This document shows, piece by piece, positions 1 through 33,164 of a stretch of 33,164 nt of DNA. How positions within the stretch are numbered: the stretch's first letter is position 1; each line of letters opens with the position of its first letter. The notes under the pieces are model-generated. The model saw only the letters and a program-made list of their open reading frames with translations. It did no database searches and was not told where the DNA came from. The position numbers were made by a program, and so were the translations under genes. Source of the stretch: an uncultured Mediterraneibacter sp. (GTDB lineage: Bacteria > Bacillota > Clostridia > Lachnospirales > Lachnospiraceae); assembly GCA_944384505.1 (NCBI GenBank), contig CALWTQ010000040.1:1-33164 (forward strand). Reading direction: 5' to 3'.

Positions 1-524
1 CCAAAGTCACATCTCCCGGCTGTCCCCTTCCCCAGAAAGTATGCTCAAACCATCCGCTCCGCTTCCTGCGTATTTCCAAACAGAAGTGTTATTGCCCTAA
101 ACAGGCCGTAAAGCGCGAATTGGCGCGGCTTGTGGACTTTCAGCTGCGAAAGTCTTCCGGCCGCGCCTGCTTTTCGTAGAAGCTATACATTCATTAACTC
201 CCGGCTTGAAGAAGCCCAGAAAACAGCCCCATTTCGAGAGAAATTCTGCGGGGATGGAGGATGGCGACGGGCGCCTTCGTAAGGGGATTAGTGAATCTTG
301 AAGTTGCGGTTACGGATGTTGGGGCAGCCGGGGAGGCTTGTCTGAGTGAAACGAGTTCCTCCCCGGCTGCCCCTGCTTTTAATCCGTGGCCGGAACTTCT
401 TAGATTCCCTTATCCCCTGGAGCGAAGCCCGGAGTCATCCTCCATCTCCCGCAGAATACGTTTTTGAAATAGTTGCTGTTTTCGGACGTTTTGCATCCAG
501 GCGTTAGTGAACGAAATAGCTGAT
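1..524 (-). repeat. Structured intergenic repeat, copy A (reverse, cut by window start)
   Basis: This is a member of a seven-copy family, read on the minus strand. The left terminal repeat is at 503-524. Hairpin I spans about 245-455, closed by TCTGCGGGGATGGAGGA on one side and its complement, with one extra base, on the other. Its distal arms differ from every other copy here: a GGGGCAGCCGGGGAGG type stem (in the element's sense) is matched by a complementary arm, while the intermediate stem is partly mismatched. Hairpin II lies around 130-165, and the beginning of domain III (the AAACCATCCGCTCCGC arm) is at the window start. The remainder lies outside the window, so full length and presence of hairpin IIIb cannot be judged; the motif at 1-30 also occurs in copy C beside its hairpin IIIb. 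No gene is seen in it. Confidence 0.9.
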
Positions 525-555
525 GTACTGATGTGGGAAAAGTCTGTGTCTCAGG

Positions 556-585
556 TTGTCACTGCCTGGTAAAATGATGTATAAT
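556..585 (+). promoter_or_regulatory. Sigma-A type promoter for the PHP-domain gene
   Basis: TTGTCA (556-561) and TATAAT (580-585) are separated by 18 bases and lie about 60 bases before the start codon at 644. The match is good by eye only; it sits between the end of repeat copy A and the gene. Confidence 0.6.
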
Positions 586-643
586 AATTGATAGACAAGG
601 CAAGGTTTGTTATATGGAACAAAGCAAAAAAAGGAGGGTGTGT

Positions 644-1459
644 ATGAAGATTGATATGCACTGTCACGTCAAGGAAGGTTCTATTGACAGCAAGGTGGGA
701 CTGGATGAGTATATAACGATCCTGAAGAAACATGGATTTCAGGGTATGGTTATCACAGACCATGATAATTATAATGGATACCGGTATTGGAAGGAGCACA
801 TAAAAGGAAAGAAGCATACGGACTTTGTTGTGCTCAAAGGGATTGAATATGATACCCGGGATGCGGGGCATATTCTTGTGATTATGCCTGAGGGGGTAAA
901 GATGCGGCTTCTGGAGATGAGGGGGATGCCCCTGGCTCTCCTGATCGATCTGGTGCATCGGAACGGCGGTGTGCTTGGGCCGGCTCATCCGTGCGGAGAG
1001 AAATACATGAGCTTCACTAATGCAAGGAGATTTTACCAGTCTCCGGAGATTGTAAAGCGGTTTGACTTCGTGGAGGCGTTCAACAGCTGCGAATCTACGG
1101 ATTCCAATGAAGGCGCAGCAAAGCTGGCCAGGAAGTATGGAAAGGTGATAACCGGCGGCAGTGATTCTCATAAGCCGGACTGCGTGGGGCGCGGCTATAC
1201 GATTCTGCCGGAACCAGTAACCTGTGAAACAGAACTGATTTCATTGATTCATAAGAAGGCCGCGCTGAAGGCCGGCGGAGTGCTCTATGAAAAGACTACA
1301 AAAGAGAAGATCGGCAAGATCAATAAGCTGTTGGTATATTCTTTCTGGATATATAATAAAAGCGGGGAACTTGTAAAACGCAGGGGAAGAAATAAGAAGA
1401 TGGTCGAAGAGCATCCATTTGATCCCATCGATCCTGTGGAGCTGTATTATCATTCATGA
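644..1459 (+). CDS. PHP-domain metal-dependent phosphoesterase
   Basis: A 271-residue protein of the PHP (polymerase and histidinol phosphatase) superfamily, whose members hydrolyse phosphoesters at a cluster of two or three metal ions. Visible metal-ligand motifs are DMHCHV (residues 4-9), TDHDN (about 38-42), a conserved Glu and His in KGIEYD and AGHILVI, GPAHPCG in the middle, and GGSDSHKPDCVGRGY near residue 180. The substrate cannot be read from sequence; related stand-alone PHP proteins act on nucleotides or small phosphoesters. The start at 644 is preferred because AAGGAGGG lies directly upstream; an in-frame ATG at 614 lacks a ribosome site and would add ten residues. The gene stands alone between repeat copies A and B and has its own promoter. 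The last 50 or so residues are basic and not recognised. Confidence 0.85.
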   Translation: MKIDMHCHVKEGSIDSKVGLDEYITILKKHGFQGMVITDHDNYNGYRYWKEHIKGKKHTDFVVLKGIEYDTRDAGHILVIMPEGVKMRLLEMRGMPLALLIDLVHRNGGVLGPAHPCGEKYMSFTNARRFYQSPEIVKRFDFVEAFNSCESTDSNEGAAKLARKYGKVITGGSDSHKPDCVGRGYTILPEPVTCETELISLIHKKAALKAGGVLYEKTTKEKIGKINKLLVYSFWIYNKSGELVKRRGRNKKMVEEHPFDPIDPVELYYHS

Positions 1460-1502
1460 AATGAGTTGGGAAATGCTTTCGGGGAAAGGAAAGTTCAGTC
1501 TA

Positions 1503-2103
1503 ACAGCTATAAAGTTCACTAACACCCTGCTGCAAAACGGCCGAAAACAGAGTCGATTCCTAAGACGTATTCTGCGGGGATGGAGGACGGCTCCGGGCTT
1601 CGCTCCAGGGGATAAGGGAAACTAAAAGCTGCGGCGACAGACTAAATGCAAGGACTGACGGTGGACAATTCGCATTCGCTCAGACAATTCCACCGTCAGC
1701 CCTAACGTCTGCCGCCGCATCTTTAACTTTCCCTAATCCCCTTCCGAAGGCGCCCGTCGCCATCCTCCATCCCCGCAGAATCTTTCTCGAAATGGGGCTG
1801 TTTTCTGGGCTTTTTCAAGCCGGGAGTCAGTGAATATATAGCTGCTACGAGAAGCGGGCGCGGCTGGAAAGCCTTCGCAGCCGAAAGGCTACAAGCCGCG
1901 CCAATTCGTGCTTTACAGCTCATTTGGGGCAGTAACATTCCGATAGGGAATGCGCAGGAAGCGGAGCGGATGGTTTGAGTATACTTTCTGAGGAAGGGAA
2001 CATCGCACGGCTGTCCCCTTTCACAGAATACGTATCTCAAACCATTCGCTCCGCTTCCGGACGTGAGTCACAGGAATTGTTAGTGCGCTAAATAGCTGAA
2101 CTG
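1503..2103 (+). repeat. Structured intergenic repeat, copy B (complete, no hairpin IIIb)
   Basis: A complete copy in forward orientation. The left terminal repeat starts near 1504 and its inverted partner ends near 2103. Hairpin I: TCTGCGGGGATGGAGGA (1571-1587) pairs perfectly with 1763-1779; 1607-1621 pairs with 1728-1742 (one mismatch); 1631-1642 pairs with 1707-1718 (one mismatch); 1652-1665 pairs with 1689-1702 (one mismatch); the loop is 1666-1688. Hairpin II is at about 1857-1902 with GGCGCGGCT/AGCCGCGCC at its base. Domain III is closed by a 23-bp stem, 1957-1979 with 2036-2058 (one G-T pair). The extra hairpin IIIb of copies C and E is absent. Open reading frames crossing it are not credible genes. 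Confidence 0.92.
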
Positions 2104-2198
2104 TATTTGAGGAAGGTGAAAAGTGATCGTAGTCTCCTGACAATCAGTTGAAAATATGTTAAACTTCTCTTTGCGGGAATATACAGGAGGAAAAGACA

Positions 2199-3038
2199 GT
2201 GGAGGCATATACGAGTTTTGCGTCAGTATATGATACGTTTATGGATAATGTCCCCTATGAAGAGTGGGGCAGATATATACATGAGCTGTTGTGCAGGTTC
2301 GGGGTAAAAGAAGGTATTGTTCTGGACCTGGGATGCGGCACGGGCTCGATGACGGAGATGCTGGCGGGTTTCGGATATGATATGATTGGTGTGGACAATT
2401 CCGAGGACATGCTGGAGATTGCGATGGAGAAGCGTATGGAATCCGGGCATGATATTCTGTATCTGCTCCAGGATATGAGGGAGTTTGAACTGTACGGAAC
2501 CGTGCGGGCTGTGGTGAGTGTGTGCGATTCGGTGAATTATATCACAGATCCGGAAGAACTGAAAGAAGTGTTTCGTCTGGTGAATAATTACCTGGATCCG
2601 GGCGGGATCTTTTTGTTTGATTTTAATACAGAGTACAAATACAGAGAGGTGCTTGCGGACAATACGTTTGCAGAGGACCGGGGAGAGTGCAGTTTTATTT
2701 GGGACAACTATTATTATGAAGATGAAAAGATCAATGAGTATGACCTGACACTTTTTATCTGTGAGACTGCGAAAAAGGGTATGGCATCCGAAAGTACGGA
2801 GTCTGACGCGGAATCTGACGCAGATCCTGAGGAAGATTGTGGAGGCGGACAGTTGTGCAGGAAGTACAGGGAGACTCATTACCAGAGAGGCTATACGCTG
2901 GATGAGATGAAGGAACTTTTGCGGGAGGCCGGCCTTGTCTTTCTGGAAGCACATGACATGGACATAAAAGAGGAAGCCTGCGGGACAAGTGAGAGAATCT
3001 GTGTGATCGCCCGGGAATGTGGAAAGCAGAAAGAATAA
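2199..3038 (+). CDS. Class I SAM-dependent methyltransferase
   Basis: A 279-residue class I methyltransferase. Motif I VLDLGCGTGS is at residues 41-50, and the acidic residue that holds the SAM ribose is in GVDNSEDM (64-71). The central region resembles the small-molecule methyltransferase group (Methyltransf_25/11 type); the acceptor substrate is unknown. The start is GTG at 2199, with AGGAGG at 2185-2190 and suitable spacing. An acidic, low-complexity stretch rich in Ser, Asp and Glu at about residues 195-215 interrupts the C-terminal half and is probably a flexible surface loop. The gene follows repeat copy B by about 95 bases and precedes hslO by about 100 bases, so co-transcription with hslO is possible but not shown. 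Confidence 0.85.
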   Translation: MEAYTSFASVYDTFMDNVPYEEWGRYIHELLCRFGVKEGIVLDLGCGTGSMTEMLAGFGYDMIGVDNSEDMLEIAMEKRMESGHDILYLLQDMREFELYGTVRAVVSVCDSVNYITDPEELKEVFRLVNNYLDPGGIFLFDFNTEYKYREVLADNTFAEDRGECSFIWDNYYYEDEKINEYDLTLFICETAKKGMASESTESDAESDADPEEDCGGGQLCRKYRETHYQRGYTLDEMKELLREAGLVFLEAHDMDIKEEACGTSERICVIARECGKQKE

Positions 3039-3141
3039 TGCGGGTTTATATTATTGTGAAGAAATTATAGCAGTTTGGTCTGTTTATTCTTGAAGGCTGA
3101 ACTGTTGCGGAAAATCAATATGTAAGGAGAAAAGAGATAAA

Positions 3142-4017
3142 ATGAAGGATTATATAGTTAGGGCAGCGGCAGCAGGCGCGCAGATCCGCGCATTTGCTTC
3201 GGTGACTACAGAACTTGTAGAGGAGGCCAGAAGGAGGCACGAGACGAGTCCGGTGGCTACGGCGGCGCTGGGGCGTCTTATGACCGGCGCTGTAATGATG
3301 GGGAGCATGATGAAAAACCCAACGGATATGCTGACGATCCAGATCAAATGTTCCGGGCCGATCGGAGGATTAACCGTGACTGCGGACAGCCAGGGAAACG
3401 TCAAAGGGTATGTATATGAGCCGGGCGTTATGCTGCCGCCGAAGAATGGGAAACTGGATGTGGGCGGAGCCTTAGGACAGGGCGTGATGACAGTGATCAA
3501 GGACATGGGCTTAAAAGAGCCTTATTCCGGTCAGACCATCCTTCAGACCGGAGAGATCGCAGAGGATCTGACTTATTATTTTGCTACGTCGGAGCAGGTC
3601 CCTTCATCTGTAGGTCTTGGGGTTCTCATGGAGAAGAATAATACGGTGCGGTGCGCCGGAGGCTTTATCGTTCAGGTGATGCCGTTTATTGAGGATGACG
3701 TGCTCAGCCGGCTGGAGCAGAACATCCAGAATATCCAGTCTGTGACTTCTATGCTGGATAACGGGCATACCCCGGAGGAGATGCTTTCTCAGGTTCTTGA
3801 AGGACTTGATCTGGAGATCACGGATACGATGCCGGCACGGTTTTCCTGCAATTGTTCAAAAGAAAGGATCGAAAAGGCAATTATCAGCATTGGAAAGAAA
3901 GAGATTCAGTCTATGATTGATGAAGGAAAAGAGATCGAGGTAAAATGTCACTTCTGCAACACAGCATATAAGTATTCGGTGGACGAGCTTAAAGAACTGC
4001 TGAAGAAGAGCAGATAG
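3142..4017 (+). CDS. hslO: Hsp33 redox-regulated holdase chaperone
   Basis: A 291-residue Hsp33, the usual family length. Hsp33 is a cytosolic chaperone that is inactive while its C-terminal cysteines bind zinc and becomes an ATP-independent holdase when oxidised. The four zinc cysteines are visible: CNC at residues 236 and 238 and CHFC at 269 and 272. The N-terminal region DYIVRAAAAGAQIRAFA and the GGLTV and GKLDVGGALGQG segments are typical. AAGGAG lies before the ATG. nadE starts 29 bases after its stop, so these two are likely one transcript; no promoter was clearly seen in the 103-base gap upstream. Confidence 0.95.
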   Translation: MKDYIVRAAAAGAQIRAFASVTTELVEEARRRHETSPVATAALGRLMTGAVMMGSMMKNPTDMLTIQIKCSGPIGGLTVTADSQGNVKGYVYEPGVMLPPKNGKLDVGGALGQGVMTVIKDMGLKEPYSGQTILQTGEIAEDLTYYFATSEQVPSSVGLGVLMEKNNTVRCAGGFIVQVMPFIEDDVLSRLEQNIQNIQSVTSMLDNGHTPEEMLSQVLEGLDLEITDTMPARFSCNCSKERIEKAIISIGKKEIQSMIDEGKEIEVKCHFCNTAYKYSVDELKELLKKSR

Positions 4018-4046
4018 CCTGAACAGGGAAAGGAGAGGAGCTTAAG

Positions 4047-5975
4047 ATGAGACATGGATTTGTGAAAGTGGCCGCCGCGACTCCGGATATCCGGGTTGCA
4101 GATGTGGATTTTAATACAGAAAAAATATGCGCTGCGATACAGGAAGCGTGGGACAACAGGGCGAAAATTATCGCGTTTCCCGAATTGTGTATTACAGGGT
4201 ATACCTGCGGGGATCTTTTTACCCAGGATGTGCTCTTGAAAGCTGCAAAAGAAGCGGTTTTAAAAATTGCGGAATATACAGCGGATAAGGATGTCCTTGT
4301 CTTTGTGGGAACTCCCCTTTCTGTGGGCGGAAAGCTCTATAATACGGCAGCGGCGCTCAACCGTGGGAAAGTGATCGGGTTCACAACGAAGACATTTCTT
4401 CCTAATTATGCGGAGTTTTACGAGATGAGGCAGTTTACACCGGGACCGGACCAGGCTGGTTATATTCTCTTTGAAGGGGAGAAAATGCCGTTTGGCCCAT
4501 GTCTTTTGTTCCGAGATACGCAGATGGATGATCTGATTGTGTCGGCGGAGATCTGTGAGGATGTATGGTCTCCTGTTCCGCCCAGTATTCGTGCCGCGGT
4601 AAATGGAGCGACTGTGATTGTAAACTGTTCGGCCAGCGATGAGACGATCGGAAAGGATTCGTACAGAAGAGAGCTGATCTCGGGGCAGTCTGCGCGGCTG
4701 ATCGCAGGATATATATATGCAAATGCAGGTGAGGGTGAGTCTACCACAGACGTGGTGTTCGGCGGACATAATATTATCGCGGAAAACGGAGCAATTTTGA
4801 ATCAGGCAAAGAGATATGCAAATGAGATCATTTATTCTGAATTCGACGTCCAGAGAATCGTCAGTGAGCGCAGGAAGAATACTACGTTCCAGACGCTTAC
4901 GGAGAGCAGCCTGATCCAGATTCCATTCACTCTGGAAAATGGAGAGACAGCTCTGACGAGAAATTTTCCGAGACGTCCGTTTGTTCCGTCTGATGAGCGG
5001 AAACGTGCTCAGAGATGTGAAGAAATCCTGACGATTCAGGCCATGGGGCTTAAGAAACGACTGGCACATACACATGCGAAAACAGCGGTTGTCGGAATCT
5101 CCGGCGGGCTGGACTCCACGCTGGCGCTTCTGGTGACTGTCCGGGCGTTTGAAATGCTGGGCCGGGACAAAAAAGACATTATCGCGGTGACGATGCCCTG
5201 CTTTGGCACAACAGACCGGACGTATAACAATGCATGCGAGATGACGAAAAAGACAGGGGCCACACTGAAAGAGGTTCCCATAGCGGACGCGGTGAATATT
5301 CATTTCCGGGATATCGGGCAGGATCCGGAAAACCACGATGTGACATATGAGAACTCCCAGGCAAGAGAAAGGACGCAGGTGCTTATGGACATCGCCAACC
5401 GGACCGGCGGTATGGTGATCGGCACAGGCGATATGTCAGAGCTTGCCCTCGGATGGGCGACCTATAACGGGGATCATATGTCCATGTACGGAGTCAATGC
5501 TTCCGTGCCAAAGACGCTGGTGCGCCACCTTGTGAAATACGCGGCGGACGAGACAAAAGATGAGGAACTGAAAAAAGTGCTTTACGATGTGCTTGATACT
5601 CCGGTGAGCCCGGAGCTGCTTCCGCCCAAGGACGGAGATATCGCGCAGAAAACAGAGGATCTGGTGGGACCGTATGAACTGCATGACTTCTTCCTTTACT
5701 ATATGCTCCGGTTCGGCTATGAACCGGCAAAGATCTTTCGGCTTGCCAGAAGAGCATTCGAGGGAGAGTATGAGGATGATGTGATCCTAAAGTGGCTGAA
5801 GACGTTCTGCAGACGTTTCTTCTCCCAGCAGTTTAAGCGTTCCTGCCTGCCTGACGGACCGAAAGTGGGAACCGTTGCGCTGTCCCCGCGGGGAGACTGG
5901 AGAATGCCAAGTGACGCGTGCGTGGCTGTGTGGATGAAAGAATTAGAAGAAATAGAAACGCAAGAGGAGGCTTAA
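4047..5975 (+). CDS. nadE: Glutamine-dependent NAD+ synthetase
   Basis: A 642-residue two-domain enzyme that makes NAD+ from nicotinate adenine dinucleotide, ATP and glutamine, the last step of NAD biosynthesis. The N-terminal nitrilase-fold glutaminase domain shows the catalytic triad Glu46 (FPELCITGY), Lys115 (near TKTFLPN) and Cys170 (SAEICEDVW). The C-terminal synthetase domain has the PP-loop SGGLDS at about 352-357, and GTGDMSELALGWATYNGD further on. The length matches the long glutamine-using form rather than the short ammonia-dependent form. The ribosome site AAAGGAGAGG precedes the ATG. The next gene begins 6 bases after the stop, so co-transcription is very likely. A possible NMN adenylyltransferase is encoded separately at 15792. 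Confidence 0.95.
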   Translation: MRHGFVKVAAATPDIRVADVDFNTEKICAAIQEAWDNRAKIIAFPELCITGYTCGDLFTQDVLLKAAKEAVLKIAEYTADKDVLVFVGTPLSVGGKLYNTAAALNRGKVIGFTTKTFLPNYAEFYEMRQFTPGPDQAGYILFEGEKMPFGPCLLFRDTQMDDLIVSAEICEDVWSPVPPSIRAAVNGATVIVNCSASDETIGKDSYRRELISGQSARLIAGYIYANAGEGESTTDVVFGGHNIIAENGAILNQAKRYANEIIYSEFDVQRIVSERRKNTTFQTLTESSLIQIPFTLENGETALTRNFPRRPFVPSDERKRAQRCEEILTIQAMGLKKRLAHTHAKTAVVGISGGLDSTLALLVTVRAFEMLGRDKKDIIAVTMPCFGTTDRTYNNACEMTKKTGATLKEVPIADAVNIHFRDIGQDPENHDVTYENSQARERTQVLMDIANRTGGMVIGTGDMSELALGWATYNGDHMSMYGVNASVPKTLVRHLVKYAADETKDEELKKVLYDVLDTPVSPELLPPKDGDIAQKTEDLVGPYELHDFFLYYMLRFGYEPAKIFRLARRAFEGEYEDDVILKWLKTFCRRFFSQQFKRSCLPDGPKVGTVALSPRGDWRMPSDACVAVWMKELEEIETQEEA

Positions 5976-5981
5976 GAAATT

Positions 5982-7013
5982 ATGAAGCTTATTAAAACAG
6001 AGGATGCTGTGGGAAGTGTACTCTGTCATGATATCACTCAGATCATTCCCGGTGTGGTCAAGGGGCCGGTTTTCCGCAAGGGCCACATAGTGACTGAGGA
6101 AGATGTCCCTGTTCTTCTCTCGGTTGGAAAGGAACACCTTTATGTGTGGGAGAAACAGGAAGGAATGATGCATGAAAACGATGCGGCCGACGTGCTCCGC
6201 CAGGTATGCCAGGGGGAGCATATGAAAGCGTCAGAGGCGAAAGAAGGCAAGATTGAGCTGACAGCCGAGGAGGACGGACTTCTTAAGATAGACAGGGTAA
6301 AGCTGAATGAAGTCAACAGCATGGGGCAGATAGTGCTCGCGTCCCGTCACGGCAATTTTGCTGTGAAAGCGGGAGACAAAATCGTAGGAATGCGAGTTGT
6401 GCCTCTGGTTATCGAAGAGGAGAAAATGAACCGTATAAAGGAACTGTGCGGCGATGAACCGATCTTCAAGCTGCTTCCCTTCCAAAAGATGAAAGCCGGA
6501 ATCGTGACAACCGGAAGCGAGGTATACCGGGGAAGAATTGAGGATAAGTTTACTCCGGTTGTGGCAGAAAAGTTAAGAGAATGCGGTATGGAAGTGATGG
6601 GGAATGTCCTGTGTGACGACAATGCGGATATGGTGTCAGACGCGATCACGGGCTGGATCAAAAAAGGCGCGGATATGGTTGTCTGTACCGGAGGCATGAG
6701 CGTGGATCCGGACGACAGGACGCCCCTTGCGATCCGAAACGCCACAGATGAAGTGATTACTTATGGCGCTCCCGTGCTCCCGGGCGCGATGTTTATGCTG
6801 GCGTATAAAAAGCAGGAGAATGGAGCGGATATCCCGGTGATGGGACTCCCGGGGTGCGTGATGTACTCAAGGCGCACAATCTTTGACCTGGTGCTGCCGA
6901 GGATTGCGGCGGGGGAGAAACTCTGCGCAGAGGACTTTTACGTGCTGGGCGAGGGAGGAATGTGCCTGAACTGCGAAGTGTGCACATTCCCGAACTGTGG
7001 TTTTGGGAAATAA
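5982..7013 (+). CDS. MoeA-like molybdopterin-binding protein with Cys-rich tail
   Basis: A 343-residue protein with a MoCF-type molybdopterin-binding domain in its C-terminal half: GIVTTGSEVYRGRIEDKF (173-190) and the phosphate-loop region TGGMSVDPDD (236-245) are the family signature, and MGLPGCVMY follows. The N-terminal half resembles the MoeA-like proteins of Clostridia that accompany molybdenum hydroxylases, but no hydroxylase or other moa/moe gene is in this window. The extreme C terminus has four closely spaced cysteines, C328, C331, C334 and C339 (CxxCxxCxFPxCGFGK), which could hold a metal or Fe-S centre; this is inference. The gene is 6 bases after nadE and is closed by a strong terminator at 7028-7068. 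A molybdenum-cofactor insertion or sensing role is likely but not proven. Confidence 0.85.
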   Translation: MKLIKTEDAVGSVLCHDITQIIPGVVKGPVFRKGHIVTEEDVPVLLSVGKEHLYVWEKQEGMMHENDAADVLRQVCQGEHMKASEAKEGKIELTAEEDGLLKIDRVKLNEVNSMGQIVLASRHGNFAVKAGDKIVGMRVVPLVIEEEKMNRIKELCGDEPIFKLLPFQKMKAGIVTTGSEVYRGRIEDKFTPVVAEKLRECGMEVMGNVLCDDNADMVSDAITGWIKKGADMVVCTGGMSVDPDDRTPLAIRNATDEVITYGAPVLPGAMFMLAYKKQENGADIPVMGLPGCVMYSRRTIFDLVLPRIAAGEKLCAEDFYVLGEGGMCLNCEVCTFPNCGFGK

Positions 7014-7027
7014 GCTTGTGCACAGGA

Positions 7028-7068
7028 GAGGATATCATCATCCCGAAGAGGGAATGATATCCTTTTTT
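7028..7068 (+). terminator. Rho-independent terminator after the molybdopterin-binding gene
   Basis: GGATATCAT (7030-7038) pairs with ATGATATCC (7054-7062), with an inner TCCC/GGGA pairing, followed at once by six T. It lies 15 bases after the stop and separates this transcript from the subtilase gene. Confidence 0.9.
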
Positions 7069-7148
7069 GATTTACTGATGCCTGGCCATCGGCCTGTATG
7101 GTCTTTCCACTGTCCTCTGCGCATAGTATGATCCAGGGAGGTGGGCGT

Positions 7149-8891
7149 ATGAGCCAGAAAGTTGAAAACATATTAAATCTTGCCCTGGACGCAACACAGG
7201 AGGAACGGGAGCGCTCCGGGGAGCTTGAAGTAGGATATGATTCCTCTCAGAGAGAATGGGAGCTGATTATCAAGTATTCGGGATCCCTTGACCAGGTGCG
7301 TGAAATCGCAGTGTCAGTGACGGAGCTTCTGAATGGGTATGCAGTTCTGGTAATCAAAGAGAATCTGATCGGGGAGCTCGCGTCATTCCCGGAAGTGGAG
7401 TTTATTGAGAAGCCGAAGAGTGTCTATTTTGAAGCGGATGCGGGAAGGCAGGCCTCCTGTATCGATGAGGTGCAGAATCCGCCTCTTTCACTGAGTGGAA
7501 GGGGTGTCCTTGTCGGGATTGTGGACAGTGGAATTGATTATGAAAACCCGGACTTTATAAATGACGACGGAACTACCCGGATTGTGTCCCTCTGGGATCA
7601 GACCGTGCGGGGCGTCCCGCCGCAGGGGTATCCTTCAGGGGCAGAGTATACGGGAGAACAGATCAACGCAGCTCTGGCAGAACCGGATCCGGCAGAAAGA
7701 TATCAGATCGTGCCGAGCAGGGATCTGAGCGGACATGGCACTGCAGTGGCCGGGATCGCGGCCGGAAACGGCAGGGGGAGCGCGGGCAGATGGTTCAGAG
7801 GCGCGGCTCCGTCCGCGGATCTTGTGATCGTGAAGATGGGAAATCCCAGAGAGACGGGCTTCCCACGGACGACAGAGCTGATGCTTGGCGTGGACTATGT
7901 GGTGAGGAAAGCGATTGAGCTTAGGATGCCGATCGCTGTAAATATCAGTTTCGGGAACACATATGGTTCTCATGACGGGACTTCGCTGCTGGAGCGTTTT
8001 CTCAATGATATTTCGTTCACATGGAAAAATGTGATCTGCGTGGGGAGTGGGAATGAGGGTACAAGTGCCGGGCATGCGTCCGGGCGGCTTTCGGATGATG
8101 AGGAGGAAGTGGTACAGCTTGCGGTTCAGGAAAGAGAGCCAGCTTTAAATGTGCAGATCTGGAAGTCGTATGTGGACGAAGTAGAGTTCTCTGTTATAAG
8201 CCCTTCCGGCATGCGTGCCGGCCCGTTTCAGGAAATACTGGGCCCCCAGAGATTCGTCCTGGGAGGGACGGAACTGCTTCTGTACTATGGAGAACCAAAG
8301 CCCTATAGTGTAAAGCAGGAGATCTATATTTCGTTCATTCCAAGACAGTCCTATATAGACAGCGGCGTATGGAGGCTGGCACTCACACCGAGAAGGATTG
8401 TGGACGGAAGCTGGGAGATGTGGCTGCCCGCTCAGGCGGCGCTCAATGTGGGAACAGCGTTTTTGCGGCCGAACAGCAGCCTGACGCTTACGATTCCGTC
8501 AACAGCAGCCCTTGCGGTTACAGTGGCGGCCTATGATGCGCGAACATTTTCCTACGCGGACTTCTCAGGGCGGGGGCCGGCGGCGGTATATGAGAGCGGC
8601 GGCAGCCCAAAGCCGGATCTTGCGGCTCCAGGCGTGCGGGTGAATGCTCCTGTGCCGGGAGGCGGCTACAGAGAGTTCAGCGGGACTTCTTTTGCCGCTC
8701 CGTTTGTAACAGGCAGTGCGGCGCTTCTGATGGAGTGGGGGATTGTGCAGGGCAATGACCCCTATCTTTATGGAGAGAAGGTGAAGGCTTATTTAAGGCG
8801 GGGGGCAAAGGAACTGCCGGGATATGATGAGTGGCCAAATGCACAGCTGGGGTACGGCGCGCTGTGTGTGAAGAACAGCCTGCCAGAGTAA
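7149..8891 (+). CDS. S8 family subtilisin-like serine protease, Csp-like
   Basis: A 580-residue subtilase. The catalytic triad is intact: Asp126 in GIVDSGID, His196 in SGHGTAVAGIAAGNG, and Ser514 in FSGTSFAAPFVTG, with the oxyanion-hole Asn in VGSGNEGT. No signal peptide is seen. A short N-terminal segment (about 1-100) resembles the pro-region of Csp proteases, and a jelly-roll-like insertion of about 130 residues sits between the His and Ser blocks, as in the CspB/CspC group of Clostridia. In spore formers such proteins process SleC or act as germination sensors; members also occur as families of unknown role, so a germination role is only a suggestion. Start 7149 is chosen for the GGGAGGTGGG ribosome site; an upstream in-frame ATG at 7098 lacks one. 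It stands alone between a terminator and the amidohydrolase gene. Confidence 0.88.
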   Translation: MSQKVENILNLALDATQEERERSGELEVGYDSSQREWELIIKYSGSLDQVREIAVSVTELLNGYAVLVIKENLIGELASFPEVEFIEKPKSVYFEADAGRQASCIDEVQNPPLSLSGRGVLVGIVDSGIDYENPDFINDDGTTRIVSLWDQTVRGVPPQGYPSGAEYTGEQINAALAEPDPAERYQIVPSRDLSGHGTAVAGIAAGNGRGSAGRWFRGAAPSADLVIVKMGNPRETGFPRTTELMLGVDYVVRKAIELRMPIAVNISFGNTYGSHDGTSLLERFLNDISFTWKNVICVGSGNEGTSAGHASGRLSDDEEEVVQLAVQEREPALNVQIWKSYVDEVEFSVISPSGMRAGPFQEILGPQRFVLGGTELLLYYGEPKPYSVKQEIYISFIPRQSYIDSGVWRLALTPRRIVDGSWEMWLPAQAALNVGTAFLRPNSSLTLTIPSTAALAVTVAAYDARTFSYADFSGRGPAAVYESGGSPKPDLAAPGVRVNAPVPGGGYREFSGTSFAAPFVTGSAALLMEWGIVQGNDPYLYGEKVKAYLRRGAKELPGYDEWPNAQLGYGALCVKNSLPE

Positions 8892-9060
8892 GATGTTATA
8901 GTGTCTTGCTTCTGATATTATGGTGTTCCCTTCGACGGAGAAGCTGTGGTATTATGAATAATATTATCAGAAAATACATCAGCTTCCGCATGCAGATATT
9001 TGCGAAGCAGTATCCGAACAGCTGCTGACGCACAGACAGTAGAATGAGAGGGGGAGAAAA

Positions 9061-10236
9061 ATGAGAGAATACATAATTAAGAACGGTATGGTGTACGTTC
9101 CGGGAAGCGGGAAATTTGTAAAGAAAGATATATATATAAAGGATGGGGAAATTTCAGACTGTCTTTTGGAAAATTTCAGAGACGAAGACGGTGGAAATAC
9201 GGCCTGCGTCCTTCGCACGATTGACGCGGAGGGATGTTATGTGACAAAGGGACTGATTGATAATCATGTGCACTTTTTTAAAGGGGGCACAGACAATGGT
9301 GTGAATCCGGACGCCGCGTCTTTCCCGTGCGGGATTACAACAGTAGTTGACGCAGGATCCTGCGGAGTCAGTAACTTTGAAGTATTTGAGAAGACCATAA
9401 TGGGGAGGGCGGATGTCGGGATGTTTGCGCAGCTTCTCGTGGGATCTGCCGGACAGGTATCGGGAAGATGTCCGGAGCGGATAGAGGCTGAATATATTGA
9501 ATCAGACCGCATACGAGAGATCTTTTCCCGATTCCCGGAGCGGATCACAGGTCTGAAGACACGTCTCTCGGCGAATATTATTTCCCCGGAAAATGCGCCG
9601 GCTTCTCTTGAGAAGACACTGGAGCTGGCCGAAGAGCTGGGATGCAGCGTGACGGTTCATATTACGAATCCGGCGATGGATCTGGAAGAGATGGCCTCTG
9701 CCCTCCGAAAGGGCGATGTGATGTGCCACATTTTCCAGGATCGGGGAAAAGAGAGTATTCTGGATAAGAACGGAAGAGTGAGAAGAGGAATCTGGAAGGC
9801 AAAAGAGCGAGGGGTACTATTCGATGCGTGCAACGGAATAAACAATTTCAATCTCACTATAGCATCTGCGGCGATGGAGCAGGGCTTCTTTCCGGACATT
9901 ATAAGCTCGGATATCAATGCGGGTTCATACTATGAAGGTGTTCTGCACAGCCTTCCCAAGATCCTGTCCAAGTATCTGGCGATGGGGCAGCCTCTTGATA
10001 AGATTCTGGACGCTTCGATTTTGGCTCCGGCGAAAGCTCTCGGCAGAGAAGAACTGGCGTCCATGGACGCCGGAGCACCGGCAGACTTGTTCATATTCAG
10101 GCTCGAAGAACACGAAATGACCTATCGGGATCATACAAACGGAGAAAACCAGGTGCACGGGAAAGAGATGATCGTGCCGCAGATGACAATAAAAGATGGG
10201 AAAATTGTGTATAGCCAGGTGTACTTTGAATCATAA
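9061..10236 (+). CDS. Amidohydrolase family metallohydrolase
   Basis: A 391-residue member of the amidohydrolase superfamily (dihydroorotase/deacetylase-like group). Likely metal ligands follow the superfamily pattern: HVH at 69 and 71, a candidate carbamylated Lys166 (ITGLKTRLS), His200 (VTVHITNP), His223 (VMCHIFQDRG) and the catalytic Asp284 (SSDINAG). The flanking beta-sandwich elements (DGEISDC at the N terminus, DGKIVYSQ at the C terminus) are typical. It probably hydrolyses a cyclic amide or an N-acyl bond in the cytosol; the substrate is not evident. GAGGGGGAG precedes the ATG. It is monocistronic by spacing: 169 bases after the subtilase gene, and repeat copy C begins 1-2 bases after its stop. 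Confidence 0.85.
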   Translation: MREYIIKNGMVYVPGSGKFVKKDIYIKDGEISDCLLENFRDEDGGNTACVLRTIDAEGCYVTKGLIDNHVHFFKGGTDNGVNPDAASFPCGITTVVDAGSCGVSNFEVFEKTIMGRADVGMFAQLLVGSAGQVSGRCPERIEAEYIESDRIREIFSRFPERITGLKTRLSANIISPENAPASLEKTLELAEELGCSVTVHITNPAMDLEEMASALRKGDVMCHIFQDRGKESILDKNGRVRRGIWKAKERGVLFDACNGINNFNLTIASAAMEQGFFPDIISSDINAGSYYEGVLHSLPKILSKYLAMGQPLDKILDASILAPAKALGREELASMDAGAPADLFIFRLEEHEMTYRDHTNGENQVHGKEMIVPQMTIKDGKIVYSQVYFES

Positions 10237-10237
10237 C

Positions 10238-11004
10238 AGAACAGCTATTTAGCGCAATAACTCTTTTCAGGGAACACGTCCGAAAGCGGAGCGGATGGTT
10301 TGCGATACGTATTCTGTGAAAGCAGACAGCCGTAAGACGTTCCGTTCCGGGATTCGGAAAATCTAACAGGACGAAGAGATGTTTAAAGGCAAAGCGGCGC
10401 TCCGGGCAACTCGCTCTGCTCAGACAATCCCTGCGCGCCGCTTAACAACATCTCTCCGCCCCTAAGATTTTCAGCGGATCCCTCCAAAGTCACATCTTCC
10501 GGCTGTCTCCTTCCCCAGAAAGTCTACTCAGATCGTCCGCTCCGCTTCCTGCGCATTCTCAGACGGAAATGTCATTGCCCTAAACAGGCTGTAAAGCGCA
10601 ACTGGCGCGGCTTGTGGGCTTTCGGCTGCGAAAACTTTCCGGCCGCGCCTGCTGCTTGTAGCAACTATATATTCACTGACTTTCGGTCTGAAAAAGCCCA
10701 GAAAACAGCCCCATTTCGAGAAAGATTCTGCGGAGATGGAGGATGGCGACGGGCGCCTTCGGAGGGGATTAGGGAAAGTTAAAGCTGCGGCGGCAGACGT
10801 TAGGGCTGACGGTGGAATTGTCTGAGCGGATGCGAGTTGTCCACCGTCAGTCCTTGCCTTTAGTCTGTCGCCGCAGCTTTTAGTTTCACTTATCCCCTGG
10901 AGCGAAGCCCTGAGCCGTCCTCCATCCCCGCAGAATACGTCTTTGGAATAGTCTCTGTTTTCGGACATTTTGCAAAAGGACGTTAGTGAACTTTATAGCT
11001 GAAC
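10238..11004 (-). repeat. Structured intergenic repeat, copy C (complete, with hairpin IIIb)
   Basis: The longest complete copy, about 767 bp, read on the minus strand. The right terminal repeat begins near 10242, just after the amidohydrolase stop, and the left one is at 10982-11004. Hairpin I spans 10726-10934 with its loop at 10817-10839. Hairpin II lies at about 10600-10650. Domain III holds the optional hairpin IIIb, loop 10407-10428 on a GCGGCGC/GCGCCGC stem, with a lower stem of GAGATGTT/AACATCTC in the element's sense. Loops I and IIIb are largely complementary. No coding gene is seen in these 767 bases. Confidence 0.92.
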
Positions 11005-11093
11005 TTGTAAAAGTTAGTGATACATACTTTATGGTTTTGTGCTAAAATAAATAACAGAGTTTATTTTTATCACAGTAAAGGACTGGAGACAGC

Positions 11094-12887
11094 ATGAAAT
11101 CATTACTTGTTTATTTGAAAGACTATAAGAAGGAAACTATCATGGCTCCGCTCTTTAAGATGCTGGAAGCGTCTTTTGAGCTTTTTGTTCCTCTTGTCAT
11201 GGCGGCGGTCATTGACGTGGGAATTGCAGGGGAGGACAGGCCGTATATTATACGGATGTGTCTGGTTTTGATTGCGCTTGGCCTGATCGGGCTGGTATGT
11301 TCTATTACTGCGCAGTATTTTTCGGCAAAGGCGGCCGCCGGATTCGGTACCGGCGTAAGACATGCGCTGTTTTCCCATATTCAAAGTTTTACATTCACGG
11401 AGATGGACGTGATCGGAAGTTCCACGCTGATTACCAGGATGACCAGCGATATTAACCAGGCGCAGTCGGGCGTAAACCTGGTGCTCAGGCTGTTTCTGCG
11501 TTCGCCTTTTATCGTGTTCGGTGCGATGATCATGGCATTTACCGTGGACGCTAAGGCAGCGGTGATTTTTGTTATTGTCATTCCTCTGCTGTCGGTTATT
11601 GTGTTTGGAATCATGCTGATTACCATGCCTCTGTATAAAAAGGTGCAGGCAAATCTGGACAAGATTCTTCTGACAACCAGGGAAAATCTGGCGGGCGTGA
11701 GGGTGATCCGGGCGTTTAACAAAGAAGAGGATGAGAGGAAGAGATTTGAGTCGGAAAATCAGGCGCTCACAGACGCGCAGAAATTTGTGGGCGGCATCTC
11801 GGGACTTATGAATCCGCTGACTTATATTGTGGTAAATGGGGGCATTATCGCCCTGATTTATGCAGGCGCTCTAAGAGTAAATGTGGGCGATCTGACACAG
11901 GGAGAAGTTGTTGCGCTCATTAATTATATGTCTCAGATTCTGGTAGAGCTTGTGAAACTGGCAAACCTGATTGTCAGCGTGACAAAAGCGATTGCATGCG
12001 GCAACCGGATCGAGAGTGTTCTGAAGATGAAGCCGGATATGGAGAGCGGCAGCTGTATGTGGCCGGTCGGTATAGAAGCAGTAAATGCGGTTGGAAATGC
12101 ATCGGAAAATGATGCGCAGAACGGAGCGTCAGATATTCCGGCTGTGGAATTTGATCACGTATGCCTTACTTATAAGGGCGCGGGGGATGAGTCCCTTACA
12201 GATATTACATTCCAGGCGAAAAAGGGGCAGACGATCGGTATCATCGGAGGTACCGGATCGGGCAAATCCAGTCTGGTCAATCTGATTCCAAGGTTTTATG
12301 ACGCCACAAAGGGACAGGTGAAGATCTTCGGAAAAGATGTCAGAGAATATGACACTGAGAACCTTCGGGAGCACATTGGTGTTGTGCTTCAAAAGGCCGT
12401 GCTTTTTAAGGGGACAATTGGAGAAAATCTCCGATGGGGAAATGAAAACGCCTCAGCAGAAGATATAGAAGAAGCTCTTGAAATCTCGCAGTCAAAGGAA
12501 TTCGTAGAAGGAAAAACGGGAAAACTGGAATTCCAGATCGAGCAGGGTGGGAGGAATCTGTCCGGCGGACAGAAGCAGAGGCTTACCATTGCCCGGGCGC
12601 TTGTAAGAAGGCCTGAGATTCTGATCCTGGACGACAGCGCTTCGGCTCTGGATCTGGCTACGGACGCGGCACTGCGCAGGGCGATCCGCGGGATGAAGGA
12701 ACAGCCTACGGTGTTTATCGTCTCTCAGAGAGCCGCATCCATCCAGTATGCGGATCAGATCATCGTTCTGGACGACGGGGAGACAGCGGGGATCGGTACG
12801 CATGAGGAACTGCTTTCCTCATGTCCGGCATATCAGGAGATCTATTATTCTCAGTTCCCAAAGGAGGCGGCTTCAAATGGCAGGTAA
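11094..12887 (+). CDS. ABC exporter subunit with degenerate ATP site (TMD-NBD)
   Basis: A 597-residue half-transporter with an N-terminal six-helix membrane domain (to about 300) and a C-terminal nucleotide-binding domain. Walker A is at 385-393 (GGTGSGKSS), the signature LSGGQ at 489-493, and Walker B at 510-514, where the catalytic Glu is Asp514 (ILDDSASALD). The switch-loop His is Gln545 (VSQR). Both changes are the mark of the non-hydrolysing site in heterodimeric exporters of the BmrCD or TM287/288 type. A linker of about 30 residues (about 318-348, rich in Asn, Ala and Gly) precedes the NBD and is longer than usual. The stop overlaps the start of the partner gene by 11 bases, so the two are translationally coupled and almost certainly form a heterodimer. 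Cargo is unknown; drugs or peptides are typical. Confidence 0.93.
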   Translation: MKSLLVYLKDYKKETIMAPLFKMLEASFELFVPLVMAAVIDVGIAGEDRPYIIRMCLVLIALGLIGLVCSITAQYFSAKAAAGFGTGVRHALFSHIQSFTFTEMDVIGSSTLITRMTSDINQAQSGVNLVLRLFLRSPFIVFGAMIMAFTVDAKAAVIFVIVIPLLSVIVFGIMLITMPLYKKVQANLDKILLTTRENLAGVRVIRAFNKEEDERKRFESENQALTDAQKFVGGISGLMNPLTYIVVNGGIIALIYAGALRVNVGDLTQGEVVALINYMSQILVELVKLANLIVSVTKAIACGNRIESVLKMKPDMESGSCMWPVGIEAVNAVGNASENDAQNGASDIPAVEFDHVCLTYKGAGDESLTDITFQAKKGQTIGIIGGTGSGKSSLVNLIPRFYDATKGQVKIFGKDVREYDTENLREHIGVVLQKAVLFKGTIGENLRWGNENASAEDIEEALEISQSKEFVEGKTGKLEFQIEQGGRNLSGGQKQRLTIARALVRRPEILILDDSASALDLATDAALRRAIRGMKEQPTVFIVSQRAASIQYADQIIVLDDGETAGIGTHEELLSSCPAYQEIYYSQFPKEAASNGR

Positions 12888-14664
12888 CACATCAGAAAAG
12901 AAAAAGACAAAACAGTCAGAAACATTGAAAAAAGTATTCCGTCACCTTGGAAGATACCGGATCTTTGTGGTGTTTTCAATCCTGCTTGCCACGGTTTCCG
13001 TTGCCCTTACTCTGTATATTCCGAAGCTGACAGGGTACGCGGTGGACTACATTGTGGGACCGGGGAGCGTGAGTTTCTCCGGCGTCATCCGGGTGATGAT
13101 TCAGATCGGCATATGCACGCTGATTACTGCGCTTGCACAGTGGCTGATGAATGTATGCAATAATAAGATGACTTATCAGATTGTACGGGATATCCGGAAT
13201 GATGCGTTTCGAAAGATAGAGATTCTCCCGTTAAAATATATTGACGGACATCCCTACGGAGAGGTTGTAAGCCGCGTGATCGCAGATGTGGATCAGTTCG
13301 CGGACGGCCTTTTGATGGGCTTTACCCAGCTTTTCACCGGAGTGGCAACGATTGTAGGGACACTTTGCTTTATGCTTTCCGTGAATGTAACGATTACTTT
13401 TGTGGTAGTGCTCATCACGCCGGTATCCTTCTTTGTGGCAAATTTCATCGCGAAGCGGACGTTTTCCATGTTCCGGATCCAGTCAGAAATCCGTGGAGAG
13501 CAGACCGGGCTTATTGATGAGATGATCGGGAATCAGAAAGTCGTCCAGGCGTTTGGCAAAGGGGAAGATGTGACAGAGCAGTTTGACGAGGTGAATGAGC
13601 GGCTTGGGAAAGCATATATAAAAGCTACATTTTTCTCATCCATCACGAATCCTGCCACACGCTTTGTAAACAGCCTTGTATATACAGGAGTGGGAATTGC
13701 CGGAGCATTTGCCGCGATTAACGGGGCGCTCTCCGTGGGACAGCTCTCAAGCTTTTTAAGCTATGCAAACCAATATACAAAGCCGTTTAATGAGATATCA
13801 GGCGTGGTAACAGAGTTCCAGAACGCGGTGGCATGCGCCCAGAGAATTTTTGATCTGATTGAGGAAGAGCCCCAGACTCCGGAACCAGCGGACGCGGTAG
13901 AACTCAAAGACATCAAGGGCAATGTGACTGTGGAAAATGTTTCGTTCTCTTATACGCCTGAGCAGAAATTGATTCAGAATTTTAATCTCAGGGTAAAACC
14001 GGGACAGAAGATCGCCATCGTAGGCCCTACAGGCTGTGGGAAGACTACGCTGATCAATCTGCTTATGCGTTTCTATGATGTGGATCAGGGCAGCATTAGT
14101 GTGGAGAATACCGATATCCGCCAGATGACGCGTAAAAGCCTTCGTGCCGGATACGGGATGGTCCTGCAGGATACCTGGCTTAAGACGGGGACGCTCAGAG
14201 ACAATATTATGATGGGCCGGCCGGATGCGACAGAGGAGGAGATGATCGCCGCGGCTAAGGCTTCTCATGTCCATAGCTTTATCCGGCGTCTCCCGAAAGG
14301 ATATGACACATGGATCACAGAGGACGGCGGGGGACTTTCCCAGGGACAGAAACAGCTTTTGTGTATCGCAAGAGTGATGCTGAGCCATCCGCCTATGCTT
14401 ATTCTGGACGAGGCTACGTCATCTATAGATACAAGAACCGAGATCAAGGTGCAGGAGGCATTCGGGAGACTGATGGAGGGAAGGACGACATTCATCGTAG
14501 CCCACAGACTTTCTACAATCCGGGAGGCTGATGTGATCCTTGTGATGAAGGATGGGCAGATCATAGAGCAGGGGAATCATGAAAGCCTGCTGCAAAAAGG
14601 CGGATTCTATAACTATCTGTATGAAAGCCAGTTCGCCCTGACAGGTTCCGCGAATGCGGGTTGA
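12877..14664 (+). CDS. ABC exporter subunit with canonical Walker B (TMD-NBD)
   Basis: A 595-residue half-transporter, partner of the preceding gene. Six predicted membrane helices occupy roughly 25-320. The NBD has Walker A GPTGCGKTT (383-391), Walker B ending Asp511-Glu512 (LILDEATSSID), and the switch His543 (VAHR). The signature is LSQGQ (487-491) instead of LSGGQ. Since each signature faces the partner's Walker motifs, this altered signature falls in the same degenerate site as the partner's Asp514, leaving one competent site. Start 12877 is preferred over a further upstream in-frame ATG because AAAGGAGG lies just before it; the overlap with the preceding gene is then 11 bases. It works in the cytoplasmic membrane. 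The NUDIX gene follows after 59 bases. Confidence 0.93.
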   Translation: MAGNTSEKKKTKQSETLKKVFRHLGRYRIFVVFSILLATVSVALTLYIPKLTGYAVDYIVGPGSVSFSGVIRVMIQIGICTLITALAQWLMNVCNNKMTYQIVRDIRNDAFRKIEILPLKYIDGHPYGEVVSRVIADVDQFADGLLMGFTQLFTGVATIVGTLCFMLSVNVTITFVVVLITPVSFFVANFIAKRTFSMFRIQSEIRGEQTGLIDEMIGNQKVVQAFGKGEDVTEQFDEVNERLGKAYIKATFFSSITNPATRFVNSLVYTGVGIAGAFAAINGALSVGQLSSFLSYANQYTKPFNEISGVVTEFQNAVACAQRIFDLIEEEPQTPEPADAVELKDIKGNVTVENVSFSYTPEQKLIQNFNLRVKPGQKIAIVGPTGCGKTTLINLLMRFYDVDQGSISVENTDIRQMTRKSLRAGYGMVLQDTWLKTGTLRDNIMMGRPDATEEEMIAAAKASHVHSFIRRLPKGYDTWITEDGGGLSQGQKQLLCIARVMLSHPPMLILDEATSSIDTRTEIKVQEAFGRLMEGRTTFIVAHRLSTIREADVILVMKDGQIIEQGNHESLLQKGGFYNYLYESQFALTGSANAG

Positions 14665-14723
14665 ATGGCAGGGAACAATAATGACAGAAGCTGCCATAGA
14701 AAAAGGACAGGAGAAGAGCGAGT

Positions 14724-15230
14724 ATGACAAGACAGAGCACACTGTGCTATATCGAGCGGGACGGGCAGTATCTCATGCTGCACCGGACCGTGAAGGAAAA
14801 TGATGTAAACAAGGATAAATGGATCGGAGTCGGAGGGCATTTCGAATATTCGGAGAGCCCGGAAGAGTGCCTTCTGAGGGAAGTAAAAGAGGAGACGGGC
14901 TATACGCTGACTTCCTGGAAATACAGAGGGATTGTTACTTTTGTGTACGGTGAGGATACCGTGGAATATATGTCACTTTACACAGCGGATGGATTCATAG
15001 GAGATCCGATCCACTGTGATGAGGGAGATCTGGAATGGGTGGATAAATCAGAAATTTTCTCATTGGAACTTTGGGAAGGAGACAAGATCTTTTTCCGCCT
15101 GCTGGATGAAAACAGAGAGTTCTTCTCTCTGAAACTGGTTTATGATACGCAGGATGTGCTTCAGTATGCCGCTCTGGACGGTATTCCCATGGATCTCTCT
15201 GAGGAGAGGAGGAAGATGAGATGTCTGTGA
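14724..15230 (+). CDS. NUDIX hydrolase (8-oxo-dGTP diphosphatase-like)
   Basis: A 168-residue NUDIX protein. The NUDIX box is intact at about residues 37-60 (GGHFEYSESPEECLLREV, then KEETGY), with the Glu residues that bind Mg2+. The beginning, STLCYIERDGQYLMLHRT, and the DKWIGVGGH segment resemble the MutT-like 8-oxo-dGTP diphosphatases annotated widely in Firmicutes. Substrate assignment is by resemblance only. AGGAGAAGAG precedes the ATG. The end overlaps the flavodoxin-like gene by 10 bases, which suggests translational coupling. Confidence 0.88.
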   Translation: MTRQSTLCYIERDGQYLMLHRTVKENDVNKDKWIGVGGHFEYSESPEECLLREVKEETGYTLTSWKYRGIVTFVYGEDTVEYMSLYTADGFIGDPIHCDEGDLEWVDKSEIFSLELWEGDKIFFRLLDENREFFSLKLVYDTQDVLQYAALDGIPMDLSEERRKMRCL

Positions 15231-15736
15231 AAAAGTATGCAGTAGTCTATGACAGCATGACGGGAAATACAAAAATGCTGGCAGACGAGATTGAAAAGAT
15301 TATGGGAAAGGATGAATGCGTATACTTTGGGACTGCAGAATCGTGCAGCGCGGATCTGTCAGCGGACATTGTATTCGCTGGTTTCTGGACAGATAAAGGG
15401 GATTGCAGTGAAAAGATGGCCCGGTTTTTGGAAAAGCTGGAGAATCAAAATGTTTTTCTGTTTGGAACCGCGGGATTCGGAGGGGCGGAAGACTATTTCC
15501 AGAAGATACTGGAAAGGGTGGAAGCCCATCTGCAGGAAGGAAACCGGCTGGCAGGAAGCTATATGTGCCAGGGAAGGATGCCGGACAGCGTGAAAAAGAG
15601 ATATGAAGCTATGCTGGAGCAGGATCCGGAAAATGAAAAGATTAAAATGATGATTGAAAATTTTGACCGGGCTTTATCCCATCCGGATCAGGGCGATCTG
15701 GCCCGGCTGGCTGAGAAACTTGCAAAATTGAACTGA
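15221..15736 (+). CDS. Flavodoxin-like protein
   Basis: A 171-residue single-domain flavodoxin-fold protein. The FMN phosphate loop is seen as YDSMTGNTKMLADEI (residues 10-24), and FLFGTAGFGG fits the second flavin-binding loop. The C-terminal third is helical and charged. It probably carries electrons in the cytosol. Small proteins of this type in Lachnospiraceae include the BilS group that accompanies bilirubin reductase, but no reductase gene of that system is in this window, so the name is not assigned. The ribosome site GAGGAGAGGAGG lies inside the end of the NUDIX gene. The next gene begins 55 bases later. Confidence 0.8.
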   Translation: MSVKKYAVVYDSMTGNTKMLADEIEKIMGKDECVYFGTAESCSADLSADIVFAGFWTDKGDCSEKMARFLEKLENQNVFLFGTAGFGGAEDYFQKILERVEAHLQEGNRLAGSYMCQGRMPDSVKKRYEAMLEQDPENEKIKMMIENFDRALSHPDQGDLARLAEKLAKLN

Positions 15737-15780
15737 CAGCTGCGGCGGATAAGGGAAACCTCAGCTACGGCAGCGGAAAG
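15737..15780 (+). repeat. Possible degenerate remnant of the structured repeat
   Basis: Directly after the flavodoxin-like stop codon is AGCTGCGGCGG followed by GGATAAGGGAAAC. Both strings are found in the left arm of hairpin I of the repeat family, though in the opposite order. This may be a decayed fragment or chance GC-rich sequence; no paired structure of useful size was found. Confidence 0.3.
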
Positions 15781-15791
15781 GAAGGAAAAGT

Positions 15792-16361
15792 ATGACAGAG
15801 ACAGGTGTAATACATGGCAGATTCCAGCCCCTTCATTTAAAACATATGGAATATCTACTTGCGGCCAAGATGCGGTGCAGGATGCTGTATGTGGGAATTA
15901 CATATCCGGATATTTCCGCATACCCGGCCTCGTCCCCATTTGATTTGCACGGTACAGTCAGGAGGGATAATCCGCTGACTTATATTGAGCGGTACGAGAT
16001 GATCCGGGATGCGCTGATCGATTTCGGTGTAAAACGAGACGAGTTTGAAATTATTCCATTCCCGGTGAGCAGTCCGGACATTCTCACTCAGTATGCGCCA
16101 AATGAGGCAGTACATTATATGAGTATCTGCGGTGAGTGGGACGAAGAGAGATATAGAATATTGACTGCTCTTGGGTTTACGGTGGAAGTGCTCTGGAGAA
16201 GAGGAGAGGACGAAAAGGGGATCACGGGCACCCAGCTGCGTGAAATGATCGCGCGAGAAGAGGACTGGCGCCAGCATATGCCTAAAACCGCGGCGGAGTA
16301 TCTGACAGAACATGGGATAGACCAGCGGATCCGTCAGCTGTATTATGTAGGAAGAGAGTAA
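15792..16361 (+). CDS. NMN adenylyltransferase-like nucleotidyltransferase
   Basis: A 189-residue nucleotidyltransferase of the NadM-like type, which transfers AMP from ATP to nicotinamide (or nicotinate) mononucleotide. The ATP-binding motif GRFQPLHLKH is at residues 9-18 (GRFxPxHxGH with Lys for the Gly), and the second motif GITGTQLR is at about 142-149. The archaeal-type motif and length differ from the usual bacterial NadD. GGAAGGAAAAG precedes the ATG. It is the last gene of a run of three after the exporter. With nadE at 4047 it hints at NAD salvage in this strain, but no nadR- or pnuC-like gene is near. Another nucleotide-cofactor substrate is possible. Confidence 0.8.
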   Translation: MTETGVIHGRFQPLHLKHMEYLLAAKMRCRMLYVGITYPDISAYPASSPFDLHGTVRRDNPLTYIERYEMIRDALIDFGVKRDEFEIIPFPVSSPDILTQYAPNEAVHYMSICGEWDEERYRILTALGFTVEVLWRRGEDEKGITGTQLREMIAREEDWRQHMPKTAAEYLTEHGIDQRIRQLYYVGRE

Positions 16362-16373
16362 TCAGACAGCGGA

Positions 16374-16424
16374 TAAAAAGATCCGTGTACGGAAAAGGTA
16401 TGTAACATTTCCGTACACGGATCT
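16374..16424 (-). terminator. Terminator for the hemolysin III gene
   Basis: A perfect 17-bp inverted repeat (16379-16395 with 16408-16424). Read on the minus strand it is followed by a run of T (TCTTTTTATCC). There is no T run on the plus strand, so it serves the minus-strand gene ending at 16532. Confidence 0.8.
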
Positions 16425-16531
16425 CTGAGTATATACGGTTCCATTGTAGTGCCATATCAGTTCATTCTTTCCGGCCTTCCTGTTGCCTGGTAATTATGTG
16501 CCGGGGAATTATAGGGGCAGAAGCCCGACAA

Positions 16532-17191
16532 TTATGGCAGCAGGAAAGCGTACATTACAACGAAGTGGCATGCGCTTCCGCCCATGACAAACAGGTGGAA
16601 GATCTCGTGGCTTCCGAAGTTTTTGTGCCTGCTGTTGAAGATCGGAAGCTTCAGCGCATAGATAATGCCGCCGACTGTATAGATGATGCCGCCGGCGAGA
16701 AGCCATCCAAAGGCTGCCGGGGACATATTGTTGAGGATCTGCGTGAACGCCAGAACACAGGTCCAGCCCATCCCGATATAGAGTACGGAAGATACCCATT
16801 TCGGGCAGTATACCCAGAATGCCTTGATCAGGATTCCGACGATGGCGATTCCCCATACGATAGAGAGAAGAATAATCCCGGTCTTTCCTTTCAGTACGAT
16901 CAGGCAGACAGGCGTGTAGCTTCCGGCGATCAGTACGGAAATCATCATATGATCAATTTTTTTCAGAATTGTATTTACTTTTGCAGAGATATCGAATGTA
17001 TGGTAAGTTGTGCTGGCCGCATATAATAAAATCAGGCTGGCTGCATAGATTGCGAGAGAGATAATGTATATTCTGCTCGGTTCATGCGCAGCTTTGATCA
17101 AGAGAGGAACCGCCGCGAAGATTGCCATGAGCATTCCGATAAAGTGAGTGATAGCGCTGCCAGGTTCTTTAATGTGATGTTTTTTCTCCAT
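16532..17191 (-). CDS. Hemolysin III family membrane protein
   Basis: A 219-residue integral membrane protein of the hemolysin III/YqfA group in the PAQR superfamily, with seven predicted helices. The conserved polar residues are present: SAITHFIGM in the first helix, ASTTYHTF, IDHMMISVLIAGSYTP, and FHLFVMGGSACHF in the last, so His and Asp residues can form the buried metal site known from PAQR proteins. Function in bacteria is unclear; the hemolysin name comes from a Bacillus cereus homologue and does not imply virulence. Start 17191 is preferred for the GGAGGTG site; an in-frame ATG at 17227 would add 12 residues. Its terminator lies at 16374-16424. The AT-rich region 17228-17393 upstream has no gene and probably holds the promoter, though two weak -35/-10 pairs fit equally well. 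Confidence 0.9.
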   Translation of the reverse strand: MEKKHHIKEPGSAITHFIGMLMAIFAAVPLLIKAAHEPSRIYIISLAIYAASLILLYAASTTYHTFDISAKVNTILKKIDHMMISVLIAGSYTPVCLIVLKGKTGIILLSIVWGIAIVGILIKAFWVYCPKWVSSVLYIGMGWTCVLAFTQILNNMSPAAFGWLLAGGIIYTVGGIIYALKLPIFNSRHKNFGSHEIFHLFVMGGSACHFVVMYAFLLP

Positions 17192-17393
17192 AATATATGC
17201 ACCTCCGTGATGTCTGGAAAACAACAAGTGGTTTTTAAAACTACATTAAGTATATGCATATGTTACACCAAAGATTCATGGAAATCAACTAAAAAATTAT
17301 ACAAAATAAATCATATTACACTGAGATTTATGTAAATAAATACAAAGTGTTTTGGACAGGCAAAGAAACCAGCAGATGTAAAAATATGAAAAT

Positions 17394-17449
17394 AAAAAAA
17401 TCCCGGAATCGTAGTCAGCCTTTGTACTGACCACATTTCGGAATTTTTT
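17394..17449 (-). terminator. Terminator for carbamate kinase
   Basis: An imperfect stem of about 20 bp around the loop CCTTTGTA. Read on the minus strand it ends in seven T followed by ATTTT. It lies about 48 bases after the arcC stop. A six-T run also follows on the plus strand, so it might work both ways, but no plus-strand gene precedes it. Confidence 0.8.
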
Positions 17450-17496
17450 GATATGAAGTCTGTTATGTCCGGCAAAGCTGCCTGTTAGGAATATGC

Positions 17497-18426
17497 TTAG
17501 TGAATTACAGTTCCGGTCTTTCCTTTCAGCGCATCTTTTACCTTATCAAACGTTGTAATATAAGCCTTCCGGCCTTCCTGCTTCTCAATGAACTCTACTG
17601 CGGCGCGGAATTTCGGAAGCATGTTATAGATGCCGAAATGTCCTTCTTCCATGTAGGATTTTGCCTGCTCGACAGTGATGTCATCCAATGGCTGTTCATC
17701 CGGCTGGCCCAGGTTGATGCATACTTTTTCCACATTGGTCAGGATGATCAGCATATCGGCATTAATACCCTCTGCCAGTTTGCCTGCCGCAAGATCTTTT
17801 TCGATAACAGCGCTGGCGCCCTTCAGATGGTTGTCCTGCTCCATGACAGGAATACCGCCTCCGCCGGCGGCGATAACGACCTGATCTGCATCCAGAAGGG
17901 CTTTGACCGCGTCAAGTTCTACGATCTTTACCGGATTGGGAGCGGATACTACGCGCCGGAATCCTTTCCCGGGTTCTTCGATGACGTAGTTTCCTTTCCT
18001 GCGTTCCTCGTTTGCTTCCTGAGCGTTCATGTAGCGCCCCAGCACTTTGGTTGGAGTGTAGAACGCGTCATCGTAAGGATCTACGATAACCTGTGTCAGG
18101 ATCGTGCTGACAGTCCGGTAAATTCCGCGGTTTAACAGTTCCTCCCGGATCCCGTTCTGCAGGTCATAACCGATATATCCCTGGCTCATGGCAGAGCAGA
18201 CTGACATAGGTGCAGGAGTATACTCCGGATGCGCTTTAGCGAACTCATTCATAGCTGTGTGAATCATGCCGACCTGAGGGGCGTTACTGTGGGTGATAGC
18301 GACCTGATAACCCTCCTCAATCAGGTCGGCGATACATTTCGCGGTGTTTTTAATGGCTGCCTTCTGCTCGGGGAGCGTAGTTCCGAGAGCACGGTGCCCT
18401 AAAGCTACAACAACTCTTTTTTTCAT
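17497..18426 (-). CDS. arcC: Carbamate kinase
   Basis: A 309-residue carbamate kinase, the usual length. It converts carbamoyl phosphate and ADP to ATP, CO2 and ammonia, often as the last step of arginine or purine-derived carbamoyl catabolism. Diagnostic stretches are VVALGHRALG at the N terminus, NAPQVGMI, the AAGGGGIPV glycine loop and ILTNVEKVCINLG, where the aspartate kinase-like fold binds nucleotide. In the N-terminal loop the usual Asn of ALGGNA-type motifs reads GHRALG, so this copy is slightly unusual. Start 18426 is chosen because GGAG precedes it; an in-frame ATG lies four codons upstream. No arginine deiminase or carbamoyltransferase gene is next to it, so the source of carbamoyl phosphate is not shown. 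Confidence 0.92.
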   Translation of the reverse strand: MKKRVVVALGHRALGTTLPEQKAAIKNTAKCIADLIEEGYQVAITHSNAPQVGMIHTAMNEFAKAHPEYTPAPMSVCSAMSQGYIGYDLQNGIREELLNRGIYRTVSTILTQVIVDPYDDAFYTPTKVLGRYMNAQEANEERRKGNYVIEEPGKGFRRVVSAPNPVKIVELDAVKALLDADQVVIAAGGGGIPVMEQDNHLKGASAVIEKDLAAGKLAEGINADMLIILTNVEKVCINLGQPDEQPLDDITVEQAKSYMEEGHFGIYNMLPKFRAAVEFIEKQEGRKAYITTFDKVKDALKGKTGTVIH

Positions 18427-18501
18427 AGTGATCTCCATTCCGCCGCGGTGTGAAGCGGCAAATTCTTCTAAATTAATATAAAAAGTTTACTATCTTTTTC
18501 T

Positions 18502-20085
18502 CTAAAAAGCAACAGAAAACAAGACGGAACCTGCAAGGTCCGCAGCAAACAGAATGCACAGGACAACGCATACAAGGATTCTTTTTGGGCGGCCGAGCTT
18601 CATAAAAAGGCCGGTCCACCGGGGCGCCAGATAGTAGAGAAAGGCGCATCCCAAAAGTGCATAGATGATTGAACCGCCCAGATAGATCCGGCCGTTTAAG
18701 TTCAGCAGGAAATTACTGTAGTCCCGGAGAGTGATCCCGAAAGCTGTGTCAAAGGCAAAGTTAATCAGGTACTCCAGCACTGAATATACGAAAAAACAGC
18801 TGAAAAAGACGGCCACCGGGTTTTTCATCAGTCGCTTTATTATCAGGAGTATTATGAGTCCGTATATACCATATACAGGAATCCATGGACCGCAAAAAAC
18901 TACATTTTTTTCAAACGTCCCGCTCTGCATCAGCCGTGTCAGAGTCTCCAAAATCCATCCGAAGATCGAGAAGGAAAAGAACAGAAAAATATATGAAATT
19001 ATATCATATTTTCTGTCGGGCTTTACCATGCTGCGCACAGCGCGCATAGGCGGCTGCACGGAAAAAAGAAATACCGGATACTGTTCGGGCGCAAAATAGG
19101 AAATCTTTGTATAGGGTCCCTGAGAGTCGTCGTAAAGAGCTTTGCCTATGAGCAGTTCATCCTCTGACGGAACATGCTCAAGATAAGAGTCATTTAGCTG
19201 CTCATATCTGGTGGAACGCGACAATACGTAATTACGCCGGAGGACGGCATAAAGCTCAGCCCTGCAGCCCGCTGTATAGGGAATAACGAATACAAAATCA
19301 AGGAGCCCCAGCGTGAGAATGGACAAGGCGTGCCAGCCTGCAAAGGACAGATCCAGTTTGAACATTTTCCATTTATTGTGTTTCATGAGCTGCTTCGAGA
19401 GAAAAAAGGCGTCCCTGCGGCTGATTTTTGGATTTTCCGCCAGTATATATGGAATCAGAATATATTCGTAGTGTTTGAAGATTCCGCCTGCTATTGTCAG
19501 ATTCCACAGAAACTGGAAAACAGAACGGCAGAACATAATCCAAGCAGGATTACGAATACAGCGGAGTTTATACAGAAAAAAGATTTTTGAAACAGGGGTC
19601 TGCGCATAGTTTCGGTTTTCCAGAAAATAGCGCTTTTCACCGACCTGCAGAATATTGCTGACAAATACCTGGAACAGGAATAAAAGCAGGGCCCCGACTA
19701 CATAAAATATCAGTGCGGTGCTGAGAGGGTCTATAAAAAACATACTTCCGGTTCTTAATACTGTGAAGAAAACAGAGGTGCCGGAAGTGAGCAGGTCAAT
19801 GAACAAAGAGCTGATATGGGAAACCGCACCCCGGAATAAAGACGCAAAGGTGGTGTCACCGAAGAATTGAGTGACGATGTTTTCAATGACTTCCGAATTG
19901 GGAACCGGCAGGGTGAAAACAGCGTCAGACTGCGGGGAAACGTATTCACGAAGGTTAAAAAAAGTAGTTGACACCGGGTAGGCGGTTGTAAGCACGGCAA
20001 TGAGAAAGCAGACAGAAATAATTCTGCAGTAGCTCTGCTTCATTAATGTGCGTGTTTTTTTCTTTAAAGCCCGCCTTTTCCACAT
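18502..20085 (-). CDS. DUF975 plus CmpB-type (DUF1113) multispanning membrane protein
   Basis: A 527-residue integral membrane protein with two parts. The N-terminal part (about 1-330) has four to six helices with long loops and resembles DUF975 proteins. The C-terminal part (about 345-527) carries FFSFSIFGWILETL, FCGPWIPVYGIYG and FVYSVLEYLINFAFD, the signature of the putative ABC-transporter permease CmpB family. Both families are common in Firmicutes and neither has a settled function; no ATPase gene adjoins it. Start 20085 is chosen for the GGAGG eight bases upstream; six extra codons are open above it. It reads toward arcC 75 bases away. Its promoter overlaps a palindrome, so it is likely controlled by a repressor. 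Confidence 0.8.
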   Translation of the reverse strand: MWKRRALKKKTRTLMKQSYCRIISVCFLIAVLTTAYPVSTTFFNLREYVSPQSDAVFTLPVPNSEVIENIVTQFFGDTTFASLFRGAVSHISSLFIDLLTSGTSVFFTVLRTGSMFFIDPLSTALIFYVVGALLLFLFQVFVSNILQVGEKRYFLENRNYAQTPVSKIFFLYKLRCIRNPAWIMFCRSVFQFLWNLTIAGGIFKHYEYILIPYILAENPKISRRDAFFLSKQLMKHNKWKMFKLDLSFAGWHALSILTLGLLDFVFVIPYTAGCRAELYAVLRRNYVLSRSTRYEQLNDSYLEHVPSEDELLIGKALYDDSQGPYTKISYFAPEQYPVFLFSVQPPMRAVRSMVKPDRKYDIISYIFLFFSFSIFGWILETLTRLMQSGTFEKNVVFCGPWIPVYGIYGLIILLIIKRLMKNPVAVFFSCFFVYSVLEYLINFAFDTAFGITLRDYSNFLLNLNGRIYLGGSIIYALLGCAFLYYLAPRWTGLFMKLGRPKRILVCVVLCILFAADLAGSVLFSVAF

Positions 20086-20105
20086 ACAGGGTTCCTCCGT
20101 CAAAT

Positions 20106-20135
20106 ATGATAATAGTTATTATAGTTTATTATCAT
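20106..20135. promoter_or_regulatory. Operator-like palindrome at the DUF975/CmpB promoter
   Basis: ATGATAATA (20106-20114) and TATTATCAT (20127-20135) form a perfect 9-bp inverted repeat around a 12-base centre. It covers the -10 box and part of the spacer of the promoter at 20118-20146, where a dimeric repressor would block polymerase. The binding protein is unknown; Fur-, PerR- or AT-rich-site regulators all remain possible. Confidence 0.5.
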
Positions 20136-20146
20136 GTGATTTGCAA
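20118..20146 (-). promoter_or_regulatory. Sigma-A type promoter for the DUF975/CmpB gene
   Basis: On the minus strand TTGCAA (20146-20141) and TATAAT (20123-20118) are 17 bases apart, and the start codon lies about 33 bases beyond. The -10 matches consensus and the -35 matches four of six positions. Confidence 0.65.
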
Positions 20147-20182
20147 GCAGGCCGGACTTTTCAATATGGCAGTTCGTCTATA

Positions 20183-20402
20183 TAAAAGCTGCGGCGAAAA
20201 TGCAAGGACTGACGGTGGAGAACTCGCATCCGCTCAGACAATTCCACCGTCAGCCCTAACGTCTGTCACCGCAGCTTTAACTTTCCCTAATCTCCTTCCG
20301 AAGGCGCCCGTCGCCTTCCTCCATCCCCGCAGAATACGTCTTGGCAAAGGAACTGTTTTCGGATGTTTCGCATCCGGACGTTAGCGAACTTTATAGCCGT
20401 TC
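20183..20402 (-). repeat. Structured repeat, fragment D (hairpin I and left end only)
   Basis: A partial copy of about 220 bp. It has the left terminal repeat at 20380-20402 reading inward on the minus strand, and hairpin I, but the hairpin is flipped relative to that end: the arm that normally lies farther from the left end (with GACGGGCGCCTTCGG) lies nearest to it. The outer part of the other arm is missing, and a small deletion removes ACAGACT-type bases from the inner stem near 20197. Hairpin II and domain III are absent. No gene is present. Confidence 0.85.
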
Positions 20403-20415
20403 TGCTACTGATATA

Positions 20416-20793
20416 CTATTCAGACTGATACCATCCCCACATATAGAGCAGTGGAAGAATCAGACTGAGCACGTAGGTTACGGAAAAACCGGTATATGAG
20501 ATAGAATAAGCAATATTTGCCAGGATTGCCAGGCAGTAGATAACTCCAATAATAAGTACGGATTTCCGGGAGCGGTACATCACGCCCATGATTCCGGTCA
20601 CAAGCATAATGATTCCGACAGCCAGGCCTAATATATAGTAGGCCGTAGACGGCGCTTCCATCCCCAGTATTTCGTAGCCCTGCGCCGTGATGTCCGCGAG
20701 AGCGAAGCTGGCCAGGGTTCCCAGGAGAGAAAAGACACTGAAAACGATGATGATGATAGACACTACAGTTAAAAGTTTGCTTTTTTTCTTCAT
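20416..20793 (-). CDS. Small four-helix membrane protein, unknown function
   Basis: A 125-residue protein with about four predicted membrane helices (LLTVVSIIIIVFSVFSLLGT, AYYILGLAVGIIMLVTGIMG, VLIIGVIYCLAILANIAYS, VTYVLSLILPLLYMWGW) and a short basic N terminus. I do not recognise a named family. Start 20793 is preferred for the GAGGAGG site; a longer form begins at 20835. It is downstream of the efflux permease on the same strand, 138 bases away, and may be read through from that operon past a weak hairpin, or have its own promoter. Confidence 0.7.
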   Translation of the reverse strand: MKKKSKLLTVVSIIIIVFSVFSLLGTLASFALADITAQGYEILGMEAPSTAYYILGLAVGIIMLVTGIMGVMYRSRKSVLIIGVIYCLAILANIAYSISYTGFSVTYVLSLILPLLYMWGWYQSE

Positions 20794-20846
20794 AATGAAG
20801 ACCTCCTCATAGTTCGTTGTGGCCTTTGCGGTCATATTTATAATAA

Positions 20847-20873
20847 CAGCCTCATTTGAAGCAGGTGAGGCTG
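20847..20873 (-). terminator. Weak hairpin after the efflux operon
   Basis: CAGCCTCA (20847-20854) pairs with TGAGGCTG (20866-20873). On the minus strand it is followed by TTATTATAAAT, a poor T run, so it may only attenuate transcription from the efflux operon into the small membrane-protein gene. Confidence 0.4.
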
Positions 20874-20930
20874 GAATATTCTGATATGTACCAGAATGCT
20901 GCAGGTGAGCCTGTACGGCACGATTCTCTG

Positions 20931-22169
<1,239 letters not shown>

Positions 22170-22191
22170 GATACAAAGCTTTCCCCTTTCT

Positions 22192-23868
22192 TTACTCTGA
22201 CTCCGTTTCGCTGGCAATGGCTTTCATGCCCGGAGCAATGTCTGTGCTGAAATCATTGACCACCAGATCACCCTCTTTCAGCCCCTCCGTGATTTCCACA
22301 TGAGTGGCAGAAGAGATGCCAAGCTGAACGTTCTTTTCTTTTACGGTTCCGTTTTCAATAACATAGACAAAGTCTCCGTCTGTAGATGCGTTGACTGCTT
22401 CTGTTGGAACAACGAGAACATCTGCGGCCTCTGCAACTGTCATTCTGACCTTGGCGCTGGCTCCGATACAGATATTTTCGTCCGGATTGTTGATGTGGAT
22501 GCGTGCGCCGATCACTGCGCTGCCTTTGGCGTTGGGCAGCGCGATTTTATCCACATCGGTAAGAGTGCCTTCATATGTATTTCCGGCTAATGTGATGGTC
22601 GCGGCATTCCCGGGCTGCATCTTATCATAGTCGTCCGGTGAGACTTCGATCTTCACACGGACGTCTTCCGTGCTGGCTATAGTAAACAGAGCCATTCCCT
22701 GTGCCGCTGAATTGGACTGCAGCGCATCTACGGAGGCGATTACGCCGTCCATATCGGCTTTCATGCCTTCGCGTCCTTTCTCCAGAAGCTCCTGGGGACT
22801 CAGGGCCGCGAGCTCAGCCAGGTTATCGCTGATATTAAGATTCGCAAGCTCAGCCGAGGTCATGCCTGCGTCAGCGGTGCCTGACTTCGCAGCCTGGTAT
22901 GCGGCCTGCCATTCTGCGTATTTTGCATCGTACTGAGCTTTCAGCTCTGCGTAGCCGGCATCGTCTGCAGAGGGATCCTGGATGGATGAGAGCTCTGCAT
23001 CCGCTGCGTCAGATTCGGCCTGAGCTTTATCGCGGGCCTCTACAGCGGCGTCATACTTATCAAAAACCGGCTGGAGCGCCTGGATCAGGTTCGTCTGTTC
23101 TGCTGTACGGTCTGCTTCCGGAATCAGGAGCGCTGCTTCCAGGTCTGCTCTGCGGCCTGCATAACCGGACTCAATGCTGTCGATCACGGCCTGATTAGCA
23201 GTAACGATTTTCTGTTTTTCCGAGATGACAGACTGAAGCTCTTCCCTGCGCGCCTGGTTTGCTTGAGCCTGGGAACCGGATTGACTTAAGTTTGCCTGAT
23301 ACTGAGCATAGGCTGCATCTGTCTGGGCAGCCAGTGAGTTCACCTCCTCCGCCAGCCTGTTAGCAGCTTCGGCTGCCTGTGCAGATGCGGCTTCGGCTGC
23401 GCTGATCGCTTTGGCGTTCTGCTCTTTAGAGGCTCTGGAGGTATTCAGGCTGGACTGGAGATTCAGCTGAGCCTGCTGGTTATCGCGCTCAAGGTTTGTT
23501 GTGTCAAAGGAGATAAGAAGATCTCCGGACTTAACGGTCTGACCCACAACGGCTTTGCACTCTTTAATTGGAGCGGTCACAGGAGAGTAATAGGTTTTTG
23601 TATTCTCACTCTCGACTGTACCGCTGGAGTTGTAAACTTCGGTTACCGTTCCTTTTTCAGCTTTTACAACATTGAGCACTGTACCTGTCCCTGAACTTTT
23701 TGTGCCGCCGGCAAGGAGGGAAATTCCCCACGCGCCGATAATCAGGACCGCGAGAACCGGGATGATGACCCAGGCGGGCAGCTTCTTTTTGGCGGCGCTT
23801 CTGCCGGATCCGGATGCCTCCCGGCTGTCATTGGGAATCAGGTCTGTTGTTTTCTTCTTGCTTTTCAT
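22192..23868 (-). CDS. HlyD/MacA-type efflux adaptor protein
   Basis: A 558-residue membrane-fusion type adaptor. One N-terminal membrane helix (LPAWVIIPVLAVLIIGAWG, about residues 29-47) is followed by a biotinyl-lipoyl-like hairpin (YSPVTAPIKECKAVVGQTV and GDLLISFDT), a very long Ala/Gln-rich coiled coil of about 240 residues, and C-terminal barrel domains ending ITEGLKEGDLVVNDF. The coiled coil is longer than in most MacA proteins, which may suit crossing a thick wall. Start 23868 is preferred for GGAGG upstream; its first 41 bases overlap the end of the ATPase gene, so translation is probably coupled. It links the permease to export of its substrate. Confidence 0.9.
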   Translation of the reverse strand: MKSKKKTTDLIPNDSREASGSGRSAAKKKLPAWVIIPVLAVLIIGAWGISLLAGGTKSSGTGTVLNVVKAEKGTVTEVYNSSGTVESENTKTYYSPVTAPIKECKAVVGQTVKSGDLLISFDTTNLERDNQQAQLNLQSSLNTSRASKEQNAKAISAAEAASAQAAEAANRLAEEVNSLAAQTDAAYAQYQANLSQSGSQAQANQARREELQSVISEKQKIVTANQAVIDSIESGYAGRRADLEAALLIPEADRTAEQTNLIQALQPVFDKYDAAVEARDKAQAESDAADAELSSIQDPSADDAGYAELKAQYDAKYAEWQAAYQAAKSGTADAGMTSAELANLNISDNLAELAALSPQELLEKGREGMKADMDGVIASVDALQSNSAAQGMALFTIASTEDVRVKIEVSPDDYDKMQPGNAATITLAGNTYEGTLTDVDKIALPNAKGSAVIGARIHINNPDENICIGASAKVRMTVAEAADVLVVPTEAVNASTDGDFVYVIENGTVKEKNVQLGISSATHVEITEGLKEGDLVVNDFSTDIAPGMKAIASETESE

Positions 23869-24604
23869 GTATGATATCCTCCATTTCTTTTTCTTCACAG
23901 CCGGATGCTGCATTGTCTGTATGGTTCAGGTAATCTGCCTCTACGCGCCCGTCCATAATCCGGATTACGCGGTCTGCCTGCTGGGCAATGTCGTCGTCGT
24001 GAGTGATAATGACAACTGTGCGCCCGCTTTTATGCAGCGCTTTTAAGATATTCATGATATCGGAGGTAGACCGGCTGTCCAGATTACCGGTGGGTTCATC
24101 AGCAAGGATTACCGGCGGCTGGGCGGCGATCGCCCGGGCCACTGCCACACGCTGCTGCTGCCCGCCGGAGAGTTCGCTGGGATGATGTTTCATTCTGGCG
24201 CCCAGGCCGACCCGCTTTAGAGCCTGCACAGCCAGGCGGCGTCTCTCGGCCCTTCCCATTCCCCGGTAGATAAGGGGCAGTTCTACATTGCCCGTGGCGT
24301 CCAGATTTGGGATCAGGTTGAATCCCTGGAAGATGAAGCCGATTTTTTTATTCCGTATTTCAGAGAGCTGATTATCTGTCAGCGCAGACACATCCCTGCC
24401 ATCCAGAAAATAGCGTCCGGATGTCGGCGTATCCAGACAGCCGAGCATATTCATAAGCGTGGACTTCCCTGAGCCGGAATGGCCGACAATGGCAACGAAT
24501 TCCCCGGAATAAATCGAAAGAGAGACGCCGTCCAGGGCCCGGACTTCATTTTCACCGGGATTGTATATTTTATGCAGATCCTCGGTTTTAATAAGTGGTT
24601 CCAT
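23828..24604 (-). CDS. MacB/LolD-type ABC transporter ATPase
   Basis: A 258-residue ATPase with Walker [10 protein letters not shown] (41-49), Q-loop in [10 protein letters not shown], signature LSGGQQQR, Walker [13 protein letters not shown] and switch His in VIITHDDD. All catalytic residues are intact. The last 35 or so residues are an acidic tail, partly overlapping the adaptor gene in sequence. It energises the permease at 20931. The promoter probably lies between it and the divergent regulator gene, where TTGACT with a poor -10 is seen on the minus strand near 24640-24670, so the regulator may control both directions. Confidence 0.94.
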
Positions 24605-24680
24605 AAAAAGTCTCCTTGATATTGTACTATATAATCAATACAATAATACGCTAAAAGAGAAAAGTCAACTGAAAATATAT

Positions 24681-24743
24681 TGTAAAGTTGGCTTGACATA
24701 ATATGTAAAGTGAGCTATACTTTAAATGTAAAGTTAACTATAC
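24681..24743. promoter_or_regulatory. Three phased direct repeats, likely operators
   Basis: Three 17-base units start at 24681, 24704 and 24727, each beginning TGTAAAGT and ending with a variant of GCTATAC. The period is 23 bases, about two helical turns. They overlap the promoter of the regulator operon and are about 80 bases before the divergent efflux ATPase. The most likely binder is the XRE-type protein encoded just downstream; this is inference. Confidence 0.65.
24693..24721 (+). promoter_or_regulatory. Sigma-A promoter for the regulator operon
   Basis: TTGACA (24693-24698), a perfect consensus, and TATACT (24716-24721) are 17 bases apart, about 93 bases before the regulator start. 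The boxes fall within the first and second operator-like repeats. Confidence 0.8.
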
Positions 24744-24813
24744 AAAATAATGATGCGCGGAGTGCTTTTTGACAAAAAGGTGAAGAGGCAGCGCCGGAAA
24801 AGGAGATGAAGCC

Positions 24814-25026
24814 GTGAAGAACCGGATTCATGAGCTGCGCAAAGAGCGCAGGGTTACACAGAGCGAACTGGCGGACGCGGTAGAAGTGACCCGGCAGACC
24901 ATTATCTCCCTGGAGAATGGGAAGTACAATGCTTCGCTCATACTGGCACATAAGATTGCTCAGTATTTTGGAATGACAATTGAGGACATTTTCATTTTTG
25001 ACAAGGAGGAGGAAAACATATGTTGA
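24814..25026 (+). CDS. XRE-family helix-turn-helix regulator
   Basis: A 70-residue protein made almost entirely of a Cro/CI-type DNA-binding domain: MKNRIHELRKERRVTQSELA, then VEVTRQTIISLENGKYNASL carries the recognition helix and LAHKIAQYFGMTIEDIFIF completes the fold. It is the small YozG-like type common in Firmicutes, usually cotranscribed with a membrane protein gene, as here. The start is GTG at 24814 with AAGGAGATG before it. The stop overlaps the next gene by 7 bases. It lies divergent from the MacAB-like operon and probably binds the three repeats at 24681-24743. Confidence 0.92.
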   Translation: MKNRIHELRKERRVTQSELADAVEVTRQTIISLENGKYNASLILAHKIAQYFGMTIEDIFIFDKEEENIC

Positions 25027-25502
25027 TGAAAGCGGCATTTCAGGGGGCAGGCACAGATGAGGAATTCAAGAAAAAACTGACGGCGAGAAAAAGACTTCTG
25101 CTTGCAGGGGTAACCATGGGGATACTGGCGATTGCGGCGGGGATTATGATGATCTTTGTTATGCCGGATACAGAGCAGAACGCCTTCCTGGCAGGTGTGT
25201 ACTGCGGAGCTGGAACGGCCGCCGTAGTGATGGGGACAGCCGCCCTGTATAAGATGCGGAAGATGCTCAGGGATGAAAGCCTGCTGCGCAAAGAGCGGAT
25301 CAAGGAAGGTGACGAGAGAACTTCGGAGATCGGGAAAAAGGCCACAGTATTCGGAGTGCAGATCTATCTCTTTGCTATGCTCGCGGGAATCCTGGTGTCC
25401 GGGTTTTTCAGTATGCAGGTGTTCTGGACCCTGTGGGGGACAACACTGGGGCTGGCGCTGATAATAAAAGGAACGGAGCTGTACTATAAAAAGAAGATGT
25501 AG
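25020..25502 (+). CDS. Two- to four-helix membrane protein, partner of the XRE regulator
   Basis: A 160-residue protein with likely helices in LLLAGVTMGILAIAAGIMMI, FLAGVYCGAGTAAVVMGTAA, IYLFAMLAGILVSGFF and FWTLWGTTLGLALIIKGTE. A soluble charged segment, MLRDESLLRKERIKEGDERT, sits between the helix pairs and is typical of the DUF-type membrane proteins paired with YozG-like regulators. Function is unknown; it may sense membrane stress or cation changes and affect the regulator. GGAGGAAAA precedes the ATG at 25020, within the end of the regulator gene, so coupling is likely. Repeat copy E starts three bases after the stop. Confidence 0.8.
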   Translation: MLMKAAFQGAGTDEEFKKKLTARKRLLLAGVTMGILAIAAGIMMIFVMPDTEQNAFLAGVYCGAGTAAVVMGTAALYKMRKMLRDESLLRKERIKEGDERTSEIGKKATVFGVQIYLFAMLAGILVSGFFSMQVFWTLWGTTLGLALIIKGTELYYKKKM

Positions 25503-25504
25503 GA

Positions 25505-26240
25505 CAGCTATAAAGTTCATTAATTTTCGTGTGTAAAACGTCCGAAAACAGGGTCGATTCCTAAAACGTATTCTGCGGGGATGGAGGAGGGCTCAGGGCT
25601 TCGCTACAGGGGATAAGGGAAACTAAGAAGTTGCGGCTGCGGATTAAATGCAAGGACAGGAGGGGAGCAACTCGCTTCGCTCAGACAATCTCCCCTCCTG
25701 TCCTAACATCCGCAGCCGCAACTTCAAGTTTCCCTAATCCCCTTTCGAAGGCGCCCGTCGCCCTCCTCCATCCCCGCAGAATTTTTTCGAAATGGGGCTG
25801 TTTTCTGGGCTTTTCAAGCCGGGAGTTAATGAATATATAGCTGCTGAGAGAAACAGGCGCGGTCGGAAGACTTTCGCAGCTGAAAGCCCCAAGCCGCGCC
25901 AGTTCGCGGTTCAGCCTAATTGGGCAATGTCACTTCCGACAGGAAATGCGCAGGAAGCGGAGGGGATGTTTGAAGCGTAAGTTCTTGGAGAGGGGGCGTG
26001 TGGGGACTGTGACTTTGGAGGAACCTGATGGAAGATCTTAGGAGTCGGAGAGCTGTTGTTAAGCGGCGCGCAGGGATTGTCTGAGCGGAGCGAGTTGCCC
26101 GGAGCGCCGCTTTGCACTTAAACAGCTCTCCGAATTCTTAGATTCTTCCCAGATTCCGGAACGGAACAGTACACACACGTCCCCTCTTCAAGGACACGTT
26201 GCAAACATCCCCTCCGCTTCCGGACGTGAGTCACAGGAAA
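25505..26240 (+). repeat. Structured intergenic repeat, copy E (with hairpin IIIb, right end lost)
   Basis: A nearly complete copy in forward orientation. The left terminal repeat starts at 25505. Hairpin I spans 25572-25790; its terminal stem 25654-25667 pairs perfectly with 25690-25703 around a 22-nt loop (25668-25689). Hairpin II is near 25855-25902. Domain III is closed by GGAAGCGGAGGGGATGTTTG with its complement near 26204-26222. Hairpin IIIb has a 22-nt loop (26076-26097) on a GCGGCGC/GCGCCGC stem. The right terminal repeat is not recognisable after 26240. No gene is seen in these 736 bases. Confidence 0.92.
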
Positions 26241-26320
26241 TTATGCCCTTTTCTTTTTCTCCGATCTGGTCTACAATGAAAGCACTGTAAATGTGAGTAT
26301 ATTAAGGAGAATCTATCATT

Positions 26321-26695
26321 ATGAAAGAGACAATTTTACTTTTTAACCCGCCGGCAAAGGATCAGCTTTTAAAGATTGAGATGGCCCTTTTTCCGCTGCA
26401 TATCCGTCTGAAAAAAGTTGCCCTTCCGGACTACAGTCACCCACTCGGATATCTCGCAGGGATTAAGGATGCAGAGCCGGCTGCGGAGGCATATGCAGGA
26501 TCGGAACTGCCTGGTACTTTGTTTGTGTTCTGTTTTCTAAGCGACGGCCGCCTCAACCAGGCTCTGGCCGCCCTCAGAAAGTGCGGGGCCGGCCCCTTCC
26601 CGTATAAGGCGATCCTGACTCCGACTAACAGTGCGTGGACCGCGCCAGACTGTTTTGAAGAAATAAAGAAAGAACATGAGGCTATGCATCCATAG
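26321..26695 (+). CDS. DUF3783 domain protein
   Basis: A 124-residue soluble protein. The C-terminal half, KAILTPTNSAWTAPDCFEEI then KKEHEAMHP, is the conserved signature of DUF3783, a Firmicutes family of unknown function; VFCFLSDGRLNQALAALR also fits. The ribosome site AAGGAGAATC precedes the ATG. The gene is isolated between two repeat copies (E and F) of the same orientation. No catalytic motif is visible and no function is proposed. Confidence 0.85.
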   Translation: MKETILLFNPPAKDQLLKIEMALFPLHIRLKKVALPDYSHPLGYLAGIKDAEPAAEAYAGSELPGTLFVFCFLSDGRLNQALAALRKCGAGPFPYKAILTPTNSAWTAPDCFEEIKKEHEAMHP

Positions 26696-26702
26696 GGGCT
26701 TA

Positions 26703-27259
26703 CAGTTATAAAGTTCACTAACTTCCGGATGAGAAACGTCCGAAAACAGCACCCTTATTAAGACGTATTCTGCGGGGATGGAGGACGGCTCCGGGCTTCG
26801 CTACAGGGGATAAGGGAAACTAAAAGCTGCGGCGACAGACTAAATGCAAGGGCTGACGGTGGACAACTCGCATCCGCTCAGACAATTCCACCGTCAGCCC
26901 TAACGTCTGTCGCCGCAGCTTTAACTTTCCCTTATCCCCTTACGAAGGCGCCCGTCGCCATCCTCCATCCTCGCAGAATTTTTCTTGAAATGGTGCTGTT
27001 TTCTGGGCTTTTCAAGCCGGAAGTCAGTGAATATATAGCTGCTACAAGCAGCAGGCGCGGCCGGAAGGCTTTCGCAGAGGAAAGCCCTCAAGCCGCGCCA
27101 GTTAGTTCTTTACAGCTCATTTGGGGTAATAATATTTCCACCAGGAAATGCGCAGGAAGGGGAGCGGCTGTCTCCTTCCACAGAATACGTATCGCAAAAC
27201 ATCCGCTCCGCTTCCGGACGTGAGTCGCAGGAAATGTTAGTACACCAAATAGCGGAACT
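26703..27259 (+). repeat. Structured intergenic repeat, copy F (complete, shortened domain III)
   Basis: A complete forward copy of about 557 bp with both terminal repeats (left from 26703, right ending near 27259). Hairpin I spans 26769-26977, and its inner stems are matched without the mismatches seen in copy B (GCGGCGACAGAC with GTCTGTCGCCGC, GGGCTGACGGTGGA with its complement). Hairpin II uses GGCTTTC/GAAAGCC. Domain III is short because much of the left arm after GGAGCGG is missing. A TATAAT (27265-27270) lies just past the right end, but no good -35 was found with it. No gene is present. Confidence 0.92.
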
Positions 27260-27303
27260 GCTAATATAATGGTAATGACTGAATATCTGCAGGGGGCGGG
27301 GGT

Positions 27304-27558
27304 ATGCGCGTCTGTGAACTCAGGGAGAAAGAAGTGATCAATATGTGCAGCGGCAGGCGGCTCGGATGTGTTGTTGATGTGGATATTAATGTGTGCAATG
27401 GCGAGGTGGAAGCGATTATTGTTCCCGGTCCGGGAAAGATATGCGGATTCATCGGGACGGACTGCGAGTATGTGATTCCGTTTGGCTGTATCCGCAAGAT
27501 CGGACCGGACATTATAATTGTAGAGATACAGGAAGAAAAATTTTTGCAAAAGTTTTAA
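27304..27558 (+). CDS. YlmC/YmxH family sporulation protein (PRC-barrel)
   Basis: An 84-residue PRC-barrel protein of the YlmC/YmxH family, found in spore-forming Firmicutes. Typical elements are LREKEVINMCSGRRLGCV at the N terminus, DVDINVCNGEVEAIIVPG, and VIPFGCIRKIGPDIIIV near the end. Its molecular role is unknown; the family name reflects expression in the sporulation programme of Bacillus. It precedes nrdR by 83 bases on the same strand, a common arrangement in Clostridia. GGGGGCGGGGGT lies before the ATG. Confidence 0.92.
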   Translation: MRVCELREKEVINMCSGRRLGCVVDVDINVCNGEVEAIIVPGPGKICGFIGTDCEYVIPFGCIRKIGPDIIIVEIQEEKFLQKF

Positions 27559-27641
27559 CGATTGTGTATAATGAACCCATCAGAGCGGAAGGCAGAGCAG
27601 ACAGCCTGCTGGCATGAATATTGAGAAAGGCGGGGAAAAAT

Positions 27642-28091
27642 ATGAAATGTCCATATTGCGGCAATCCGGATACAAGGGTGATTGATTCCAGACCGGCGGA
27701 AGATAAAAGTTCGATCCGCAGGAGACGTTCCTGTGATGAGTGCGGGAGAAGGTTCACTACATATGAGAAGGTGGAGACGATTCCGCTGATTGTCATCAAG
27801 AAAGACGATAACCGGGAGCAGTATGAGCGGTCCAAGATCGAACATGGAGTTTTGAGTGCATGCTACAAGCGCCCGGTCCCGGCGGATGCGATCCAGAAAA
27901 CGATAGATGCCATTGAGCTGGAGATCTTTAACCGTGAGGAAAAGGAGATTCCGAGCAGCGTGATCGGGGAGATTGTTATGGAGAAGCTCAAAGACCTGGA
28001 TCCGGTGGCATATGTCAGGTTTGCGTCTGTGTACAGGGAGTTCAAGGATGTGAATACATTTATGGACGAGCTTAAGAAATTCCTGCAGTGA
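27642..28091 (+). CDS. nrdR: Transcriptional repressor NrdR
   Basis: A 149-residue NrdR. An N-terminal zinc ribbon with Cys3, Cys6, Cys31 and Cys34 (CPYCG and CDECG) is followed by an ATP-cone domain (about 46-136). It senses ATP/dATP and represses ribonucleotide reductase genes; none is in this window, so its targets are elsewhere. Start 27642 gives the invariant MKCPYCG beginning; an earlier in-frame ATG at 27621 would add seven residues. AAAGGCGGGG lies upstream. truA starts ten bases after its stop. Confidence 0.96.
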   Translation: MKCPYCGNPDTRVIDSRPAEDKSSIRRRRSCDECGRRFTTYEKVETIPLIVIKKDDNREQYERSKIEHGVLSACYKRPVPADAIQKTIDAIELEIFNREEKEIPSSVIGEIVMEKLKDLDPVAYVRFASVYREFKDVNTFMDELKKFLQ

Positions 28092-28101
28092 GACAGAAGA
28101 G

Positions 28102-28839
28102 ATGCGGACATATAAACTGACAACAGCTTATGACGGCACCCGTTATCAGGGCTGGCAGAGGCAGAGCAGTACGGACCGGACGATTCAGGGCATCCTGGAA
28201 CAGGCGATTTCCGCTCAGATCGGGTTCAGAGCTGAGATAGACGGTTCCGGGCGGACGGATGCAGGCGTCCATGCATCGGGGCAGACAGCGAGCATCGTTC
28301 TTCCGGGGGAAGTAGAAGCGGGATTTTTTACAGAGCGGGTGAACGCCGCGCTTCCGCCGGATATCAGAATTCTCGATGCGTGCCTTGTGAGAAATGGATT
28401 CCACGCCAGAAAGAGCGCGGTGGGAAAGGTATACGAATACTGTGTGGACACTGGAGAGAAACCGGATGTTTTTACAAGACGGTATACTTATCATTTCCCC
28501 CACAGACTGGATCTGGAAGCAATGCGGAAGGCGGCGGGATATCTGACTGGATATCATGAATTCGCGGCTTATACAGATAAAAAAGAAGATATATCCACAA
28601 ACCGCACAATCTATGCTATAATAGTCAGCGGACAAGGCGGCAGGGTACAGATTAAGTATGATGGCACCGGATTCCTCTATCACATGGTGCGTATTCTTAC
28701 GGGGACTCTGCTTGAAGTGGGAACATCCATGCGCACGCCGGAGAGTGTACTGGATGCTCTTGAGACGAAAGAACGGAGCAGGGCAGGATTCCTTGCGCCG
28801 GCGCGGGGGCTGTTTCTGCGGGAAGTGCGTTATGAATGA
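28102..28839 (+). CDS. truA: tRNA pseudouridine(38-40) synthase TruA
   Basis: A 245-residue TruA that makes pseudouridine at positions 38-40 of the tRNA anticodon stem. The catalytic Asp53 is in the signature SGRTDAGVHASGQ. YDGTRYQGWQRQ at the N terminus and FLYHMVRILTG in the second half are also diagnostic. The gene follows nrdR by ten bases and is likely cotranscribed with it. The usual neighbours rplM and rpsI, which sit next to truA in many Firmicutes, are not here. Confidence 0.95.
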   Translation: MRTYKLTTAYDGTRYQGWQRQSSTDRTIQGILEQAISAQIGFRAEIDGSGRTDAGVHASGQTASIVLPGEVEAGFFTERVNAALPPDIRILDACLVRNGFHARKSAVGKVYEYCVDTGEKPDVFTRRYTYHFPHRLDLEAMRKAAGYLTGYHEFAAYTDKKEDISTNRTIYAIIVSGQGGRVQIKYDGTGFLYHMVRILTGTLLEVGTSMRTPESVLDALETKERSRAGFLAPARGLFLREVRYE

Positions 28840-28846
28840 CGAACAG

Positions 28847-28876
28847 GCAGGACAGATCTGGAAAGATCTGTCCTGT
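28847..28876 (+). terminator. Hairpin after truA
   Basis: AGGACAGATCT (28849-28859) pairs perfectly with AGATCTGTCCT (28864-28874) around a GGAA loop, with at least one more pair outside. TGTCTTTC follows, a short T run, so termination may be partial. The next gene starts about 40 bases on. Confidence 0.6.
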
Positions 28877-28914
28877 CTTTCAGTAGGAAACAGACCGCAT
28901 AAAGGAGGGAATAC

Positions 28915-29667
28915 ATGAAACTGATATCATGGAATGTAAACGGAATAAGGGCATGTGTTCAGAAGGGATTTCTGGATTTTTTTAAAGAGGCGGACGCAGA
29001 TATCTTCTGTATCCAGGAGACAAAGATGCAGGAGGGGCAGCTTACACTGGAACTCCCGGGATATCATCAGTACTGGAATTATGCAGTGAGGAAAGGGTAT
29101 TCCGGCACGGCTGTATTTACAAAACAGGAACCGCTCTCAGTGTCATACGGAATCGGGATAGAAGAGCATGACCAGGAGGGAAGAGTTATTACCTGTGAGT
29201 TTGAAGACTTTTACTTTGTAACTGTATATACGCCGAACTCTCAGAACGAGCTGGCGCGGCTTGATTATCGTATGCAGTGGGAGGATGATTTCCGGGCATA
29301 TCTGAAAAAGCTGGAAGAAAATAAGCCTGTGATTGTCACAGGAGATATGAATGTTGCGCACGAGGAAATCGACTTGAAAAACCCGAAAACAAACCGGAAA
29401 AACGCAGGATTTACCGATGAGGAGCGGCAGAAGTTTACTGAACTTCTAAACGCAGGGTTTATTGACACATTTCGTTACTTTTATCCGGATCAGGAGGGAA
29501 TCTACTCCTGGTGGTCATACCGGTTCAGTGCCCGGGCAAAGAACGCGGGGTGGCGCATTGACTACTTCTGTGTGTCTGAATGCTTAAAGGACAGGCTGGC
29601 GGACGCGAAGATACTGACAGACGTTATGGGATCCGACCACTGCCCGGTGGAACTGGATCTGAAATAG
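28915..29667 (+). CDS. xth: Exodeoxyribonuclease III (AP endonuclease)
   Basis: A 250-residue member of the exonuclease III family, which cuts at abasic sites and trims 3' ends in base excision repair. Conserved active-site parts are seen: SWNVNGIRA at the N terminus, Glu35 in IQETKMQ, the Asp and Asn of [17 protein letters not shown], and the C-terminal [10 protein letters not shown] with the catalytic Asp-His pair. [20 protein letters not shown] is the usual DNA-contact segment. AAAGGAGGG precedes the ATG. The CobW-type gene begins 49 bases after the stop. Confidence 0.95.
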
Positions 29668-29716
29668 ATGTGCGGGATTCCGTGCAGACTGGAAACTAAG
29701 GGAGGACAAGAAAGAG

Positions 29717-30880
29717 ATGACAAAGATAGATATTATCTCCGGCTTTCTCGGAGCCGGAAAGACAACACTGATTAAAAAACTGCTCTCAGAAGCATTTGCC
29801 GGGGAACAGGTCGTACTGATTGAAAATGAATTCGGAGAAATCGGGATCGACGGCGGTTTCCTGAAAGAATCAGGCATTGAGATCCGCGAGATGAATTCGG
29901 GCTGCATCTGCTGTTCACTTGTAGGAGACTTCGGGAAATCACTGAGAGAAGTGGTGGATACCTACCATCCGGATCGTATCCTGATCGAGCCGTCAGGCGT
30001 GGGAAAGCTTTCTGATGTGATCAGGGCAGTGCAGGATGTCCAGGGAGAAATTGACGCAGAGCTCAACAGCTTTACTACAGTTGTGGATGTGACAAAGTGC
30101 CGGATCTACAGGAAGAACTTCGGCGAGTTCTTCAGCAATCAGATCGAATATGCGGGCGCGGTGATATTAAGCCGTACGGATAAAGCAAAGCCGGAGAAGA
30201 TTGAGGAGAGCGTGGCTCTGCTGCGTGAATTGAACGATAAGGCGCCGTTTATCACAACGCCGATCGCACAGCTCTCAGGAAAGAAGATCCTTGAGACTAT
30301 GGAGGCCAGCAAGTCCCTGGAAGAAGAACTTCTGCAGGAAGTCATCTGCCCGGAGTGCGGTCATCATCACGAACACGGCGAATGCTGCGGTCACGACCAT
30401 GCTCATGACCACGGGCACGGCCATGACCATGAGCATCATCATGAGCATGGGCACGAGGAGCACGGCCATGACCACGGGCACGACCACGCTCATGAGGAGC
30501 ACGGGCATCATCATGACCACGACCATGAGGGACACGGCCATCATCACGAGCATGGCCATCATGGTCATCACCACCATGATCACGAAGGTCATCATCATGC
30601 CGACGATATTTTCACAAGCTGGGGCAGAGAGACGATCCGCACATACACAAAAGATCAGATAACAGATATTTTAAAACAGCTTGAAACAGATAAGACATAC
30701 GGCAATGTACTCCGTGCAAAAGGCATGGTGGCAGGCAGTGACGGAGAGTGGATCTATTTTGATATGGTCCCGGAAGAGCATGAGATCCGTACAGGCGCTC
30801 CGGAGTATACAGGCCGCATCTGCGTAATCGGCGCGGATCTGAATGAGGATAAGCTGGCAGAGCTGTTCCGGACTGCATAA
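29717..30880 (+). CDS. CobW/COG0523 family GTPase with histidine-rich insert
   Basis: A 387-residue metal-handling GTPase. Walker A is GAGKTT (13-18); the metal-binding CxCC motif is GCICCSL with Cys63, Cys65 and Cys66; Walker B and switch follow in ILIEPSGVGKL (88-98); the guanine-specific motif is SRTDK (152-156). The insert at about 211-294 has CPECG, then ECCG, and about 43 histidines, mostly in HxH repeats, before a CobW C-terminal domain (298-387). COG0523 proteins pass Zn2+, Co2+ or Ni2+ to client enzymes using GTP; a His stretch as large as this points to metal storage or buffering. The client and metal are not clear: no urease, hydrogenase or cobalamin genes are nearby. A second CobW-type gene follows 59 bases later. 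Confidence 0.93.
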   Translation: MTKIDIISGFLGAGKTTLIKKLLSEAFAGEQVVLIENEFGEIGIDGGFLKESGIEIREMNSGCICCSLVGDFGKSLREVVDTYHPDRILIEPSGVGKLSDVIRAVQDVQGEIDAELNSFTTVVDVTKCRIYRKNFGEFFSNQIEYAGAVILSRTDKAKPEKIEESVALLRELNDKAPFITTPIAQLSGKKILETMEASKSLEEELLQEVICPECGHHHEHGECCGHDHAHDHGHGHDHEHHHEHGHEEHGHDHGHDHAHEEHGHHHDHDHEGHGHHHEHGHHGHHHHDHEGHHHADDIFTSWGRETIRTYTKDQITDILKQLETDKTYGNVLRAKGMVAGSDGEWIYFDMVPEEHEIRTGAPEYTGRICVIGADLNEDKLAELFRTA

Positions 30881-30939
30881 GGCGGGGCAGTTCAGCCCGG
30901 GAACGGGCCTTGACTGAAATGTGACAGGAGAGAATCAAC

Positions 30940-31887
30940 ATGAATGAACCAAGTGTAATGGTCTATCTGATGACGGGATTTCTTGACAGCGGGAAAACTC
31001 AGTTCCTGAAATTTACCTTGGAGCAGGATTATTTCCAGATTAAGGGAAAGACACTTCTTATTCTCTGCGAGGAAGGTGAGGAAGAGTATAACCCGATGGA
31101 AATGCTCAAATATGGCGTTGTAATCGAAAAGATTGAGGATCAGGAAGAGCTGACAGAGGAATGGCTGGAGGAGATGGACAAAAAGCATGAGCCGGAGCGT
31201 GTCGTGATTGAGTATAACGGCATGTGGAAAGTCAGTGACTTTGAGAATATGAAACTGCCGGGGGGATGGGCCATCGAGCAGAAGCTGACAACCGTGGACG
31301 CGAGTACTTTCCAGATGTATTTGACGAATTTGAAACCACTCTTTGTGGAGATGGTGAAGAATTCAGAACTCGTTCTGTTCAATCGGTGCGAGGATATAAA
31401 ACCTCTGGCCGGATACCGGAGAAGCGTGAAGGTTGTAAGTCCCCAGGCGGAAGTTATATTTGAAGATGAAAACGGCGAGGTAGAGAACATTTTCGAGGAT
31501 GATGTACCTTATGATCTGAAAGCTCCGGTGATTGAGATCGCCAAAGAAGATTATGGCATCTGGTATGTGGATATGATGGAAAATCCGGACCGGTATAAGG
31601 GGAAAGTGATAGAATTCACCGCAAAAGTGCTCAAACCCAAAGCATTTCCCTCGAAAGTATTTCTGCCGGGACGCATGGCAATGACATGCTGCGCGGATGA
31701 CACATCATTCCTCGGCTATGTGTGCAGAAGCGCATACGCGCCAAAACTGAAGGCCGGAGACTGGGTGAAGATCAGGGCAAAAGTCAGATTTGCCAATCTG
31801 TCGGTATACCGCGGCGAAGGCCCGGTGCTGGAGGCAGAGAACATAGAGCCGGCAGAACCAATCGAGGAACTCGTATACTTTAATTAA
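30940..31887 (+). CDS. Degenerate CobW-type GTPase fused to a YcgQ-like domain
   Basis: A 315-residue protein. The first 170 or so residues resemble the G domain of CobW: Walker A GFLDSGKT (13-20), a possible Walker B in RVVIEYNGMW and FNRCED in the place of the guanine motif. The CxCC metal motif of true COG0523 proteins is absent. Residues about 195-315 resemble the C-terminal region of YcgQ/TIGR03943 proteins, with MTCCADDTSFLGYVC (Cys250, Cys251, Cys262), which pair with COG0701 permeases in Zur-linked metal systems of Bacillus. That resemblance is from memory and the permease partner is not in this window. It starts 59 bases after the His-rich GTPase and is likely in the same transcript. 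AGGAGAG precedes the ATG. Confidence 0.78.
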   Translation: MNEPSVMVYLMTGFLDSGKTQFLKFTLEQDYFQIKGKTLLILCEEGEEEYNPMEMLKYGVVIEKIEDQEELTEEWLEEMDKKHEPERVVIEYNGMWKVSDFENMKLPGGWAIEQKLTTVDASTFQMYLTNLKPLFVEMVKNSELVLFNRCEDIKPLAGYRRSVKVVSPQAEVIFEDENGEVENIFEDDVPYDLKAPVIEIAKEDYGIWYVDMMENPDRYKGKVIEFTAKVLKPKAFPSKVFLPGRMAMTCCADDTSFLGYVCRSAYAPKLKAGDWVKIRAKVRFANLSVYRGEGPVLEAENIEPAEPIEELVYFN

Positions 31888-31903
31888 CAGGAGGAACACA
31901 GTT

Positions 31904-32863
31904 ATGGAGAGAAAATTTGACGTGATCGCACTTGGGGAACTGCTCATTGATTTCCCGATGAACGGACAGAGCGAGCAGGGGAACAATCTGTTTGAGGCCT
32001 GCCCGGGAGGCGCACCCTGCAATGTGCTCGCCCTTTTGAATAAAATGGGAAAGAAAACGGCTTTTGTGGGGAAAGTCGGCAAGGATCAGTTTGGAACGCT
32101 TCTTAAAAATACGATTACAGAGGCGGGGATTGACGCGTCTCATCTGGTGATAGACAGCACTGTGAACACAACACTGGCATTTGTCCATACTTATCCGGAT
32201 GGAGACCGCGAGTTCTCCTTCTACAGAAACCCGGGCGCGGATATGATGCTGACAGAGGATGAGGTGGATGCTGACTTTATTAAGGAAGCGAAAATATTCC
32301 ACTTCGGCACACTTTCCATGACACATGACGGCGTCCGCGCGGCAACGAAAAAAGCCGTAGATGCGGCAAAAGAGGGTGGCTGCCTGATTTCCTTTGATCC
32401 GAATCTGCGTCCTCCGCTGTGGAGTTCGCTGGATCTGGCAAAAGAGCAGATGGACTACGGATTTTCAAAATGCGATATTCTGAAAATATCAGATAACGAG
32501 ATCCAGTTTGTGTCAGGAAAAGAAGACTACGATGAGGGAATTGCGTATCTCCAGGGAAAATATAATATTCCGCTGATTCTTCTGACCATGGGAAAAGACG
32601 GAAGCCGCGCCTACTATAAAGGAATGCGCGTGGAACGTCCCGGATTCTCGGTGAAGACCATTGAGACAACCGGAGCGGGGGATACCTTTGGGGGAAGTTC
32701 CTTAAACTATATTCTGGAACATGATTTTTCCAATCTGACTGAGGAGCAGCTGGGCGAGATGCTTACCTTCGCGAATGCGGCCGCGGCCATCGTGACTACG
32801 AAAAAAGGAGCGATCAAGGCAATGCCGACAAGAGAAGAAGTAGAAAAACTGACATCCAAATAA
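31904..32863 (+). CDS. PfkB-family carbohydrate kinase, probably fructokinase
   Basis: A 319-residue ribokinase/PfkB-fold sugar kinase. GELLIDFP at the start, the substrate loop PGGAPCNVLALLNKMG (residues 34-49), FYRNPGADMML, and the second signature TTGAGDTFGG with the catalytic base Asp260 are all present. These features match fructokinases (ScrK type) that phosphorylate fructose at position 6. No sucrose hydrolase or transporter is adjacent, so the sugar is assigned by resemblance. The gene starts 16 bases after the YcgQ-like fusion gene with AGGAGGAAC before it. Repeat copy G begins two bases after its stop. Confidence 0.92.
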   Translation: MERKFDVIALGELLIDFPMNGQSEQGNNLFEACPGGAPCNVLALLNKMGKKTAFVGKVGKDQFGTLLKNTITEAGIDASHLVIDSTVNTTLAFVHTYPDGDREFSFYRNPGADMMLTEDEVDADFIKEAKIFHFGTLSMTHDGVRAATKKAVDAAKEGGCLISFDPNLRPPLWSSLDLAKEQMDYGFSKCDILKISDNEIQFVSGKEDYDEGIAYLQGKYNIPLILLTMGKDGSRAYYKGMRVERPGFSVKTIETTGAGDTFGGSSLNYILEHDFSNLTEEQLGEMLTFANAAAAIVTTKKGAIKAMPTREEVEKLTSK

Positions 32864-32865
32864 TA

Positions 32866-33164
32866 GTTCAGCTATAAAGTTCACTAACTTCCATATCCAA
32901 AACATCCGAAAACATCACCCTTATTAAGACGTATTCTGCGGGAATGGAGGATGACTCGGGGCTTCGCTCCAGGGGATAAGGGAAACTAAGAAGTTCCGGC
33001 TGCGGATTAGATGCAAGGACAGGAGGAGAGCAACTCGCTTCGCTCAGACAATCTCCCCTCCTGCCCTAACATCCGCAGCCGGAACTCCAAGTTTCTCTAA
33101 TCCCCTTCCGAAGGCGCCCGTCGCCATCCTCCATCCCCGCAGAATTTTTCTCGAAATGGGGCTG
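32866..33164 (+). repeat. Structured intergenic repeat, copy G (forward, cut by window end)
   Basis: The left terminal repeat begins at 32866 directly after the fructokinase stop. Hairpin I is complete, 32935-33143. It shares the stem type of copy E, but where E has a G-C pair at the base of the inner stem (TTGCGG with CCGCAA) this copy has a C-G pair (TTCCGG with CCGGAA). The rest of the element lies beyond the window. Confidence 0.92.

Follow-up and report, generated by a model that had tools for sequence, protein, structure and literature searches.

A protein-free 760-bp repeat of Mediterraneibacter with a REPIN-like layout and a hairpin tip that recurs in other bacterial phyla

Introduction

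The described systems that come closest to the repeat reported here are REPINs and BIMEs, in which paired REP sequences spanning tens of bp are moved by a RAYT. Bacterial MITEs (here Nezha, MITEAba12 and the Correia element) and the IS200/IS605 family, which is not known to have inverted ends, also enter the comparison. TnpA-REP proteins bind folded single-stranded hairpins in a strand-specific manner, and both they and IS608-type enzymes recognise loops or irregularities in the hairpin of one strand (PMC8266576, as excerpted). REPs tagged with CGTC occur in several phyla without a dedicated transposase, as palindromes of 20–40 bp with loops of 4–5 nt (excerpts of PMC3733652).

The repeat was noticed in a 33,164-nt stretch of DNA from an uncultured Mediterraneibacter sp., the whole of which we call the window. 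It resembles a REPIN in that two inverted palindromes form one mobile unit, present in high copy number, intergenic, situated behind genes and showing strand-specific hairpin features, but it measures 760 bp, has no GTAG tag at the hairpin foot, possesses 20-bp inverted ends, has no linked RAYT that we could find, and carries a GNA-loop tip that crosses phyla. Terminal inverted repeats, the lack of an open reading frame, an intergenic location and mobility are shared with the bacterial MITEs named above, whereas the element differs from them in that no target duplication and no cognate IS were found and in its large layered hairpins with a conserved tip. As with IS200/IS605, action would be on one strand of a folded hairpin and there is no target duplication, but the hairpins point in opposite directions and no Y1 gene is linked to the element as a partner. 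CGTC-tagged REPs are also palindromic and multi-phylum in the excerpted account (PMC3733652), the present element having instead long stems and a 21-nt tip. A preliminary description of the window had judged the repeat too large for REP or BIME; this is right as regards membership, since the element fails the REP definition, but not as regards layout, which works like that of a REPIN. Because it lacks defining features of a REP as well as the target duplication of a MITE, we regard it as a new form among mobile non-autonomous palindromic repeats: it is not a REP as defined, and its novelty lies in the trans-phylum tip.

Results

Copies and termini of the element

The seven copies or parts listed in the preliminary description are all real, with corrected limits (Table 1). 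They occur in both orientations, and with 3,663 of 33,164 bases (11%) they do take up more than a tenth of the window. A complete element is 760 bp long and is bounded by inverted ends of 20 bp, of which the A end starts with CAGCTATTTAGCGCA(A/C)TAAC and the B end with CAGCTATAAAGTTCACTAAC. The inverted ends first claimed from the window proved to be fixed wherever the match reaches the terminus, at 55 ends of B type and 51 of A type. Among 44 two-ended copies examined, 34 measure 740–779 bp and 10 are shorter. Coding capacity, already denied in the preliminary description, was rejected because reading frames are not kept from copy to copy; the longest stop-free stretch shifts in frame and place among the 34 full copies.

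Table 1. Positions in the window of the element copies and of the parts of the full-length copy
Feature	Position	Strand	Remark
Full-length element, 760 bp	10242..11001	-	both inverted ends present
A-type terminal inverted repeat CAGCTATTTAGCGCAATAAC	10242..10261	+	
B-type terminal inverted repeat CAGCTATAAAGTTCACTAAC	10982..11001	-	
Hairpin I domain, full copy	10659..11001	-	
GC-rich hairpin II region separating I from III	10598..10658	-	
Hairpin III domain, full copy	10242..10597	-	
Hairpin I tip, ...TTGTCTGAGCGGATGCGAGTTG	10814..10839 (end approximate)	+	
Hairpin III tip, ...TTGTCTGAGCAGAGCGAGTTG	10405..10430 (end approximate)	-	
Two-ended 595-bp copy with a deletion inside domain III	1504..2098	+	
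Two-ended 553-bp copy, internally deleted	26703..27255	+	
Copy without right inverted end (A end)	25505..26228	+	with 26703-27255 flanks inverted host gene
Rearranged fragment: hairpin I part and one terminus	20183..20399	not assigned	
Copy cut by contig start	1..522	-	
Copy cut by contig end	32869..33164	+	

Between the copies at 25505-26228 and 26703-27255 lies a gene (26321-26695) whose orientation relative to its neighbours is inverted when compared with 15 of the 15 relatives searched. It looks as if the inversion had run through both copies, the left one of which is without its A end.

Hairpin structure and covariation

The hairpin architecture of the preliminary description was borne out, with sizes larger than claimed: hairpin I is about 343 nt, hairpin II about 50 nt and hairpin III about 350 nt. 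A full copy folds as RNA at -369 kcal/mol on one strand and -359 kcal/mol on the other (raw values, without shuffle comparison). Hairpins I and III run in opposite directions and are each closed by end-like sequences, with the short hairpin II between them. The same tip caps both, on opposite strands, and reads TTGTYTGA, 2–3 pairs, a GNA loop, 2–3 pairs and GAGTTG; some tips are looser variants of this pattern. The short tip stem changes in step (GC/GC, AC/GT, CC/GG, GCC/GGC), and short DNA hairpins with a GNA loop and two G-C pairs are extraordinarily stable according to the excerpted text of PMC4686876. The hairpin-I consensus starts with CAGCTAT and the hairpin-III consensus ends with ATAGCTG, so that GTAG is absent from the foot, and the units are about 350 nt long where a REP palindrome has 20–40 bp.

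Covariation was assessed in alignments of 65 hairpin-I domains (49 from the genome itself, 16 from other species) and 51 hairpin-III domains (43 and 8, respectively). Five of 56 hairpin-III candidates were excluded, having turned out to be hairpin I on the opposite strand; one hairpin-I row (L090) is probably mis-oriented and was kept. Double changes that preserve pairing were seen at 47 of the 70 pairs predicted for hairpin I and at 40 of the 83 predicted for hairpin III, values reached in none of 500 shuffles for either hairpin. Overall pairing was 96.2% in I and 97.9% in III, against 40–52% with slid partners. Long palindromes can hold their pairing through template-switch correction, which mimics covariation. 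What these data show, given that the rows come from related copies and also served to predict the structure and that palindromes can self-correct, is maintained pairing; a function is not thereby proven.

A strand-bias test, whose scoring is blind to wobble and which a strand-symmetric DNA palindrome should fail, found more G-T than A-C mismatches on both tip strands: 269 and 114 in hairpin I (64 of 65 rows), 224 and 46 in hairpin III (51 rows). Binomial values for these counts are inflated, since the copies are related and not independent. Given this G-T excess in I and III alike, selection seems to act on the fold of the tip strand. The tip columns are more conserved than the adjoining stem in hairpin I (0.915 versus 0.803) and no more conserved than it in hairpin III (0.928 versus 0.924).

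The tips of I and III lie on opposite strands, each with the G-T bias on its own tip strand, and one transcript therefore cannot explain them. A large structured RNA, which the preliminary description had considered, is accordingly not supported as the primary form of the element. The Rfam comparison proposed there gave no match above gathering score in the window; the sub-threshold matches, set aside, were nine microRNA models fitting the long hairpins.

Copy number and mobility

A search of the 3.95-Mb genome for the end pattern with up to 3 mismatches gave 212 forward and 202 reverse matches, and the reversed control gave 2 and 3. The 414 matches against 5 exclude chance and correspond to roughly 200 elements, an estimate from ends and not a count of copies; at 207 elements of 0.7 kb, some 4% of the 3.95 Mb would be element DNA. 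Many contigs start or stop in a copy, among the end matches listed.

The preliminary suggestion of a non-autonomous mobile element is upheld by the sharp ends, the copy number of about 200 and the empty sites in relatives. The element is absent from all 13 relative loci examined at one site (S1) and from all 7 at another (S2), with alignments that span the gap; at S1 some relatives have other, shorter sequence in the gap. In the synteny search, parts of one stretch (L070) aligned in 15 of 15 relatives. The amidohydrolase gene at 9061-10236 of the window, beside the full copy, and the element itself are both missing from relatives such as G047, G036 and G016; there, the genes flanking the pair are separated by about 90 to 270 nt.

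No target-site duplication of 2–9 bp beyond chance was detected in 44 copies at offsets of -4 to +4, as earlier in 28 pairs. The flanks repeat 2 nt in 7 copies (5.7 expected), 3 nt in none and 4 nt in one (0.2 expected), and 5, 6, 8 or 9 nt in none of the 44. Thus, of the features of a MITE, terminal inverted repeats and the absence of an open reading frame are present, and target-site duplication is absent. Of 106 ends, 14 have an AACT starting at flank position 1 and 6 have one starting at position 4, as against 0–2 for any other position. A second terminus lies within the flank at 12 of 106 ends (3.6 in shuffled flanks), exactly 16 nt out in 7 of the 12.

Internally deleted and rearranged copies, together with the inversion between two copies, would also fit a spread without any transposase, in which the palindromes pass on passively via replication template switching and gene conversion. 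We hold this to be very improbable, as the fixed 20-bp ends and the absence at the same gap in relatives suggest a cutting step.

Within the genus the element was matched in 21 of 58 genomes, the source genome included, in several of them over short pieces only. Some of the genus genomes have diverged families of their own with the same layout, and one shows a hairpin-I-only match (L088). Phage and plasmid sequences gave no element match, in a search that may omit records close to the window's genome. A lone viral contig that matched the end pattern has a single terminus without other likeness to the element and was taken as chance.

The hairpin tip in other bacteria

We scanned the exact tip pattern TTGTYTGAGCGNAGCGAGTTG across a collection of 84,980 genomes, which is not a census, and found it in at least 98 stretches, where about one is expected by chance (our own estimate from base counts). 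Hosts among the 80 titled of these at least 98 stretches include Nitrospirota, Polaromonas, Marinobacter, Porticoccaceae and other Pseudomonadales, Herbaspirillum and Methylococcaceae, and the titled matches listed extend to Elusimicrobia, Mucispirillum, Bacteroides, Anaerovibrio, Phascolarctobacterium and several Lachnospiraceae. The viral collection gave one tip match, which folds as a hairpin. With a looser tip pattern, 23 chosen genomes had between 0 and 166 matches each, 22 of them at least one, and there was one control match overall. In an even draw of 398 genomes from the element's own phylum, 21 had a tip match, namely 6 with at least three (the source genome included) and 15 with one, and 7 had a control match; the 21 of 398 indicate that the tip family is patchy.

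Among the matches listed, the exact tip mostly sits on long stems: at least 20 bases are paired across the tip in 88 of 97 tips with long enough arms, as against 68 of 300 random places. At 93 of 102 listed tips, 124 G-T were counted against 72 A-C, and at random positions 2410 against 2434. Much of this excess comes from Lachnospiraceae (Mediterraneibacter included) and Mucispirillum; the Nitrospirota tips are level (37 G-T versus 35 A-C). Fifteen untitled tip loci were grouped by likeness in the group comparisons, the G-T count included. Titled loci alone give 103 G-T versus 63 A-C, and those outside Mediterraneibacter a modest 90 versus 60 over 72 tips.

Of the 102 tips among the matches listed, 91 lie outside open frames of at least 110 codons. 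Where both neighbours are known, the genes on either side are convergent for 22 tips, tandem for 37 and divergent for 4. No gene common to the tip neighbourhoods was found among the listed tip loci; the three largest neighbour clusters (18, 7 and 6 loci) consist chiefly of reading frames that pass through the hairpins or lie beside them, and the rest comprise at most 5 loci each. In 12 tip-bearing loci from other bacteria the hairpins had no Rfam match, and a tRNA was the only RNA found in those loci. The tip strings were not found in the literature searched, which does not prove them unpublished.

In aligned loci of Nitrospirota, Polaromonas and Bacteroides (L228, L245, L208 and similar), conservation continues beyond the tip hairpin. 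A second hairpin-like stretch, with CTTTTCTTTTGC-like arms, follows the tip hairpin in the loci of these three groups, and a CCGGG stretch follows it in those of Nitrospirota and Polaromonas. The Nitrospirota copies end in CGTC-like letters, which we mention as a lead only.

Search for an enzyme partner

The whole genome was searched with the transposase profiles PF01797 (Y1) and PF01609 (DDE_Tnp_1), and neither of these two families yielded a transposase with matching ends. There are five Y1 matches. One is an IS200-like gene inside an element copy, at about position 420 of 760, and two are fragments that adjoin element pieces broken at positions 612 and 615 (contigs C15, C73 and C54; loci L120, L121 and L123). 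The two fragments are perhaps halves of one insertion, later split by a serine-recombinase-like gene (named by eye), and IS200 may prefer the hairpins of the element. The flanks of the other two, a RAYT-like gene and one further Y1 match, contain no element, so that no RAYT gene flanked by the repeat, as expected of a REP or REPIN, was found. The single RAYT-like gene (L122, 1099-1866, 255 aa), named by its length and a weak Y1 score, adjoins a glycyl-tRNA-synthetase-like gene (by eye) and lies between short GGGACGTAGTAAAATC palindromes that have no relation to the element.

No tip was present in the flanks of 13 Y1 loci in 8 other tip-bearing genomes, and 5 of 13 tip-bearing genomes searched gave no Y1 match. 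In the genus, Y1 was matched in 49 of 58 genomes versus 21 of 58 for the element. A Y1 or RAYT partner was rejected, being unlinked to the element and missing from some tip-bearing genomes.

An ordinary MITE would be a deletion derivative of a DDE insertion sequence whose enzyme reads only the 20-bp ends, with hairpins and tips as passengers. Clear 20-bp inverted ends, the lack of an open reading frame, some 200 copies and mobility all agree with such an origin, but the flanks of 44 copies contain no duplication of 2–9 bp beyond chance, the genome's single DDE_Tnp_1 gene is without the element's ends and was rejected as a partner for that reason, and the tip is kept in bacteria where the surrounding element sequence differs. 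We consider this explanation rather unlikely.

Position relative to genes

Gene calls for this comparison were simple open frames of at least 90 codons, with a lower codon minimum at stretch ends. Of 106 element ends, 48 face a gene 3′ end, 53 a gene 5′ end and 5 were unclassed. Of the 3′-facing ends, 38 of 48 are located at -19 to +9 nt relative to the stop codon, with a median of 5, a negative distance meaning that the stop is supplied by the element's own end; the 5′-facing ends have a median of 106 nt, and none of the 53 lies within 9 nt of a start. The A end is commoner on the 3′ side (29 of 48, versus 18 of 53 on the 5′ side; Fisher p 0.01). Short ancestral gaps and selection may partly lie behind the placement at stop codons.

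This placement, seen also in 8 of 10 classed 3′ ends (at most 7 nt) among 11 copies of other species, could mean that the element is a selected RNA at mRNA 3′ ends (a terminator, an mRNA-end protector or a ribosome-stalling hairpin) that spread through its usefulness, and ribosome stalling has been reported for REPs at most 15 nt from a stop codon (excerpts of PMC12306157). However, the gene-proximal hairpin would be read as antisense in either orientation, yet the tip strand tolerates G-T in both hairpins, and the insertions are lineage-specific. At the listed tip loci, Lachnospiraceae included, the tip faces a gene 3′ end in 44 cases on one strand and in 53 on the other, a near balance that also speaks against such a role; the nearest 3′ end is at least 41 nt from the tip and mostly more than 100 nt, so that abutment on stop codons is not evident at these loci. 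A selected 3′-end RNA is, in our view, distinctly unlikely.

Discussion

We find about 200 protein-free copies of an element with fixed ends and two inverted, tip-capped hairpins around a small one; it inserts without target duplication, has empty sites in relatives, shows strong covariation of its pairs and is preferentially placed right behind stop codons. We favor, at a little better than an even chance, the explanation that it is a mobile DNA repeat, REPIN-like and non-autonomous, which is moved by a trans-acting enzyme that reads a single-stranded hairpin. By analogy, fixed ends, absence of duplication, inverted strand-specific hairpins and 3′ placement would work together as they do in REPINs and in single-strand transposition, and the strand-specific hairpin binding of TnpA-REP (PMC8266576, in excerpt) would lend this support.

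We suggest that when the DNA becomes single-stranded in replication, repair or transcription, each long hairpin would fold on its tip strand, and that a recombinase or transposase supplied in trans could recognise the tip, with its possible tandem G/A pairs and GNA mini-hairpin. The enzyme would then cut at the conserved CAGCTAT ends, end and tip perhaps acting together, and the element would be joined to a new site, with a probable preference for flanks that start with AACT or resemble its own end. Selection may subsequently keep those copies that have landed just past stop codons. The tip could be common to several phyla because an enzyme family, or else a conserved host factor, recognises it.

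A more tentative suggestion, possible though short of probable, is that the 21-nt tip marks a trans-phylum class of mobile single-strand hairpin elements that has so far gone unrecognised and has an enzyme of its own; the Mediterraneibacter element would be larger and more abundant than any other form seen here. Should the tip be a recognition site, a mobile-DNA family spread over several bacterial phyla would be defined by it, and the enzyme could be sought with a 21-letter handle. With the element, a very large structured insert also comes to lie a few bases past stop codons, a position suited to tests of effects on translation.

The element also offers a reason for the many contig breaks at repeats in this genome, and it shows inversion between copies. 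At 30413-30558 of the window, a histidine-rich repeat of the GGGCACGGCCATGACCATGAG type is found within a CobW-family gene (29717-30880).
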